Positions 1 through 63,985 of a stretch of DNA of 63,985 nucleotides are shown in pieces. The position numbers and the translations under genes are program-made. The notes beneath the pieces were generated by a model. The model was not told where the DNA came from, made no database searches, and saw nothing but the letters and a program-made list of their open reading frames with translations. The first letter of the stretch is position 1. Every line of letters starts with the position of its first letter. Source of the DNA: Anaerohalosphaeraceae bacterium (GTDB taxonomy: Bacteria; Planctomycetota; Phycisphaerae; Sedimentisphaerales; Anaerohalosphaeraceae); assembly GCA_037479115.1 (NCBI GenBank), contig JBBFLK010000017.1:1-63985 (forward strand), read 5' to 3'.

Positions 1-94
1 GATTTTGGCCTGCACTTGTCCTTCCCGCGCAGGCCACCGTCATTCCCGCGAAGGCGGGAATCCAGTCTTTCCCGCGACCTGCCCTCCGAAGCTT
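1..94. repeat. 94-bp direct repeat, copy 1
   Basis: Identical to 280-373 except at one base (position 30). It contains the palindromic core CATTCCCGCG-AAGGCGGGAA-TCCAG at 41-65, which resembles the short intergenic repeats (dRS3-like ATTCCC..GGGAAT) common in many bacteria. No gene lies here. The window edge cuts the left side, so the unit may be longer. Confidence 0.85.
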
Positions 95-127
95 CACCGA
101 AAAACGAAAACGGGCAGCATCGAATAG

Positions 128-147
128 CCCCGCCCGCAAGGGCGGGG
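128..147. repeat. Perfect GC-rich hairpin, REP-like
   Basis: CCCCGCCC-GCAA-GGGCGGGG forms a perfect 8-bp stem with a tetraloop, followed by an A-rich run. On the - strand it would be preceded by T's, so it is not a + strand terminator. A second hairpin of similar make-up lies 30 bp away, which suggests a REP-like palindromic element. Confidence 0.6.
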
Positions 148-177
148 AAAAAGAAAAACGAAGCGCCATTCCCTTTC

Positions 178-197
178 CCCCGGGCTGGCGCCCGGGG
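178..197. repeat. Second GC-rich hairpin, REP-like
   Basis: CCCCGGGC-TGGC-GCCCGGGG is a perfect 8-bp stem. Its right arm with flank (GCCCGGGGCTATTT) occurs again at about 233-246 without the left arm, so half-elements are scattered in this gene-free stretch. Confidence 0.55.
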
Positions 198-279
198 CTA
201 TTTCGCGTGCAGGAATTAGCTGCGGACTTTCGCCCGGGGCTATTTTTCTCAACGAGATTTCGCGCAAATTGACAGAATA

Positions 280-373
280 GATTTTGGCCTGCACTTGTCC
301 TTCCCGCGAAGGCCACCGTCATTCCCGCGAAGGCGGGAATCCAGTCTTTCCCGCGACCTGCCCTCCGAAGCTT
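280..373. repeat. 94-bp direct repeat, copy 2
   Basis: Second copy of the 1-94 repeat, offset by 279 bp. The palindromic core is at 320-344, and a further half-core (CGGGAATCCAG) lies at 391-401. The 185 bp between the copies hold the two GC-rich hairpins and no gene. Confidence 0.85.
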
Positions 374-523
374 TCAGCGAAGGAGGAAGGCGGGAATCCA
401 GCGGCCGGAAAAATCCGAAATCCGAATCTCGAAATCCGAAACAATTAACTCCAAATTGCGCAGATTTCACAGATTCGAAAAAAAGCAAAGGCAGAGAGCA
501 AAGGAATTTACAGGATAACTGCT

Positions 524-571
524 CACTGATAACTGATAACTGATAACTGGCTGCTGGCCGCTGGACGCCGG
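524..571. repeat. Heptanucleotide repeat (AACTGAT) with conserved flank
   Basis: Almost four tandem heptads (CACTGAT, AACTGAT, AACTGAT, AACTG) at 524-549, followed by a CTG-rich flank containing CCGCTGGACGC. The same heptads and flank recur at 31458-31533. It resembles the short tandemly repeated repetitive (STRR) sequences described in cyanobacteria. It lies just downstream of the endonuclease V stop codon. Confidence 0.7.
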
Positions 572-579
572 ATGCTGAT

Positions 580-1254
580 TTAAAGCTGTTTCTTCAGCAG
601 GCTCACTTTCTGGTGGGCCAGGCGCGTCGGCTCCGGCAGGCGGTATCGCCGGCAGCAGGCCAGCACAAATCCAACCGCCTCCTCCAGAACCGCCCGATGC
701 CCGACGGAAACAAACAGCGGTTTTATGCCCCTGCGAGTCCGCACCACAGCCCCCGCGGTTTGACCATCCACCCACAGCGGGCTCCAGCAACCCTTTTCTG
801 TTTTGGGTTCTTCATACACTCCGCACAGGCGGCTTTTGGCACACCCGATGGCCGGAGCATCCAGACACAGCCCCAGATGCGAGGCCAGCCCAAGCCGTCG
901 GGGATGAGCAACACCCTGTCCATCGATAAGAAACACATCCGGCCGGTTTTTGAGTTTTTCAGCGGCCTTCAGACAGACCGGCGCTTCGCGAAACGAAAGA
1001 AGACCCGGCACATACGGAAAACGCACTCTGTCCCGGGCCTCTGCAACCTCCAGCACCTCCAGCTGCGGAAACGACAGCACCACCATCACCGCCGCAATCT
1101 GCAGCCCATCCGCGCTGAAAGCACAATCCAGGCCGGCAACCGTTCGGATGGATTTAGGAAGCGGGCAAAACTGTACCTGACCGGCCAGTCGGCTCTGAAT
1201 CAATGCGGCCTCTTTCGGGCTGACCTGCCACGAATGTAAGTGTTTGATTTGCAC
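580..1254 (-). CDS. nfi: Endonuclease V (deoxyinosine 3' endonuclease)
   Basis: Repairs deaminated adenine by cutting the second phosphodiester bond 3' to deoxyinosine, using Mg2+. The 224 residues match the family length. Family motifs are in order: GLDCAF with the metal ligand Asp43, the PYVPGLLSFRE block (Tyr81 wedge region, Glu90), DGQGVAHPRR with Asp111, and IGCAKSRL. The start is GTG, because an upstream in-frame ATG is followed at once by a stop; no clear Shine-Dalgarno is visible. It is divergent from uvrA, so two DNA-repair genes share one 130-bp promoter region. Confidence 0.95.
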   Translation of the reverse strand: MQIKHLHSWQVSPKEAALIQSRLAGQVQFCPLPKSIRTVAGLDCAFSADGLQIAAVMVVLSFPQLEVLEVAEARDRVRFPYVPGLLSFREAPVCLKAAEKLKNRPDVFLIDGQGVAHPRRLGLASHLGLCLDAPAIGCAKSRLCGVYEEPKTEKGCWSPLWVDGQTAGAVVRTRRGIKPLFVSVGHRAVLEEAVGFVLACCRRYRLPEPTRLAHQKVSLLKKQL

Positions 1255-1290
1255 AGCGTTATTGCATCCTGCAAAAAACTCCTCCGGCTA

Positions 1291-1319
1291 TTGTACACGG
1301 CCGCTTTTTTCGGTACAAT
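1291..1319 (+). promoter_or_regulatory. Sigma70-type promoter for uvrA
   Basis: TTGTAC (1291-1296), a 17-bp spacer, then TACAAT (1314-1319), about 68 bp upstream of the uvrA ATG. Read by eye from consensus similarity only. No LexA-like operator is obvious. Confidence 0.55.
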
Positions 1320-1387
1320 GGTAGGTTTGGCGTATTCTCTTTAAATGGAGATAAGAGAACATCAACCTCAAAACAGGTTTGACAACA

Positions 1388-4249
1388 ATGAATGATTCGC
1401 AGAAATACATCCGCATCCGCGGTGCGGCTGAACATAACCTCAAAAACATCAACGTCGATATTCCCCGCGACAAACTGGTTGTCATTACCGGCCTGAGCGG
1501 TTCGGGAAAAAGTTCGCTGGCCTTCGACACCATCTACGCAGAAGGCCAGCGCAAATACGTCGAATCCCTCAGCGCCTACGCCCGCCAGTTCCTCGAACAG
1601 ATGCAGAAGCCCCACGTCGAGCACATCGAGGGGCTGCCCCCCACCATTGCCATCGAACAGCGAAGCGCCTCCAGCAATCCCCGCTCGACCGTGGCGACCA
1701 CGACGGAAATCTACGACTACTGCCGCCTCCTGTTTGCCCGCATCGGACAGCCCCACTGCTGGAAATGCGGCCGGCCGATTCAGTCGCAGCACGCCACCCA
1801 AATTGTCGATTCCATCCTGTCTCTGCCGGAGAATACCCGCATTCAGATTTGCGCCCCGATTGTTCGCGGACAAAAAGGAGAACACCGGGACATCTTCGCC
1901 CAGATTCAGCGGGACGGTTTTGTCCGGGCCCGGGTGGACGGCGTCATCTATGACATCAAAAACATCCCCAAACTGGACAAGAACAAAAAACACGACATCG
2001 CCGCTGTTGTGGACCGGCTGATTCTAAAAGACAACATCCGCATCCGGCTGGCCGACTCCATCGAAACCGCCCTGAAAATCGGAGACGGGCTCGTGCTGGT
2101 GATGGTGCAGACGCCCGAAGAGAAAAAAGACAACGGCGGCGACGGCCAGTGGCGCGACGTCCTCTACAGCGAAAAATTCGCCTGCCCCGAACATCCGGAG
2201 GCCTCTCTGCCGGAACTGAGCCCCCGTCTGTTCAGTTTCAACAGTCCCTACGGCGCCTGTCCGGCCTGCGACGGACTGGGAACCATCCTCGAGTTTGACC
2301 CGGACCTCATCGTGCCGGATAAAAGCGTCTCGCTCGAAAACGGCGCCGTCGAGGCCTGGCGCAAGGGCGGCAAACGGATGAACATTTACTACAATCGGCT
2401 CATCAACCGCTTCTGCCGCCAGTTCGGCATCAGCAAAAGCGAGCCCTACAGCAATCTGCCCGCGCCGATTCGGCAGATTCTCCTGTACGGAACCACCCCT
2501 GAAGACGAGGCCCAATACGGAATGGCCTTCGAAGGCGTCATTCCCAATCTCCGCAGACGCTGGGAAAACACCACCAGCGAATACGTCAAGGCCCGCCTGC
2601 ACGGCTATCTGTCCGAAACGCCCTGTCAGGCCTGCAAAGGAACACGGCTGCGTCCGGAGGCCTCCGCCGTCACCATCTGCGGCAAAAACATCAGCCAAAT
2701 CACCGAAATGACCGTGCAGGCCGCCCAGAAGTTTTTTTCTGAACTGCCGCTGAACCCCGAACAGGCCGTCATCGCCGAACAGCCCCTGAAGGAAATCCGC
2801 GCCCGGCTCCAATTCCTGATTGATGTCGGGTTGGGCTATCTGACGTTAGACCGCACCAGCCGCACGCTCTCCGGCGGCGAAGCCCAGCGGATTCGCCTGG
2901 CCACGCAGGTCGGCAGCGGGCTGGTCGGCTGCTGCTATGTCCTCGATGAACCGACCATCGGCCTGCACCGGCGCGACAACGACCGGCTCCTGAATATCCT
3001 CAAACGCCTGCGCGACATCGGCAACACCGTGCTGGTCGTCGAACACGATGAAGAGGTCATCCGCCAGGCCGACTACATTATCGACATCGGGCCGGCCGCC
3101 GGAAGCCACGGCGGCGAAGTCGTGGTCGCCGGCTCGCTGGAAGACGTCTGCCGATGCCCGCAGTCCATCACCGGCCAGTACCTCAGCGGCGCCAAACGCA
3201 TCGAAATGCCCCCGCGCCGGCACAAAGTCAAAATGTCTTACTGCATCGAAGTCCGCGGAGCCGCCGAACACAATCTGAAAAATATCGACGTCAAATTTCC
3301 GCTGGGTGTGCTCACCTGCGTGACCGGCGTTTCCGGCTCCGGCAAAAGCACCCTGATTACCGAAATCCTCCTAAAGGGGCTCAAACGCCGGCTCTACGGC
3401 TCCCGCGAAAAACCGGGCAAACACAAAAACATCCTCGGCATCGCCAATATCGACAAGGTCATCGAAATTGACCAAACCCCGATTGGACGCACGCCCCGCA
3501 GCAACCCGGCTACTTACACAGGCGTGTTCGATTTAATCCGCCAGCTGTTTGCGATGACCCGCGAGGCCCGCATTCGCGGCTACAAACCCGGCCGCTTCAG
3601 CTTCAACGTCAAAGGCGGACGCTGCGAATTCTGTCAGGGCCAGGGGACCCGCCGGATTGAAATGCACTTCCTGCCGGATGTGTACGTCACCTGTCAGGAA
3701 TGCAAGGGAAAACGCTACAATCCCGAAACCCTCCAGATTACCTACAAAGGCAAGAACATTGCCGATGTTCTGGATATGCGGATTGATGAATCCCGGCAGT
3801 TTTTTGCCAATTTCCCCAAGATTCTCCGGCTTATCAAGGCCCTGTGCGATGTCGGGCTGGGGTATATGACCCTCGGGCAGTCTTCGACCACGATGTCCGG
3901 CGGCGAAGCCCAGCGGGTCAAGCTGGCTGCCGAACTGGGAAAACCCGGCACCGGACATACCCTTTATATCCTCGACGAACCCACCACCGGTCTGCATTTT
4001 GCCGACATTGACAACCTGATGACCGTGCTGCGGCGTCTGACCGATATGGGCAATACCGTCATCGTCATTGAACACAACCTGGATGTCATCAAAATGGCCG
4101 ACTATATCATCGATTTAGGCCCCGAAGGCGGTGAGGAAGGCGGACGTGTCATCGCCGCCGGAACTCCGGAAAAAATTATTGAAAACAACCACTCCTACAC
4201 CGCCCGATACCTGCGGGAGAAACTGGCCGAAGAAGGTATAGGAAAGTGA
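1388..4249 (+). CDS. uvrA: Excinuclease ABC subunit A
   Basis: Damage-recognition ATPase of nucleotide excision repair; a dimer that loads UvrB onto lesions. About 953 residues, the family norm. The first ABC half has Walker A GLSGSGKSS at residues 35-43 and signature LSGGEAQR near 494. The second half has GVSGSGKST near 647 and MSGGEAQR near 836. The first zinc module keeps CPAC in its second pair, but the first pair is CPEH, so one ligand is probably His. The second module has CEFC and CQEC. ATG 1388 is preferred to an in-frame TTG 9 bp upstream; neither has a strong ribosome site. Monocistronic or transcribed towards dxr. Confidence 0.98.
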   Translation: MNDSQKYIRIRGAAEHNLKNINVDIPRDKLVVITGLSGSGKSSLAFDTIYAEGQRKYVESLSAYARQFLEQMQKPHVEHIEGLPPTIAIEQRSASSNPRSTVATTTEIYDYCRLLFARIGQPHCWKCGRPIQSQHATQIVDSILSLPENTRIQICAPIVRGQKGEHRDIFAQIQRDGFVRARVDGVIYDIKNIPKLDKNKKHDIAAVVDRLILKDNIRIRLADSIETALKIGDGLVLVMVQTPEEKKDNGGDGQWRDVLYSEKFACPEHPEASLPELSPRLFSFNSPYGACPACDGLGTILEFDPDLIVPDKSVSLENGAVEAWRKGGKRMNIYYNRLINRFCRQFGISKSEPYSNLPAPIRQILLYGTTPEDEAQYGMAFEGVIPNLRRRWENTTSEYVKARLHGYLSETPCQACKGTRLRPEASAVTICGKNISQITEMTVQAAQKFFSELPLNPEQAVIAEQPLKEIRARLQFLIDVGLGYLTLDRTSRTLSGGEAQRIRLATQVGSGLVGCCYVLDEPTIGLHRRDNDRLLNILKRLRDIGNTVLVVEHDEEVIRQADYIIDIGPAAGSHGGEVVVAGSLEDVCRCPQSITGQYLSGAKRIEMPPRRHKVKMSYCIEVRGAAEHNLKNIDVKFPLGVLTCVTGVSGSGKSTLITEILLKGLKRRLYGSREKPGKHKNILGIANIDKVIEIDQTPIGRTPRSNPATYTGVFDLIRQLFAMTREARIRGYKPGRFSFNVKGGRCEFCQGQGTRRIEMHFLPDVYVTCQECKGKRYNPETLQITYKGKNIADVLDMRIDESRQFFANFPKILRLIKALCDVGLGYMTLGQSSTTMSGGEAQRVKLAAELGKPGTGHTLYILDEPTTGLHFADIDNLMTVLRRLTDMGNTVIVIEHNLDVIKMADYIIDLGPEGGEEGGRVIAAGTPEKIIENNHSYTARYLREKLAEEGIGK

Positions 4250-4262
4250 AAATGTTCTCTTC

Positions 4263-4304
4263 AAAACAGCCATATCCGACCCATATTCCCTGTTTTGTCG
4301 GATA
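4263..4304 (+). other. Two crossing inverted repeats between uvrA and dxr
   Basis: AAAACAG (4263-4269) can pair with CTGTTTT (4290-4296), and TATCCGAC (4273-4280) with GTCGGATA (4297-4304). The pairings cross, and no nucleotides separate the two 3' arms, so the hairpins should be mutually exclusive rather than form a full pseudoknot. There is no T-run, so it is not a classical terminator. Function unknown. Confidence 0.45.
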
Positions 4305-4320
4305 AAGACAGGACCTTTTC

Positions 4321-4349
4321 TTGACGGGATTCGTATATTTTGAGATACT
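4321..4349 (+). promoter_or_regulatory. Promoter for dxr, near-leaderless
   Basis: TTGACG (4321-4326), a 17-bp spacer and GATACT (4344-4349). The -10 ends 9 bp before the dxr ATG, so the transcript would start within a few bases of the start codon. This agrees with the lack of a Shine-Dalgarno site. Confidence 0.6.
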
Positions 4350-4358
4350 GATTGGTTT

Positions 4359-5543
4359 ATGGGTAAACGTGTTGCGATTTTAGGTTCGACCGGCTCCATC
4401 GGCCAGAATGCCCTGCAGGTGCTGGGGGCACTGGGACCGGAGTACGAAGTAGCTGCGCTGACCGCCCACAGCCGAATTGACCTTCTGGCCGAGCAGGTCC
4501 GCCGCTTTCAGCCCAAAATCGCCGCCGTCACCCATCCGGATTTTTCGTCCGGACACAGCCCGTCTCTGAACGGCTTCCGTGGAAAACTTCTCTTCGGGCC
4601 CGAAGCCCTTACCGAAATTGCCTCGCGGGACGACATCGATATTATCCTCTGTGCCGTGGTCGGGGCGGCGGGACTGCCGGCCCTGCTGGCCGCCGCCCAA
4701 ACAGGAAAACGCCTGGCGATTGCCAACAAAGAGCCGCTGGTGATAGCCGGCGAACTGCTCACCCGCCAGGCCGCCGCCGGCGGCGCCGAAATCCTGCCGA
4801 TTGACAGCGAACATTCCGCCGTCTTCCAGGCCCTTCAGGCGGGACGGCCGGAGGAAGTCCGCCGGATTGTCCTGACCGCCTCGGGCGGGCCCTTCCTGCG
4901 CAGCCGGCCGGAAGACATCGAGCAGGCAACCGCCGCCCAGGCCCTGGCGCATCCGACCTGGCGGATGGGACCCAAAATTACCGTCGATTCGGCCACGATG
5001 GTCAACAAGGCCCTGGAGGTCATGGAGGCCCGATGGCTGTTCGGTCTGCCCGTGGACAAAATTGATGTGCTGATTCATCCGGAATCGGTCGTCCATTCCA
5101 TGGTGGAATTTATCGACGGCTCCGTAATCGCCCAGATGGGCACGCCGGATATGAAAACTCCGATTCAGTACGCCCTCACCTATCCGCACCGAAGGCCGGG
5201 GCTTTCGAAAGGCCTCCAGCTGGAAACGCTCGGCCGCCTCACCTTTGAGGCACCGGACCTGAACCGATTTCGAGCTCTGGCAATCGGCTACGAGGCGGCC
5301 CGGATGGGCGGCTCGGCACCGGTGGTTTTCAACGCCGCCAATGAAGAAGCCGTCGCCGCTTTTCTCGAAGGCAGAATCCGCTTCGGCAGAATTATCGAAC
5401 TGATTGAACAGTGTCTTCAGAATCATTCCGTCCAGACCTGTCTGTCCCTGGAGGCCCTCCTCGAAATCGACCGCTGGGCCCGACAGGAGGTTCATCGGAA
5501 TCTTGAACCCAGAACCATACTGACTTCTCAAAAGGAAAAATGA
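4359..5543 (+). CDS. dxr: 1-deoxy-D-xylulose 5-phosphate reductoisomerase
   Basis: NADPH-dependent enzyme that converts DXP to 2-C-methyl-D-erythritol 4-phosphate, the first committed step of the MEP isoprenoid pathway; cytosolic. 394 residues, normal length. The N-terminal Rossmann motif GSTGSIGQNAL is at residues 9-19. The substrate and metal motif IDSEHSAVFQAL and the flexible-loop region LIHPESVVHSMVEF are intact. It overlaps the following protease gene by 4 bp (ATGA), so the two are translationally coupled. The dxr-rseP pairing is common in bacteria, near other envelope and isoprenoid genes. Confidence 0.97.
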   Translation: MGKRVAILGSTGSIGQNALQVLGALGPEYEVAALTAHSRIDLLAEQVRRFQPKIAAVTHPDFSSGHSPSLNGFRGKLLFGPEALTEIASRDDIDIILCAVVGAAGLPALLAAAQTGKRLAIANKEPLVIAGELLTRQAAAGGAEILPIDSEHSAVFQALQAGRPEEVRRIVLTASGGPFLRSRPEDIEQATAAQALAHPTWRMGPKITVDSATMVNKALEVMEARWLFGLPVDKIDVLIHPESVVHSMVEFIDGSVIAQMGTPDMKTPIQYALTYPHRRPGLSKGLQLETLGRLTFEAPDLNRFRALAIGYEAARMGGSAPVVFNAANEEAVAAFLEGRIRFGRIIELIEQCLQNHSVQTCLSLEALLEIDRWARQEVHRNLEPRTILTSQKEK

Positions 5544-7777
5544 GAATGACTGACCAACCGCTTTCTATTCCTGAACCGTCCGATTCGGCTGCACCCGCCC
5601 CTTCCGGAGAGACGAAGGGGTCTCCGCAGCCGCCGCAAAGCCGTCTAAGCAAGCTGCTGGACCTGGCTGCGGCGCTGGCTCTTGTAGCCGCCGTCATCGC
5701 CTTTATCCTGCGTGCCCCCGGCATCGCCGGCACGACGGCCCTGGTCCTGCTCGGGTTCGGCGGCGTCATTTTCGTCCACGAATTAGGCCATTTTCTGGTT
5801 GCCAAACTCGGCGGCATCAAAGTCGAGGCCTTTTCCATCGGGTTTCCGCCGACGGTTCTTTCAATACGGAAACTCAAAAAAGGATTTCGCGTACGTCTCT
5901 TTCCCCGAAAAAACAGCGAAGAGGTTCTGCAGGAAGGCGACTCTGAAACGGAATACTGGCTGGGCCTGATTCCCTTCGGCGGCTTTGTCAAGATGCTCGG
6001 TCAGTCCGACTCCGGAACAGCGGAAAAAACCGATGACCCGCGCTCCTTTGCCAACCGCCCCATCTGGATCCGCATTTGCGTGGTAGCCGCCGGCGTCCTT
6101 TTCAATGTTCTCAGCGCTGTGATTCTTTTTATGGGTCTGTACCTGCACGGTCTTGACCAGCAGCCTGCTGTTGTCGGAGGGGTTGTCCCCAATTCCCCCG
6201 CTGAAGCCGCCGGATTCAGACCGGGAGACCGCATCATTGCCATCAACGGCAAATCCTTTGTGGATGATTTTGTCGATTTTTCAATGATTTCGCTGGCCGC
6301 CGCTTTGGGCCCCAAAGGTGAAACAACCACCTTCACCGTGCGCCATCCGGACGGCCGAGTCGAACGGCTCAAAGCCGTATCGGAATTCGCCGCCGCCGAC
6401 ACACAGGGATTACGGCAATTCGGGATTGAACCGGCCACGACCCTCGAGATTCCCGACTGGAACGACCCGGGGTATCTCCAACAGCTGGCCGAAACAGGAC
6501 TGAAGCCCGGCGATATGATTCTGGCCGTGGACGGCAGGAGCGTTAAAACCTCCTGGGAACTCAAAGAAGCCATCCGACGCTCCGTCAAGCCCGAAGTGAA
6601 CCTCACGGTCCAACGAAAAGGCGCCAAACCCGGCGAACCGCTAACCACCGTCGCCATTCCCCTCGAACCGAAAATCCTCTATCCGAATTTCCGCAAAGAG
6701 CATGACCTGGCCAACTTTTATTCGCTTGTCCCGCGACTGCAGGTCAATCAGGTTTTTGAACAGTCCGTCTCGGAAGGCATTGTAAAGCGGTTCCGCCGCT
6801 GGTTCTCCGCCGCCGTTCTTCGCAGACCGACGCAAGTCAGCCCCCTTCCGAATCCGTTCAAATCGGGAGACATTCTGGTCCAAATTGCCGACATTCCCTT
6901 CCCTGCCTTCACGGAATACAGGCAGGCCGTCGAGAATCACAAAGACAAAACTCTTTCGGTCAAGGTGCTTCGAACTGACTCGGACGGACAAAGCCGGCTG
7001 GTGGACCTTGCCGTTCAGCCCTCGATTCAGCCGGGGACCAAAAACCGGCTGTGGCTGGGCATCTCACTGCGGTTTGATATGAACAATCCGGTCGTAGCCC
7101 AGAGCATCGACACCGTCTCCGTGGATGCCCTGCCGATTCCGCGCGGGGCTCGAATTGAACGTGTGGACGGACAGCCGGTGAAAAACTTCTATGACATCGC
7201 GGAGATTTTTCGCCGCAACACCGGACAGCAAATCGGTATCGATTATCGGCTTTCAGAGACCGAGGCCGGCTCCGCCGCTCTCCTGATTCCGAACATTGAA
7301 GGCCTGATGCACGTCTGGAGTGAGACGACTCGTCCGATTCCGCTGACGCTGCTGGAAGAAACGGTCAAAACCTCCAACCCCGCCAAAGCCGTGGCCATGG
7401 GCGCCAAAAAAACCTGGTATTTCATCGCCACGACCTATCTGACGCTCAAAGGATTGTTCACACGCGACGTGCCGACCTCCGCCCTGAGCGGCCCCGTCGG
7501 CATTCTGTCCATCAGTTATCAGGTCGCCCAGGAATCCTTCATCAAATTCCTTTACTTTATGGGCCTCATCAGTGCCTGCATCGCCGTGATGAATCTGCTG
7601 CCGATTCCCGTGGTGGACGGGGGCGTCATTCTCTTTCTGCTGATTGAAAAAATCAAAGGCAGCCCCATCCCCGAAAAAATCCAGGCCGGGATAACTTATG
7701 CCGGTGTGGTCTTTCTGCTGGCCGTCTTTTTGTGGATTACCTACAACGACATTCATCGAATCTTTTTTGGTTCCTGA
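5540..7777 (+). CDS. rseP: Site-2 zinc metalloprotease, RseP-like, with several PDZ domains
   Basis: Intramembrane metalloprotease of the M50 family, which cuts membrane-embedded regulators such as anti-sigma factors. The zinc motif HELGH is at residues 80-84 in a membrane segment. The second motif, MNLLPIPVVDGG, lies in the C-terminal membrane region. At 745 residues it is far longer than the usual 350-450. The extra length holds up to four PDZ-like repeats (about 210-290, 315-380, 410-490, 520-580), several with a GD-I-I/L-INGK-like core. A Pro/Ser-rich cytosolic tail precedes the first membrane segment. The start is the ATG of ATGA, overlapping dxr. Confidence 0.93.
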   Translation: MRMTDQPLSIPEPSDSAAPAPSGETKGSPQPPQSRLSKLLDLAAALALVAAVIAFILRAPGIAGTTALVLLGFGGVIFVHELGHFLVAKLGGIKVEAFSIGFPPTVLSIRKLKKGFRVRLFPRKNSEEVLQEGDSETEYWLGLIPFGGFVKMLGQSDSGTAEKTDDPRSFANRPIWIRICVVAAGVLFNVLSAVILFMGLYLHGLDQQPAVVGGVVPNSPAEAAGFRPGDRIIAINGKSFVDDFVDFSMISLAAALGPKGETTTFTVRHPDGRVERLKAVSEFAAADTQGLRQFGIEPATTLEIPDWNDPGYLQQLAETGLKPGDMILAVDGRSVKTSWELKEAIRRSVKPEVNLTVQRKGAKPGEPLTTVAIPLEPKILYPNFRKEHDLANFYSLVPRLQVNQVFEQSVSEGIVKRFRRWFSAAVLRRPTQVSPLPNPFKSGDILVQIADIPFPAFTEYRQAVENHKDKTLSVKVLRTDSDGQSRLVDLAVQPSIQPGTKNRLWLGISLRFDMNNPVVAQSIDTVSVDALPIPRGARIERVDGQPVKNFYDIAEIFRRNTGQQIGIDYRLSETEAGSAALLIPNIEGLMHVWSETTRPIPLTLLEETVKTSNPAKAVAMGAKKTWYFIATTYLTLKGLFTRDVPTSALSGPVGILSISYQVAQESFIKFLYFMGLISACIAVMNLLPIPVVDGGVILFLLIEKIKGSPIPEKIQAGITYAGVVFLLAVFLWITYNDIHRIFFGS

Positions 7778-7783
7778 TGCCGA

Positions 7784-8830
7784 ATGGTCGAACGAAACGC
7801 CAGCCCGGAGCCGAACCAGCCGTCGGAGCAGACAGCCGCTCGGAGCGTTCCGGCCCCTGTCGGCGGCATCAGCGTCATCATTCCGGCTTACAATGCCGAA
7901 ACAGTGATTCGGCGGGCGATTGACAGCGTTTTGGCTCAAACCCTCCCGCCCTGCGAGATTATCGTCGTGGATGACGGCTCCGCCGACGGCACCCGTCAAG
8001 CCGTTCAATCCTACGGCGGCCGCATCCGGTATATCCGTCAGGACAATCAGGGCGCCAGCGCCGCCCGCAATGCGGGAATTCAGGCGGCTTCAGGCGAATG
8101 GATTGCCTTCCTCGATGCCGATGATGAATGGCTGCCCGACCGACTGGCCCTTCAGGTCCGGCTGCTTCAGCACTATCCTTTTCTCAACTGGGTCACGGGC
8201 AATTTCTACCGCTGCCGATGCCGGCGCGGACATCGCCAAACACCCGATTTGCCGCGGTCTCGTCAAGAGGCCCTGTTGAATGTCCTGAACGGTCGGCCCT
8301 TTTTCGACAGCTACTTTTCCGCTCATCAGCACAGCGCCATGGGCTGCACGGACACCATGCTGATTCGGCGGGACCTTTTGCAGAAGGCCGGGCTGTTTCT
8401 GGTCGGCCAAAAACGAATTAACGATGTGGACCTGTGGCTGCGGATTGCCTATCTCCGCCAGCCGCTCGGATATGTCTTCGAACCGCTGGCGGTCTATCAT
8501 CTGGACACAGAAGGAAGCATCCTGAAGGCCCATCGTCAGCCGGACCATATAGACCTCTTTCTCCGGCGGCATTTTGAACTGGCCGAGCAGGCCGGAATGC
8601 TTGAAGCGTTTCGCCCCTGTGCGGCGGCCATGCTCGGCTGGTGGTTGGGACAGCGCCTCCGGGAAGGCGACGGAAAGCAGGTCCGGTTCCTCCTGAACAA
8701 ATATCGGAGTCTCTTTTCCGCTTCTTCTTACCGCAAACTGTACCTCTCCTCCTTTTGCCCACGGACGGCGGCGCTGTATAATCACTGGAAGGAATCTTGG
8801 AAAAAACGTCGGGAGAATCAGGCCGAATGA
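7784..8830 (+). CDS. Glycosyltransferase family 2
   Basis: GT-A fold enzyme that transfers a sugar from a nucleotide donor, probably to a surface glycan. The GT2 domain covers about residues 29-140: VIIPAYN, the VVDDGS motif near 62, and LDADDEW with the DxD metal site near 110. The C-terminal half (about 170-348) has an acceptor-side region with DTMLIRRDLLQKAG and DVDLWLRIAY. It begins 6 bp after rseP and ends in a 4-bp ATGA overlap with the next transferase. It is highly similar to the third transferase of this set (9849-10835), indicating duplication. Substrate unknown. Confidence 0.92.
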   Translation: MVERNASPEPNQPSEQTAARSVPAPVGGISVIIPAYNAETVIRRAIDSVLAQTLPPCEIIVVDDGSADGTRQAVQSYGGRIRYIRQDNQGASAARNAGIQAASGEWIAFLDADDEWLPDRLALQVRLLQHYPFLNWVTGNFYRCRCRRGHRQTPDLPRSRQEALLNVLNGRPFFDSYFSAHQHSAMGCTDTMLIRRDLLQKAGLFLVGQKRINDVDLWLRIAYLRQPLGYVFEPLAVYHLDTEGSILKAHRQPDHIDLFLRRHFELAEQAGMLEAFRPCAAAMLGWWLGQRLREGDGKQVRFLLNKYRSLFSASSYRKLYLSSFCPRTAALYNHWKESWKKRRENQAE

Positions 8831-9852
8831 AGCCGGTGGATGTGGTCATTCCGCTTTACAACAAGGAAGGAACGATTCTTCGGGCCGTCCGCTCCGTCCA
8901 GCAGCAGACCTATCCGCACTGGCGGCTGATTGTCATTGACGACGGCTCGACCGACGAAGGACCTCAGCGGGTTCTGCAGCTGAACGATTCCCGAATCCTT
9001 CTGATTCACCAGGCCAATCAGGGCCCCGGCGCCGCCCGCAATCGGGGCATTGAAGCGGCTCAGGCCCCGTACATCGCTTTTCTGGACGCCGACGACCAGT
9101 GGTACCCCGACTATCTGCAAAACGGAATTGCAGCCCTCGAAAACCAGCCGGCGGCCTCTTTTGCAGGCACGATGTACGAAGAATGGCCGCGGCGGATTGA
9201 AATGACCGGTTACTGGCTCCGCCGAGGCGTCAAACCCGGACTCTATCAGCTCACCGGCCGTGAGCCCGCCCCGCTGGCCGAGGCCCTGATGATGTTTTTC
9301 CACGTGGGCACCACCATTCTTCGCACCGACATCGCCCGCAAGTACGGCGGCTTCTACACGGAAAACAAATGCACCTTCGGCGAAGATACCGTCTTTCTTG
9401 CCCGGCTGGTTTTTAATGAACCCTTCCTGATTCTTCCCTCCGTCTCCGTACGGCACAACCGGCAGGACAGCGCCCTGTCCAATGATATATCTCGGGCCGT
9501 CGCCCCGATTCTTTGGAATCCCTCCCTGCTGCTGGACTGGTGCCCTCCGGAGAAAAAGAAGCTGGCGGAGGATGTGCTTTGTTATCTGGCGCTGCGCACC
9601 GCCCATCATCAGGCCCGAAACGGATTTCGAAAAACCGCCGCAGACCTGCTGGAGCGCTTCCCGAATGCCCGGCAGTTCAAGGGCCTCTATCAGCTCTGCC
9701 GAGTCCAGATTGCCTTCAGCCCGCTGCTGAAATACTGGGTGCTTTTCAAGCGGTTCGGCGGATTGTATATTCGACCGCCGATTCAGCGCTTCTGGCGGAA
9801 GCTGACGGGAAAACCGATTCGAGACCCGGAACAAACCCGGGAGCCCTTATGA
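8827..9852 (+). CDS. Glycosyltransferase family 2
   Basis: Second of three tandem GT2 genes (341 residues). DVVIPLYNKEGT at the N-terminus, VIDDGSTDEG, and FLDADDQWYPDY as the DxD block. The start is set by ATGA overlaps at both ends: with 7784-8830 upstream and 9849-10835 downstream. The C-terminal half differs from its neighbours (EDTVFLARLVF in place of DLWLRIAY), so the acceptor or linkage is probably different. Probably acts at the cytosolic face of the membrane in glycan assembly. Confidence 0.92.
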   Translation: MKPVDVVIPLYNKEGTILRAVRSVQQQTYPHWRLIVIDDGSTDEGPQRVLQLNDSRILLIHQANQGPGAARNRGIEAAQAPYIAFLDADDQWYPDYLQNGIAALENQPAASFAGTMYEEWPRRIEMTGYWLRRGVKPGLYQLTGREPAPLAEALMMFFHVGTTILRTDIARKYGGFYTENKCTFGEDTVFLARLVFNEPFLILPSVSVRHNRQDSALSNDISRAVAPILWNPSLLLDWCPPEKKKLAEDVLCYLALRTAHHQARNGFRKTAADLLERFPNARQFKGLYQLCRVQIAFSPLLKYWVLFKRFGGLYIRPPIQRFWRKLTGKPIRDPEQTREPL

Positions 9853-10835
9853 ATATCAGTGTCATCATTCCGGCTTACAACAATGAGCAGCATTTGAGCC
9901 GAGCGATTCACAGTGTGCTGGCTCAGAGCCGTCCGGCCGATGAAATCATTGTGGTGGATGACGGCTCAACCGACCGAACGGCAGAGGTGGCCGCTGCCTT
10001 CGGAGACAAAATCCGCTGTATCCGTCAGGACAATCGAGGCCCCGGTGCGGCACGCAATGCCGGCATTCAGGCGGCATCGGGCGAATGGATTGCCTTTCTG
10101 GACGCTGATGACGAATGGCTGCCGGATAAACTGGCCCTGCAGACCGAACAGCTGCAAAAGCATCCCCAGCTGCAATGGACCTGCGGCAACTACATCGAAT
10201 GCCTTTGTCAGGACGGACGCCGGGCCCCCGCCCTCCCGGAACAGCGGATTCTTGCCGTCCTAAACGGCGGACAAATCAGCCCCGATTATCTGAAAACCTA
10301 CCCCAAAGACCTCACCGGCCACACAGATACGATGCTCATTCGCCGGTCGGTTCTTCAGGAGGCGGGCGGCTTTTCGGATCTGCGGCGGTTTGAAGACCTC
10401 GACCTGTGGCTCCGCATCGCCTACAGACATCCGCAAATCGGCTATACGGCTCGTCCGCTGGCCATTCACCACCTCGAAGCGGGCCGGCATACGTCCGTCA
10501 TCTATCCCGCCGCAGATGCAGCCCGGCTCCTGATTCAGCGGCATCTGGAAACGGCCGCCCGGATGAATCGGCTGGATGCCTTTCGTCCGCTGGCAGTTTT
10601 TCTCCTCCGCAGGTGGATGCGGGGAATGCTGTTTGAGCCGGCAAACGCCTCTCAGATTCGGACCCTGCTGAAGGATTTTTCCGACCTGCTGCCAATCGGC
10701 GTCCGCCTGCAATATACCCTGCTGACCGTCTTTCCTTCTCTGACCGCCGTCGGCTGCCGCAGTCTTTCCTTTGTTGTCCGCAAGATGGGACTTCGCCGAC
10801 GGGTTGTCCGCAAACCGCCGCCTCTATCCGGATAA
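9849..10835 (+). CDS. Glycosyltransferase family 2
   Basis: Third tandem GT2 (328 residues). VIIPAYNNEQHL, VVDDGSTDRT and the DxD block FLDADDEWLPDK are intact. Apart from a few substitutions, the block from RQDN to LALQ matches that of the first GT2 at 7784, and both share the DTMLIRR and DLWLRIAYR regions. This points to a duplication with the middle gene older or inserted. The ATG at 9849 overlaps the preceding stop (ATGA). A longer upstream reading is possible but would overlap the previous gene deeply. Confidence 0.92.
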   Translation: MNISVIIPAYNNEQHLSRAIHSVLAQSRPADEIIVVDDGSTDRTAEVAAAFGDKIRCIRQDNRGPGAARNAGIQAASGEWIAFLDADDEWLPDKLALQTEQLQKHPQLQWTCGNYIECLCQDGRRAPALPEQRILAVLNGGQISPDYLKTYPKDLTGHTDTMLIRRSVLQEAGGFSDLRRFEDLDLWLRIAYRHPQIGYTARPLAIHHLEAGRHTSVIYPAADAARLLIQRHLETAARMNRLDAFRPLAVFLLRRWMRGMLFEPANASQIRTLLKDFSDLLPIGVRLQYTLLTVFPSLTAVGCRSLSFVVRKMGLRRRVVRKPPPLSG

Positions 10836-10841
10836 ACCGCT

Positions 10842-11888
10842 ATGACCGCTCAATCCCCCATCCAAATCGCTGCCCTGACCGGCGGACTGGAAACCGCCTC
10901 CACCCGCTTTCGCGTCCGCCAGTACATCCAGCCCCTGAGCCGATTCGGCATCACCGTCACGGAATACATCCCCCGCTGGGGAGAAAGCTGCGGCCTGCCC
11001 AGTCCATTTAAGATGGCCGCCCGAATCCCCGCCCTGTTCCAATCCCGCCGGGCCGACCTCATCTGGCTCAGCCGGGAGCTGGTGCAGGGCTATGCCACCT
11101 TTGAGCGGCTTCTGAAGCGTCCCCGCATTCTCGATGTGGACGATGCGATTTGGCTTCGCCCGCCGCTGGGCCGCCTCGGTCAGCCCTGGGTCGCCCGCGG
11201 GATGGATGCCGTCATTGCCGGCAACGATTACCTGGCCGACTACTACAGCCGCTACTGCCGAAGCATTTTCGTTGTTCCGACCGGAATCGACACCCGGCGG
11301 TTTACACCGAAGCCGGCTTCCGACGAATCCCCCGAGCCGTTTGTCATCGGCTGGACGGGTCTGCGCTCCAACTACAAATACCTGCGCCCCATTGAGCCGA
11401 TTCTCCGGCGATTTCTGGATGCACACCCGGACAGCCGCCTGATGCTGATTTCCAATGCACCCTGGAAATCCGACCTGATTGCACCCGAACGGATTGACTT
11501 TCATTTCTGGAACCCCGTGGACGAAAGCCGCCTGCTTCACCGCATGACGGTCGGCCTGATGCCCCTTCCGGATGACCCCTGGACGCGAGGCAAATGCAGT
11601 TTCAAAATGCTTCAGTACATGGCGGCGGGTCTGCCCGCCGTGGTCTCTCCCGTCGGAATGAACCGCCAGGTCCTCGAAAAAGGGGATGTCGGCTTGGCCC
11701 CCCAAACCCCGGACGAATGGTACGACGCCCTCGAAGTCCTCTATCAGAATCCCTCCCTTCGGCAGGCCATGGGCCGGGCCGGTCGACGGGTTGTGGAACA
11801 ATTCTTCTCCACTGAAATTCTCACCGAACGTCTGGCGGAAATCTTCCGTCTTGTCCTCGGAAGCGGCAAAACTCCGCCGCATCATTGA
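10842..11888 (+). CDS. Glycosyltransferase, GT-B fold (GT4-like)
   Basis: 348 residues with a C-terminal glycosyl-transferase-1 region: FVIGWTGLRSNYKYL near 166, then KMLQYMAAGLPAVVSPVG near 250 as the donor-binding segment. The N-terminal acceptor domain starts with IQIAALTGGLETASTRFRV. It follows the GT2 trio after 6 bp, so it is the last gene of the + strand glycan operon. Its stop codon overlaps the stop region of the opposing GT4 gene by 7 bp, leaving no room for a terminator between the two operons. Confidence 0.9.
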   Translation: MTAQSPIQIAALTGGLETASTRFRVRQYIQPLSRFGITVTEYIPRWGESCGLPSPFKMAARIPALFQSRRADLIWLSRELVQGYATFERLLKRPRILDVDDAIWLRPPLGRLGQPWVARGMDAVIAGNDYLADYYSRYCRSIFVVPTGIDTRRFTPKPASDESPEPFVIGWTGLRSNYKYLRPIEPILRRFLDAHPDSRLMLISNAPWKSDLIAPERIDFHFWNPVDESRLLHRMTVGLMPLPDDPWTRGKCSFKMLQYMAAGLPAVVSPVGMNRQVLEKGDVGLAPQTPDEWYDALEVLYQNPSLRQAMGRAGRRVVEQFFSTEILTERLAEIFRLVLGSGKTPPHH

Positions 11889-13012
11889 GCGGCCGTCCTG
11901 CCGCCGGCACCCGCGGCAAGGGTCCGCAGAATCTTCTTGTACTGTTCGGCCAGCTCCGAAATGTTGTGATGCCGCCGAACATACCCCAGCCCGTTTTGCC
12001 CGATTTCCAGATAGCGCTGCCGCTCCAGCAAAAAGGCAAGCCCTTTGACCAGCCGCTCCATCGACCCGCCGCAGGCCAGACCGCACTGGCGGCTTGTCAG
12101 AAACTGGTCCGGATTGACCTGCCAGGACAAAATAGCGGTGCCGGCCGCCGCCGCCTGAATGAACGTATTCGGAAAGCCCTCGGCATCCGAGGTATTCACG
12201 AAAACCTTGGCGCCGGCAAAAAAACGCCCCAGTTCAAAAAAATCGACATCCGGATAGAACCGCAGGTTGGGTGTCGATTCGGCCTGCCGGCGCAGCGCTT
12301 CATACTCCGTATCACCGGTGGCCGGCCGGCACACCATCACAAACGATTCCTGCGGAAAATGCCGGGCCAGCTCCACAAACCGCTCCGGATGCTTGAAATC
12401 CGCCGAACGGCCGACCCACAGGATAAAGGCCTTCTGCTGTTCGGCCGGCTCCGTCAGACGCTGTCCGTTCGGCATCACAACAGACTCGGCGCCCGCCGCC
12501 TTTCGGAGCTGCTCCTGGTCCTGGCGATTCTGAACAAACACACAGTCGGCCCTGCGCAGCACCCGGTAAAACAGACGCCCCAACACCGGATGCTCGGCCC
12601 GATAGGTTCCGTCACATTCGTACTGATGGGCCGTTCGGTACAGAAACCGCCGTCCGTGCACACGGCAGAAAGCATACACCAGCGGCACACCCGGCGAGGC
12701 CGTTTCGAGCATATAAAACTGCGCATCGGCTTTCTTGAGAGTCCGCCACAGCCGCCAGGCCGAACAGACCGGATTGCGGCGAAAATCCAAACCGGTCAAA
12801 AGCCGCACATTCTCCCGTACCTGCTCGGCGGGCTGCCCGTAATCCGCACAAATAAACGAAACCGAAAAAGCAGGGTCCTTGGCCAGCTCCGTCGCCAGCA
12901 TATACAAATCCACTTCCGCCCCGCCGTAATAGGTCTTGACCGACGGGTCAAAGAGACCGTAGGCCTTCGGACAGACAAAACAAATGGACAGATTCGCTTC
13001 TTCGGTTTTCAC
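11882..13012 (-). CDS. Glycosyltransferase family 4
   Basis: 376 residues. The N-terminal domain opens with LSICFVCPKAYGLFDP. The C-terminal Rossmann domain has FILWVGRSADFKHPERF and the donor-site region EGFPNTFIQAAAAGTAIL. GTG at 13012 is chosen: it overlaps the upstream stop as GTGA and has AAAGG about 6 bases before it. An ATG at 13051 would add 13 residues and a 43-bp overlap. Last gene of the - strand glycan operon. Confidence 0.88.
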   Translation of the reverse strand: MKTEEANLSICFVCPKAYGLFDPSVKTYYGGAEVDLYMLATELAKDPAFSVSFICADYGQPAEQVRENVRLLTGLDFRRNPVCSAWRLWRTLKKADAQFYMLETASPGVPLVYAFCRVHGRRFLYRTAHQYECDGTYRAEHPVLGRLFYRVLRRADCVFVQNRQDQEQLRKAAGAESVVMPNGQRLTEPAEQQKAFILWVGRSADFKHPERFVELARHFPQESFVMVCRPATGDTEYEALRRQAESTPNLRFYPDVDFFELGRFFAGAKVFVNTSDAEGFPNTFIQAAAAGTAILSWQVNPDQFLTSRQCGLACGGSMERLVKGLAFLLERQRYLEIGQNGLGYVRRHHNISELAEQYKKILRTLAAGAGGRTAAQ

Positions 13013-14154
13013 AAACGCCTTTCCCGACTGCCGCCGTCGGACCGGCGGCACAGCCGTTCAAAAAGTTCCAGATATTTTCGAGCAATCCCCGGCCAGGAAA
13101 ACTCCGCCGCCCGCTGCCGCGCCTTCTGCGAAAGACTCTGCCGAAGCGGCTCATCGGCCGTCAGCTTCATCAGGGCCGCCCGCAGTCCCTCCGCATCCCG
13201 GGGCCTGACATAAACAGCCGCCTCGCCGGCCGCCTCCGGACAGCCCCCCGCATCCGAGGTAATCACCGCACAGCCCGCCGACATCGCCTCCAGCAGCACC
13301 GTCGGAAAGTTCTCCGCCTCCGAAGGAAAAACAAAGATCGAGCTGGACGCATACAAGTCCTGAAAACGCTTCTCCTGCCGGTCCAGCCATCCGTGAAAAT
13401 AAATCGGAGTTTTGGACCCTTCGGCCAGGGCCCGCAGGGTCGGCAGATACGGGCCGTCTCCGACGATGTGCACCGGCCAGCCCAGCGCTGTGTTTTTCAC
13501 CGCTTCAATCAAATATTGAATGCCCTTGCCGGGCAGCAGACGGCAGCAGGCAAGAATCTGCGCCTTCTTGGGCCCCGGCGGCCCGAAAAATCCGCTGTCA
13601 ATCCCGTTCGGAATCACCTGCACATCGACCTCCGGACAGTGCCGCTGCAGAAGATGCCGAAGCGAACCGCTGGGGCTGACCAGCTGATCAGCCCGCCGCA
13701 CAATCCGGCGCCAAAACGGATGCAGAATCTGATGGGCCCAACGGAACCGGTCGGGATTGTGTCCAGGCACATCGCTTCCGTGGGCGGTTATCACCAGCGG
13801 ACAGCCGGTCTTTTTTTTCACCCAAACCCCCAGCGGGCCGGTCGGAAAAATAAAATGCGTATGAATCACATCATAGCGATTTGCGCCGAGCAGCCGACGA
13901 ATGGTCGGACGAGCCCCGACCAGATACGAAGCCATCTCCGGAATCCGGCACAAATCCGGTCGGCGGCGAAAGGCCGGAACCCGATAAACCCTCACGCCGT
14001 CGATTTCGTCCAAAACCGGCAAATCCCCAAACCGCATCGTCACCACATCCGTGCTGTGGCCCAGCCGCACAAACTGACGGCACAGCTCCAGCGTCACCGG
14101 AGCGGCGCCGCCGCCGATAGGAGGAAATTCATAATTTAACGTCAGGATATTCAT
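13009..14154 (-). CDS. Glycosyltransferase family 4
   Basis: 381 residues, GT-B fold. It starts MNILTLNYEFPPIGGGA, the glycine-rich N-terminal loop typical of GT4 and glycogen-synthase-like enzymes. Near the C-terminus, FPSEAENFPTVLLEAMSAG carries the EX7E motif that binds the nucleotide sugar. VITAHGSDV and VIPNGID are also family hallmarks. The start at 14154 is preferred over a longer frame that would run into the upstream GT-C gene. Overlaps the next GT4 by 4 bp, so the two are coupled. Donor and acceptor unknown. Confidence 0.93.
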   Translation of the reverse strand: MNILTLNYEFPPIGGGAAPVTLELCRQFVRLGHSTDVVTMRFGDLPVLDEIDGVRVYRVPAFRRRPDLCRIPEMASYLVGARPTIRRLLGANRYDVIHTHFIFPTGPLGVWVKKKTGCPLVITAHGSDVPGHNPDRFRWAHQILHPFWRRIVRRADQLVSPSGSLRHLLQRHCPEVDVQVIPNGIDSGFFGPPGPKKAQILACCRLLPGKGIQYLIEAVKNTALGWPVHIVGDGPYLPTLRALAEGSKTPIYFHGWLDRQEKRFQDLYASSSIFVFPSEAENFPTVLLEAMSAGCAVITSDAGGCPEAAGEAAVYVRPRDAEGLRAALMKLTADEPLRQSLSQKARQRAAEFSWPGIARKYLELFERLCRRSDGGSRERRL

Positions 14155-14179
14155 TCCGTCCGCCGGCTCTCCTGCAGCA

Positions 14180-16303
14180 CTACTCTTTCGTTTTTCGCTC
14201 CAGCAGCACATGACTGTAGGGCGAAGAAACCTCCTGCACAATCCGGTAGTGCGTCATCACATAGTCCCGCAGGGGCTTCATCGCATCAAACCGCCGGGCC
14301 TCCTCCGCCCCGAACTGCCTTTCGAGAAACGCCCGCCAGGATTGTTCATACGTGCCGAGAACCGTCGGGTCCGACGGGACAAATGCCGGCATCTGTCCGG
14401 CCTGTCGGCTTGGCATCACCGGCCACAGCTCCAGCGGCGGCCGGTCAAACGGAAAATGCCGCTTGCGGCTGTCCACCAGAAAGGCCGGCGGCTGCTTCTC
14501 AAAGCATTCGATCAGATGCAGAACAAACCCGGCCAGACGCTCCGGCGGCAGAATATGCATCCCCTGCTCAAACGCACTGGGCGTCGGGGCCAGCCGCTGC
14601 GCCCGCACATAAATTCCCGGATACCACCCCCAGACATAGATGCGGTCCTGCGGACTCGAATGCGTTCGAATGTAGTCGCCGATTTTTTCCCACAGCCCGA
14701 TTTGTTGCGGCTCCTGAAAGGCCTGCACATAGCCGCGCTGGCGTATCGGCTGCCCCGTCCGGGGGTCCTGATAGGGCTGCCCGGAATAGGGGCTCTTCGA
14801 ATAGCCGAACACCAGCGGCCAGACCATCGCCGTCATTCCCAGCCCGGCCGCCGCCGCTCCTATCCAATAGACAAGACGAAACGTGCTTTGCCGCATCCGG
14901 CGAACATACAGCCACACAGCATACGCCCCTGTCATCGCCCCGGAGGCACACAGCGGCAGATAATACTGTTCATACGAATGCGGACTAATCCACACAAACG
15001 CCGTATCCAGCAGCCACCAGAGCCCCAGCAGCCAGATGATTCGCTCCGGAAGCGGAACCGGCCGCACCTTGCGGAGTTTCACAAGAAACCGAACCAGGGC
15101 CGCCCCCAGCGAAACCAGCGCTGCGGCTATCGGCAGACCCACAGAGGCATAATAGCGCAGGACAATCGGCGTCTGCCGGGAAAGAGGAAACACCCGCCGG
15201 CTGTCAACCACATACGGCACATCGGCCCCGACGGAGCGAATAATCGAACGAATCTGCCCGGACACCCAGTACCAGCTGTCCAAAGAAATCTTCACAAAAG
15301 CAAGATTCAGCAGATACGAACGCACATCATTCGGCTCGCTGCCGTCGGCCTGATAAACCAGAACCGAACCAACCGCCGCCGCAGCTGTTATAGCAATAAG
15401 ACCCGCCGCCCAAACGAACGGACGCACCCGACGGAACAGCTCAGCCGCCCGCGGCAATACAGAGGTCCGCCGAATCCCCCAAACCGCCAGAACCGCCGCA
15501 TCCGCCAACACAACCGTTCGCAAAACCAGCACAGGAAAACTGTTCCACAGCCAGCCCGCCTGACGCTGCCAGAAGAAAAACAGCGCCAGCGGAAGAAGGC
15601 CCGCCGCCGTCCCCGCCAGCAGCAGCCCCAGTTCCTGCTGAAAACGGCGAAATCCGATTTTCCCCCACAATGCCCTCCCCAGAAAGTAAACCGCAAAGGC
15701 CGCATCGACCGACAGCCCCGTTGCCTTAAAATAATACGGCCAAATCAGTGCCGCTCCCGTCAGAACCAGCCAGACTTTCCGGCCGGTCTGCTCATAAAAA
15801 ATCCACAGGCACACCGACAGCACCATCATCGCAATCATATACTGCTCTTTGGTGTTGCCGAATTTGGCCAGATGCGGGGAGGACAAATAAGCGGCCGCCG
15901 CCGTCACGGAAAAAATCGCCGCCGTCGTCCCGTACAGCAAACGCACCGCCCAAAACATCGCCGTCAGGGCCAGCCCCTGCAGCAGGGTCTGAATAACCTG
16001 CGGACCGGTTTCATTGAACCCGAAACAGGCAACCCCCAGAACATTGACCAGCAGCGTGCCGGGCTGAGCGGACGGGACTTCATCGACCCCCAGCCGTCCT
16101 CCCTGCAGAAGGTGAGCCGCTGAATAGACATACGCCCCGCTGTCAAAGGGGTCATCCTGACGAAATTCGAGATACTTGCCCGCCGCAAAAAACAAAACCG
16201 CCGGCAGCAGTCCTGCCGCGAGCGAAACAAAATACAGCCCTTTTCCGCCTGTTTTTGCTCCGGCAGCCGCAGCCGCCGTTTTCCTCCGCCGTTCGGCCCG
16301 CAT
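14180..16303 (-). CDS. GT-C fold membrane glycosyltransferase (ArnT/PMT-like)
   Basis: 707-residue polytopic membrane protein with about 10-12 hydrophobic segments. An acidic loop (RQDDPFDSGAYVYSAAHLL) follows the first membrane segment at about residue 55, as expected for GT-C enzymes that use polyprenyl-phosphate sugars. A soluble C-terminal part follows (about 500-707). It sits 5 bp from a GtrB/DPM1-like GT2 that would make such a lipid-linked sugar, and ahead of two GT4 genes. Inferred role: transfer of a sugar to a glycan or protein on the outer side of the membrane. Confidence 0.8.
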   Translation of the reverse strand: MRAERRRKTAAAAAGAKTGGKGLYFVSLAAGLLPAVLFFAAGKYLEFRQDDPFDSGAYVYSAAHLLQGGRLGVDEVPSAQPGTLLVNVLGVACFGFNETGPQVIQTLLQGLALTAMFWAVRLLYGTTAAIFSVTAAAAYLSSPHLAKFGNTKEQYMIAMMVLSVCLWIFYEQTGRKVWLVLTGAALIWPYYFKATGLSVDAAFAVYFLGRALWGKIGFRRFQQELGLLLAGTAAGLLPLALFFFWQRQAGWLWNSFPVLVLRTVVLADAAVLAVWGIRRTSVLPRAAELFRRVRPFVWAAGLIAITAAAAVGSVLVYQADGSEPNDVRSYLLNLAFVKISLDSWYWVSGQIRSIIRSVGADVPYVVDSRRVFPLSRQTPIVLRYYASVGLPIAAALVSLGAALVRFLVKLRKVRPVPLPERIIWLLGLWWLLDTAFVWISPHSYEQYYLPLCASGAMTGAYAVWLYVRRMRQSTFRLVYWIGAAAAGLGMTAMVWPLVFGYSKSPYSGQPYQDPRTGQPIRQRGYVQAFQEPQQIGLWEKIGDYIRTHSSPQDRIYVWGWYPGIYVRAQRLAPTPSAFEQGMHILPPERLAGFVLHLIECFEKQPPAFLVDSRKRHFPFDRPPLELWPVMPSRQAGQMPAFVPSDPTVLGTYEQSWRAFLERQFGAEEARRFDAMKPLRDYVMTHYRIVQEVSSPYSHVLLERKTKE

Positions 16304-16308
16304 CGCCT

Positions 16309-17292
16309 TTACCCCTTGACCTCTTGGGCGGACCCCGTCGGCTCCAGAATCCGTTCAATCACATAGGTCGGGCGGTCCTGCGATTCATGATAGGTCCGCA
16401 CCAGAATCTCCGCCAAAAGCCCCATCAGAACAAACTGAACCGCCGTCGTCATCAGAATCAGCGAAACAATCAGCAGCGGATTGCGGTTCATCGAATACTG
16501 CTGCACCAGCTTCATATACAGCACCACCGCACCGCAGACAAACGAGCCGAGCAGACAAATCATTCCCAGACCCCCGAACACGTAAATCGGCTTGGTGGAA
16601 AAAGAAGACAGAAATTTAATCGTAATCAAATCCAGCAGAACCTTGAAGATTCGGTTCAGGCCGTACTTGGTCTTTCCGTGCAGCCGCGGCCGGTGATTGA
16701 CGACAATCTCGGCAACCTTTTCGCCGCTCCAGCGGGCCAGAGCGGGAATGAACCGATGCATCTCGCCATAGAGGCGAATGTGTTTGAGCGATTCCGCCCG
16801 ATAGGCCTTCAGCGTGCAGCCGTAATCATGCAGCCGCACCCCTGTAATCCGTCCGATGAGCCCATTGGCGATCCGGCTCGGCAGCGTCCGCGTAACCGTA
16901 TTGTCCTTGCGCTCTTTCCGCCAGCCGGAGACAATGTCATAGCCCTCATTCAGCTTGCTGAGCAGACGCGGAATATCCGCCGGGTCATTCTGCCCGTCGG
17001 CATCCATCGGAATAATCACCCGTCCCCGCGCATACGTAAAGCCGGCACTCAGCGCCGCTGTCTGGCCGAAATTGCGCCGAAATCGGATAATCCGCAGATG
17101 GGGCTGCGTTTTCTGAATCTCCTGGAGGATTTCAAAACTCCGGTCGGTGCTTCCGTCATCGACGGCCAAAATCTCATAGGTCAGCCCCAGTCCGGAAAGA
17201 ACGGCAGCCAGCTCCCGATGGAGAGATTCCAGATTCGGTTCCTCATTATAAACCGGAATCACAATCGACAAATCCAACGTGCGCTCTTCCAT
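16309..17292 (-). CDS. Polyprenyl-phosphate glycosyltransferase, GtrB/DPM1-like GT2
   Basis: 327 residues. GT2 domain at about 1-225: LSIVIPVYNEEPNL, AVDDGSTDRS, and the metal site IPMDADGQNDP. VVNHRPRLHGKTKYG is the usual segment at the end of the catalytic domain. Two membrane segments follow (about 232-257 and 268-293), the layout of GtrB, ArnC and other enzymes that charge undecaprenyl phosphate with a sugar. ATG 17292 is chosen over an in-frame start 27 bp upstream because a TATAAT box (17302-17307) lies between them. First gene of the - strand operon. Confidence 0.93.
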   Translation of the reverse strand: MEERTLDLSIVIPVYNEEPNLESLHRELAAVLSGLGLTYEILAVDDGSTDRSFEILQEIQKTQPHLRIIRFRRNFGQTAALSAGFTYARGRVIIPMDADGQNDPADIPRLLSKLNEGYDIVSGWRKERKDNTVTRTLPSRIANGLIGRITGVRLHDYGCTLKAYRAESLKHIRLYGEMHRFIPALARWSGEKVAEIVVNHRPRLHGKTKYGLNRIFKVLLDLITIKFLSSFSTKPIYVFGGLGMICLLGSFVCGAVVLYMKLVQQYSMNRNPLLIVSLILMTTAVQFVLMGLLAEILVRTYHESQDRPTYVIERILEPTGSAQEVKG

Positions 17293-17301
17293 ATCGGGCC
17301 G

Positions 17302-17307
17302 ATTATA
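17302..17307 (-). promoter_or_regulatory. -10 box for the - strand glycan operon
   Basis: A perfect TATAAT on the - strand, 9 bp upstream of the GtrB-like ATG. The -35 region is poor (TGGTTT at 17-bp spacing). If used, the mRNA would be practically leaderless, like dxr. Confidence 0.45.
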
Positions 17308-17443
17308 CCTGTTCCGCATTTGGGAAACCAGTGTTTTTGCCGTCTATTGTTTCCTGGCTTTATCGGCTTTTTGCAGCGCCGGATTTGCTTTTTGCCGGTC
17401 AAGGCTGTATTTTAGAGATATTCAACCTGAACGAAAAATCGCG

Positions 17444-18499
17444 ATGTCCGATAAAACATGTCAACGATGGCTGTTTTGGTTTGCTGCACCGGCTTTGTGC
17501 CTGGCCGTCGGGTGCGGTCAGCCCGGAGGGCCGCGAAGCCGGCTGGGCTCGTTTTTCGGAGCACCGGGGGGAATCTATTTTCCGGAGCCGGACCAGCTCG
17601 GCAAACACAATTATCAGTCCCCACGCAGGGAAAAGGTCGGAATGGTTTATACCTGCCGGGGCGGCTTTATTGACATCGGACATGTTCGGGAGGCCTCCGA
17701 CCGAACTTTATATTTACAGCGACTGCTCTACGAAGCCATAATGGACGAAAAAACGCAGGTTTCCTATCGCGTGATTGAACCGTCCCGCTATACCGCCCTC
17801 ATTGCCTATCCGCCCGGCTGGCATACCTTTTCTGAAGAAAAGAAAAAGGCCCTTGCCTTTGAAGCATCCGTGCGAATGGCGCAAACCTTCACGCACTGGA
17901 GCCTGGTCTGGCACGAAATCCTTACCTGGTTCGGGTTTGCCTCCAGCGGAATTTTCTCCGAACACATCTCCGCCTTCTCGTGGGAGGACACGTACTCCGA
18001 CCTGCTCGGCATTTCTCTGGCCGGGCACGTGATTCGTTCGAAACAATCCTACAACAAAGGAATGACCGAAGCGCTCCAGCGTGCCCTGGCCCATCTGGAG
18101 GTCCAGCCCGCCTCTGTCGCCAGAGAAGCGGCCCGTCAGATTGAAGGCAAATGGTACAGCGGCGGATTCTATTTCTTCGTAGAAATGAAAAAACGAAATT
18201 TTGCCACCGGGCTCGGCTTTCGACCCGTCGTCCCGCTGCTGGTGCCCGGAATCTGCCCGGATGCCATCCCTTCGCCTCTGCCGGCCCCGTTGCTGCCCTC
18301 TCCGACACCGGAAGGATTTGAGGCCGACCTGCTGATTTATCCGGTGGAAACTGAACGATGGAAAATCTACCGCATCTTAAATCTTGAGCCCGAGATGCCT
18401 ATCCGGCCGGCTCTGCACTTCCCGCCGCTTCTGGAGGAAATCCGAAGCCAGGCCCAGCCCCGTTCCAGCCTCACCTGTCGAAAATCCGCCTCCGGATAA
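17444..18499 (+). CDS. Lipoprotein with DUF4056-type domain
   Basis: 351 residues. The lipoprotein signal peptide ends in the lipobox LAVG-Cys24. The mature part contains GMVYTCRGGFIDIGHVREA, WHEILTWFG and the segment FSWEDTYSDLLG, which I associate with the DUF4056 family; no enzymatic role is established. Conserved His, Glu and Asp residues in these blocks would suit a metal or hydrolase site, but this is a guess. Diverges from the glycan operon across a 151-bp gap. ATG 17444 is chosen because the signal peptide begins there. Confidence 0.78.
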   Translation: MSDKTCQRWLFWFAAPALCLAVGCGQPGGPRSRLGSFFGAPGGIYFPEPDQLGKHNYQSPRREKVGMVYTCRGGFIDIGHVREASDRTLYLQRLLYEAIMDEKTQVSYRVIEPSRYTALIAYPPGWHTFSEEKKKALAFEASVRMAQTFTHWSLVWHEILTWFGFASSGIFSEHISAFSWEDTYSDLLGISLAGHVIRSKQSYNKGMTEALQRALAHLEVQPASVAREAARQIEGKWYSGGFYFFVEMKKRNFATGLGFRPVVPLLVPGICPDAIPSPLPAPLLPSPTPEGFEADLLIYPVETERWKIYRILNLEPEMPIRPALHFPPLLEEIRSQAQPRSSLTCRKSASG

Positions 18500-18715
18500 A
18501 TGAACGGCTCAAAACTGTGCTTCCCTGCCTGCCCAAATCCCCTATATTCACCTTTTAATCTATGACAATCCTATACTGCACTATAAGATTATCATATACT
18601 TTTGTTTCCAATTAACAACTGATAAATAACAGAGTATGTCTGGAATGGCCGCCGTGCACTGCAGAAAATTGATTTTCTTGAGTTAAAAAACTCTGCGTTT
18701 CCGTCCTAATTTTTT
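18500..18715. other. Gene-free gap, AT-rich
   Basis: 216 bp between the DUF4056 stop and the rnfB stop (tail to tail). It is AT-rich, with a small GAGTT-AAAA-AACTC hairpin near 18679. I see no convincing terminator or RNA. Confidence 0.5.
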
Positions 18716-19594
18716 TCAGGAAGCTGCACCGGCGGCGGCAGGTGTTTTGGAAACCTTCTCATCCGCCGGGGCCCCTTTGCCCCGAAAGACAATCACTTTG
18801 GTGGGGCACTTTTGACGGGCCGTTTCCGTCGCCTCACTGGGCTGATAGCGGGCATAATCCATCCGGGCCAGATTGTCCTTGACCGCAAACAAATCGCTTT
18901 GACGGGCACAAAGCCCGCACCCGATGCAGCCGACGGCACACATCGACCGCGTCGTCTTGCCGTTCTCCCGGCTGCTGCAGGCCACCGTGAGCATCGGCTC
19001 GTGCGTGAAAGGCACCATCTCAATCAAACCGCGCGGACAGCCCGCCACGCAGGCCCCGCAGCCGGTGCACTTGTCATAATCCACCACCGCCAGGCCGTTG
19101 ACAATATGAAGGGCGTCAAAGCGGCACCGCTGGACACAGTCGCCGAAGCCCAGACATCCGAACGCACAGGCCTGCACATTCGGCTGGGCATTCGCACTGG
19201 TGCATCCCTCGATGCCTCGGTAGGCGGCATAAAACGTCTTGTCCTCCCGAACCGCCCGGCAGTGCACAATCGGACGCTTCGGAGCACTCCCCTCAGAAAT
19301 CTGAAGATTCAGTACCGCCGCAATCTTCGCCGAGGTCGCCGCCCCGCCCGGCGAGCAGCGCCCGATCAGCGACGCATCGGCCGCCACGGCTTTGGCATAA
19401 GAGGCACAGCCCGCAAAGCCGCACGCCCCGCAGTCCACCTTCGGAAGCACCGCGTGAATCTGCTCAACCTTCGGGTCCGTCGCCACCTTCAGTTTGATGC
19501 TGGCCGCCAGCAGCACAGCGGCAAACACAACCCCCAGCCCCGCCAGCAGCAGGGCCGACAGCCCAATCACCTGCATTCCCGTTGCAGCTATCAT
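18716..19594 (-). CDS. rnfB: Rnf complex subunit B (iron-sulfur ferredoxin subunit)
   Basis: Electron-entry subunit of the ferredoxin:NAD+ oxidoreductase that pumps Na+ or H+. An N-terminal membrane anchor (about 8-30) precedes the Fe-S domain CGACGFAGC near 55-63. Two ferredoxin-like clusters follow: CLGFGDCVQRC and CTGCGACVAGCPRG. A third Cys-rich block, CAVGCIGCGLC, and a distal Cys give the long RnfB form (292 residues) with an Ala/Pro tail. Last gene of the cluster, 46 bp after rnfA. Confidence 0.96.
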   Translation of the reverse strand: MIAATGMQVIGLSALLLAGLGVVFAAVLLAASIKLKVATDPKVEQIHAVLPKVDCGACGFAGCASYAKAVAADASLIGRCSPGGAATSAKIAAVLNLQISEGSAPKRPIVHCRAVREDKTFYAAYRGIEGCTSANAQPNVQACAFGCLGFGDCVQRCRFDALHIVNGLAVVDYDKCTGCGACVAGCPRGLIEMVPFTHEPMLTVACSSRENGKTTRSMCAVGCIGCGLCARQSDLFAVKDNLARMDYARYQPSEATETARQKCPTKVIVFRGKGAPADEKVSKTPAAAGAAS

Positions 19595-19640
19595 ACATTC
19601 GTTCCTGTCATTTCCAAACCATCCGCCGGCGGCCGACGCC

Positions 19641-20231
19641 TTACCGAATCATTCCGGCAAATCCCATAAACGCCAGCGTCAGCAGCCCCGCCGTAATCAG
19701 CGTAATCGGCGCCCCCCGAAGCACCGGCGGCACATCCGCCAGCTCCAGATTCTCCCGGATTCCCGCCATCATGCAGATGGCCAGCGTAAAGCCCAACCCC
19801 GCTCCGATGCTGAGCACCACCGCCTCCGGCAGATTGTCAATCCCCCACAAATTGATAAACAGACACATGCCCAGAATCGCACAGTTGGTCGTAATCAGCG
19901 GCAGAAAAATCCCGAAACTGTCATACAGCACCGGAAAGAACTTCCGCACATACATCTCCACCAGCTGCACGGCCCCGGCAATCACCAGAATAAAGCACAC
20001 ATACCGCAGCACATCCAGCCCGTACGGCATCAGCACCAGATGGTCAATCAGCCACGTGAGCGTCCCCGCCAGCGTCACCACAAAGGTCACCGCACAGCCC
20101 ATCCCGAACGCCATATCAATCCGCCCGGAAACCCCCAGATACGGACAAATCCCCAGAAACTTCGTAAAGACCAGATTGTTGACAATCACAATCCCCAGAA
20201 AACCGAGCAGCAGGGTTTCAAAGGTATGCAT
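19641..20231 (-). CDS. rnfA: Rnf complex subunit A (membrane)
   Basis: 196 residues, nearly all hydrophobic: six membrane segments, as in RnfA/NqrE. Signature stretches include LVFTKFLGICPYLGVS at the N-terminus and ITTNCAILG in the middle; the Cys in these two segments are those that hold the in-membrane [2Fe-2S] cluster with RnfE. 17 bp downstream of rnfE. Part of the ion-translocating core. Confidence 0.96.
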   Translation of the reverse strand: MHTFETLLLGFLGIVIVNNLVFTKFLGICPYLGVSGRIDMAFGMGCAVTFVVTLAGTLTWLIDHLVLMPYGLDVLRYVCFILVIAGAVQLVEMYVRKFFPVLYDSFGIFLPLITTNCAILGMCLFINLWGIDNLPEAVVLSIGAGLGFTLAICMMAGIRENLELADVPPVLRGAPITLITAGLLTLAFMGFAGMIR

Positions 20232-20248
20232 CAGAACACTCCCTTCAT

Positions 20249-20881
20249 TCAGGCCCGTTTTTCGGTCAGGAGTTTCACGCCGCCCAGCATCAGTCCCAGC
20301 GTCAGAAACGCCCCGACGGGCATCGCCATTCCCGCCATACGAAACAGCGGCACCTCCGGCAGAGTCAGCAGGGTCACTTTGTGCCCGAACTCAAAAACAA
20401 TCTGTCCGGTCGCCAGCAGCTCCCGAATCAGCGCCAGGATGGTCAGGGCGCCGGTAAATCCCAGCCCCATCCCGACGGCATCGGCCAGACTGACCAGCAG
20501 CCCGTTCTTGCTGGCACAGGCCTCCGCCCGGCAGATAATGATGCAGTTGACGATAATCAGCGGAATATACGGCCCCAGTTTGGCGCTCATCGCCGGCTGA
20601 TAGGCCTTCAAAAACAAATCCGCAATCGTCACAAACGTCGCTATCGTCAGTGTAAACATCAGAATCCGAAGATGCGGCTTGAGCAGATTGCGCATCAGAC
20701 TGACCACCAGATTGGACCCGATCAGCACAAAAATCACGCTGGCCCCCATCGTCAGGGCCGCCTGCACGCTGGTTGTCACCGCCAGCGTCGGACACATCCC
20801 CAGCAGCAGCCGCAGCACCGGGTTTTCCTGCCACAGCCCCGCCAGAAACGTCCGAGTCAAATGGGTCTGATTGTCCGCCAT
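20249..20881 (-). CDS. rnfE: Rnf complex subunit E (membrane)
   Basis: 210 residues with six membrane segments; pseudo-symmetric partner of RnfA. GLWQENPVLRLLLGMCPTLAV near the N-terminus and IVNCIIICRAEACAS in the middle carry the Cys pairs expected for the shared membrane [2Fe-2S] site. Only 2 bp separate it from rnfG, which implies coupled translation. Confidence 0.96.
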   Translation of the reverse strand: MADNQTHLTRTFLAGLWQENPVLRLLLGMCPTLAVTTSVQAALTMGASVIFVLIGSNLVVSLMRNLLKPHLRILMFTLTIATFVTIADLFLKAYQPAMSAKLGPYIPLIIVNCIIICRAEACASKNGLLVSLADAVGMGLGFTGALTILALIRELLATGQIVFEFGHKVTLLTLPEVPLFRMAGMAMPVGAFLTLGLMLGGVKLLTEKRA

Positions 20882-20883
20882 GC

Positions 20884-21504
20884 TTAGTTCCTCAGCAAAC
20901 CCTGTTCCTGCAGCGCCGTCCGCACCGCCGAGACATACCGGTTCAGAATATCCACCACCGCCTGGCTGGTCACCGTCGCTCCGCTGATGGCCACAATTTC
21001 GCTGTCAATCCGCTCGGCATCGCCGGTCTTGACCAGCGTCAATGTCTGGGCCGGGGCTCCGACAAACTGTTTCTGATAAAACCCGCCGGGAATCGTGATT
21101 TTATCCCCGAAGCCGGGCGTCTCATTGCTGCTGAGCACCCCGAAGCCCGCCAGCTTCTCAAAACCGGCATCCGCCGCCACCACCAGTTTAATCTTGTCGG
21201 CAAACCCCGACCCTTCGCACACAAACGCCCAGCCGACGCGCCGCCCCGAATCATCCACGGCCCGGTAGACTTCCACCTGAACCGTCTTGCCTTTGCCCGC
21301 ATCGACAGGAATCTTGGATTCAATCGGCTCAAACCGTTTCGCCTCCGGGAGCATCCCGCCGGCCAGACGCGTAAACTTTTCCACCTCGTTGCGGGCGATT
21401 CGCGGGGCCCAGGCGGTATCGGCTATCGCCAGCAGCACACCGAAAATCAGCGACGAAACCAGCAGCAGCCAGCTTTGTTCCCAAAAAAATCGCAGTTTAG
21501 ACAC
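20884..21504 (-). CDS. rnfG: Rnf complex subunit G (covalent FMN)
   Basis: 206 residues. One N-terminal membrane segment, then an extracytoplasmic FMN-binding domain. The flavin attachment motif SGATVTS is at about residues 172-178, with FMN on the Thr by family knowledge. NETPGFGDKI is a further family block. GTG 21504 is chosen because GGGAGG stands about 8 bases before it and it overlaps the rnfD stop by 8 bp. A longer frame to 21546 would overlap rnfD by 50 bp. Confidence 0.94.
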   Translation of the reverse strand: MSKLRFFWEQSWLLLVSSLIFGVLLAIADTAWAPRIARNEVEKFTRLAGGMLPEAKRFEPIESKIPVDAGKGKTVQVEVYRAVDDSGRRVGWAFVCEGSGFADKIKLVVAADAGFEKLAGFGVLSSNETPGFGDKITIPGGFYQKQFVGAPAQTLTLVKTGDAERIDSEIVAISGATVTSQAVVDILNRYVSAVRTALQEQGLLRN

Positions 21505-22504
21505 GGGGCTTGCCTCCCACCGGCGCCGTATGACAGAGCCGGTCAATCAGGGGCGTGAAGGCATTCATAATCAGAACGGCATACATCACGCCCTCCGGAT
21601 ACTCTCCTGCCGTGCGAATCAGCATAATCAAAAGTCCGACGCCCGCCCCGAAAATCCATTTGCCTCGAACGGAAAGCGGAGCCGTCACCGGGTCCGTTGC
21701 GATAAAGAAGGCCCCCAGCATCAGCCCGCCGCCGAACAGATGAAAATCGGGCCGGACAAACACCTCGGGCTTAAACAGCCAGCCGACCCCGGCAAAAATC
21801 CCCGCCGACAGCAGCACCGCCAGCGGAATATGATACGTAATCGTCCGGCGAACCAGCAGATACAGGCCGCCCAGCAGCAGCGCCGCCGCGGAGGTTTCCC
21901 CGATGCAGCCGCCCACCTGGCCCCAGAACGCCGCCTTCAGCTGACTGTGCACCTGTTCGGCCTTTGCCTGTCCCTTCAGCGCCATCTTGCTCCAGGCCAG
22001 CGGGGTCGCCTGCGTGACAGCCTCTACATTCGACGCCTGCACCGTCGGCATCGCCGCATCCAGCGTGGCCGGCACCGTCCAGGTCGTCATCGCCGCCCCG
22101 AACGAAGCCGTCAGAAAGGCCCGCGCCGCCATCGCCGGGTTAAATACGTTATTTCCCAGCCCCCCAAAGAGCATCTTGACAATCACAATGGCAAACACGC
22201 TGCCGATGACCGCCACGCTCAGCGGCACCGCCGGCGGCAGCGACAGCGCCAAAATCACCCCGGTGACCGCCGCACTCAAATCCCCCAGCGAATTCGGCCT
22301 GCGGCGCAGGCGATTGCAGACCCATTCGCTCAGCAGACAAACCGCCACACAAACTGCTATCACAAGCACGGCGTGAAGCCGGAAAAACACCGCCGCCGCC
22401 AGCATCGCCGGCACCAGTCCAATCAGCACGTCCGCCATGACACGGCGGGTGGTCAGATTCTGACTCGTATGCGGAGCCGGTGAAACAATAATTTGGCTTA
22501 ACAT
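21497..22504 (-). CDS. rnfD: Rnf complex subunit D (membrane, covalent FMN)
   Basis: 335 residues, about eight to ten membrane segments, NqrB/RnfD family. QATPLAW near residue 164 is the likely equivalent of the covalent FMN attachment loop (usually GATP), so the preceding Gly is replaced. FFIATDPVTAPLS and YPEGVMYAVLIMN are conserved C-terminal segments. 19 bp after rnfC. Confidence 0.95.
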   Translation of the reverse strand: MLSQIIVSPAPHTSQNLTTRRVMADVLIGLVPAMLAAAVFFRLHAVLVIAVCVAVCLLSEWVCNRLRRRPNSLGDLSAAVTGVILALSLPPAVPLSVAVIGSVFAIVIVKMLFGGLGNNVFNPAMAARAFLTASFGAAMTTWTVPATLDAAMPTVQASNVEAVTQATPLAWSKMALKGQAKAEQVHSQLKAAFWGQVGGCIGETSAAALLLGGLYLLVRRTITYHIPLAVLLSAGIFAGVGWLFKPEVFVRPDFHLFGGGLMLGAFFIATDPVTAPLSVRGKWIFGAGVGLLIMLIRTAGEYPEGVMYAVLIMNAFTPLIDRLCHTAPVGGKPRV

Positions 22505-22523
22505 GGCTTTCTGGTTCCCGTTT

Positions 22524-23894
22524 CTATCCCAGCCGCTTCTTTTCCCGGGCCTTCAGCAGTTTGCCCGTTTTGATATACCCCGACAGTTCAATATGCGCCG
22601 GACAGACATAACTGCAGCTGCCGCATTCGATGCAGGCGCTCAGATAATACTGCTCGGCCCGGTCCATCCGGAAATGCTTGACGGCATGCGCAATCCGGGT
22701 CGGATTGAGTCCTTCCGGACAAACCATCAGACATCGGCCGCAGCGAATACACGCCGTCTGCTGACGGACATACTGGGCCTCCGTCACATCCTCCCGCGTC
22801 AGCACCGTCAGCGCCCCGCAGGTTTTGGTCAGAGGCGTGCTCATATCCGCAATCGCAAAGCCCATCATCGGCCCGCCCAAAACCACCTTGGCCGCCCGCT
22901 CCGTCAGGCCCCCGCAGTGCGCCAGCAGGTCCTGTACGCTCATCCCAATCGGCACATAATAATTGCCCGGACGCGCAACCGCCCGTCCCGTCACCGTTAC
23001 CACCCGGTGCGTCAGCGGCTTTTGAAAAACCACCGCCTCGGCAATCGCTGCACAGGTCGCCACATTCAGCACGCACACCCCGATTTGCGGCGGAATCCCG
23101 CCGGTGGGAACCTGCTTGTCCAGAACGGCCCGAATCAGCTGCCGTTCCCCGCCCTGCGGATATTTGGTCTTCAGCACAACAATCTGAATATCTTCCGAAC
23201 ATCGGCAGCGCGACAAGACCTGCTCAAAGGCCTTCACCGCTTCCGGCTTGTTGTCCTCAATCCCAATCCGGACCGTCTGACAGCCGGCGGCGCGGGCCGC
23301 CAGGCGAATCCCCGCCAGAATCTGCCGGGTCCACTCGAGCATAATCCGGTAATCGCAGGTGATATACGGTTCGCACTCGCAGCCGTTGATAATCAGCGTA
23401 TGCTTGGGCATCGCCGGATTCGGCTCGACCTTAACGCGGGTCGGAAAACCGGCCCCGCCCATCCCCACCAGCCCCGCTTCCTGAATCGCATTGCAAATCT
23501 GCTCCGGTGAAAAGGAGCCGGGGTCAAACTCCTCCCCAAACCGTTCCGGCTGCGGCTGCCGCGGCGGGTTGTCCTCCGGGTTGACCTCCAGATATACCGC
23601 CATCGTCCGCCCGATAACCGGATGCGAGGCCAGCGCAATGTCCTTCACCACGCCGTTGACCGGCGAATGAATCGGCGCCGAGACATATGCATCCGAACGG
23701 CCGATCGGCTCTCCGAACGCAACAGCCTGCTTCTTTTGAACCAGCGGCTTGCACGGCGCTCCGATGTGCTGAACCAGCGGCAGAACAAGCTGACGCGGTG
23801 TCGGAACCGCCTCAATCGGACAGGACTCCGTATAATGCTTATTCTCCAGCGGATGAACTCCGCCCTTAAATGTCTTTTTCCCCGTGAAATTCAT
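22524..23894 (-). CDS. rnfC: Rnf complex subunit C (NADH-binding, 2x [4Fe-4S])
   Basis: 456 residues; soluble electron-output subunit related to the 51-kDa complex I subunit. GGAGFPTRVK near residue 146 is the NADH/FMN-binding glycine-rich loop. GCECEPYITCDYRIMLE follows. Near the C-terminus are the two clusters CIRCGRCLMVCPEG and CIECGSCSYVCP. It starts the core cluster in the order C-D-G-E-A-B, as in Clostridium and Acetobacterium, and overlaps the small gene upstream by 29 bp. Confidence 0.96.
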   Translation of the reverse strand: MNFTGKKTFKGGVHPLENKHYTESCPIEAVPTPRQLVLPLVQHIGAPCKPLVQKKQAVAFGEPIGRSDAYVSAPIHSPVNGVVKDIALASHPVIGRTMAVYLEVNPEDNPPRQPQPERFGEEFDPGSFSPEQICNAIQEAGLVGMGGAGFPTRVKVEPNPAMPKHTLIINGCECEPYITCDYRIMLEWTRQILAGIRLAARAAGCQTVRIGIEDNKPEAVKAFEQVLSRCRCSEDIQIVVLKTKYPQGGERQLIRAVLDKQVPTGGIPPQIGVCVLNVATCAAIAEAVVFQKPLTHRVVTVTGRAVARPGNYYVPIGMSVQDLLAHCGGLTERAAKVVLGGPMMGFAIADMSTPLTKTCGALTVLTREDVTEAQYVRQQTACIRCGRCLMVCPEGLNPTRIAHAVKHFRMDRAEQYYLSACIECGSCSYVCPAHIELSGYIKTGKLLKAREKKRLG

Positions 23895-24201
23895 CTTGTT
23901 TTTTCCCGGAACCGATGCAGCGTTTTGTCCAGCTCGGAACGGCCAGCCGAACCGCCGCCGCCGTCAAAATCCCGAAAACCGCCGACAGCAGAAAAACCGC
24001 CGCCGTACGAAGCGGCGGGTCCTCGATTTGACCTTTCATCCAGATGTCCAGCCCCGCCGCAGAAACCGCAAAAACAATTAGCGGAGCCAAAAAAATCAAA
24101 ATGGACTTCCAAACAACCGACGGCCCCTTTGCCTTCCCGAGGGCTTCATAAACAGATTGGCAGTCTCTTTGCAAACCGCAGCGGCGGCACGCTTCATCCA
24201 T
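23866..24201 (-). CDS. Small Cys-containing membrane protein heading the rnf operon
   Basis: 111 residues. The short N-terminal soluble part has CRRCGLQRDC (Cys5, 8, 14). Two membrane segments follow (about 32-53 and 65-88) and then a basic tail. The topology recalls RseC/MucC-type proteins, which are found beside rnf/rsx genes, but similarity by eye is too weak for a firm name. It overlaps rnfC by 29 bp and is the first gene of the transcript. Possible roles: assembly, or an Fe-S or thiol function for Rnf. Confidence 0.65.
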   Translation of the reverse strand: MDEACRRCGLQRDCQSVYEALGKAKGPSVVWKSILIFLAPLIVFAVSAAGLDIWMKGQIEDPPLRTAAVFLLSAVFGILTAAAVRLAVPSWTKRCIGSGKKQDEFHGEKDI

Positions 24202-24221
24202 CGCTGTATCTTTCCGAAAAT

Positions 24222-24227
24222 ACTATA
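24222..24227 (-). promoter_or_regulatory. Possible -10 for the rnf operon
   Basis: TATAGT on the - strand, about 20 bp before the ATG of the small membrane protein. The nearest -35-like box, TGGACA, is 19 bp further upstream, so the spacing is long. Weak evidence. Confidence 0.35.
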
Positions 24228-24299
24228 AAGGATTCTTATATACCCTTGTCCACTGCCTGCCGCAAGAAAAAATTTCAGCCCGCCGAACCCCGCCGGAAC

Positions 24300-25355
24300 C
24301 TACCACAAACCGTCCGGCTTGAATCCGCCGACCTCCAGAATCCGCGAAGGAGATTCCGGCATTCCCGTTTTGGACGACAGATACGCCGCCTCCAGAACCG
24401 CCATCGTCCGCAAATCCGTCTCCGGCGGCGGAAACAGCAGCCGCTGGGGATTTTCCAGATGCCCCAGATACATCTCCCAGAATCCCCGCGCCCACGCCGA
24501 CGGCTCTGCACAAATCCGCCGCCGCTCCAGAACCCGACCGTCATGCCCGCAAACCGTCAGCTGCTCACGCTCCAGTGTAACAAAACGCTCCTTCCCGCAT
24601 ACCCGCAGATACTCCGCAGGCGGTCCGAGCGTGCGGCTGGCCGAAATCTCCGCAATCAGCGAATCCGAAAACCGCATCACCGCCGCCGCCGTATCCTCCG
24701 TGGTGCTCAGCCGCTGCTGACGGTCCGGCGCCTGACTGCACCGCTGCATATACACCTGCTGCGGCAGGCCGAAATGAAGCAGCAGACAGTCCAGTAGCCA
24801 GTAGGTATTCTGAATCAGAACGCCCCCGCCGGCCAGCGACGGGTCAAACCGCCATCGGTCCTGCGGCTCCGAAAGGTCCTGCGGCACCCGGCAGACCAGG
24901 GAAATCAAATGCCAGTAATTAACATCCTCCCGATCGGCGGCCTCTCCGAAAATCTGCAGCAGCGGATGAAACCGCTGCGGTTCAATAACCACAAAATGCC
25001 GTCCCTGTCGGTACGCCGTTCGAATCCACTCGGAGGCCTGTTCAAACGAAAGTCCGGCCGGAGCCGTCTTAAACACTGTACACTGCTTTTCAATCGCCAG
25101 CGAAATCCATTCCGCACACTGGTACGTAGGCCCCCCCGCCAGAAAAATCTTCGGTCCCGTCTGAACCAGCATCCGCCGGACATCATCATACGCCGTGCAT
25201 TCAAACCGCCGCGCCGCCGCCCCTGCCCGTTCCGGGTCCAAATCCGCTACACCGCACACCGCAAAACTGTCCTTCAGCGCAAAGGCACACTCCAGCAGCG
25301 TCTCTATCTCCTTCGTCAGACCGAACGCAGCGATTTTCAGCGGACGTTCATTCAT
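24300..25355 (-). CDS. Divergent Gfo/Idh/MocA-family oxidoreductase
   Basis: 351 residues. The N-terminal Rossmann-like domain (about 1-120) begins LKIAAFGLTKEIETLL, so the usual GxGxxG is absent. The segment normally reading EKP is KTAPAGLSFEQA. The C-terminal domain (about 125-340) has a GGGVLIQNTYWLLDCLLLHFG stretch, broken here by type: GGGVLIQNT then YWLLDCLLL, matching the family's D-H-region helix. The family uses NAD(P) to oxidise or reduce sugars; the altered motifs make cofactor use uncertain here. Same strand as glyA upstream (68-bp gap), possibly co-transcribed. Confidence 0.78.
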   Translation of the reverse strand: MNERPLKIAAFGLTKEIETLLECAFALKDSFAVCGVADLDPERAGAAARRFECTAYDDVRRMLVQTGPKIFLAGGPTYQCAEWISLAIEKQCTVFKTAPAGLSFEQASEWIRTAYRQGRHFVVIEPQRFHPLLQIFGEAADREDVNYWHLISLVCRVPQDLSEPQDRWRFDPSLAGGGVLIQNTYWLLDCLLLHFGLPQQVYMQRCSQAPDRQQRLSTTEDTAAAVMRFSDSLIAEISASRTLGPPAEYLRVCGKERFVTLEREQLTVCGHDGRVLERRRICAEPSAWARGFWEMYLGHLENPQRLLFPPPETDLRTMAVLEAAYLSSKTGMPESPSRILEVGGFKPDGLW

Positions 25356-25423
25356 CGGCTCTGTCCCATGTTCCTGCGGCCTTCCCTGCCTTCCGGAGTC
25401 CCGATTCGGTCAGACCCGCAAAT

Positions 25424-26671
25424 TTATACAAAGACTTCGGGCACTGGAAACTGCCGGCACAAATCCCGGACTTCTCGCCCGACTTTTTCAATCACCGACT
25501 CGTTGTCCAGATTTTCCGCCACGGTCTTAATCCACAGCGCAATCTGGTCCATCTGCTCTTCTTTCATTCCGCGCGTGGTCGTCGCCGGCGTCCCCAGACG
25601 CAGGCCGCTCGGATTGAACGGCGGCGCCGTATCCCCCGGCACGGAATTGTAATTGCACTCAATATGGGCCCGGTCCAGGGCCTTGGCCAGCGGCTTGCCC
25701 GCCAGACCTTTGTTCCGCAAATCAATCAGAATCAAATGATTATCCGTGCCGCCGGACACCAGGTTAAATCCGTACTCCAGCAGCCGTTCGGCCAGCCGTT
25801 TGGCGTTTTTAACGATTTGCCGGGCGTATTCCTGAAACGAAGGCAGCGCCGCCTCTTTCAGAGCCACCGCCACAGCGGAAATGGTATGCATATGCGGTCC
25901 GCCCTGCAGACCGGGAAAGACCGACTTGTTGACCGCCGCCGCATGCTGCTGTTTGAACAGTATCATCCCGCCGCGAGGGCCCCGAAGCGTCTTGTGCGTC
26001 GTGGTTGTCACCACATCCGCATACGGAATCGGGCTCATATGAACCCCTCCGGCCACCAGACCGGCAATATGAGCCATATCACAGATGTGATAGGCCCCGA
26101 CCGCCTTGGCTATCCGGTCAAACTGAGCAAAATCAATCTGACGCGGATACGCACTCGAGCCGGAAATCAGAATCTTCGGACGATGCTCCCTGGCCAGCTG
26201 TTCAATCCGGTCATAATCCAGCCGTCCGGTGGCCGGGTCCAGCTCATACTGAACCGACTTGAAAAACTTGCCCGTATAACTGACCTTCCAGCCGTGCGTC
26301 AGATGCCCGCCGTGCGGCAGCGCCAGCCCCATAATCGTATCGCCCGGTTCCGCCAGCGCCCCGTAGGCCGCCAGATTCGCCTCCGAACCGGAATGCGGCT
26401 GGACATTCGCCCCTTCGGCCCCGAACAGCTCCATCGCACGCCGACAGGCCAGCATCTCAATCTGGTCTGTAAACTGCTGACCTTCATAATACCGCTTGGT
26501 CGGATACCCCTCCGAATATTTATTGGTCAGACAGCTGCCGGTGGCCTCTCGAACTGCCTTGGAGACATAATTTTCCGAAGGAATCAGCCGAATCGAACCG
26601 GCCTGCCGGGCTTCTTCCCCGCATATCAGTTCGTAAATCTGATGATCCGTTCGTTCCAATGATGAACCCAT
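25424..26671 (-). CDS. glyA: Serine hydroxymethyltransferase
   Basis: PLP enzyme that interconverts serine and glycine with tetrahydrofolate; the main source of one-carbon units. 415 residues, normal. Motifs: IPSENYVS at the N-terminus, the PLP lysine in VTTTTHKTLRGPRGG near residue 230, and GLQGGPH. ATG 26671 is chosen: GGAG lies 7 bases upstream. A TTG two codons earlier is less likely. It has its own promoter (26714-26742). Confidence 0.98.
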   Translation of the reverse strand: MGSSLERTDHQIYELICGEEARQAGSIRLIPSENYVSKAVREATGSCLTNKYSEGYPTKRYYEGQQFTDQIEMLACRRAMELFGAEGANVQPHSGSEANLAAYGALAEPGDTIMGLALPHGGHLTHGWKVSYTGKFFKSVQYELDPATGRLDYDRIEQLAREHRPKILISGSSAYPRQIDFAQFDRIAKAVGAYHICDMAHIAGLVAGGVHMSPIPYADVVTTTTHKTLRGPRGGMILFKQQHAAAVNKSVFPGLQGGPHMHTISAVAVALKEAALPSFQEYARQIVKNAKRLAERLLEYGFNLVSGGTDNHLILIDLRNKGLAGKPLAKALDRAHIECNYNSVPGDTAPPFNPSGLRLGTPATTTRGMKEEQMDQIALWIKTVAENLDNESVIEKVGREVRDLCRQFPVPEVFV

Positions 26672-26713
26672 TCTCAAACTCCAAATGAAATATCCGTTTT
26701 TTTAGAAAAGGGT

Positions 26714-26742
26714 TTTATACCACATCCGCAACCCCTCGACAA
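26714..26742 (-). promoter_or_regulatory. Promoter for glyA
   Basis: On the - strand: TTGTCG (26742-26737), a 17-bp spacer, TATAAA (26719-26714). It is back to back with the promoter of the TPR gene. Confidence 0.6.
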
Positions 26743-26753
26743 GCCGGAACTTC

Positions 26754-26783
26754 TTGACAAAATGCCCCCGCCGCGGCTACCAT
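26754..26783 (+). promoter_or_regulatory. Promoter for the TPR gene
   Basis: A perfect TTGACA (26754-26759), an 18-bp spacer and TACCAT (26778-26783), about 37 bp before the TPR ATG. The two divergent -35 boxes are 11 bp apart. Confidence 0.55.
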
Positions 26784-26820
26784 ACAAAAAAACAGAAAAT
26801 CGATAGATTCAATCGGGAGA

Positions 26821-28233
26821 ATGTCCATCGAGCCGCAGGAAGACCAGTTTGAGCGCAACCTCGAAAAGGCCCGGGCCTTCTTTAACCGGGCGGAAGAGGT
26901 GGCCAGCGCAGACAACTTCGATTATGCCATCGACCTCTATCTGGAGGGGCTTCGGCTCTGTCCGGATGCGCTGGAGGATGGACATGCCCCCCTGCGCCGC
27001 CTGGCCCTCATTCGGCAGGCCAAAGGCGGAAAAAAGCCGTCCATTATCGAGAAAGCCAAACGGCTGGCCCCCAAAAAAAACCCGCTCGAACAAATGCTCA
27101 ACGCCGAATATCTTCTGGCCAAAGACCCGGACTGTCTTGCCTACGCCGAAGATATGCTAAAGGCCTGTGTGGCCGGAGGTTATCATCGAACCGCCGAGTG
27201 GATTGCCCAGCTGATTTTCGATGCCAATCGGGCCAGCAGCAAACCCTCTTTGGCGACCTATCTTCTCCTGAAAGACTCCTATGCCCAAATGGGCCTTTAC
27301 AGCAAAGCCGTCGCCGCCTGCCAGCACGCCCTCGAATTGAAACCAAATGATGACGTCCTCCGCGATGAATTCCGTGACCTCTGTGCACGGATGACAATGG
27401 AAGAAGGCAAGTACGGAAAAGCCGCCGACTTCCGCAGCTCCATAAAAAACAAAGAACTTCAGGACCGGCTCCATAGCCAGGAACAGGCCGTCAAAAGCGC
27501 AGAATACAAACAAAAAGCCGTCCTCGAGGCCAGAAAACTGGTCAAACAAGAGCCGAGCGTTACCAATATTCTCCAGCTTGCCCAGAGCCTGGCCGATTTG
27601 GATACAGAGGAAAGCTGGGCCGAAGTCGTCAGTCTCCTCCAAAACAGTTACGAAAAAACCCGTGATTTCACATTCAAAAGGAAACTCGGGGAACTTCAAA
27701 TCCGGCGTCTCAAAGACCAAATCCGCCAGCTTCACCGCCAACTGCAGGAAAAACCGGACGATGAGGGTCTCAAAAGCCGCTTTCAAGCCCTTACGGCACT
27801 TCTGGATAAAACCGAACTGGAACACTACAAAGAATGTCAGGAAAACTACCCGACCGACTATCAGGTCAAATACGAATACGGCCGATGCCTCCTCAAAAAC
27901 CACCGCTATGATGAGGCCATCCCCTTCTTTCAGGAGGCCCAGCAAAATCCGCGTCTGCGTCCGGCCGCCCTCGACAAAGCAGGGCTCTGCTTTCTTCTGA
28001 AGGGCTGGTTTGAAGATGCGATTGACCTCTTTCAGGAGGCCCTCCAGCAGTGCCCGCCGCATGAAACCGCCCTTGCAAAAGACATAAGGTACAATCTGGC
28101 AAGGGCTTATGAAGCCGCCGGCCAAACCGACAAAGCCCTCGAAATCTACCGGAAACTGGCCCAGACCGATTACAGCTTTAAAGATGTCAGCCAGCGTATT
28201 GACAAACTGCGTTCCAAAGGCCATAATGGCTGA
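26821..28233 (+). CDS. Tetratricopeptide-repeat protein
   Basis: 470 residues, with no signal peptide or membrane segment, so probably cytosolic. TPR-like helix pairs are spread along the chain: about 10-45 (FNRAEEVASADNFDYAIDLY), 150-190 (DSYAQMGLYSKAVAACQHAL) and 340-460 (YEYGRCLLKNHRYDEAI, AGLCFLLKGWFEDAIDLFQ, YNLARAYEAAGQTDKALEIY). A charged coiled-coil stretch (about 230-330) lies between them. Probably a protein-protein scaffold; the partner is unknown. The Shine-Dalgarno is GGGAG just before the ATG. The gene precedes rpsT by 62 bp. Confidence 0.88.
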   Translation: MSIEPQEDQFERNLEKARAFFNRAEEVASADNFDYAIDLYLEGLRLCPDALEDGHAPLRRLALIRQAKGGKKPSIIEKAKRLAPKKNPLEQMLNAEYLLAKDPDCLAYAEDMLKACVAGGYHRTAEWIAQLIFDANRASSKPSLATYLLLKDSYAQMGLYSKAVAACQHALELKPNDDVLRDEFRDLCARMTMEEGKYGKAADFRSSIKNKELQDRLHSQEQAVKSAEYKQKAVLEARKLVKQEPSVTNILQLAQSLADLDTEESWAEVVSLLQNSYEKTRDFTFKRKLGELQIRRLKDQIRQLHRQLQEKPDDEGLKSRFQALTALLDKTELEHYKECQENYPTDYQVKYEYGRCLLKNHRYDEAIPFFQEAQQNPRLRPAALDKAGLCFLLKGWFEDAIDLFQEALQQCPPHETALAKDIRYNLARAYEAAGQTDKALEIYRKLAQTDYSFKDVSQRIDKLRSKGHNG

Positions 28234-28243
28234 TTCTTTAGGG

Positions 28244-28265
28244 GCCGGTCTGAAGGCAGGCCGGC
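28244..28265 (+). promoter_or_regulatory. Leader hairpin before rpsT
   Basis: GCCGGTCTG-AAGG-CAGGCCGGC forms a 9-bp stem (one G-U) with a GNRA-unlike tetraloop, 30 bp before the rpsT start. There is no T-run. It may be a 5' leader structure; S20 is autoregulated through its leader in Escherichia coli. Whether this holds here is unknown. Confidence 0.4.
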
Positions 28266-28295
28266 GGACAGGAAAACAGTTTTCAGGAGACAAAC

Positions 28296-28571
28296 GTGGC
28301 ACATTCGTTATCTGCCAAGAAGCGTGTTCGTCAAAACGCCAAGCGGCGGGCCATTAACCGGGCTCGCAAGAGTGCAATTAAGACCCAGACTAAGAAGTTT
28401 CTGGCGGCCGTAACGGCTGGAAATACGGAAACTGCTCAGCAGGAGTTTAAGGCGCTGGTGCGCAAGCTGGACAAAGTGGCCTCCACCAGCACGATGCATA
28501 AAAATACGGCGGCCCGCATCAAGTCGCGCATGGCCCGCCGGCTCAATCAGATGCAGGTGAAGGCCGGCTGA
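28296..28571 (+). CDS. rpsT: 30S ribosomal protein S20
   Basis: Primary 16S rRNA-binding protein of the small subunit. 91 residues, Lys/Arg/Ala-rich and helical: AHSLSAKKRVRQNAKRR at the N-terminus and STMHKNTAARIKSRMARR near the end, both family hallmarks. The start is GTG with AGGAGA 5 bases upstream. Followed by a strong terminator (28612-28638), so it is the end of its transcript. Confidence 0.98.
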   Translation: MAHSLSAKKRVRQNAKRRAINRARKSAIKTQTKKFLAAVTAGNTETAQQEFKALVRKLDKVASTSTMHKNTAARIKSRMARRLNQMQVKAG

Positions 28572-28611
28572 ACCGTCGGCACCGAAGACCCTGCTCTGAC
28601 GGAAACCCAGA

Positions 28612-28638
28612 GGCCGTCCGCTGCGACGGCCTTTTTTA
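28612..28638 (+). terminator. Intrinsic terminator after rpsT
   Basis: AGGCCGTC-CGCTGC-GACGGCCT, an 8-bp perfect stem, followed by TTTTTT. Confidence 0.85.
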
Positions 28639-28677
28639 TCGCAGGCGGCAAAGCTCACGGCTGCGGGGAGAAAACGT

Positions 28678-29649
28678 ATGGCGCATCTGTTTATCAAAGA
28701 CATCCAGCCCAACCAGCAAATCAACGACATCTACCTGGTCAGCCAGCCCATCCTCCGCAACACCACACGCGGCGACCTTTATATCGCCATGTTCCTGTCC
28801 GACAAGACCGGCAAGCTCAACAGCCGAATGTGGCAGGCCACCGAGGAAATCTATCAGCAGATTCCCCCGGAAGGGTATGTCCACATCCGCGGCAAAAGTG
28901 AACTCTATCAGGGGGCCCTGCAAATCGTCATCAATGACATCCAGCCGGTGGACCCGTCGAAGGTCAATCCGGCCGACTATATGCCCCGCACGGAAAAAGA
29001 CGTCGCCCAGATGTACAAAGAAATGCTCGGCATTCTGGCCCAAATCGAGAACGAGCCGCTGCGCAATCTCGTATCGGCCTTTGTGAAGGATACGGAGCTG
29101 ATGAAGCAGTTCTGCACAGCACCGGCGGCGATGCAGATGCACCACAATTACCTGGGCGGGCTGCTCGAGCACACGCTCAACATGCTCAAGGTTGCCAAGG
29201 CCGTTTTTCCGATGTATCCGAAGATTCAGAAGGATTTGGTCATTGCGGCCGTCTTTCTCCACGACATCGCCAAAACACAGGAGCTGTCCTACAAGGTGAG
29301 CATCGGCTATACCGACCAGGGACAGCTTTTGGGGCACATTATTCAGGGCTGCCAGATGATTGCCCAGAAGGCCGACAAACTGGCCCAGGAGGGAAAACCC
29401 GTCCCCCAGGAGATTCTGGACAACCTGCTGCACATCGTCATCAGCCATCACGGCCTGCCGGAGTTTGGAGCGGTCAAGGTACCCGCCACGCCGGAGGCCT
29501 TTATGGTCCACTACATCGACAACCTCGACGCCAAGATGAATCAGACCACCACGCTGATTGAAAACGACCCGGGCGAGGGAAACTGGACCTCCTACCAGAA
29601 ATCCCTCGAAACCAAACTCTACCGCAACCGCGTCCTCGAAACGGAATGA
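28678..29649 (+). CDS. yhaM: 3'-5' exoribonuclease YhaM-like (OB fold + HD domain)
   Basis: 323 residues. The N-terminal OB-fold nucleic-acid-binding part (about 1-95) has DLYIAMFLSDKTGKLNSRMW. The C-terminal HD phosphohydrolase domain (about 150-300) has MHHNYLGGLLEHTLNM, then FLHDIAK as the HD metal pair, and ISHHG. This matches the CBF1/YhaM family of Firmicutes nucleases. GGGGAG precedes the ATG. It starts 40 bp after the rpsT terminator. Confidence 0.9.
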   Translation: MAHLFIKDIQPNQQINDIYLVSQPILRNTTRGDLYIAMFLSDKTGKLNSRMWQATEEIYQQIPPEGYVHIRGKSELYQGALQIVINDIQPVDPSKVNPADYMPRTEKDVAQMYKEMLGILAQIENEPLRNLVSAFVKDTELMKQFCTAPAAMQMHHNYLGGLLEHTLNMLKVAKAVFPMYPKIQKDLVIAAVFLHDIAKTQELSYKVSIGYTDQGQLLGHIIQGCQMIAQKADKLAQEGKPVPQEILDNLLHIVISHHGLPEFGAVKVPATPEAFMVHYIDNLDAKMNQTTTLIENDPGEGNWTSYQKSLETKLYRNRVLETE

Positions 29650-29842
29650 ACCGCTCTCTTTCCCCCCAACGGCAGGAAAAAAACACAACAATCGAGTTCA
29701 TCCTTCTCCATCCCCTTTTGAGGACTGGAAGCACCCCTTGGGGGCCCAGAAAACGAATCTTGACTCTCATGCAAAATGATTGTATCAGTCGGGTTTCTTC
29801 AATATCATTGTGAAGCAGCCTAATCTTATGGAGACCAAAACA

Positions 29843-31228
29843 ATGGCAGAAAACAGTCAAAACGAGAAGGCTCTCAAAAAAAAGGGGGCGGCGCAATATT
29901 TAGGAATCAGTTTGATTGTCTTCGGTATTGTCTTCAATCCATGGCTTTTGGAATGGCTGTTTCCTTCCTACATCGGAGACAGTCTGAAAGCATCAAATAA
30001 AATTCTGATTGGATTCTTTCAAATTGTTTTTCTTTTTTTTGGCTTTTTATTCTACCGAAGCCGTACCTCCAAAGATGTCAAGCGGGCTTATTTCTCCGTT
30101 GTCCTTTTGTTTTTGATGATTCTTTTTGTTGAGGGAACACTGCATCTGGTCAGTTGGTTTGTCCCCTTTGCTTCCCTGAATAATCCCAACCAGATGAAAC
30201 CCATCTACCTTCTCCCGTACTATCAGGACCAGGAGTGGGCCCGACAATTTACGGAGGAACTGACTGCATACGGAAAAAGTATAGAATTTGCGCCTTATGT
30301 TAATGTAACCAGAAAAAATTTTCATGGGATGCATATTAATGTAAACGAAGACGCCTGCAGAAAAACCTGGAATCCATCATCCCCGCCGGAGCCTAATTCA
30401 ATTGTAATCTTTATGTTCGGCGGCTCCGCCCTTTTTGGATACGGTTCTCGTGACGAACGCACCATTCCATCCGTATTCTCCCAGCTAATAAATCAGAATC
30501 CTTCGGGGCGCTATTATGTATACAATTATGGGCAGTTTGGGTACACTATACAGCAGGAAATTGTGAAGCTTCTTCTCCTGCTCCGGGAGGGAAAACGGCC
30601 TGACTATGTCATTTTTTATGACGGTGTCAATGAAGTCACACAGGCCTATCACACAAGGAAAGCCGGCTCAACCAAAGAAGAAGAGCAAATTCGGCAGAAA
30701 GTGGCTTATCGTTATCCATCCCCCCTTGAACATTTCTTAATCGGAATAGAGGAGGGTTTTTATAAATATTCCGCTATCGGTTCATTGCTTCAGGAGATTA
30801 CCCGTCGGATTGACAACGCAGTGACTTCCGACTTTCCTAAAGATGAAACAGCGGCCAGGGAGTTTGCAGAGCAAATTGCTGAAAATTACTTAAAATCATA
30901 TTCTTTGCTCGATTGCCTCTCGGTTGGTTTTGGTTTTCAATATTTATGCATATGGCAGCCGGTAATTTTTACGGAAGGTCCTTTGATAGAGAAAGACTCC
31001 GACTTCCGGGATCCTGTAAATCTTAAAAACGAAAAAAGAAAAATGCTGTATCTATATACTTACGAACTGATGCGTCAGAAAAAGTTAAAAAACTTTGTTG
31101 ATTTGAGCGGCAGCCTCTCGGATCGCAAAGAACCTCTTTTTATTGATCTGTGCCATTTAAACGAAAATGGGGACAAGCAGATGGCCCAGAAAATATATAC
31201 CGTTTTCAAGGAAAAATTTCTGCAATAA
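29843..31228 (+). CDS. Membrane-anchored SGNH/GDSL-like hydrolase
   Basis: 461 residues. Three N-terminal membrane segments (about 18-40, 50-70, 80-105) precede a large extracytoplasmic domain. That domain shows SGNH blocks: FGGSALFGYG with the nucleophile Ser in block I, YGQFGYT, DGVNEV, and DLCHLNENG with the Asp-His pair in block V. Such proteins often acylate or deacylate surface glycans. ATG 29843 has GGAG 9 bases upstream; ATG 29828 and a TTG at 29780 are also in frame. The DNA is visibly AT-richer than its neighbours and a repeat patch follows, suggesting acquisition. Confidence 0.75.
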   Translation: MAENSQNEKALKKKGAAQYLGISLIVFGIVFNPWLLEWLFPSYIGDSLKASNKILIGFFQIVFLFFGFLFYRSRTSKDVKRAYFSVVLLFLMILFVEGTLHLVSWFVPFASLNNPNQMKPIYLLPYYQDQEWARQFTEELTAYGKSIEFAPYVNVTRKNFHGMHINVNEDACRKTWNPSSPPEPNSIVIFMFGGSALFGYGSRDERTIPSVFSQLINQNPSGRYYVYNYGQFGYTIQQEIVKLLLLLREGKRPDYVIFYDGVNEVTQAYHTRKAGSTKEEEQIRQKVAYRYPSPLEHFLIGIEEGFYKYSAIGSLLQEITRRIDNAVTSDFPKDETAAREFAEQIAENYLKSYSLLDCLSVGFGFQYLCIWQPVIFTEGPLIEKDSDFRDPVNLKNEKRKMLYLYTYELMRQKKLKNFVDLSGSLSDRKEPLFIDLCHLNENGDKQMAQKIYTVFKEKFLQ

Positions 31229-31457
31229 TAAAATAATAACTATTACAAAAAACAGGGATAGCTGCCGTTTTTTTCAATAACACGCATCCGGCATCCAATT
31301 CACTCCCTGTTTTAAAGTCGGCCGATTGAAGGAAATCCTCCACCGGCTTCTATTCCTTGAACCTTTTGCTTCTCCCGAGGGTTCTGATCATCCTCCTTCA
31401 CTACCCATTAACCGCAAACACAAAACCCAGAGAAAAGAAACGCCTCTCCCCTTTTTT

Positions 31458-31533
31458 CTGATAACTGGTCACTGATAACTGATGACTGTTGCCTTCCATC
31501 CGCTGGACGCTGGTTTCCGGTTGCTGGAAGCTG
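31458..31533. repeat. Heptanucleotide repeat with conserved flank, copy 2
   Basis: Degenerate ACTGATA heptads at 31458-31488, then CCGCTGGACGC and CTG-rich sequence, in the same order as at 524-571. The copies are about 31 kb apart. Confidence 0.65.
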
Positions 31534-31701
31534 TCCTTTATTCTGAATTTGTCCCTTCCCCAATCTGCGAAATCCGTGGTTAATAAGAACGGTTTCCCTT
31601 TTTCTCCTTTGCTCCGGTTTATCCATTTTTTCTGAAATGCTCACGGTCTTTGAATCGTCTAATACAGTGTCTGTTTCGTAAAAAAGAAAAAGCAGATATT
31701 T

Positions 31702-31719
31702 TGTATTCGACAGAATACA
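31702..31719. promoter_or_regulatory. Perfect 7-bp inverted repeat upstream of the small membrane protein
   Basis: TGTATTC-GACA-GAATACA lies 13 bp before the ATG at 31733, directly before AGGGG, which would serve as the ribosome site. It could be an operator, or an RNA hairpin next to the ribosome site. Confidence 0.5.
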
Positions 31720-31732
31720 GAGGGGATATGTC

Positions 31733-32083
31733 ATGAATACAGAATCTTATTCTGATTATTCACCGACAGAACTCATCGTTCGGCACCGCAGTCTGCTTCT
31801 GCTGTACGGCCTGGCAATCTTTTTTGACACCATCAGCACCATTCATTTTATGCATCGGGGGGGCGTGGAGCTGGAACTGCACCCCCTGGTTCGCTGGGGT
31901 TCGATTATCTACGGCCCTGTGGCGGGCCCGCTGCTGTTTGCCTTTCTCTTTAAATTCCTGGCCGGTCTAATCATCCTCTTCTATATCCGACGGCTGGCCC
32001 CCTCGATTCTGCGGCTGGCCGCCTTCATATCCGTCCTGGCCGGCATTCTGAATCTCTGGGGGGAATCTCTCCTGATACATTAA
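31733..32083 (+). CDS. Small membrane protein, unknown function
   Basis: 116 residues with about three membrane segments: residues 19-40 (LLLLYGLAIFFDTISTIHFM), 55-80 and 85-110. A polar D-T-I-S-T in the first segment, an E-L-HP-L loop and F-K-F-L-A-G-L after it recall DUF5658-type proteins, but I am not certain. AGAGGGG precedes the ATG. It stands alone between the repeat patch and the C39-like gene. Confidence 0.7.
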   Translation: MNTESYSDYSPTELIVRHRSLLLLYGLAIFFDTISTIHFMHRGGVELELHPLVRWGSIIYGPVAGPLLFAFLFKFLAGLIILFYIRRLAPSILRLAAFISVLAGILNLWGESLLIH

Positions 32084-32206
32084 AAATTTTTTATCCGTTT
32101 CATCCTTTTCTCGGACAGAGGTCCGATAAAATCCGGTGCATGAGCACGGCAGAGCCTTGTTTGCGCTCTTGAAGTTTGCCGGTCCCCCAGCATCTGCGCT
32201 GCCGTC

Positions 32207-32235
32207 TTTGCTCATCTGTTTTGTGCAGGTATAAT
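32207..32235 (+). promoter_or_regulatory. Promoter for the C39-like gene
   Basis: TTTGCT (32207-32212), a 17-bp spacer, then a perfect TATAAT (32230-32235), 32 bp before the ATG. Confidence 0.65.
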
Positions 32236-32267
32236 AGAGTAAGAAACCCTTATAAGGTCCCGTCAAA

Positions 32268-33101
32268 ATGATACTATGGATGCAGGCCCTTGTTGTAGTC
32301 ATCACCGCGGCAGCTGCCCTGTCTCTGGGCCGCTTTTATTTTGCCCGCACCTATCAGCGGGCCGTTTGGGGAGGATTGGCGGCAATCGCATGGCTCGCAT
32401 TTGTCCTGACGGCCCATCTGGTACATCTGAACACCACCTACAGCGGGCTTGACTGGGTCGCCGGCTCCCGAAATAAGTTTCTTCTGATCGGTTTTGCCTT
32501 GTGTTATGGGCTTCTGGGCCCGATTCCCCACCTGAACCGACCATGGAAAAAGACTTTTACACTGTCTATGCTGATGGTGTTTCTGCTGATTTTCCTCGGT
32601 CTGCCGTTTCTTGTCCCCCCGCTGTACAGTCATCGCCTTCGCCGGATGCCGGTTTACCTGGATGAAAACGGGGTCTGCCGGCAGTCCACCTCTTTTACCT
32701 GCGGCCCGGCCGCCGCCGTAACTGCCCTGAAAACATTGGGGCTGGAGGCCACCGAATACCAAATCGCTGTGGCCGCGGGTACCATCCCCGCCGTTGGAAC
32801 CGGAATGTGGGACCTCTGTCAGGGACTGCAAAAACTCTTTGGCCCCGAACAATTGCTGTGCCGCTATGTCCGCACAGAATCGCTGGACGACCTGCCCGAC
32901 GGACAGGTCATTCTGGCGGTTCTCCGCCAGACGTTCTGGCTGGACCACTGCGTTGCGGTCCTCGACATTACGCCGGAAACCGTCGTGTTTGCCGACCCGA
33001 GCAATGGGCTGTGCTCGCTGCCGAGGCGGACGTTCGAGGCCTCCTGGCGAAAAACCGCCCTGGTTCTGGCCCGTCCGGAAAGTCCCCGGGCAGACCTCTG
33101 A
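32268..33101 (+). CDS. Membrane-anchored C39-like cysteine peptidase
   Basis: 277 residues. Four N-terminal membrane segments fill about residues 1-115. A papain-like domain follows (about 125-270): RQSTSFTCGPAAAVTAL with the catalytic Cys near 145, LDHCVAVLDI with His near 227, and ADPSNG with Asp near 243. The order Cys-His-Asp is that of peptidase family C39, which cuts double-glycine leaders, but there is no ABC transporter here. A lone membrane C39 domain may process a secreted peptide or be an envelope protease. Confidence 0.82.
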   Translation: MILWMQALVVVITAAAALSLGRFYFARTYQRAVWGGLAAIAWLAFVLTAHLVHLNTTYSGLDWVAGSRNKFLLIGFALCYGLLGPIPHLNRPWKKTFTLSMLMVFLLIFLGLPFLVPPLYSHRLRRMPVYLDENGVCRQSTSFTCGPAAAVTALKTLGLEATEYQIAVAAGTIPAVGTGMWDLCQGLQKLFGPEQLLCRYVRTESLDDLPDGQVILAVLRQTFWLDHCVAVLDITPETVVFADPSNGLCSLPRRTFEASWRKTALVLARPESPRADL

Positions 33102-33126
33102 TTCATTCGGTTTTCTCATCCGCCGC

Positions 33127-33155
33127 TTTCCAACCGCCCGCTTCACTGGTATAAT
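33127..33155 (+). promoter_or_regulatory. Promoter for 33185-33945
   Basis: TTTCCA (33127-33132), a 17-bp spacer and a perfect TATAAT (33150-33155). GGAG at 33174-33177 then serves the ATG at 33185. Confidence 0.6.
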
Positions 33156-33184
33156 ACCCGACAAACTTTGCGCGGAGAAAAGCA

Positions 33185-33763
33185 ATGAAACTGCCGAAAA
33201 TGGATAATCCCCAGCGGTACAGCGGGTTATATATTGTCGATTTCGGGGACCACAGCGGAGTCGGTTTCCTGGCCGAAGAAGTGGCCGAACTGCTCGAAAG
33301 CGAACAGTACGCCCATATTACGATTTATAAGATTCACCGGGCCTTTCCGGACGGGACCCTGGAAATTCGGGGCGTTCGCCGGGAAGTCTTTCAGCTGGAA
33401 TCCGGGATGTTTTTTTACGCCGCCGATGAAGAAAACGCCCGCCAGGACTACAGCCGTCTGGCCGCTTGTGCCGGACAGATTGAGCCCCCCGCCCGGGCCA
33501 AACTCCATTTGGCACAACTGCCGTCCGAACAATATCTTACAGCCCTGATTTATCCGGCGGAATATGAGGAGGAATTCAGCCGATGGCTGCTGGATTGTGA
33601 TTACAGAACCGCCGGACCGGCGGCAGGCGGCGTCGGACAGGTGGAACTGTATTACCGACAGAACCCTGTCGTTCTGGAACGAACACAGCTCTTTAACAGC
33701 CGGTCTGTTGCTTTTCGCGGGCAGGCGCTTTTGGAAGCGGCGAAAAAGGCACTCGTTCGATGA
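33185..33763 (+). CDS. Conserved hypothetical protein
   Basis: 192 residues, soluble, with no signal peptide. It opens GLYIVDFGDHSGVGFLAEEVAELLESE, quoted here in part: YIVDFGDHSG then LAEEVAELLES. The rest is a mix of strands and helices with no motif I recognise. Good ribosome site (GGAG, 7 bases). It overlaps the next small gene by 4 bp (ATGA), so the pair is coupled. Confidence 0.75.
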   Translation: MKLPKMDNPQRYSGLYIVDFGDHSGVGFLAEEVAELLESEQYAHITIYKIHRAFPDGTLEIRGVRREVFQLESGMFFYAADEENARQDYSRLAACAGQIEPPARAKLHLAQLPSEQYLTALIYPAEYEEEFSRWLLDCDYRTAGPAAGGVGQVELYYRQNPVVLERTQLFNSRSVAFRGQALLEAAKKALVR

Positions 33764-33945
33764 ATCCCAAATATTCCCTTAAACAACGGTTTTTCGGGTT
33801 GGTCACAGGACTGTTCCTCGGCACGAAAACCCCGCCTGTCGATACTCCAAAAAGCTCTTTTAAGGATTCTGCACAACGAATCGGCGTCCGATTCACGGAA
33901 CAAATCCGAGACATCTTCCGGAAAAGTTGGCTCAAAATCCGGTAA
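33760..33945 (+). CDS. Small basic protein, unknown
   Basis: 61 residues, rich in Lys, Arg and Phe (pI clearly basic). The ATGA overlap with the preceding gene supports it being real despite its size. Two short amphipathic regions: KQRFFGLVTGLFLG near the N-terminus and RFTEQIRDIFRKSW near the end. No known domain. Confidence 0.55.
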   Translation: MNPKYSLKQRFFGLVTGLFLGTKTPPVDTPKSSFKDSAQRIGVRFTEQIRDIFRKSWLKIR

Positions 33946-33972
33946 TATTTTCTTTTTTATTGGAAATTTTTC

Positions 33973-34001
33973 TTGACATCGTCCTATAAAATCCCTACTT
34001 T
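33973..34001 (+). promoter_or_regulatory. Promoter for candidate RNA 1
   Basis: A perfect TTGACA (33973-33978), a 17-bp spacer and TACTTT (33996-34001). No gene follows on this strand before a strong terminator at 34135-34177. Confidence 0.65.
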
Positions 34002-34007
34002 TTACAA

Positions 34008-34177
34008 AATTTTTTACTGTTTTCTGCGGAGTGAGATTTTTTAGGACAGAGAATGATTTCCGGCGGCGGGTTTATTAAAGAAAAATTAAACCCATAGCCG
34101 AAACACTAAAAGCAAGAGTTTTCTCCCCTCCGGAAAACATCAGGAAATCAGGATTTCCTGATGTTTTCTTTTTTTTA
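34008..34177 (+). ncRNA. Candidate small RNA 1 (about 165 nt, 6S-like layout)
   Basis: Bounded by a good promoter and a strong intrinsic terminator, with no ORF. Predicted pairing by eye: closing stem GTTTTC+GGAG (34019-34031) with CTCC+GAAAAC (34128-34138), and an apical hairpin CGGC+GGGTTTA (34064-34074) with TAAACCC+GCCG (34087-34100). In between are two long unpaired strands of about 30 nt. A rod with a large central bubble is the general layout of 6S RNA, but I cannot match conserved 6S positions. The 3' end of the closing stem overlaps the terminator stem by a few bases. Confidence 0.55.
34135..34177. terminator. Strong terminator, probably bidirectional
   Basis: ACATCAGGAAATC-AG-GATTTCCTGATGT, a 13-bp perfect stem, followed by TTTTCTTTTTTTT on the + strand and by TTTTCC on the - strand. 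It ends candidate RNA 1 (+) and probably also the lipoprotein gene (-). Confidence 0.88.
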
Positions 34178-34180
34178 ACC

Positions 34181-34609
34181 CTATTTATCGCCGAGCTTAA
34201 ATTTCGAAATATCCCCGCCCTTTTCGGCAATGTACTGCACATAAACATTCAGCCGGGCTGTCAAGTCGCTGACGGCATTGGTGAGGTTGAGGATGTCTTT
34301 CTGAATGGCCTGGGCCTCGCTGCCTGCCTTCTGCGCCAGCGGGATGGCGGCAAACTTTTCCATCAGTTTTTCCAGCTGAGCTTGCTTGGATGTGATTTCG
34401 TCCACATACTTCTGGGCTGTCTTTTCGAGGGAAGCCAGGTCCATTTTGGCAGCGGCTTCTTTGAGCTGCTCGATGGAGGAGGTCAAATCAATCCCCGCCG
34501 CTTTGGTTGTTGCAGCCCCGGAAGGTGCTGAGGCCGATGATGATTCTTTCTTTGAGCAGCCCCAAACCGCCAGAACAACCGCCGCTGTGAAAATCAGAAA
34601 TTGTTTCAT
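34181..34609 (-). CDS. Small helical lipoprotein
   Basis: 142 residues. The signal peptide ends in the lipobox AVWG-Cys18, so it is anchored in a membrane. A Ser/Ala linker is followed by a long, mostly helical and probably coiled-coil region (about 40-142) with regular Leu/Ala spacing: LEKTAQKYVDEITSKQAQLE. No enzyme motif. Possibly a structural, Lpp-like or periplasmic scaffold protein. AAAGGA precedes the ATG. It has its own promoter (34654-34681). Confidence 0.8.
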   Translation of the reverse strand: MKQFLIFTAAVVLAVWGCSKKESSSASAPSGAATTKAAGIDLTSSIEQLKEAAAKMDLASLEKTAQKYVDEITSKQAQLEKLMEKFAAIPLAQKAGSEAQAIQKDILNLTNAVSDLTARLNVYVQYIAEKGGDISKFKLGDK

Positions 34610-34653
34610 AAGTGAGTCCTTTCAAAAAAACCAGTATAAGACTATATATATCC

Positions 34654-34681
34654 AGTATATACGGGCTTTGCCGCAATTCAA
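34654..34681 (-). promoter_or_regulatory. Promoter for the small lipoprotein
   Basis: On the - strand: TTGAAT (34681-34676), a 16-bp spacer, TATACT (34659-34654). Confidence 0.5.
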
Positions 34682-34763
34682 GAAAAAAAGAAAAAACATT
34701 TTTAAAAAAAGAGCAGGTATGTCCTGAACTAATTTAATTTTTAAAATTAAGGAGGAATTTTTC

Positions 34764-34792
34764 TTGCAAAATGCTCCGGCGGCCGATATAGT
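34764..34792 (+). promoter_or_regulatory. Promoter for candidate RNA 2
   Basis: TTGCAA (34764-34769), a 17-bp spacer, TATAGT (34787-34792). Confidence 0.65.
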
Positions 34793-34798
34793 AATTGT

Positions 34799-34924
34799 AG
34801 ATTAATGCTCTTTTTCTTTAATACCCTATTCAGCGGGTCAAGACGGATTTGAGTAAATAAGCTTGTTCTATTTATTGAAACCCACGTCTTGCCCAGGCAG
34901 ATACGATTGTATCTGCCTTTTTTT
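34799..34924 (+). ncRNA. Candidate small RNA 2 (about 125 nt)
   Basis: It starts just after a good promoter and ends in a 10-bp terminator. The main stem is GGG-CAAGACG (34835-34845, one bulged T) with CGTCTTG-CCC (34885-34894). Inside it, AGTAAATA (34852-34859) pairs with TATTTATT (34869-34876). The terminator stem follows one base later, so almost all of the 3' two thirds is structured. No ORF. The only downstream gene is on the opposite strand (tail to tail), so a riboswitch role is unlikely. Confidence 0.58.
34895..34924 (+). terminator. Intrinsic terminator of candidate RNA 2
   Basis: AGGCAGATAC-GATT-GTATCTGCCT, a perfect 10-bp stem with a tetraloop, then a T-run. Confidence 0.88.
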
Positions 34925-34960
34925 ATGCGCCCCCTGTTCCGGCGATGTCCCCCGCCGCCG

Positions 34961-35158
34961 TTAAGAAATTCCGTACTCCGTTAAATAAACCGCCAGAAGA
35001 ATATGCCGCAGTTTGTCATCTGAGAGACTGTCCAGATACGGCTCGGTAAAATCCAGTTTCAGGCGGCCCTTGAAATTCAGCAGCCGATCTTTCAGATCCT
35101 GACGGCTTAAGGAAGACACCTCCGAACAAATACTTTCATACGTAATTTGCACACTCAT
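34961..35158 (-). CDS. Small hypothetical protein
   Basis: 65 residues, soluble, acidic-basic mixed and probably helical (CSEVSSLSRQDLKDRLLNF). GGAG stands 10 bases before the ATG. It is tail to tail with candidate RNA 2 and divergent from queA. No family recognised. Confidence 0.55.
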   Translation of the reverse strand: MSVQITYESICSEVSSLSRQDLKDRLLNFKGRLKLDFTEPYLDSLSDDKLRHILLAVYLTEYGIS

Positions 35159-35339
35159 TTTGCATCACTCCGGGTTTTGAACATCCTTTGGATGTATCGT
35201 GTTTTCAGGCAGGCGGAATAATCATGCAGACGGAAGAAAAAAGGGGTTTTTCGACCGGAGCCGTCCCTACAAACGCTACAGGTGTTTCGGATGAAAAAAA
35301 CGTTGTCTATTGCCCCCGGAGATGATACCTTCTGGGCCG

Positions 35340-36389
35340 ATGAGAACCGACTTGTTTGATTACGATTTACCGGAAGAGCTGATTGCCCAAAAGCCGTCCG
35401 AGCGGCGGCCGCAGTCACGGCTGCTGGTCCTGCACCGTGCCGACGGACGGCTTGAAGACCGCCATTTTACCGACCTGCCTGACTACCTTCGGCCGGGTGA
35501 TTGTCTGGTGCTCAATGATACCAAAGTGCTGCCCGCCCGCTTTTTCTGCCGCAAAGCTACCGGCGGACTGCTGGAGGGGCTGTTTCTGGAAGAGACCGCA
35601 GACGGATGCTGGAAAGTCCTGCTGAAAAACGCCCGGAAAATTAAAACGGGGGCTCGGCTGACCTTTCTGGACCGCCGGGGACGGCTGTGGCAGGATTTCG
35701 AGGTTCTCGAAAAACTTCCCGAAGGGCAATGGGTCATCCGTCCGACTCTGCGGGCGGGTGCGGAAACGATTCTGGAGGTCATCGGCACGGCTCCCCTTCC
35801 GCCTTATATCAAACGGCCCGCCGTCCCCGAACACCCCGAAGAAGACCTGGCCCGCTACCAGACGGTCTATGCCCGCAGGCCGGGAGCCGTGGCCGCACCG
35901 ACCGCCGGGCTTCATTTTGACAAAACCCTTCTGGCCCGCCTGGAAACAATGGGAGTCCGCACAGCGTATCTGACGCTTCATGTCGGGATCGGGACCTTTC
36001 GCCCCATTCAGACCGACAATCTCGAAGAGCACACAATGCACAGCGAGCGGTATGAAATCAGCCCGCAGGCGGCCGAAATTATCAATGCGGCAGCCAAAGA
36101 AGGCAGACGCATTATCGCCGTCGGCACGACCTCGGTGCGGACCCTCGAAACCGCTGCGGAAAACAGACAGGTCCGTGCGGCCTCCGGACGGACCGATTTA
36201 TTCATTAGGCCGGGGTATTCCTTCAAAATTGTCGATGCGATGATTACGAACTTTCACCTGCCTCGCTCGACTCTGCTGGCCCTCGTCGCCGCTTTCGCCG
36301 GCCTGGAAACGATTCTGGACACCTATCGCCACGCTGTGCGTCAGCGTTATCGTTTTTACTCCTACGGCGATGCCATGCTGATTCTGTAA
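35340..36389 (+). CDS. queA: S-adenosylmethionine:tRNA ribosyltransferase-isomerase
   Basis: Transfers the ribosyl part of SAM to preQ1 in tRNA, giving epoxyqueuosine, in the queuosine pathway. 349 residues, normal. The start MRTDLFDYDLPEELIAQ fits the family N-terminus exactly; two in-frame starts up to 30 bp upstream would add residues the family lacks. Further blocks: FLDRRG, AAPTAGLHF near 185, TLHVGIGTFRP, and the C-terminal ITNFHLPRSTLLALVAAFAG. No other queuosine gene is in the window. The alpha/beta hydrolase follows after 13 bp. Confidence 0.97.
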   Translation: MRTDLFDYDLPEELIAQKPSERRPQSRLLVLHRADGRLEDRHFTDLPDYLRPGDCLVLNDTKVLPARFFCRKATGGLLEGLFLEETADGCWKVLLKNARKIKTGARLTFLDRRGRLWQDFEVLEKLPEGQWVIRPTLRAGAETILEVIGTAPLPPYIKRPAVPEHPEEDLARYQTVYARRPGAVAAPTAGLHFDKTLLARLETMGVRTAYLTLHVGIGTFRPIQTDNLEEHTMHSERYEISPQAAEIINAAAKEGRRIIAVGTTSVRTLETAAENRQVRAASGRTDLFIRPGYSFKIVDAMITNFHLPRSTLLALVAAFAGLETILDTYRHAVRQRYRFYSYGDAMLIL

Positions 36390-36402
36390 AAAGGAATCGC
36401 AC

Positions 36403-37407
36403 ATGACAAGTCTGAGATTTTTGCTGAACCAGACCGCCGCCGGACAGCCGCCCGTCCGCTTTGTTCTTCTGCTGGCCGCGGCGGGGCTGTATCTTTTCTT
36501 TCTGTATCAGCGTTTTCGGAAGGGCCGATGGATGAGTGTTCTGATATCTGTATTGAGCGTTGCCGCGGCCGTCTATGTCGGCCTGGCTCTGATGCTTTGG
36601 ATGTTTCAGCCGCGGCTTGTCTTTTATCCGACGCGGGAGCACGACTGGCGTCCCGAAGAGGTCGGGCTGGCCTATGAACCCGTCAGGATTCACACAGAGG
36701 ACGGGATTGAACTGGACGCATGGTTCGTGCCTGCCCCAAACGCTTCTTATACCATTCTTTTCTGTCACGGCAATGCGGGCAATATCAGCCATCGGCTTGA
36801 TTCGCTGCTGCTCTTTCGAGACCTGGGGCTGAATTGTCTGATTTTTGACTACCGCGGGTATGGACGCAGCGGCGGCCGTCCTTCGGAAGAAGGAATGTAT
36901 CGGGATGCAGCGGCCTGCTGGAAATGGCTTACGGAGATGCGCCGGATTCCGCCGGAAAACATCATTTTGTTCGGACGCTCGCTGGGCGGTTCGGTCGCCG
37001 CCAATCTGGCGGCGCGACTGGCCGAACAGACGGGGCCGCAGCCGGCCGGTTTGGTTATCGAAAGTACATTCAGCTCGATTGTCGATATCGGTCGGCACTA
37101 TTATCCGTGGTTTCCGGTCCGCTGGTTTGCCCGGTTTCGGTTTGATACAGTCCAGGCCGTGCGAAAGGTTCACATTCCCATCCTGGTCATTCACAGCCCG
37201 GATGACGAAATTGTCCCGTTTGAACTCGGACAAAAAATCTTCGAAAACGCCAACCCTCCCAAACAGTTTTCCAAAATTTCCGGCAGCCACAATGAAGGGT
37301 TTCTTCAGGATTTACAAACATATCAAACGCTTTGGACGGAATGGCTGGAACAACTCAAAAAACCTGCCGCGTCGGCCTCGAAGAAGTTGAACGATAACTC
37401 TTTGTAA
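36403..37407 (+). CDS. Membrane-anchored alpha/beta hydrolase (BEM46-like)
   Basis: 334 residues. Two N-terminal membrane segments (about 20-36 and 45-70). The hydrolase fold then shows ILFCHGNAGNISHR (oxyanion loop), FDYRGYGRSGG, the nucleophile elbow FGRSLGGSVAAN with Ser near residue 193, Asp in HSPDDEIVPF and His in GSHNEGF. This is a complete catalytic triad in family order. Substrate unknown. It lies 13 bp after queA and is probably co-transcribed. Confidence 0.9.
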   Translation: MTSLRFLLNQTAAGQPPVRFVLLLAAAGLYLFFLYQRFRKGRWMSVLISVLSVAAAVYVGLALMLWMFQPRLVFYPTREHDWRPEEVGLAYEPVRIHTEDGIELDAWFVPAPNASYTILFCHGNAGNISHRLDSLLLFRDLGLNCLIFDYRGYGRSGGRPSEEGMYRDAAACWKWLTEMRRIPPENIILFGRSLGGSVAANLAARLAEQTGPQPAGLVIESTFSSIVDIGRHYYPWFPVRWFARFRFDTVQAVRKVHIPILVIHSPDDEIVPFELGQKIFENANPPKQFSKISGSHNEGFLQDLQTYQTLWTEWLEQLKKPAASASKKLNDNSL

Positions 37408-37533
37408 AAAAAAGAAGATACAGTTTTGCCTGCCGGGCGGTCCAGATGGTCTGTTCCGTAGATGCCGATGGGGAAAATAATTTTCAAAAATAGGGATTTT
37501 TCCTTATTGCGAAAAACCCAGAAAAGTGCGATA

Positions 37534-37539
37534 TATAAT
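37534..37539 (+). promoter_or_regulatory. -10 box for candidate RNA 3
   Basis: A perfect TATAAT; the -35 region (GAAAAA at 17 bp) is poor, so the promoter is only suggestive. Confidence 0.4.
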
Positions 37540-37545
37540 ATGGAC

Positions 37546-37616
37546 GGTGAGCCAAGGGAGGTTTGGCTTATTTTGGCGGGACCTTCGGCAGGAGAATTTC
37601 TGCCGAAGGTTTTTTT
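37546..37616 (+). ncRNA. Candidate small RNA 3 (about 70 nt)
   Basis: It starts just after a TATAAT box and ends in a 10-bp terminator. The first hairpin is AGCCAA (37550-37555) with TTGGCT (37563-37568); its loop, GGGAGGT, is an exposed Shine-Dalgarno-like sequence. The terminator hairpin then makes up the 3' half. A 66-codon frame crosses it but has no ribosome site and does not look coding. The RNA ends 54 bp before the -35 of the eno promoter, so it is either free-standing or an attenuated leader. Confidence 0.5.
37582..37616 (+). terminator. Intrinsic terminator of candidate RNA 3
   Basis: CCTTCGGCAG-GAGAATTT-CTGCCGAAGG, a perfect 10-bp stem, then TTTTTTT. Confidence 0.88.
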
Positions 37617-37670
37617 ATGGTGTGCGGGGGATTCTGATATTTTGCGTCCGATTTTCTCCTAAAACACTTC

Positions 37671-37699
37671 TTGACGCATCCAGTTTCATCGGATACAGT
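37671..37699 (+). promoter_or_regulatory. Promoter for eno
   Basis: TTGACG (37671-37676), a 17-bp spacer, TACAGT (37694-37699), giving a leader of about 82 nt before the eno ATG. Confidence 0.7.
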
Positions 37700-37712
37700 T
37701 TGGACCTGTTGA

Positions 37713-39083
<1,371 letters not shown>

Positions 39084-39102
39084 CCAGACCGAAAAAATGA
39101 CA

Positions 39103-39140
39103 ACAGAGGCCCTTGGTTTGCCAAGGGTCTCTGTTTTTTT
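39103..39140 (+). terminator. Intrinsic terminator after eno
   Basis: ACAGAGGCCCTTGG-TTTG-CCAAGGGTCTCTGT, a 14-bp stem with one mismatch, then a T-run. Confidence 0.9.
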
Positions 39141-39174
39141 AGTCTTTCGGCGGTCCAGAACCGATAGAATTTCT

Positions 39175-39690
39175 ATGCCGACTCGAATCAATCTGATAAT
39201 TCGTTTTCTCTTTTTTTGCGTGTTTTTCACCATCGGGGCCGGCACCGTCACATTTTCCATTCTTCTGGAACCGGAATTGAGCACCTATTTCCGCAACCGC
39301 CAGGCCCTCGCTCAGCTGGAGGAGGAAAACAGGCGGCTGGCGGAGCTGACGGAAAAGTACCAGATGCAGATCGACCTGATTCATCAGGAGCCGAATCTCC
39401 TCCGCCGGCTTGAATTGGTTACATTCGGAATGGCTTACCGGTCCGGGAGCGGGGATGCCGCAACGGTACCGACATTTGACAGAAATCTGCAGGAAACCGC
39501 CAAAGCCGTCCTGGAGGAGATTGATTCCAAACCCGAACAAGCCCCGCTGCCGGCATGGTTTGAACGATGCATTCAGCCCCGAATTCGCCTGTCTCTCTTT
39601 CTGGCCGGCTGCGGCCTGGTTCTTGTCACATTCCTTTTCTTTGGAAGCACCCCGGAATCCGACGATTCCTTCGGCAGGCATTTTAACTGA
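39175..39690 (+). CDS. Septum-formation-initiator-like protein (DivIC/FtsB type)
   Basis: 171 residues. A membrane segment (about 7-30) is followed directly by a coiled coil (about 38-65, ALAQLEEENRRLAELTEK), then LLRRLELVTFGMAYR, the layout of DivIC/FtsB. Unlike the short family members, it continues to a second membrane segment near the C-terminus (about 140-160). ftsK follows 168 bp downstream, which fits a divisome role. Name given on topology and neighbour only. Confidence 0.62.
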   Translation: MPTRINLIIRFLFFCVFFTIGAGTVTFSILLEPELSTYFRNRQALAQLEEENRRLAELTEKYQMQIDLIHQEPNLLRRLELVTFGMAYRSGSGDAATVPTFDRNLQETAKAVLEEIDSKPEQAPLPAWFERCIQPRIRLSLFLAGCGLVLVTFLFFGSTPESDDSFGRHFN

Positions 39691-39797
39691 ACCAATTGCT
39701 CGCAGTGTTCAGGGGAATGCGGCTCTGTTTTATCTGCATTTATGAAAATAGGAACCTTTTCAGTGAAAACGGAGGGAATGCCGATATACTTTTAGAA

Positions 39798-39808
39798 CCG
39801 TTAAACGG
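39798..39808. promoter_or_regulatory. Short palindrome upstream of ftsK
   Basis: CCGTT-A-AACGG, in an AT-rich region 50 bp before the ftsK start. It may be an operator. No clear promoter boxes surround it. Confidence 0.25.
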
Positions 39809-39858
39809 CATATCAGTATTAAAATCTTTATTTTTGGATGATTATAGGACCGAAAGCA

Positions 39859-42447
39859 ATGGCTCCCAAAAGTAAAAAGAAAACGCGTGACCGCCAGAGC
39901 CGCTCCGCCGAACAGGCGGCTCATTTGTATAAACTGGCTATTGAGGGCATCCTGCTGGCTTTTTGTATTTTCCTTTTCTTCAGCTTGATCAGTTTTCACC
40001 TCGGGGATGAACCGGCCGGGTACATCTGGCCGACCAACAATCCGGTCAGCAACTGGTGCGGGCGTGTCGGAGCTTTCTGCGCCTACTACCTGATGGTGTA
40101 TGTCGGCCCGGGGGCCGTCCTGGCGGTGTTTGCCGCTGCTCTGATGCTGGTGATTCATCTTAGCGGTCATCCGATTACCCAAATCAATCTGCGTCTGATT
40201 GGTCTGCTGCTGCTGACCGTCTCGACTTCGGCAAGCTGGTTTCTGCTGTGGCCGCACGAGCCCTTCCTGTTGTACCGGCACGGGTCCTTCCCGAGCGGCA
40301 ACGGCGGAATTCTCGGCATGGCCGCCGGAATCTTTCTGCGAAAAAATCTGGCGCTGTTCGGTACGGCTCTGGTTTTGGTCTCGGCCTGGGCCGTAGGAGC
40401 TGTCCTGCTGGCGGACAGTTTTGTGCTGGCTGCCGTCCGCGGCTTTGGTCATCTGATGCTGCGCATCTTCGGACTGGCCGGTCCGGCCTGGACGGCGGCG
40501 CAAAAGCATTCGCAGGCCCTCGGAGACATCTGGTCGCGGCTGAGCGAAAAACAAAAGAAAGAGACCACGAAGCTTCAGGAAGCCCTGCGGCAAAAGCGAG
40601 AGGCATCGGACAGTGCCGCCGCCGCAGAGAAAGAGAAGGAAAAGGACAAAGCGGTCCTGCCGGCCAAACCGGTTCAGCCCATCGCCGAGGAAAAGCCGAT
40701 GGAGCCGGCAGCTGCTTCCGAGCCGGTCTCTGCCGCCTCCAAAGAACAGGACGAGCAAACCGTCGTTCCGGCAGAACCCGCCAAAAAACCCAAACAGCCG
40801 GCGGCCAAACCGGAACCCTATATCCCGCGAACCTATGATGACTATCAGTTTCCGCCGCTGGAGCTGCTGCGGGAACCGGAACCGAACTTTACGGCCGTTC
40901 AGGAAAAGATGGTCGAGCAGAAGGCCCGCACGCTGGAGGAACTGCTGCAGGAGTTCGGCATCGAAGCGGAGGTAGTCAATGCGGAGCCGGGCCCGGCAAT
41001 TACGATGTATGAGCTGCAGCTGGCGGCGGGCGTCAAGGTCAATCAGATTTCCAACCTGGCCAACGACATCGCCCGAGCCCTGGGCTCGGGAATGGTGCGG
41101 GTGGTGGCCCCGCTGGCGGGCAAGAGCACCATCGGCATTGAGGTGCCCAACAGTCAGCGGGAGATTGTTCGGCTGCGGGATTTGATTCTCAAAGGGGGCG
41201 CCGCGGCTTCCAAGATGCAGATTCCGCTGTTTTTGGGCAAGGGGTCCTCCGGCGAGGTGCTCGTATCGGATTTGGGCGCGATGCCGCATCTGCTGATTGC
41301 CGGCACGACCGGTTCAGGCAAGAGTGTGTGCATTAACAGCATCATCACATCGATTCTGATGACCCGCCGGCCGGACGAGGTCAAACTGATTCTGATTGAC
41401 CCGAAGATGGTGGAGATGGCGGCCTTTGAATCGATTCCGCACCTGATGTGCCCGACAGTGACGGAAATGCGCCGGGCCGAACAGATTCTTCAGTGGGCGA
41501 TGGAAAAGATGGATGAGCGGTATGAACTGCTGGCGGAGGCCAAGGTTCGCAATATCGCCTCCTACAACAAACTGACGCCGGAAGAGCTGATTGAACGGTT
41601 CCAGCCGAGCACGCAGGAGGAAGAGGCCCAAATCCCCAAGAAGCTGCCTCATATTGTCATTGTGATTGATGAGCTGGCGGACCTGATGATGACCAGCGCC
41701 AAGGAGGTGGAGTCGTACATTGTGCGGATTGCTCAGAAGAGCCGGGCGGTCGGGATTCACCTGGTTCTGGCGACGCAGCGTCCGCAGGCAACGGTCGTCA
41801 CCGGCCTGATTAAAGCCAATATGCCCGCCCGCATCGCCTTCCGCGTGGCGGCTCGGATGGACAGCCGAATCATTCTGGACCAGAACGGCGCCGAATCGCT
41901 CCTCGGGCAGGGCGATATGCTGTTTTTGATTCCGGGCACAAGCGACCTGATTCGTGCACAGGGAGCCTATCTGGAAGACGACGAAATCCGCAACATCGTC
42001 ACCTTCCTGAAGGACGTGGCTCAGCCGCAGTTCCATCCGGAGCTGATGCAGCTGAACCGGGCCGACCTGACCGCCGGACAAAAAGACGAGCTGTTCGACG
42101 AAGCTGTTCGGATTGTGCTGGAAACCCAGCGGGGCAGCGTATCGCTGCTGCAGCGGCGGCTGAGCATCGGATATGCCCGGGCCTCCCGAATCATTGAAAT
42201 GATGGCGGCGGCGGGGATTCTGGGGGAATACAAAGGCAGCCAGGCCCGCGAAGTCACAATGACCCTCGAAGAGTATGAACAGATGAAACGCAATCAGCTG
42301 CCCGACCAGGTGGCTCAGTATGAAGACCTCTCCGGACGGGAAGAAAAGCACGAAGTCCGCACTGACGAAGAGAACGAGGAGTCGGAGGACTCCGACGAGG
42401 ATGAGTACCTTTCCCCGACGGAAATCATCAACGAGGAAACCTCCTGA
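39859..42447 (+). CDS. ftsK: DNA translocase FtsK/SpoIIIE
   Basis: Septal DNA pump that clears chromosome ends and activates XerCD. About 862 residues. Four N-terminal membrane segments (about 25-180), a Lys/Glu/Ala/Pro-rich linker (about 215-325), then the motor. Walker A is GTTGSGKSVC near 485 and Walker B VIVIDELADLMM near 600; TQRPQATVVTGLIKAN follows. A gamma winged-helix domain (about 740-800, IGYARASRIIEMM) recognises KOPS-like DNA. The C-terminus is an unusual acidic tail of about 45 residues. ATG 39859 has AGGA upstream; ATG 39838 is also in frame. Confidence 0.97.
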   Translation: MAPKSKKKTRDRQSRSAEQAAHLYKLAIEGILLAFCIFLFFSLISFHLGDEPAGYIWPTNNPVSNWCGRVGAFCAYYLMVYVGPGAVLAVFAAALMLVIHLSGHPITQINLRLIGLLLLTVSTSASWFLLWPHEPFLLYRHGSFPSGNGGILGMAAGIFLRKNLALFGTALVLVSAWAVGAVLLADSFVLAAVRGFGHLMLRIFGLAGPAWTAAQKHSQALGDIWSRLSEKQKKETTKLQEALRQKREASDSAAAAEKEKEKDKAVLPAKPVQPIAEEKPMEPAAASEPVSAASKEQDEQTVVPAEPAKKPKQPAAKPEPYIPRTYDDYQFPPLELLREPEPNFTAVQEKMVEQKARTLEELLQEFGIEAEVVNAEPGPAITMYELQLAAGVKVNQISNLANDIARALGSGMVRVVAPLAGKSTIGIEVPNSQREIVRLRDLILKGGAAASKMQIPLFLGKGSSGEVLVSDLGAMPHLLIAGTTGSGKSVCINSIITSILMTRRPDEVKLILIDPKMVEMAAFESIPHLMCPTVTEMRRAEQILQWAMEKMDERYELLAEAKVRNIASYNKLTPEELIERFQPSTQEEEAQIPKKLPHIVIVIDELADLMMTSAKEVESYIVRIAQKSRAVGIHLVLATQRPQATVVTGLIKANMPARIAFRVAARMDSRIILDQNGAESLLGQGDMLFLIPGTSDLIRAQGAYLEDDEIRNIVTFLKDVAQPQFHPELMQLNRADLTAGQKDELFDEAVRIVLETQRGSVSLLQRRLSIGYARASRIIEMMAAAGILGEYKGSQAREVTMTLEEYEQMKRNQLPDQVAQYEDLSGREEKHEVRTDEENEESEDSDEDEYLSPTEIINEETS

Positions 42448-42502
42448 CTGTTTCGGCGGAATTCTGCAGACAGACCCGTCCGGCGGAGTCCGTTCCATTC
42501 AC

Positions 42503-42538
42503 AAAAAAACCCGGCCGATTGCAGGGCCGGGTTTTTTA
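42503..42538. terminator. Bidirectional terminator between ftsK and the ParA gene
   Basis: AAACCCGGCC-GATTGCAG-GGCCGGGTTT, a 10-bp stem with A-run and T-run on either side. It serves ftsK (+) and the ParA-CBM48 gene (-). Confidence 0.88.
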
Positions 42539-42558
42539 TTGCATGAATCTGTCTGAAC

Positions 42559-43791
42559 CTACTTGACGTGCAGGACGGAATTGTATTCTCCGAACGGATT
42601 GGGCTCGGCGTTTTCGTTGTAGGGGTCCTGCTGCCACTGGCCGTCCACAACCAGCCGATACCGGTAGGTTCCCTTGTTGAGCGGGAGCTTGAGAATCCAC
42701 TTGCCGTTTTCGCCGGCCCGCTGCATCGGGGTTTGTTCCGGAATCCAGTCGTTGAAGTCGCCGGCAATCTGGACGGTCTTGGCCCGCGGATACAGGGTCG
42801 AGAAGATGACCGTATCGCCTTCCTGACGAACACCGTAGAAGTCGGCGATTTTCTCTTCGAAGGTGCGGGTGTCCCTGGGCTGCGGCGCTGCAGCGGAGAC
42901 CGCCGCGGGTTCTTCCGCCGCCTTGCGGGGTTCTTTGATGGTAGCCAGCAGTTCTTCGGCGCTGGCGCTGATGGACTGGAGGCGTGCCTCGAGGGTATCA
43001 ACCAGTTCAGCCTTGTGAACCAATGTATCGGTGCCGATCAGCTCCTCAGCCAGATTGAGAAAATCTTTATACCCCTTGCTGGCCGGGTCGTATTCGCTGA
43101 TGGGCTGTCCAAGGCTGGCGGCTTCCTTCAGTTTGGTATTGAAGTTGACAACCGTCTGGAACATCCGGTCGCCGAAGTGCTTGCGAAGCTCCGCCAGAAT
43201 CTCGCGTCCCATTTTGGTGCGAATGTCATACATGCTGGCCAGCACCATCAGGTTGACCTTCTGCCGGCACTGTTCGCAGAGTACCTGAAGGGTTTCCAGC
43301 TGTTTGCTGAGGCCGTGCAGAGAAAAGTAGCCCATCTCGACCGGCACAATCACATCGGAAGCCGCCCGCAGGGCATTGAAGGTCAGCAGCCCCACCGACG
43401 GAGGACAGTCGATAATCACATAATCGTAATCGGCCCGGACCTCCTCGAGAACGGATTTAAGGCAGTTTTCCCGGTCCATAATGCCGGACATTTGGGATTC
43501 AAAGGCTGCCAGGTCTATGCTGGAGGGGGCCAGTTCGAACCGCTCACTGATTTGCCAGAGAATTTCCTTGAGCCGAAGCGGCTCACCGCGTGCTTTGCCG
43601 ATTAAGACATCATAAATGCTCTGTTCAATCTGCTCTTCGGGGACGGCCAGACCGACCGCACAGTGGGACTGCGGGTCCAAATCCACCAAAAGTGTCCGAT
43701 ATCCTTTGGCAGCCAGGGCACTGGAGAGGTTGATGGCAACTGTTGTCTTCCCGCATCCGCCCTTTTGATTGATGATGGCTACGGTTCTCAT
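42559..43791 (-). CDS. ParA-family ATPase fused to a CBM48/AMPK-beta glycogen-binding domain
   Basis: 410 residues. The N-terminal ParA/MinD domain (about 1-250) has the deviant Walker A NQKGGCGKTTVAIN near residues 8-21, VDLDPQ, and VIIDCPPSVG as Walker B. A helical linker with Ala/Pro (about 250-315) follows. The last 90 residues form an E-set carbohydrate-binding domain: AKTVQIAGDFNDW, WILKLPLNKGTYRYRLVVDG and NPFGEYNSV are AMPK-beta/CBM48 signatures. ATG 43791 has GGGAG upstream. No ParB gene is beside it, so it may position something other than the chromosome. Confidence 0.9.
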   Translation of the reverse strand: MRTVAIINQKGGCGKTTVAINLSSALAAKGYRTLLVDLDPQSHCAVGLAVPEEQIEQSIYDVLIGKARGEPLRLKEILWQISERFELAPSSIDLAAFESQMSGIMDRENCLKSVLEEVRADYDYVIIDCPPSVGLLTFNALRAASDVIVPVEMGYFSLHGLSKQLETLQVLCEQCRQKVNLMVLASMYDIRTKMGREILAELRKHFGDRMFQTVVNFNTKLKEAASLGQPISEYDPASKGYKDFLNLAEELIGTDTLVHKAELVDTLEARLQSISASAEELLATIKEPRKAAEEPAAVSAAAPQPRDTRTFEEKIADFYGVRQEGDTVIFSTLYPRAKTVQIAGDFNDWIPEQTPMQRAGENGKWILKLPLNKGTYRYRLVVDGQWQQDPYNENAEPNPFGEYNSVLHVK

Positions 43792-44074
43792 AGAAACTCC
43801 CTTTTCTAAGTCCCGCAAGGGGTTGCTGTTTTTTGGCGTTCGTATCTTAATTTTCGTCAAACTATGGCGGAATCTTTAGTTTTTTATCGGACAAAAAAAG
43901 AAAAAAGCCGTTTTTAATATTAAGAAGGGGGCCTATTTGGAGACATTGGGACTCTGATTCATTCCGTAAGCAGCCGGAAAAAAGTAGATGATTTTGCGGC
44001 CGTTTGCCGATAAAATAGGAGGTTTATTCCTGCTGAAAAGGTTTGATTCAGAGGAAAATCAGGAGATTGCAGAG

Positions 44075-44278
44075 ATGACGGAAGAACAAATCATCCAATG
44101 GATGTACGAGAAGATTAAACGGGACGGTTTTACAAACGCTACGTCGCTGGCGGAAAGTTTTCTGCAGGAACACCGAATTACGGATGTTCTGGACCCGGCA
44201 TTTTCCCTGACATTGGATGTCGGGTTTAAGGTAGCCCAAGAAATCAAAGACCGGCAAATGGCCTCATTTGCCAGCTAA
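44075..44278 (+). CDS. Small acidic protein, unknown
   Basis: 67 residues, soluble, mostly helical (TEEQIIQWMYEKIKRDGFTN). It is divergent from the ParA-CBM48 gene. GGAG stands 9 bases before ATG 44075; an ATG at 43988 would add 29 residues with no ribosome site. No known family. The 283-bp gap to the ParA start holds no other gene. Confidence 0.6.
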   Translation: MTEEQIIQWMYEKIKRDGFTNATSLAESFLQEHRITDVLDPAFSLTLDVGFKVAQEIKDRQMASFAS

Positions 44279-44334
44279 GGCGGCTAAACATTTCTCTATT
44301 TTAACAGAAGGTTCCAACGGAGGTTTTCTGTTGT

Positions 44335-45339
44335 TTACGGAATCAGGGCATTGTATATCGGTTGTACCCACTTTTCGTTAACCACATCGTAGAGGATAAA
44401 ATCGGAATCGAATTGCCAATAGGCCCAGCTGAATCCGCATTTTTCGGCGGTGCGGGCGACAAAGGAGATATAACGGACGCGTGAGTCCATATCGGCCTTG
44501 TCATACGCTCCGAACTCGCCGAGGAAAATGGGGCGATTGTTCTTCTGGGCCCATTCCTTGACTTTTCGGAAATCCTCCACAACGGCTTCCTCATCGGCGG
44601 CACTTCGCGGCCAGATGATGCCGGTTTTGTCGGCGTAGGCGGGTGTCCAGCGTGCCCCCTGATGGGTAAACTCCATCGGCTTGTAGTAGTGAACGGTGAC
44701 AATCAGTTTGCGGTCATCCTCCGGCAGCTGCAACGATGGGAGGGCATCGACGGAGTTGTAGTGTGCCGGACCGATGATAACGCCCCGTGTCGGATGGGAT
44801 TTTCGGATGACGGCCAGGGCCTCACGAAAGTATTCATTCCAGAGCTCCTCCGTCAGCTGCCGGTTGGGCTCATTGAGAATCTCAAAGAGCACGGTCGGCG
44901 GGGCGGTCGCAAACTCGGCGGATATCTGCTCCCAAAAGGCCAGAAATTTGGCCCTGTGTGCAGCCGGGTCGGAACCCATTGCATTGTATTCGTGCAGATC
45001 AAGGATGGCCACCAGACCGGCGTCCAGGGACTTCTCCACTGCCCAGCGAAGGGTCCCAAGCCACTGCGGGTCCAGCGAATACGGCGGCTCGTCCCGCATA
45101 AACCGGAACGGGTGAAGATTGATGCGGACGCTCGAAAAGCCGGCCTCTTTGAGCATCTTGAAATACGGCTCTTTGAAGCGGGCCTGCTGGGGCGAACGCC
45201 AAATCGGGTCATAGCCGATAATGTTGACGCCGCGTCCGATTTTCTGATTGAGTGTAAAAATGTCCATTTCTTCTGAAGCCGCCTGAAGAACACCCGCCAG
45301 CGGGATAAGAGCCGAGAAAAACAGCATAAGTTTCTGCAT
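44335..45339 (-). CDS. Secreted glycoside hydrolase family 5 (cellulase-like)
   Basis: 334 residues with a signal peptide of about 20 residues (cleavage after LQA). TIM-barrel GH5: the acid/base Glu lies in FEILNEPNRQL near 155 and the nucleophile Glu in IFLGEFGAYDKAD near 274. VRINLHPFRF near 70 and VTVHYYKPMEFTHQG are further GH5 segments. Likely cuts beta-1,4-linked glucan, mannan or a related polysaccharide outside the cytoplasm. Last of a three-gene - strand set with a sugar porter and a URO-D-family gene. Confidence 0.93.
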   Translation of the reverse strand: MQKLMLFFSALIPLAGVLQAASEEMDIFTLNQKIGRGVNIIGYDPIWRSPQQARFKEPYFKMLKEAGFSSVRINLHPFRFMRDEPPYSLDPQWLGTLRWAVEKSLDAGLVAILDLHEYNAMGSDPAAHRAKFLAFWEQISAEFATAPPTVLFEILNEPNRQLTEELWNEYFREALAVIRKSHPTRGVIIGPAHYNSVDALPSLQLPEDDRKLIVTVHYYKPMEFTHQGARWTPAYADKTGIIWPRSAADEEAVVEDFRKVKEWAQKNNRPIFLGEFGAYDKADMDSRVRYISFVARTAEKCGFSWAYWQFDSDFILYDVVNEKWVQPIYNALIP

Positions 45340-45414
45340 AAATTATCCTTTTTTGAGCCGCAAATATTTACAATTTCATTTTCATAATACCTCCCTTTCG
45401 GCGCAAAGTCAAAA

Positions 45415-46854
45415 TTAACTCCTTTTGTCTGCGAACTCCCGCTCGATTTCTTCCAGCGACTTGCCTTTGGTTTCCGGCAGGAATCGGAGGATGACAAAAA
45501 ACCCGAAAAGACAGATGGCCCCGTACAGCCAGAATGTACCGTGAGGCCCCAGCGAGCGGTTCAGATAGGGAAAGGCCAGAGTCAGCAGGGTGCAGGCAAT
45601 CCAGAGGGAAAGAACGGCGACGGCCATAGCCGCCCCGCGGATGCGGTTGGGGAAAATCTCGGAGATAATCACCCAGGTAATCGGGGCCAGGGACATCGCA
45701 TAAAAGGCGATGGCCGCCAGGACCAGCAGGAGCATAAAGACGCCGCGGACCTGCAGAAAATAGCCCGTGCCGAGAACGGCGTAAATGCCGGCCAGACCGC
45801 CGGCGCCCAGGAGCATCAGGGCCTTGCGTCCGAGGCGGTCCACCGTATAAATCGCCGCAAAGGTAAAGAGCAGATTGACCGTGCCGGTGATGACAATGTT
45901 GAACAGGATATCGCCGACGGAATAGCCCGCCGCGGCGAAGATTTCCTGTGCGTAGTTAAAAATGGAATTGATGCCGCACCACTGCTGGAAGACCGCCAGA
46001 AAGACCCCCAGTGCGATGATTTTCAGCAAACCCGGCTCCAGCAGGTCGCGGAATCGGACGGAGGCGATTTCCTCCTGGGCAAGCGTGGCCTGAATGCTGT
46101 CGGCCTCCTGACAGGCGTATTCCCACCCGCCGATTTTTTCCAGAACGGTTCGGGCCTGATTGAGTTTGCCGTATTTGACCAGCCAGCGCGGGCTTTCCGG
46201 CAGCAGGAACATCAGGACAAAAAAACCGAAGGCGGGCAGGGTCTCTGCTCCGAACATCCACCGCCAGCCGACCCGGCCGTGCCAGCCCGCCAGAATATCC
46301 GCAGAAGAGGCCTCCGGCGATAAGGGATGCGAGCGGGCCAGCATCCAGTTGACCCACTGCGCCGCCAGAACCCCGATGACGATGGTCAGCTGATTGATGG
46401 AGACCAAACGGCCTCGAATGGGTGCCGGAGACATCTCCGCAATGTACATCGGGGACAGGTTGGAGGCCAGCCCGATGCCCAGTCCGCCGAGGATGCGGGC
46501 CAGCGAATAATCCGTAAGCGTTTGGCTGAAGGCCGTCCAGAGGGCCGAGACGGTAAACAGAAAGCCCGCCCCAATCAGCAGGCGTTTGCGTCCGAACCGG
46601 TCGGACAGCACGCCGGACAGCACGGCCCCGAAGATACAGCCGACCAGAGCACTGCTCTGGGCCCAGCCCCGCAGAAACGGGGTGTCATCCGTAATTTGGA
46701 AATAGGGTTCGTAAAAGGGTTTGGCGCCGCCGACAACTACCCAGTCATAGCCGAAGAGCAGCCCTCCCATGGCGGCCACCAGACAAACCCGCCACAAAAA
46801 GGCCCGGTTGTATTCAACGGCCCCGGCATCCAAGTTCGATTCTTTGTGTGTCAT
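45415..46854 (-). CDS. MFS sugar transporter (sugar porter family)
   Basis: 479 residues, twelve membrane segments. Sugar-porter signatures: GYDWVVVGGAKPFYEP in the first segment region, DRFGRKRLLIGA after segment 2, PESPRWLVKYGK before the central loop, VDRLGRKALMLLG after segment 8, and PETKGKSLEEIE at the C-terminus. Likely a proton-sugar symporter of the XylE/GlcP type, taking up the product of the GH5 enzyme. 17 bp downstream of the URO-D-family gene; 75 bp before the GH5 gene. Confidence 0.94.
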   Translation of the reverse strand: MTHKESNLDAGAVEYNRAFLWRVCLVAAMGGLLFGYDWVVVGGAKPFYEPYFQITDDTPFLRGWAQSSALVGCIFGAVLSGVLSDRFGRKRLLIGAGFLFTVSALWTAFSQTLTDYSLARILGGLGIGLASNLSPMYIAEMSPAPIRGRLVSINQLTIVIGVLAAQWVNWMLARSHPLSPEASSADILAGWHGRVGWRWMFGAETLPAFGFFVLMFLLPESPRWLVKYGKLNQARTVLEKIGGWEYACQEADSIQATLAQEEIASVRFRDLLEPGLLKIIALGVFLAVFQQWCGINSIFNYAQEIFAAAGYSVGDILFNIVITGTVNLLFTFAAIYTVDRLGRKALMLLGAGGLAGIYAVLGTGYFLQVRGVFMLLLVLAAIAFYAMSLAPITWVIISEIFPNRIRGAAMAVAVLSLWIACTLLTLAFPYLNRSLGPHGTFWLYGAICLFGFFVILRFLPETKGKSLEEIEREFADKRS

Positions 46855-46871
46855 CGTGCTCCTTGTGTTTA

Positions 46872-48164
46872 TTATTTCCGTGCATCATCAATCGCCCGAA
46901 ACATCGCCAGAAGGTTTTCGGTTGGGACATTGCTCTGGACATTGTGGATGCTGTTAAAGACATAGCCGCCGTTTCGACTGAAGATGTCGATGCGCTCCCG
47001 CACCTGCCGATAGACCTCCTCGGGCGTTCCGAACGGCAGGGTCTGCTGGGTATCGACGCCGCCGCCCCAGAAAACCAATTGGTCGCCGAACTCGTTCTTG
47101 AGCCGAACGGGGTCCATGTCCGCCGCAGAACATTGGACGGGATTGAGCACATCGAACCCCGCATCAATCAGGTCCGGAATCAGCGGATAAATGGAGCCGC
47201 AGGAATGAATGAAGACTTTCCATTTCGTCAGCTTATGGATTTTGTCATTCACGGCCTTCTGGAATGGCTTGTACAAATCGCGGTACATCTGCGGGCTGAG
47301 AAACGGCCCCCGCTGCGTGCCGAAATCCGTGCCGCTCACAAAGACCACCTGCACCTTATCGCCCAGCGCGGCGGCCAGCCGTTCAATGTTCTTCAGGCCG
47401 ATTTCGCACTGATATTCAAACACCTTATACACATAATCCCGGCGGGTTACCGTAGAGACGTACCATTCTTCGACATCCCGGATGCCCCGGGGGTGTTTGA
47501 GCCACGGGGCGGGCACGAGGGCGATATCCCCAAAGGCCAGCCCGGGGAAGGTCAGGTAGATTCCGGCATCAGTGTTTTCGTAATACCAATCGACCTGCCG
47601 CTTGAAATGGGCGATGTCGGCCTCGGAGAGCAGCCCGAACTCCTCGCAGTTGTCCCGCCAGTCCAGTTTCTCCTCCACGATCGGCTCCTGACGCCGAATC
47701 GAATCCCAGAACCAGCTGTGTTTGGGCATTTTGGCACAGGGCGGGACGGTTGTATCCCCCTGCGGGTACATCAGCAGGTCGCCTTTGGCATCCGTGGTCC
47801 AGTTGAATCGCTCCGGCACAAGAACCTCCGTGCCGTCGGCGGGCATTCGGAAGGGTTTCCAGCCGGTGTTTTCAAAGCCGAACATATTGCAGCGGGGATG
47901 GACGCCCACGACATCCAGACCCAGTGCCCGGCGCAGCGGCTCGTCGATTTCCCCGAGCATCTGATAGGGCTCGATGACTTTAACACGATAATCCGGCTCT
48001 CCCAGCACTGCCTGCCGGAGCCGATGGACGGCACAAACCCCCATTCCCGTCTGCCCCCCGGCCCCGAAATCCACACAGAGCCGATCGGGTATCTTGTGGT
48101 CCAGAACCGCCTGAAGACGCTCTCGAGACGTCCAGGATTGTGTATTTGTCTTTTTATTCATCCG
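46872..48164 (-). CDS. URO-D-family protein (methyltransferase-like), not hemE
   Basis: 430 residues, longer than HemE (about 350). TIM-barrel URO-D/CIMS-type: SRERLQAVLDHKIPDRLCVDFG at the N-terminus is quoted here in part (SRERLQAVLDHK). FIHSCGSIYPLIPDLIDAGFD is the central family block (FIHSCGS with the His-Cys pair). ILNPVQ appears as VLNPVQ. Members in anaerobes move methyl groups to cobamide or coenzyme M. Here, next to a sugar porter and GH5, it may demethylate a methylated sugar or aglycone; this is inference. ATG 48164 has GGAG 8 bases upstream; a frame to 48230 exists. Confidence 0.8.
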   Translation of the reverse strand, partial: RMNKKTNTQSWTSRERLQAVLDHKIPDRLCVDFGAGGQTGMGVCAVHRLRQAVLGEPDYRVKVIEPYQMLGEIDEPLRRALGLDVVGVHPRCNMFGFENTGWKPFRMPADGTEVLVPERFNWTTDAKGDLLMYPQGDTTVPPCAKMPKHSWFWDSIRRQEPIVEEKLDWRDNCEEFGLLSEADIAHFKRQVDWYYENTDAGIYLTFPGLAFGDIALVPAPWLKHPRGIRDVEEWYVSTVTRRDYVYKVFEYQCEIGLKNIERLAAALGDKVQVVFVSGTDFGTQRGPFLSPQMYRDLYKPFQKAVNDKIHKLTKWKVFIHSCGSIYPLIPDLIDAGFDVLNPVQCSAADMDPVRLKNEFGDQLVFWGGGVDTQQTLPFGTPEEVYRQVRERIDIFSRNGGYVFNSIHNVQSNVPTENLLAMFRAIDDARK

Positions 48165-48230
48165 TTTTCTCCACACCGGTGCGGCCTTCCGCCTTCCTCC
48201 TTTTTGCCCTTCCGCAGAAAAAGCCGGCAA

Positions 48231-51200
48231 TCACGCCGTTTCTCCCTCTGAAACCGCCGACGGCTCCGCAGGGACAAACCGCCGAATCAGGCGGACGGCA
48301 TCGTCCACTATCACATACAGACAAGGCACCAGAATCAGCGTCACCACCGTGGAAAAGAGAATTCCAAATCCCAGCGAGATTGCCATTGGAATCATAAAGC
48401 GAGCCTGCCGGGAGGTTTCAAAAATCATCGGCGCCAGTCCGCCGAAGGTCGTCAGCGTGGTGAGCATCACGGGACGGAAGCGGCGGACAGCCGCCTGATG
48501 CATCGCCTCAAAGGCCGAAAGGGCCGAATCTTCCCGCCGGAGCCGGTTGGCATAATCAATCAGCACCAGCGAATCATTCACCACCACGCCGGACAGGGCC
48601 ACAATCCCCATCATGCTCATCACCGACAGCTCATAGCCCATCATCAAATGGCCCAGAACCGCCCCGACGATTCCGAATGGGATGGCCACCATCACAATCA
48701 CCGGCTGGACATAACTGCGAAACGGGATGGCCAGCATCGCATAAATGGCCGCCAGCGCCATCAGAAACCCGCGCCACAGCGACTGCATGCTCTCGGCCCA
48801 GTCGGCCTGGCGCCCCTCCCAGGCGTACGACAGCCCGGGAAAATCGTACTGAAGCTTCGGGAGAATCTCCTGAACCAGGGTCTCTTTGACCTGATTGGTC
48901 TGGCCGATGGGTTCGACATTTGCGGTTACGGTCACTGTGCGGCGTCCGTTGCGCCGATTGATACTCGTATAGGAACGTCCGCGCTCCACCGAGGCCGCCT
49001 GACGGAGAGGAATTTCCGTTCCATAAGGCGTTCGAATCAGCAGCTCCTCGACATCGTATTCGCTGCGGCGCTGTTCCGGGGGAAATTTAACCCGAACTCG
49101 AATTTCATTGCGTCCCCGCTGCTGGCGGAGGGCTTCAGCCCCGTAAAAGGCGTTTCGAATCTGTCGGGCGATTTCCCGAACCGTCAGCCCGAGGCTCTGG
49201 CCTTCCGGGGTCATGCGGAAATTGAGCTGCTGCTTGCCGGGAGTGTACCCGTCGTTGATATCCTTGACATTGGGAAAATCCGCCAGCAGAGCCGCCAGTT
49301 TTTCGCTGGCCTGGTCCAGCACCTCGATATCCCGATGGCTCAGTTCAATCGTCAGCGCCGCTCCCGAGCCGGGCCCGCCGCGGTCGGCCTCAAAAAGAAT
49401 GGACTCCAGACCGGGAATCTGCCCGACCTTCTCCCGCCACAGCTGCGCGACGCGTGTGGTGCTGATGGGCCGCACACCCGGGTCCGTCAAAAAGATTCGG
49501 ACATCAATGCTGTCTTCATCCACGACGGCAAAGACCCCTTTGCTGAGCCGCTCCTTTCCGTTTTCCTCGATGATTTCCTGCGCTTTTTCCATCAGCAGGC
49601 GGCAGACCGCCATCACCCGCTCCTGAGCACTTCCGAAGGGCAGCGTCGCCCGCACGGCGGCGAAATCCGACTCGACCCGCGGCATCAGGATCATCCCGAT
49701 TCGTCCGCTGAGCACAATCCCCAGCACAATCAGAAAACCGGAAAACCCGACCGCGACGGTCAAAAACCGTACATGAATGCTGCGGTCAATCAGCGGAGCC
49801 ACGACCGAGTCCACAAATCGCTCAAACTGACGGCTGAAGGCCTGCTGGCGGCTGTGGAGAAAAACCGCCAGAGGATGACGGCTCCGCGGGCGGGTGTGGG
49901 CCAGATGCGCCGGCAGAATCAGCAAACTCTCCACCAAGGAGATCAGAAAAACCGTAATAACCACCAGCGGAACCGTCTTCCAGATTTTGCCCATGACACC
50001 TGGGATAAAGTAGAGAGGCAGAAACGCTGCAATATTGGTTAAAATGCTGAAACTGACGGGCATAGCGACATCCCGGGCCCCCTGCACGGCCGCCCGAAAG
50101 AACCCCATGCCCCGCTTGCGGTACTCGTAAATATTTTCTCCGACCACAATCGCATCATCCACCACAATACCCAGGGCGATGATGTAGGCAAACATGGAAA
50201 TCATATTGATGGTGACATCCAGACTGGGCAGGAAGAGAAAGGAACCGAGAAACGAAATCGGAATGCCGAGCATCACCCACAGCGCCAGCTTGATTTCCAG
50301 AAACAGCCCCAACAGCAAAATCACCAGCATCAGACCATAAAAGGCGTTTTTCAACAGCAGGGTCAGCCGCTGCCGATAGACATCCGCCCTATCCTGTGTA
50401 ATGACCCAGCGGACTCCTTCGGGCAGCTGCGGTTCCAGCCTTCTCATCGCCCGCTGAACGGCCTCGGAGACTCCAATCGGGGTTTGGTCTCCCACCCGAA
50501 AGACGCTGATGCCGACGGCCCGTTTGCCGTCAAAGAAAGCCATCCGGTCCACATCGGCAAAATCATCCCGCACCTGGGCGATATCTTCCAGCCGAAGGAC
50601 CGTGCCGGAGGCGGTTGTGACAATCGGAATTTGAGCAAACTCCCTTGCCCAGAGGCGACGTTCGGTCACTCGCAGCAGGATTTCTCCGCCGCTGGTTTCC
50701 ACATGGCCGCCGGGCAGCTCCAGTGCCGCCGCCCGAATGCGGTCCGCTACCGCCTGAAGCGTCAGGCCGTAGGCCCGAAGCGTCTCCTGCGGAATCAGAA
50801 CCTGCAGTTCATAATCGCGGGCGCCGGCCAGTTCCACCTGGGTAATGCCCGGCTCCTGCAGCAGCCCGTCGCGGACCTCCTCGGCCACCTCCCGCAGAAC
50901 CCATTCGGACACATCCCCGTACAGCTGAAGTTCGACAATCTGCTGGCGGCGCATAGCCAAAGAGACCCTCGGCCGTTCGGCATCCTCCGGAAAGGTTGTG
51001 ATGCGGTCGATTTCCTGTTTGATATCCTGATAGACGCGCTGGCGGTCAAACCCTTCAATAATCTCCGCTGTGACGGTGCCGAATCCTTCCGAGGCAACTG
51101 CGGTAATCTCTTTGATGCCTTCCAGACCGCGAATCGCCTCCTCCACGGCCAGAATGATGCCCTGCTCCACCTCCTCCGGACTGGACCCCGGATAAGGCAC

Positions 51201-51374
51201 GCGGACAATCACCAAATCCAAATCAAACTCGGGAAAGACTTCCTGACGAACATTCAGGGCGAAAAAGAAGCCGCCGACCAGAAAGACAATCATCATCAGA
51301 TTCGGCGTGACACGGTTGTCCGTCATCCAGCCGATCAGACCGCGGGTATCCTCCGGTGCCGGACGATGATTCAT
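48231..51374 (-). CDS. RND efflux pump, inner-membrane permease
   Basis: 1047 residues, AcrB-like: twelve membrane segments and two large periplasmic loops. The proton-relay Asp pair is in ALGIVVDDAIVVGENIYEY (segment 4). The N-terminus NRVTPNLMMIVFLVGG and the block YPGSSPEEVEQGI are RND hallmarks. Substrate class (drug, metal or envelope lipid) cannot be told. Overlaps the adaptor gene by 4 bp (ATGA); third gene of the efflux operon. Confidence 0.96.
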   Translation of the reverse strand: MNHRPAPEDTRGLIGWMTDNRVTPNLMMIVFLVGGFFFALNVRQEVFPEFDLDLVIVRVPYPGSSPEEVEQGIILAVEEAIRGLEGIKEITAVASEGFGTVTAEIIEGFDRQRVYQDIKQEIDRITTFPEDAERPRVSLAMRRQQIVELQLYGDVSEWVLREVAEEVRDGLLQEPGITQVELAGARDYELQVLIPQETLRAYGLTLQAVADRIRAAALELPGGHVETSGGEILLRVTERRLWAREFAQIPIVTTASGTVLRLEDIAQVRDDFADVDRMAFFDGKRAVGISVFRVGDQTPIGVSEAVQRAMRRLEPQLPEGVRWVITQDRADVYRQRLTLLLKNAFYGLMLVILLLGLFLEIKLALWVMLGIPISFLGSFLFLPSLDVTINMISMFAYIIALGIVVDDAIVVGENIYEYRKRGMGFFRAAVQGARDVAMPVSFSILTNIAAFLPLYFIPGVMGKIWKTVPLVVITVFLISLVESLLILPAHLAHTRPRSRHPLAVFLHSRQQAFSRQFERFVDSVVAPLIDRSIHVRFLTVAVGFSGFLIVLGIVLSGRIGMILMPRVESDFAAVRATLPFGSAQERVMAVCRLLMEKAQEIIEENGKERLSKGVFAVVDEDSIDVRIFLTDPGVRPISTTRVAQLWREKVGQIPGLESILFEADRGGPGSGAALTIELSHRDIEVLDQASEKLAALLADFPNVKDINDGYTPGKQQLNFRMTPEGQSLGLTVREIARQIRNAFYGAEALRQQRGRNEIRVRVKFPPEQRRSEYDVEELLIRTPYGTEIPLRQAASVERGRSYTSINRRNGRRTVTVTANVEPIGQTNQVKETLVQEILPKLQYDFPGLSYAWEGRQADWAESMQSLWRGFLMALAAIYAMLAIPFRSYVQPVIVMVAIPFGIVGAVLGHLMMGYELSVMSMMGIVALSGVVVNDSLVLIDYANRLRREDSALSAFEAMHQAAVRRFRPVMLTTLTTFGGLAPMIFETSRQARFMIPMAISLGFGILFSTVVTLILVPCLYVIVDDAVRLIRRFVPAEPSAVSEGETA

Positions 51375-52624
51375 AGAGCGCCTCCTGACGAATCAGAAAG
51401 AACGTTCTGGGGTCCGGAGGGCTGCTCCGTTCGAAGAAGCATTCCGTCCACAGCACCGGACAAATCGGTGGTGACAATCCGCTCTCCGTCTTTCAAACCG
51501 TCGCGGACATAAAGCACCTCCTGGCCCCGAAAAACCGTCCGGATGGGGCGAATCCGCAGCCGATTCTGCTCATCCATCAGCCAGACCTGACTGCCGTTTC
51601 GAATGTACTCGCGCGGAACAGCAAACACATCGCGGGCCTCCCGTCCGATGATTTCAGCCCGCACATACGAACCCAGAAGCAACGGCGGCAGCGTCTGTCC
51701 TTCGGGCGACTCCAGCGGCGAAGACACAGAAACCAGAAGCCGGGCCATCCGCCCCTGCTCTTCCAGATGCGGCAGAAGCCGCAGCACCCGTCCGAGGCGG
51801 AAAATCTGCTGTCCCCACGCCGGGTCGGTGATGCGCACCTCCGCACCGCCCTCGAACCCATCCGCAGGAATCTCAATCCAGGCCAGCTGATCAACCGGCA
51901 CCAGCACCTGAACCCAGAATTCATCCACCCCAACCAGCGCCGCCAAGGGGGTGGTGGGAGAAACGCGAGAACCCAGTTCGGCATATTTGGTCCGAATCAC
52001 AGCCCGAAACGGAGCGCGGACGGTACACCGCTGCAGGTCCAGCTGCGCCTGGCGCACGGCCGCCTCCGCCGCTTCTGCAGCCGCTTTTTTAGCAGCCAGA
52101 TAGGGGCGACGAAGAATCAGGTCCTCATCCGCTTCGTCCGGAACCTCCCCGAGCATCCGATATTCCCGCTGGGCAACCCGCTGACTGCCCTCCTCAATCT
52201 TCAGAGCCAGCCGCGCCTGCTCCAGTTCACTCTGCCTCTGCGCCAGAGCCGTCTCGTAATTGCGTCGGTCAATCTCATACAGCATCTGTCCCGCCTCCAC
52301 AATCCCGCCGGGCAGAACCTCAGGAGCCATTGTTTCCACCAGACCGGACACCTCCGGATAGAGCACAACCTCCCGGGCCGCCGTGACGGTGCCCATCGCC
52401 TGAATCACCACCGGCAGCGTCTGACGGCAGAGAGTCTGCACCGTCACCAGCCGCGCCTGCTGGTCAGCCGGACGACGCGGAGCCCGGGGGCGGGTTTCCA
52501 GCTGATACCGAAAATACAGGACCGCCGCCGCCGCAATCAGCAGCGGCAGAAGATACTGTACAAAGAACCGAAACACCTTTCTCCACGTTCCGGCTGACGA
52601 AGTTAATTCCTTACGATTTTGCAT
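51371..52624 (-). CDS. RND efflux periplasmic adaptor (membrane fusion protein)
   Basis: 417 residues, HlyD/AcrA family. An N-terminal membrane anchor (about 15-37), then lipoyl and helical-hairpin parts (YRQSELEQARLALKIEEGS region, two heptad-rich helices of about 110-190), and beta-barrel domains (TKYAELGSRVSPTTPLAAL near 215). ATG 52624 with GAGG upstream is chosen; GTG 52636 overlaps the previous stop as GTGA and is also possible. Links the permease to the TolC-like channel. Confidence 0.94.
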   Translation of the reverse strand: MQNRKELTSSAGTWRKVFRFFVQYLLPLLIAAAAVLYFRYQLETRPRAPRRPADQQARLVTVQTLCRQTLPVVIQAMGTVTAAREVVLYPEVSGLVETMAPEVLPGGIVEAGQMLYEIDRRNYETALAQRQSELEQARLALKIEEGSQRVAQREYRMLGEVPDEADEDLILRRPYLAAKKAAAEAAEAAVRQAQLDLQRCTVRAPFRAVIRTKYAELGSRVSPTTPLAALVGVDEFWVQVLVPVDQLAWIEIPADGFEGGAEVRITDPAWGQQIFRLGRVLRLLPHLEEQGRMARLLVSVSSPLESPEGQTLPPLLLGSYVRAEIIGREARDVFAVPREYIRNGSQVWLMDEQNRLRIRPIRTVFRGQEVLYVRDGLKDGERIVTTDLSGAVDGMLLRTEQPSGPQNVLSDSSGGAL

Positions 52625-52632
52625 CGGAAACC

Positions 52633-54030
52633 TCACTGTGCAGGTTCAGTCATCGGCCATGGTCCCGCAATAGCCCGGCACAAATCGATTCGCCGCTCCA
52701 GATGAATGCGCTCGGCGGCCAGGACCTGACGCTCCAGTGACTGCTCGGACAACAGAGCCTCGAGCACACGCAGATAATCGACCTGTCCCTGCAGATATTT
52801 GGTCTGGACAGTCTGACGGGCCTGCCGGGCCAACTGGAGCTGAAGACGAAGATTGTCCGTCAGCTGCTGCTGACTTCGGTTTTCCTCGAGAGCCTCTTCG
52901 GTCTCCTGCAGAGCCGTCAGGAGTTTCTGCGCGTATTGATGAAGGCGTTCAGACCGAACGGCCTGCCGTTTTCGCACCTCGGCCTTGCGGTATCCGGCAT
53001 CCCAAAGGGGGCCGACCGCATCCGCCGCCAGCCGACCCAGCCAGTCTTCAAACAACTCGCGCACCCGCTCGGCGGAGGTCTGCGCCGTGGCGGTCAATGT
53101 GATTTTGGGATACTGGTCGGCAATCGCTGCGGCCAGCCGCTGGTCAGCCACGGCAGCCGCTTTGTAGGCGGAAGCCACATCGGGCCGGCGCAGGAGCGTT
53201 TGAGCAGGCAGTCCGACATCCGGCAGCGGAGGCAGCACAGGCAGCGAATCCGGAACGTCAAAAGAGTTCTGCGCCGGCATTCGGCCCAGCAGAACCGCCA
53301 GCTGATACTCCAAAAGCGTCCGTGTTTTTTGGGCCTCAATTTCCTGACCGCGGGTCGATTCCACCAGCTGACGCTGGCGCAGGACATCGGCGGCGGTCCC
53401 CTGCCCTTGTCCGAAGCGCATCTGAACAAGCTCCAAAACCCGTTCATTGGTCCGCCGCTGTTCCTCAAGGAGTGCCTGCTGGAGCCGGGTCTCCAAAAGA
53501 CGATACCAGGTTCGAGCGGCTGAGGCACTGAGCGAAACGGCGGCCGCCGCCAGGTCATCGCGGGCAGCTTGTGCATCCAGCAGGGCCGCCTGACGAGTCG
53601 AACGCACACGTCTCCATAAATCGACCTCATAAGAGGCCGTCAGACCGGCGGTATAACCGCTGGAATACAGAACCTGCTCGGACACCTCGCGGCGCGTTCG
53701 GGCCGCCTGAGCCGAGTACTGAACAGCAGGAAACAGAGAAGCCCCCGCCTGGACAGCCGCCTCTTCGGCCTGCCGGAGCCGGTCCCAGGCGGAACGAATC
53801 GTAAAATTGTTCCCGAGGGCCTCCTCTACCAAAGCATTCAACATAGGATCGTTGAACGACTCCCACCATTTTTCCGGCAGGACGCCCGTGCCGCTTTGGG
53901 AAAACCGTTGCGGGATTTCGAGGGGAATCGAAGGCGGTTCGGGCTGCCGGCAGCCGATGCAGAACAAAACCGCTGCCAGAACGCCCAAACGCGCCGCGGA
54001 TGGTTTCTTTCGAGTCCGCCCGTCCATCAT
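52633..54030 (-). CDS. TolC-family outer-membrane efflux lipoprotein (NodT type)
   Basis: 465 residues. Lipoprotein signal peptide ending at IG-Cys27. Two TolC repeats with long helices; ASYEVDLWRRVRSTRQAALLDA at about 125-147 (in part: YEVDLWRRVRS) is the classic NodT/OprM block and LLRRPDVASA near 275 the second. PLWDAGYRKAEV is also a family block. First gene of the operon, with AGGGGA directly before the first ATG. Confidence 0.95.
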   Translation of the reverse strand: MMDGRTRKKPSAARLGVLAAVLFCIGCRQPEPPSIPLEIPQRFSQSGTGVLPEKWWESFNDPMLNALVEEALGNNFTIRSAWDRLRQAEEAAVQAGASLFPAVQYSAQAARTRREVSEQVLYSSGYTAGLTASYEVDLWRRVRSTRQAALLDAQAARDDLAAAAVSLSASAARTWYRLLETRLQQALLEEQRRTNERVLELVQMRFGQGQGTAADVLRQRQLVESTRGQEIEAQKTRTLLEYQLAVLLGRMPAQNSFDVPDSLPVLPPLPDVGLPAQTLLRRPDVASAYKAAAVADQRLAAAIADQYPKITLTATAQTSAERVRELFEDWLGRLAADAVGPLWDAGYRKAEVRKRQAVRSERLHQYAQKLLTALQETEEALEENRSQQQLTDNLRLQLQLARQARQTVQTKYLQGQVDYLRVLEALLSEQSLERQVLAAERIHLERRIDLCRAIAGPWPMTEPAQ

Positions 54031-54045
54031 TCCCCTTTAATGACA

Positions 54046-54069
54046 ATTATATTAGATATACTATATCTA
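54046..54069 (-). promoter_or_regulatory. Efflux operon promoter with palindromic operator candidate
   Basis: A perfect TATAAT -10 on the - strand (54051-54046). One base upstream is the palindrome TAGATATA-G-TATATCTA (54069-54053), in the position between -10 and -35. Typical of a TetR- or MarR-type repressor site. No regulator gene is adjacent. Confidence 0.6.
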
Positions 54070-54248
54070 TTAGCCGCTGTTTCGGCGCCGCCTCCCTCGA
54101 TCTACTTAAAAACAAGAACGCTGAATCCTAAAGCAATCTTTCAAAAAGAATCAACAGATTTTTGGAAGAAGAAAGATTTGCCGAAAATGGCTGGCCGACT
54201 GGGAATGCCTCTCCTCCAATCGTCCGGTTGTTTGCTCCGGCAGCTGAA

Positions 54249-54324
54249 TCGGGGAGACAGGATTTGAACCTGCGACCTCTGCGTCCCGAACGCAGCGCTC
54301 TAAGCCAAGCTGAGCTACTCCCCG
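54249..54324 (-). tRNA. tRNA-Pro (CGG)
   Basis: A complete cloverleaf reads on the - strand: acceptor CGGGGAG/CTCCCCG with discriminator A, D stem GCTC/GAGC, anticodon stem CTGCG/CGCAG with loop TTCGGGA (anticodon CGG), T stem GCAGG/CCTGT with loop TTCAAAT. The C1-G72 pair and A73 are proline-type. CCA is not encoded. Confidence 0.95.
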
Positions 54325-54421
54325 CATCCTCACAGGCTCCCATAAGGACCTGCTGGGTGCGAAATCATAATTCTAACAAAAATCCGCAGAAAATACCAGT
54401 CTTTTTTGTCAATGATGCGGC

Positions 54422-54982
54422 CTATTCCTTCACGCGGGTGACATACTCGCCCGTGCGGGTATCGACGCGGACTACTTCCCCTACCTTAACAAACGGCGGC
54501 ACCTGAATCACCAGACCGGTCTCGAGGGTGGCGGGCTTGTACTGGTTGGTCGCCGTGGCCCCCTTGATTTCCGGGGCCGTATCCACCACCTTCAGGTCCA
54601 CCGTATTGGGCAGCTGGACAACCACGGGCTTGCCGTTGTACATATTAATCAGAATCGGGGTGTTCGGCTTGCAGTACTTGGGCCCCTCGCCGAAGGCATC
54701 GTCATCCAGCGTAATCTGGTCGTACGTCTCCAGGTCCATAAAGACGTGCTCATTGCCCGTCGAGTAAAGATACTCAAAGTTTCGCTTTTCGAGAAAGGCC
54801 TCTTCGAGCACTTCTTCGGCCCGGATGCGGACATCGCGGATGCCGCCGTCCGTCAGATTCTTCAGTTTGGTCTGATAGACCGCCCCGCCCTTGCCGAGTT
54901 TGACATGCTGGTAATCCACAATCACATACAGGACGCCATCCATCTTGATGGTCTGTCCTTTCTTCATTTCCGACGCTTTCAT
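54422..54982 (-). CDS. efp: Elongation factor P
   Basis: Relieves ribosome stalling at polyproline stretches. 187 residues, three OB-like domains. The tip loop that reaches the peptidyl-transferase centre is HVKLGKGGAVYQTKLKNL, with Lys31 at the tip; the usual Pro before Gly is Leu here. The C-terminal block GLVIQVPPFVKVGEVVRVDTRTG is intact (quoted in part: VPPFVKVGE). ATG 54982 has GGAG 6 bases upstream. No modifying enzyme (epmA, earP or ymfI) is seen nearby. Confidence 0.96.
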   Translation of the reverse strand: MKASEMKKGQTIKMDGVLYVIVDYQHVKLGKGGAVYQTKLKNLTDGGIRDVRIRAEEVLEEAFLEKRNFEYLYSTGNEHVFMDLETYDQITLDDDAFGEGPKYCKPNTPILINMYNGKPVVVQLPNTVDLKVVDTAPEIKGATATNQYKPATLETGLVIQVPPFVKVGEVVRVDTRTGEYVTRVKE

Positions 54983-55086
54983 ACTCATCTCCGCTTTGAA
55001 GAGGCCCACGACCGCAGCCGGGCCTTTTGAACCCGTTTTGTCTGATGCGGCAAAGTGCCGCAGTATGGCAAACCCGCCGGAAAAAG

Positions 55087-58000
55087 TCAAGAGGACAGGT
55101 CAACTGGAATGGATTTTGAATGGGCGAGGAAATACAAATAAGCCCGCGAAGGCACCCGGCCGAGAACCTTTTCCGCCGCCAAAGCATACAGCCGCAGCTG
55201 CGGCCGATACCGGTCGATTCGCCCCGGCAATTCGCCTTCTGAGACCCGGTCTGTCTTAAAATCAACCAAAAGAAACCCATCCGGAGTATCCAGAAGAAGG
55301 TCCACAATGCCCTGAATAATGATTTTTTCATCCGCCGGAGCAACTCGGGCCTGTCGGGCCGAAACCGATATGGTAAAAGCCCATTCCCGATGAACCTTGT
55401 CCGGATATTTCAGGACCAATTGTCCCAATTCACTTTCAAAAAAGGCCAAAATCCATTCCGGCTGAAGCGCGGCGGCCGTTTGTGAATTGATAAGTCCTTC
55501 TGCAGCAAGGGTTTCTATTGTCTTTTCGATTTGCTGCCTGTCGGGTTTGGAATGCAGGTCCAGCCGGGCCAAAAGCAAATGAACCGCCGAGCCGATTTGG
55601 GCGGAAGAAAGGGTGCTTTTTTTGCCGGCTTTTTCGAGGACTGCCTTGGGAACAGACCCGAACGAATCTGTCTCGACGGCCGGTGCAAACTCATCCATCA
55701 TCTCCAGCGCCCCGCTGACAGACAGCTTGGCAACAAGCCCAACGGCGGAAGAAAAAGGATATTTCCAATCGAGTATCCGCCGACACTCTTCAATAACGGG
55801 CTGATGCTGCTTCCGTTCGGCCTCCGTCAAAGTCGGCACAGTTGCGGTACGCTTTTTCTGACAGGCGGCCTCAATCTCCCGGCTGCACGCCTCCAGACCC
55901 TCTCGCTCCACACACTGGACGGTAAAAAACGTAGGTCCCGCAGAGGGCTCGTTCAGAAAGACCTCTTTCATCGGCGGCTGATGGCCCAGCCCAAACAGAA
56001 TCCAGTCCATCGGACAGGAACCCTCCAAAAGGCGCCCGCCGAGAATGCCCCTGTCGCCCAGCAGGGCGCACTCCTGCACAATCCGTTCACAGGCCGAGCG
56101 TCGGCGGGAGGCCGTCAGAATCAGTTTCTCCCGGGCCCGGGTGAGGGCCACGTAGAGAATCCGCATTTCCTCTTCGAGCATTGTCTTTCGCTTGCGCTCC
56201 TTCAGCACCTGCCAGGCCAGTGTGGGAAACTGGATATTGCGTTCGGAGCAGACGGCCTGAATGCCGAAGGCATCTTCATCGGCCAGGCACGTCCGCTTCA
56301 AATCCCGGAAATTCCATTTCGCATTCAGCTCCGCCAGAAAGACAACGGGGAACTCCAGCCCCTTGCTCTTGTGCACGCTCAAGAGCCGCACGGCGTTTTC
56401 GGCGGCGCTGTCGGGCTGGGCCGGGGCCCAGTCCTGTTTTTCCCGGCGTATCTCTTCGAGAAACTCCACAAATCGAGCCAGAGAGACCGACTGCGGGCCC
56501 GTGCTGAAATGTTCAAACTGGACGGCCCGCTGATGCAGTTTGAGCAGATTCGCCCGCCGCTGCCGACCGTTGGGCAGGGCCGAAACAAAGGCCAGATAGC
56601 CGGTCTGGTCCAGAATCGAGCCCAGCACATCCGACAGCGAACCGATTCGAATTTTTCGGCGCCAGTCGGAAAGCTGCTCGAGAGCTCGGCGTGCCTTTTC
56701 CGCCAGGGGACCGTCGGCTCCGGCGGCCTTCTGCACGCATTCATAAAACGTATCGCCCTTGCCGGCCGACAGACGAATCCGGGCCAGCTCGGAATCCGTA
56801 AAGCCGAACAGGGCGCTGCGGAGCACGGCGGCCAGCTCAATATCCCGGATGGGGTTGTCCAGAACCTTCAGCAAAGCCAGAAGGTCGGCGATTTCCGTCG
56901 TTTCAAAATAGCCCTCCGAGGTTTGGGAATGCAGCGGAATGCCCGCCAGCCGCAGGATTTCCGTATATGTCTGAGCCCGATTGGCCGGCGAACGCATCAG
57001 AATCACAATGTCGCGATACTGGACATCACGGCGGCAGCCCAACTCTTTGTCGAAAATCTGAAACTCAGGTTTTCCGCTGTCGGCCCCGACGATTTGCCGG
57101 ATGCGCCGGGCTATCCACATCGCCTGCCGCTGCTCGGCAGACAAATTCTCCGCTTCCGGCAGGACAGACTCTGAACCCTCGTCAGCCCCGTTCTCCTCTT
57201 TCTCAAACTCCTCTTCTTCAGGTTCCCGCCCCTCCTCATCCAGCACAACCACTTCCACCGGCATCGAAATGTCATCCGGCTTGACGTCCGTCCGCCCGCA
57301 GACCAGAGCCGCCCGCTCGTCATAATCCATCGAGGCGGTCTCCTGCGTCATAATCCGCCCAAACACCGCATTCGCAAAGGCCAGGATTTCCGGGCGCGAG
57401 CGGAAATTGTCTCCCAAGTCAATCCGCTGCGGGACCAGCGGCTCCGTCGGGTCCTCCCTGGCCTCTTGCAGCGCTTCCAGAAACAGCTCCGGACGGCTTC
57501 GGCGGAAGGCATAGATGCTCTGCTTGACATCGCCGACGACAAACACATTGTCCGGACGGCGAATGCTGTCGAGGATGCGCTTCTGGACGGCGTTGATATC
57601 CTGAAACTCATCCACAAAAATAAAATCGAACCGGCGGCGAAGTTTGTCCGCCACCGCCGGATGCGCCTCCAGCAGCTGCACCGTCTTGTGCTCCAAATCG
57701 GAAAAATCCAGCGCCGCAATCTGCTCTTTGGCCTGCGTGTAATGTCGGACATATCCTTTCAGCAGCTCCAGAATTGTCCGCATCTGAAGCCGGACGGAGT
57801 CGCCCTCCAGCGAGGCATACACGGGATGAACGGCCGCCAGATTCGCCAGCTCTTTCAAGTCCTTTTTCAGCTTTTCAAGAGGGGCCTTGATGCGGTCGGC
57901 AATGTCCTCCGGGATTTCCTTCGGCCGTCTGGGGGCGCTGGGAATGCTCAACCCTTCAAGAATCTTCCACAACTTTGCACAATCCCCCTGCCGAACGGAG

Positions 58001-58782
58001 TCCTCCAGTAAATCGAGGACGGAATGATACCCCGCCAAATGACCTGTCAGCCAATTTGGTGCTCCGTATGCATCCTGCAGAAGCCGAACCAATTCCACCC
58101 TCTGGCGGGCGTGCCGAAGCCGCCGTTCTATCATCCGGAGCTGCTCCTGTCGAAGTGCATCCGCCGGCGAAGAGTTCCCCGCACAGACCTCCTCCACCCG
58201 CTCCAGAAACCGCTGCGGCTCGGGAATGCTGTCGAGAAAATCCGCCAGCGCAAAAACTTCTTCCACAAACCCCTTGGTGCCGTACAGTGTGCGGCCGGAC
58301 AGCAGCACACGCAGCCCCTCCGCCATCTTCGAATCTTCCCAGACCTCTTCGAGCGTCTGGGCAAGGGCATCGGTCTGGAGCAGCGCCTGCTGGTCGGGGT
58401 CCACAATGCCGAAATCCGGCGCAAGATTCAGCAGATAGAAATGCTCGGACAGGATGCGCTTGCAGAAGGCGTGAAAGGTGCTGATGGAGGCGGCATCCAG
58501 CAGGAGAATCTGCCGCCGCAGCATCGAAGAGGGCCGCTGGCTGTAGGCCTTGCGCAGCGTGCGGGCAATGCGGTCGCGCATCTCTTCGGCGGCGGCGTCC
58601 GTATAGGTCAACAGCAGCAGCCGGTCCACATCCGTCGGACGCTGAGTATCACACAGCCGCTCCAGACATCGCTGGGCCAGTACGGCCGTCTTGCCCGTGC
58701 CCGCCGAGGCGCTGACCCGCACATCCCGTCCGACGGCGAAAACGGCCTTCTCCTGCGCCTTTGTCCATTTGACCTCACCCAT
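55087..58782 (-). CDS. addA: AddA helicase-nuclease subunit (UvrD family)
   Basis: 1231 residues; processes double-strand ends for RecA, with AddB. SF1 helicase motifs: Walker A SASAGTGKTAVLAQR at residues 24-38, IFVDEFQDINAVQKR near 390 (motif II), VGDVKQSIYAFRRS, SVHKSKGLEFPVVFL and YVALTRAREKLIL (motifs IV-VI). C-terminal RecB-type nuclease: GIVDLLLDTPDGFLLVDFKT near 1165, quoted here in part (LLVDFKTDRVSE), with Asp and Lys. ATG 58782 overlaps the addB stop by 8 bp, so translation is coupled. Confidence 0.96.
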   Translation of the reverse strand: MGEVKWTKAQEKAVFAVGRDVRVSASAGTGKTAVLAQRCLERLCDTQRPTDVDRLLLLTYTDAAAEEMRDRIARTLRKAYSQRPSSMLRRQILLLDAASISTFHAFCKRILSEHFYLLNLAPDFGIVDPDQQALLQTDALAQTLEEVWEDSKMAEGLRVLLSGRTLYGTKGFVEEVFALADFLDSIPEPQRFLERVEEVCAGNSSPADALRQEQLRMIERRLRHARQRVELVRLLQDAYGAPNWLTGHLAGYHSVLDLLEDSVRQGDCAKLWKILEGLSIPSAPRRPKEIPEDIADRIKAPLEKLKKDLKELANLAAVHPVYASLEGDSVRLQMRTILELLKGYVRHYTQAKEQIAALDFSDLEHKTVQLLEAHPAVADKLRRRFDFIFVDEFQDINAVQKRILDSIRRPDNVFVVGDVKQSIYAFRRSRPELFLEALQEAREDPTEPLVPQRIDLGDNFRSRPEILAFANAVFGRIMTQETASMDYDERAALVCGRTDVKPDDISMPVEVVVLDEEGREPEEEEFEKEENGADEGSESVLPEAENLSAEQRQAMWIARRIRQIVGADSGKPEFQIFDKELGCRRDVQYRDIVILMRSPANRAQTYTEILRLAGIPLHSQTSEGYFETTEIADLLALLKVLDNPIRDIELAAVLRSALFGFTDSELARIRLSAGKGDTFYECVQKAAGADGPLAEKARRALEQLSDWRRKIRIGSLSDVLGSILDQTGYLAFVSALPNGRQRRANLLKLHQRAVQFEHFSTGPQSVSLARFVEFLEEIRREKQDWAPAQPDSAAENAVRLLSVHKSKGLEFPVVFLAELNAKWNFRDLKRTCLADEDAFGIQAVCSERNIQFPTLAWQVLKERKRKTMLEEEMRILYVALTRAREKLILTASRRRSACERIVQECALLGDRGILGGRLLEGSCPMDWILFGLGHQPPMKEVFLNEPSAGPTFFTVQCVEREGLEACSREIEAACQKKRTATVPTLTEAERKQHQPVIEECRRILDWKYPFSSAVGLVAKLSVSGALEMMDEFAPAVETDSFGSVPKAVLEKAGKKSTLSSAQIGSAVHLLLARLDLHSKPDRQQIEKTIETLAAEGLINSQTAAALQPEWILAFFESELGQLVLKYPDKVHREWAFTISVSARQARVAPADEKIIIQGIVDLLLDTPDGFLLVDFKTDRVSEGELPGRIDRYRPQLRLYALAAEKVLGRVPSRAYLYFLAHSKSIPVDLSS

Positions 58783-61700
58783 TGGCTCCCTCCTCCAAAG
58801 CCGCCAGCACGTCTTCTTTTCGCATCGGAGAAAGCGTCCGATAGCGATTGATTTCCCAGTCAAACTTGCAGACGGATTGGAAATCACATTCGCTGCAGGG
58901 GCTTTTGCGGCCGAGGCGATACGGAGCGGCGGCAATCTCACCGCGGCGGATTTGTTCGGCAATCTGCTGAACCTTCCGCTGCGAGGCCGCCAGCAGCCGT
59001 TCGAACTGTTCGGGATAAAGAACCCCGCTTCGACCGAAATCACTGTAGGGCTGTCGGTCTTTTGTACGGAATGCAAAATTGTAATAGGCGCTCCGCTTGC
59101 TGGCCTGCGTGTCCAGGTATTCGGCAAAGTGCCCGTTGAAAAATCCTTTGGCTTTGAATGAAAATCCGGCCGGCTCCTCTATTTTTGTCAGCTCCGTTCG
59201 CTCAATCGAATGCTGGATGGGGATATAAAAGGCCCCCGCCGCCTGCGCAATCAGCACCCCCTCAACCGTTTGGCCCAGCAGCGCCGAAAGATACACCGGC
59301 ATCTGCAGGTCCAGACCGTAGTGCCACTTGACCCAGACAAACGGGTGCTCCCGGGTTTTGTAGTCAAAAATGACCGCCGCCGCTCCCTGCGGTGTTTCCA
59401 AGATGTCAATCCGGTCAATCTTGCCGCGAACCTCTATTCCAACCGACGGAAAGCTCAAGGCCGGCAGACCGCTGCTGCCGAACTCCAGCTCCGTGGCCAA
59501 CGGACGAAGGGCTCCGGCGGCCGTCATCTCTTTGAGGCCCCCGGCCAGCTGAACCAGCTGTTCGATCGCCGTTTGAAGCAGAAACCGCTGATGAGCCGAA
59601 TGCCGCTGAAAACTCTGGAGAAATTCGCTCTTCTCAATGACCCGCCCGCTCACCTGCCGGACAAGTTGGGCGATCTGCTCGTCTGTCAGCTGCCGCCAAT
59701 CGAGCCCTTCCTGCCGGACGGTCTTAAACAGCGCATCGAGAACAGAATGATAAAACGAACCCAAATCGACCGGCTCCATCTGCACCAGCCGGCGCTTTTT
59801 CAGACGAAGAACATACGAAGCAAAATGCCGGTAGGGGCAGGCGGCAAAAGTTTCCAGCCGGCTGACTGACGTTTTCAGCGGCTCGCCGCCGAGCTGCTCA
59901 ATCACTTCCGGCTCCAGCCGGGCCTGGTTGCGGTACTCCAGAGCCCGCCGGACCGGTCCGGCCGCCCCGCCGTCCGCCGATTCGAGCAGGGCCGCCGCCG
60001 TCCGCCGCACCGCCTCTTCCGCCGTACTGTCGCGACCGAGCACCTGACACAAATACAAGCCCCACTCCGACCTTGTCTGAATCTCCTGCGGCGTCTGCGG
60101 TTCCGGAGCGGGTTTGAGCGTCCTGAAGTCTGCAAACATCCGCTCCAGCAGCTCCAGCCCGCTCCAGGGCTGCAAGGGGCTGCCGTTTTCATCCGCCAAA
60201 GGCCGCGTCAGAATCAGCCGGCGCTGCGGACGCGTAAGGGCAATATACGCCAGATACCGCCGACGCAGCAGCTGCCGCTGGAGCGGCTCTGCGAAATCCG
60301 GCTCAAATCTCTCCAGTACGGCCCGGTCATCGCGGCTGAAAAATCCCTCCGACTCCAGCGGCACAGGAAACTGCTTTTGCGTTGCCCCCAGCAGAAACAC
60401 CGCCTCCACCTCCGGATGGCGGCTCCGTTCAATCTGTCCGATGAGCACCTGGTCCAGCGTCGGCGGGATGAGTTTGACCGTCAGGGTGCTCAGCGCCGAC
60501 TCCAGCAGCCGCAGATAGGTCTGCGCCGGATGCCGCCGTCCCTGATACACAATGCACAGTTCATCCAGAACCTGCACCAGTTTTTCCCACATCTGCCGAT
60601 GGCCGTACCGCTGGTCCGATGGGTCCTCCTGCGCCCATTCGGCCAACACCCTGCGGACACCGACGGCCTCCAAAAACTCCCAGAGCGCCCCGACAAACTC
60701 CTGCGGCTCCAAGGAATCCCCCTGCCGGATTTTCAGCCGCTCGCGCAGCTCCCCCAGCGGTTCGGCAATTCGACGCCGCAGCCGGTCAATCCACTTTTCA
60801 TTAAAACCATCCTGCGGGTCGGCAAACTGCCAGGGCTCTGATTGAAACCAATCTTCCCCTTCAATTCCGCAGGCCCGGCAGTAGTTGTCCAGCCAGTCGG
60901 CCTCCTGCTCGGTCAAACCCGTCAGGGCTGTCTTCAGATACGCCGTCATATCCGGCAGGCGGAACTGGAAGCAGACCGCCCGCAGGGCATTGTCCAGCAG
61001 CTCGGCGGCCGGATGCGTCCGAAGCGGTCGCGGCTGGTCAAGAAAGTACGGAATCTCGAGCCGCTCAAAGGCCCAGACGAGCAGATGCTGATACGAGGCC
61101 ATGTCCGGCACGACGACGGCAATCTGCCGATAGCGAAGATTTTCCTGCCGGACCAGCCGGCGGATTTCGCGGGCTGTCCACAGACACTCGCCGCGCACAT
61201 CCGGCAGGGCCGCCGAGACCACCGCCCCGCCGGATGAAGGCAGAGTCGGCGGCCATTCCTCGGCAAAGTGCCCCTCCAAAAACGCCAGCGCCGGCGCTTG
61301 AACCCACCGCCGCGGCCGCTCCAGCACAATCGGCACCTGCATCGGCAGTCCCGCCCGGCGAATCTGCTCACAGAGCCGCTGGTAAGTCCGCTCCGTCGGG
61401 GCAAAGATGCTGAAGGGGTCCGGCGGACCGTTCAAGGCCGAAGGGTCCAGACACAGCGCAATCTGCGAGTGTGCACAGACCTTCAGCAACTCCAGCAGCA
61501 CCGCTTCCTCGCGGGCGGTAAACCCGGAAAAACCGTCCACCCACAGACGAGCCCCTTTCAGAAAGTCCGCTTCTGCAATCCGCCGGCTGACCTGCCGGAA
61601 AAGATGTTCCGCATCGTAAAAATCCTGATGGGCCTCCAGAAACTCCTGATAGGCCCCCAGCAGAACGGCCAGGTCTTTGAGTTTGGCGTCGGTTCGAGAG

Positions 61701-62146
61701 CTGCCGGCCGAAGCGGCCAGTTCGCGGGCCATTTCCTCCAGCCGCTGCGGGGTCATCCGAGCACGGTACAGCTGAGCCAGCACGTCGGCCATTTGGCCGG
61801 CCGAGCCGGAAAGGTCGTCGTCCGAACCGAGCAGCTCCAGCCGCCCCCGGCAGTCGGCCAGAAGCCGCCGGACAATCATCTGTCGGCCGACGCGGCTGAG
61901 CTCCCAGCGCCCGCCGACGGGAGAAAGCCAGTACCCCAGCCGCTGAAACGACAAAATACGCAGACGGTGGTATCCTTCGATGCCCGACAGCGAGAGCATC
62001 GCCTGTTCCATCTGGTAGGTGGCCTGCTCGGGCACCAGCAGAAGCAGCGGCTGCGGCTCGTCGCGGCGCAGGGCCTCCGCCGCGGCCTCCAGACACAGCC
62101 GCGTCTTGCCCGTGCCCGCCCGACCCAGAATGAACTGCACCGCCAT
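58775..62146 (-). CDS. addB: AddB helicase-nuclease subunit
   Basis: 1123 residues. Walker A ILGRAGTGKTRLC at about residues 6-18 and an inactive-helicase-like body. The C-terminal nuclease has GIEVRGKIDRIDILE and FDYKTREHP. The Fe-S staple cysteines are present in the AddB arrangement: one in AACPYRHFA near 770 and three in SPCSECDFQSVCKFD near 1080. First gene of the addBA operon. No LexA or Chi information visible. Confidence 0.95.
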   Translation of the reverse strand: MAVQFILGRAGTGKTRLCLEAAAEALRRDEPQPLLLLVPEQATYQMEQAMLSLSGIEGYHRLRILSFQRLGYWLSPVGGRWELSRVGRQMIVRRLLADCRGRLELLGSDDDLSGSAGQMADVLAQLYRARMTPQRLEEMARELAASAGSSRTDAKLKDLAVLLGAYQEFLEAHQDFYDAEHLFRQVSRRIAEADFLKGARLWVDGFSGFTAREEAVLLELLKVCAHSQIALCLDPSALNGPPDPFSIFAPTERTYQRLCEQIRRAGLPMQVPIVLERPRRWVQAPALAFLEGHFAEEWPPTLPSSGGAVVSAALPDVRGECLWTAREIRRLVRQENLRYRQIAVVVPDMASYQHLLVWAFERLEIPYFLDQPRPLRTHPAAELLDNALRAVCFQFRLPDMTAYLKTALTGLTEQEADWLDNYCRACGIEGEDWFQSEPWQFADPQDGFNEKWIDRLRRRIAEPLGELRERLKIRQGDSLEPQEFVGALWEFLEAVGVRRVLAEWAQEDPSDQRYGHRQMWEKLVQVLDELCIVYQGRRHPAQTYLRLLESALSTLTVKLIPPTLDQVLIGQIERSRHPEVEAVFLLGATQKQFPVPLESEGFFSRDDRAVLERFEPDFAEPLQRQLLRRRYLAYIALTRPQRRLILTRPLADENGSPLQPWSGLELLERMFADFRTLKPAPEPQTPQEIQTRSEWGLYLCQVLGRDSTAEEAVRRTAAALLESADGGAAGPVRRALEYRNQARLEPEVIEQLGGEPLKTSVSRLETFAACPYRHFASYVLRLKKRRLVQMEPVDLGSFYHSVLDALFKTVRQEGLDWRQLTDEQIAQLVRQVSGRVIEKSEFLQSFQRHSAHQRFLLQTAIEQLVQLAGGLKEMTAAGALRPLATELEFGSSGLPALSFPSVGIEVRGKIDRIDILETPQGAAAVIFDYKTREHPFVWVKWHYGLDLQMPVYLSALLGQTVEGVLIAQAAGAFYIPIQHSIERTELTKIEEPAGFSFKAKGFFNGHFAEYLDTQASKRSAYYNFAFRTKDRQPYSDFGRSGVLYPEQFERLLAASQRKVQQIAEQIRRGEIAAAPYRLGRKSPCSECDFQSVCKFDWEINRYRTLSPMRKEDVLAALEEGANG

Positions 62147-62287
62147 TGAACTTCCTCCGGGCCCTTTCTACCGCGCCGCCGCCGTTTTGGCAATAAAAAG
62201 ACAGCCGCATGCGCAGCGGATTTCTCAACCAAGACTCTAAAGATTCTCTTTTAAGATATGTCCTGTTTACACATGTGGATATTCGTG

Positions 62288-62316
62288 TTGACCTGAGCGT
62301 TGTAAAACGCTAAAAT
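62288..62316 (+). promoter_or_regulatory. Promoter of the ImmA-DUF4411 module with palindrome in the spacer
   Basis: TTGACC (62288-62293), a 17-bp spacer, TAAAAT (62311-62316). The spacer carries the perfect inverted repeat AGCGTT-GTAA-AACGCT (62296-62311), which ends on the first base of the -10. A repressor bound here would shut the promoter; the usual autoregulation of toxin-antitoxin-like operons fits. Confidence 0.65.
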
Positions 62317-62394
62317 TTGAAAAAATAAATGGTTTCAAATGCATCTATATTCTATATACAGAACATCTGAATCTACAAAAAAAGAGGAGGATTA

Positions 62395-63564
62395 GTGGGA
62401 AGGGAGCGATTTTTTGTGTTCAATGTAGAGATAAACATAGAGATTTTACGATGGGCAATAGAACGTGCCGGATTGACTATTGAAGATTTAAGGCAGAAAT
62501 TCCCTAAAATCAGAGAATGGGTTTCCGGCCAACTCTCTCCTACACTGCGCCAGCTTGAATCTCTTGCAAAGGCTACGTCAACACCCCTAGGCTTCTTCTT
62601 TCTCCAAAGCCTCCCAAATGAGCAATTACCAATCCCGCTCTTGCGGACATTAGGTGACGAAAATATATATAGACCCAGTATAGAATTCCTTGAAACAGTT
62701 CATGCAATGCAACAACGTCAAGATTGGATACGCGAATTTCTAATTGATCAAGGACAAGATCGGCTTTCTTTTGTGCGGTCTGCTAACGTAAATGATCAAC
62801 CAAGCATTATTGCCCAAGAAATGCGCCGTATTCTTCAGATCGATGAAAATTGGGCTTCTCGCTTTTCTACTTGGGAAGACGCATTAAGATCCTTGCTCAA
62901 AGCTATGGAAGAAGTGGGGCTTTTGGTTGTGATTAATAGTGTCGCCGGGAATAATACTCACCGTAAACTTGACCCTAATGAATTCCGTGGATTTGTTTTA
63001 GTAGATGATTATGCGCCACTGGTATTTGTTAACGGAGCAGATGCTAAATCCGCCCAGATGTTTACATTAGCCCACGAGATCGCACATGTCTTTTTGGGTA
63101 GTAGTGCTGCTTTCGATTTGCGAGAAATGACTCCTGCAAATAATCAAGTGGAAAAATTGTGCAACGAGATTGCGGCTGAATTTCTCATCCCTCAAGAACA
63201 GTTGCACCAGCTTTGGCCCACAGCAAAGAATGAGCCAGATCCTTTCCAAACAATTGCTCGTTACTATAAAGTAAGTACGATTGTTGCTGCACGAAGAACG
63301 CTCGATTTAGGTCTCATCACCCGGAACGACTTTCTTAAGTTTTATCGGGATTATTTGGGAAAGGAAAAACAGGCCGCCACCAGACAACAGAATGGAGGAA
63401 ACTTTTATGCAATGCAAACCTTCCGCGTAGGTCGAAAATTCGCCTCAGCAGTAATACAGGCTGTAAAAGAAGGAAAGTTGCTTTACTCAGAGGCATACAA
63501 GTTAACCGGTCTTTATGGTAAAAGCTTCAAACAATTTGCATCTTACATAGAAATGGAAGGATAA
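62395..63564 (+). CDS. ImmA/IrrE-family metallo-endopeptidase with N-terminal helix-turn-helix-like region
   Basis: 389 residues. N-terminal part (about 1-75) resembles the XRE-like lead of these proteins: LRWAIERAGLTIEDLRQKF, then LSPTLRQLESLAKATSTPLGFFF. The protease domain has HEIAHVFLG near 227 (zinc ligands and catalytic Glu) and CNEIAAEFLIP near 255 (third ligand). GTG 62395 has AGGAGG 5 bases upstream; a GTG at 62416 has GGGAG and is nearly as good. The DNA is AT-rich with different codon use from addB. Likely partner of the DUF4411 protein that begins 1 bp later. Confidence 0.9.
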   Translation: MGRERFFVFNVEINIEILRWAIERAGLTIEDLRQKFPKIREWVSGQLSPTLRQLESLAKATSTPLGFFFLQSLPNEQLPIPLLRTLGDENIYRPSIEFLETVHAMQQRQDWIREFLIDQGQDRLSFVRSANVNDQPSIIAQEMRRILQIDENWASRFSTWEDALRSLLKAMEEVGLLVVINSVAGNNTHRKLDPNEFRGFVLVDDYAPLVFVNGADAKSAQMFTLAHEIAHVFLGSSAAFDLREMTPANNQVEKLCNEIAAEFLIPQEQLHQLWPTAKNEPDPFQTIARYYKVSTIVAARRTLDLGLITRNDFLKFYRDYLGKEKQAATRQQNGGNFYAMQTFRVGRKFASAVIQAVKEGKLLYSEAYKLTGLYGKSFKQFASYIEMEG

Positions 63565-63565
63565 A

Positions 63566-63961
63566 GTGAACTATCAAACATATGTACTTGATGCTAATGT
63601 TTTCATTGAAGCTTCACGTCGATACTACGCTTTTGACTTAGCCCCTGGTTTTTGGGAGAGTTTAATCCATTTTGGCAAGAGCGGACAGGTCAAAAGTATC
63701 GATCGTATCAAGCAGGAATTGCTCCGAGGTCATGATGAACTTTCAGATTGGGTCCAAAAAAACTTCGATGATGCATTTGCTTCTACAAACGAGCCTAAAA
63801 TAATAAAGTCTTATAAAGATATTATGAACTGGGTAAACAGTCAGACCCAATTCTTACCTAAAGCTATGTCTGATTTTGCTAACGGTGGAGATGGATGGTT
63901 AGTGGCTTTTGCTCGTGCTACCGATTCTATTGTAGTACCGTTTCCATTAAATAAGTTTTAG
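63566..63961 (+). CDS. DUF4411 (PIN-like) protein, C-terminally short
   Basis: 131 residues. It starts TYVLDANVFIEASRRYYAFD, with the first PIN-type Asp and the Tyr-rich segment typical of DUF4411. GGDGWLVAFARA near 107 is the second acidic block. The family, as I know it, runs to about 160 residues and ends with a further Asp-containing stretch; here the chain stops at FPLNKF, so the tail is missing. No frame continues it in the remaining 24 bases. GTG start, 1 bp after the ImmA/IrrE stop. Probably an RNase-like toxin, or an inactivated one. Confidence 0.8.
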   Translation: MNYQTYVLDANVFIEASRRYYAFDLAPGFWESLIHFGKSGQVKSIDRIKQELLRGHDELSDWVQKNFDDAFASTNEPKIIKSYKDIMNWVNSQTQFLPKAMSDFANGGDGWLVAFARATDSIVVPFPLNKF

Positions 63962-63985
63962 TTTTGTTGAGTTTGTTTATTGCGA

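Follow-up and report, generated by a model that had tools for sequence, protein, structure and literature searches.

What would a ParA-type ATPase do with a glycogen-binding domain of its own? The cargoes named in passages of PMC10241942 for ParA/MinD ATPases are DNA, carboxysomes, chemoreceptor clusters, flagella and the division site. The gene that raised the question lies in a stretch of 63,985 nucleotides from Anaerohalosphaeraceae bacterium (the window), part of contig C17 in a genome of 3.0 Mb. An initial annotation of this DNA had described a ParA ATPase joined to a CBM48/AMPK-beta domain, had placed the combination outside the known ParA classes and had suggested that it positions or segregates glycogen granules or ties partition to carbon stores.

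Architecture of the fusion protein

The gene and its parts were delimited as follows.

42559-43791, minus strand: ParA-CBM48 fusion gene, 410 residues, with ATG at 43791 and stop at 42559-42561
43024-43791, minus strand: ParA ATPase domain, residues 1-256, with deviant Walker A motif KGGCGKTT (K10, K15), D37, D39 and Walker B D128
42835-43023, minus strand: linker, residues 257-319, with a predicted helix at residues 263-286 and a low-confidence stretch at 290-304
42562-42834, minus strand: AMPK-beta/CBM48 glycogen-binding module, residues 320-410, with W349, R379, W386 and N404

The longest open reading frame in this frame starts at a TTG at 43860; the ATG at 43791 was taken as the start because the first strand of the ParA fold follows directly after it and because relatives align from there, the starts of the relatives' fusions having been picked by script. 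Pfam searches detected AAA_31 at residues 1-179 (E 1.7e-52), CBM_48 at residues 320-391 (37.0 bits against a cut-off of 22.4) and AMPK1_CBM (PF16561) at residues 337-410 (44.9 bits against a cut-off of 26.8). The best PDB chain was 8ray (E 4.1e-51), among Soj/ParA chains, and AMPK beta chains, including 1z0n, were also matched (E 3.5e-7). An AlphaFold model had a mean pLDDT of 89.1, with values below 50 only at residues 290-304, and Foldseek grouped the ATPase domain with Soj/ParA. These results indicated that 42559-43791 is an intact Soj-type ParA ATPase followed by a linker and an AMPK-beta/CBM48 module; the annotated fusion was borne out, with both domains above the Pfam cut-offs and confidently modelled.

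The fusion resembles Soj/ParA (Thermus 1wcv, Helicobacter 6iub, 8ray) over the whole ATPase domain, in fold and in catalytic residues, but differs in having a C-terminal CBM48, in lacking an adjacent parB and in belonging to a separate clade. The C-terminal module is the same domain as the one with which AMPK beta (1z0n) binds glycogen in animals and has its main glucan-contact residues, but is fused to a ParA, outside any kinase. A full-text search of open-licence papers returned among its top matches no published fusion of a ParA with a glycogen-binding domain. Use of such a fusion in standard chromosome partition, which had been sought as a refutation of the initial annotation, was likewise not found among the open-licence matches listed.

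Conservation of catalytic and glucan-contact residues

An alignment was made of 42 fusions, 24 from Planctomycetota (the window included) and 18 from other groups; it comprised 41 of 42 loci plus the window, L085 being omitted as near-identical. The ParA residues K10, K15, D37, D39 and D128 were present in 42/42 sequences, all of which had a KGGxGK[T/S] motif with the signature lysine and the A' and Walker B aspartates. Arginine was found at position 191 in 38 of the 42 and lysine or arginine at position 220 in 37. Mapped by eye, these are the positions of CcParA R195 and R224, which the relevant section of PMC7229837 gives as DNA-binding arginines of Caulobacter ParA. R191 and K220 are basic residues with a putative role in non-specific DNA binding.

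The glucan-contact tryptophans W349 and W386 were each found in 42/42 fusions, position 379 was R or K in all 42, and N404 was present in 40. W349, R379, W386 and N404 correspond to W100, K126, W133 and N150 of AMPK beta1, N150 being what we take to be the glucan-contact position matched by N404. There were also differences from AMPK beta: the K126 position was mostly R, the L146 position was often F or Y, and T148 was not conserved. In the part of PMC2642990 concerned with glycogen binding, AMPK beta1 W100, K126, W133, L146 and T148 are reported to touch the sugar, and mutating such residues lowered glycogen binding. Loss of the glucan-binding aromatics had been set beforehand as the outcome that would tell against the annotation; both were present and nearly invariant, and the CBM of the fusion would be expected to bind glycogen.

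Some distant Phycisphaerae copies of the module, such as L076 and L083, looked decayed by eye, as might be seen if the CBM had turned into a protein-protein module that binds no glucan. Against such a conversion, contact residues are kept at three positions in 42/42 fusions across phyla, and we consider it quite improbable.

Distribution and phylogeny of the fusion

Both domains were found at the locus, as one match or as two adjoining matches, in 31 of 40 related genomes (the window's own counted). Fragments only were present in G006, G022 and G025, and no fusion was detected in G007, G012, G015, G026, G031 or G035; three of these six, namely G026, G031 and G035, are assembled as single contigs. 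In a scan of 392 genomes of the phylum, 34 of 41 genomes of the class and 1 genome outside it matched at E <= 1e-60; these counts are of ParA matches, the CBM being read only at loci retrieved. Inspection by eye of 23 Phycisphaerae loci located the CBM at the end in 19, and it was absent from the other 4 (L068, L073, L075 and L077).

This range widened when named genomes were scanned with the CBM alignment. Of the 163 loci confirmed, the best 80 were taken, and 42 of these had ParA and CBM in one open frame. The closest named relatives in these 80 were MAGs labelled Phycisphaerae and Planctomycetota, and MAG labels among the 42 included Omnitrophota, Rokuibacteriota, Myxococcota, Deltaproteobacteria, Desulfobacterota, Auribacter, Zixiibacteriota, Gammaproteobacteria and Nitrospirota; the labels are those of the deposited records, and some MAG contigs may be misplaced. 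In Omnitrophota, a ParA match at E <= 1e-55 was obtained in 92/117 genomes and extended to the end of the CBM in 64/117. As read from the match rows, these 64 consist of 62 open full-length fusions, G503 (matched from residue 124) and G548 (interrupted by two stops); another 22 genomes, scored on long frames alone, lie outside the 64. The fusion is real and conserved. No published counterpart was found among the open-licence papers listed. The architecture is not rare but widespread in uncultured lineages.

A maximum-likelihood tree of 107 ParA domains separated 97 members of the fusion clade from 10 canonical ParAs (UFBoot 100, FastTree 0.997). The ParA domain of the fusion appeared as one clade apart from canonical ParAs, a result whose reach is limited by the use of only 10 canonical sequences. 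CBM was lacking in 6 of the 97; CBM-less members are L203, L213 and the four Phycisphaerae loci named above, so the module either disappeared from some lineages or was acquired repeatedly.

Genomic context of the window's copy

Pfam analysis of the window neighbours detected no parB beside the fusion gene, as the initial annotation had noted. The ParB gene of this genome lies on another contig (C4:85539-85814, locus L308), and no parA was found beside it in the 3.3 kb read. A ParB gene without a parA neighbour would suit a fusion that serves as the chromosome ParA, working with an unlinked ParB and carrying the CBM as an add-on. This explanation has to contend with two other Soj-like ParAs without a CBM in the same genome, one of which clusters (UFBoot 100) with ParAs from two further Phycisphaerae genomes, with the separation of the fusion clade from canonical ParAs and with the absence of the fusion from the single-contig relatives G026, G031 and G035. 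We regard it as very improbable.

No operon around the window's copy was seen to be conserved between genera; enolase, a DivIC-like gene and ftsK were seen next to the fusion only within the genus, and a conserved operon was set aside. At 42510-42537 a G+C-rich hairpin with A and T runs at its flanks was seen by eye; it separates the end of ftsK from that of the fusion gene and is a possible terminator for both. No glucan gene lay beside the window's copy, and no cellulose synthesis locus was present among the seven window neighbours scanned with Pfam.

Alpha-glucan genes in relatives

Two genomes from a sister family (f2) were found to encode stand-alone CBM proteins, with 61.5% (91 residues) and 48% (100 residues) identity, counted against the tail of the fusion with its leading helix. 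In both genomes the gene for this protein adjoins a GH57 gene, followed by a gene for a glycogen-synthase-like glycosyltransferase. One of them, G034, additionally has a GH77 gene and another GH57 gene alongside, and the 61.5% paralogue lies between the GH57 and GH77 genes. These identities were assigned by Pfam for G034 only, and for the other genome (G024) by likeness and a GT5 match. The window genome itself has a row of GT, GH57 and debranching-enzyme genes on contig C2 (L193) and a small CBM protein on contig C12 (L192).

Similar enzymes were found close to the fusion in Omnitrophota, for which 22 neighbourhoods were read (20 from the top matches among the 64 genomes with the fusion, plus L122 and L106). 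In 9 of the 22, a GH57-family gene directly precedes c1, a gene encoding one of the motif proteins described below, and ParA-CBM; the GH57 call was made by Pfam on one of the nine (E 4.8e-64). The row at L122 also holds a motif-bearing DUF4912 protein and a GH57 branching enzyme.

Glycogen synthase was found in 62/64 Omnitrophota genomes with the fusion and in 41/53 without it. The association faded in genomes of at least 1.4 Mb (p 0.29, or 0.048 with the long-frame cases; phylogeny uncorrected) and may be mostly a genome-size effect; once genome size is considered, this co-occurrence is weak. Within the order, the fusion-less G026, G031 and G035 had either no GT5 or another GT5, and G012, without a fusion, yet retained a GT5 of the usual size.

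Overall, paralogy and gene context in relatives point to a probable alpha-glucan connection of ParA-CBM. The suggested tie to carbon stores gained support in this way, though not at the window itself; granules may be positioned or segregated. As some relatives adjoin enzymes of sugar stores, the fusion may position or sense the carbon store.

A role at the cell envelope was also considered. A passage of PMC9178275 describes BcsQ as a ParA homologue of cellulose synthesis, and ParA-CBM could in like manner aid an envelope polysaccharide machine, for alpha-glucan synthesis or export, at the pole or membrane. In the c1 product of Omnitrophota a hydrophobic stretch was noted by eye that probably spans the membrane, and an Alginate_exp-family gene lies near in 12 of the 22 Omnitrophota loci (Pfam on one), both of which would fit. 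GH57 and glycogen-synthase-like enzymes, however, are intracellular as a rule, and the Phycisphaerae neighbours read, few of which were Pfam-scanned, included no recognisable polysaccharide synthase gene and no recognisable secretion gene. An envelope role of this kind was judged improbable.

Adjacent proteins with a shared N-terminal motif

In many lineages an N-terminal motif, for example RGLEDISHLFLSS, ALDQLADLFLTG or IYEHLAKIYLD, is present in the protein encoded beside ParA-CBM. The motif of the Rokuibacteriota partner (L107), LGRGLEDVSHLFLS, is close to LGRGLEALLG in the N-terminus of the window genome's ParB, which begins MEAVMSSSKPKKPHLGRGLEALLGP. As described in portions of PMC7993993, PMC10241942 and PMC12462528, basic N-terminal peptides on unrelated domains activate the ATPase in ParA/MinD systems. 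Judged by its residues, the motif resembles the activating peptide of ParB, set on otherwise unrelated proteins, and an adjacent partner with an activating N-terminal peptide is likely in many relatives.

The remainder of these proteins differed widely. One type is akin to MinD/FlhG-like ATPases and has lost the P-loop (hhalign 98.8% with E 1.3e-16 in the best-scoring of four sets, 85-98% in the other three); the name FlhG for this domain is our own assignment. Another has a PD-(D/E)XK-like domain (model mff8ba70f6c9d, pLDDT 78.7), for which Foldseek matched NucS 2vld (E 9.4e-5, TM ~0.34) and no Pfam match was obtained among those scanned. An active nuclease was rejected for this type, ExK being absent from 8 aligned sequences by eye. 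A number of Phycisphaerae have the FlhG-like part fused to a relative of the PD-(D/E)XK domain (hhalign 94.7%). The other types are an HTH protein with a RodZ_C domain, the Omnitrophota c1 protein and a DUF4912 protein. The PD-(D/E)XK-like domain was seen in or beside partners downstream of ParA-CBM at L115, L107, L127, L140, L113, L130 and L123.

A strict form of the motif gave 29 matches in 228 sequences (1.84 Mb, six frames), the same gene in overlapping loci being counted repeatedly. Every match lay close to a ParA of the fusion clade, save the one at L211, where the neighbouring ParA has a CBM but did not enter the tree. Among 934 background frames, which are six-frame ORFs of at least 60 residues and in many cases not genes, the strict motif was found in none and a broad form in 15. 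Beside ParA, the broad form was present in 12/18 loci of family f1 (10 being the small divergent gene described below and the other 2 looking like chance), 3/4 of f5, 2/7 of other families of the order (both looking like chance), 18/33 of other Phycisphaerae, 23/30 of Omnitrophota and 7/19 of other loci, and beside canonical ParAs in 0/9. It was missing in 15/33 other Phycisphaerae, 7/30 Omnitrophota and 12/19 other loci, some of which had variants by eye; the broad pattern overlooks forms such as GHHFL, GARFL and VVQFYL. About six of the broad-form matches look like chance (L016, L030, L020, L021, L079 and L138), and the counts exclude fusion loci L022, L023, L083 and L267 and control L217, for which the script gave no ParA ORF.

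DUF4912 was matched in 75/117 Omnitrophota genomes. A motif-bearing DUF4912 protein was not supported as the rule for this group, the strict motif occurring in only one (L241, from the same genome as L122) of 30 DUF4912 loci; the motif scan spanned all 30 whole loci, with the DUF4912 frame itself located in part of them. A DUF4912 partner was absent from the window genome. A motif-bearing protein was observed at L312:7092-7850, convergent to the CBM-less clade member L213, which suggests that the partner may outlast the CBM.

A small divergent gene in the window's family

The locus also includes a short gene on the opposite strand.

44075-44278, plus strand: small divergent gene, 67 residues, conserved divergently upstream of the fusion in many genomes of the window's family, with an LAxxFL core

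The start codon common to relatives is at 44075, within a longer ORF at 43988-44278, and the small gene that the initial annotation had placed there is real. A profile search detected a divergent gene of about 60-70 residues in the six members of the genus and in eight other genomes; the remaining loci then examined gave one chance-level match and otherwise none. Its constant part is A..LA..FL, with L25 in 16/16 rows (14 genomes) and A26, F29 and L30 in 15/16, the exception being a cut copy. LA[DEKR].[FY]L occurred in 2 of the 934 background ORFs, one of them the small gene itself, and the likeness to the partner motif was noticed post hoc and involves few residues.

No full-size partner was found beside ParA-CBM in the window's family. 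In the window genome, the single match of profile A2 was a MinD/FlhG-like ATPase at C5:98273, and hence a full-size partner was not found there. The 67-residue product may be the true partner of ParA-CBM in this family, a proposal that we rate as quite possible but somewhat short of an even chance.

Proposed positioning or sensing of glycogen

The best reading of these data is a ParA-type system that acts on glycogen through its own glycogen-binding tail; we hold it tentatively, at a little less than an even chance. In ATP-bound dimers, the ParA domains would attach to the nucleoid and the two CBM48 modules would hold glycogen, or alpha-glucan-coated enzymes or particles. ATP hydrolysis and release would be triggered by a partner whose N-terminus carries a short basic peptide, and glycogen would thereby be spread over, or kept on, the nucleoid and shared out at division. 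The partner would be the product of the adjacent motif-bearing gene in many relatives, with the 67-residue divergent product as the candidate in the window's family. Points against this reading are the window neighbourhood, which has no glucan gene and differs between genera, the CBM-less clade members, the changes at K126 and T148, the missing motif proteins and the fading association with glycogen synthase in Omnitrophota.

The main rival is that the CBM senses glycogen or branched oligosaccharides and tunes a ParA ATPase that positions other cargo through its partners. The same domain is also an allosteric sensor in AMPK, according to a section of PMC2642990, and the partners vary widely by lineage (membrane protein, pseudonuclease, HTH protein), to which varied cargo is better suited than a single cargo. 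The interdomain linker, however, ranges from about 12 to 354 residues across the 42 fusions, a variability that suits tethering better than allostery, and alpha-glucan enzymes stand in the same row in some lineages. A glycogen-sensing ParA fits almost as well as glycogen positioning, even though such gating is, taken as a whole, unlikely. Both readings predict alpha-glucan binding; they differ on the effect of glycogen on the ATPase and on glycogen movement.

The positioning reading has precedents in McdAB, PomXYZ and PpfA-TlpT, in which, according to parts of PMC10241942 and PMC7993993, a ParA-like ATPase works with a partner that has a basic activating N-terminal peptide. The N-termini of the partners in ParA-CBM relatives look alike in kind. 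Unlike in those systems, a possible cargo-binding module is on the ParA-CBM ATPase itself, and the partners belong to other families (FlhG-like without a P-loop, pseudonuclease, membrane protein, DUF4912). ParA-CBM may represent an undescribed, widespread ParA-type system with a storage polysaccharide as cargo and an interchangeable partner family, sharing one N-terminal motif, that drives the motor; we view this broader proposal as possible but doubtful. If it were true, a storage polymer would be a new class of cargo, carbon stores would be tied to the nucleoid and cell division, and bacteria would gain active placement and inheritance of a carbon store. The sensing version, if true, would amount to a spatial motor with a bacterial counterpart of the AMPK glycogen gate. 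The shared N-terminal motif would offer a simple handle for finding the partners of other orphan ParAs.

Additional observations at related loci

Two ParAs of the fusion kind were present in each of G424 (L200, L215), G427 (L201, L213), G429 (L219, L315) and G432 (L214, L203); in G427 and G432 one of the two was without a CBM. A MerR-type regulator was observed upstream of ParA-CBM at L113:4386-4916, L142:3581-4060 and L315:1783-2277 (Deltaproteobacteria, Nitrospirota and Gammaproteobacteria, respectively), identified by Pfam for L113 only and by likeness for L142 and L315.
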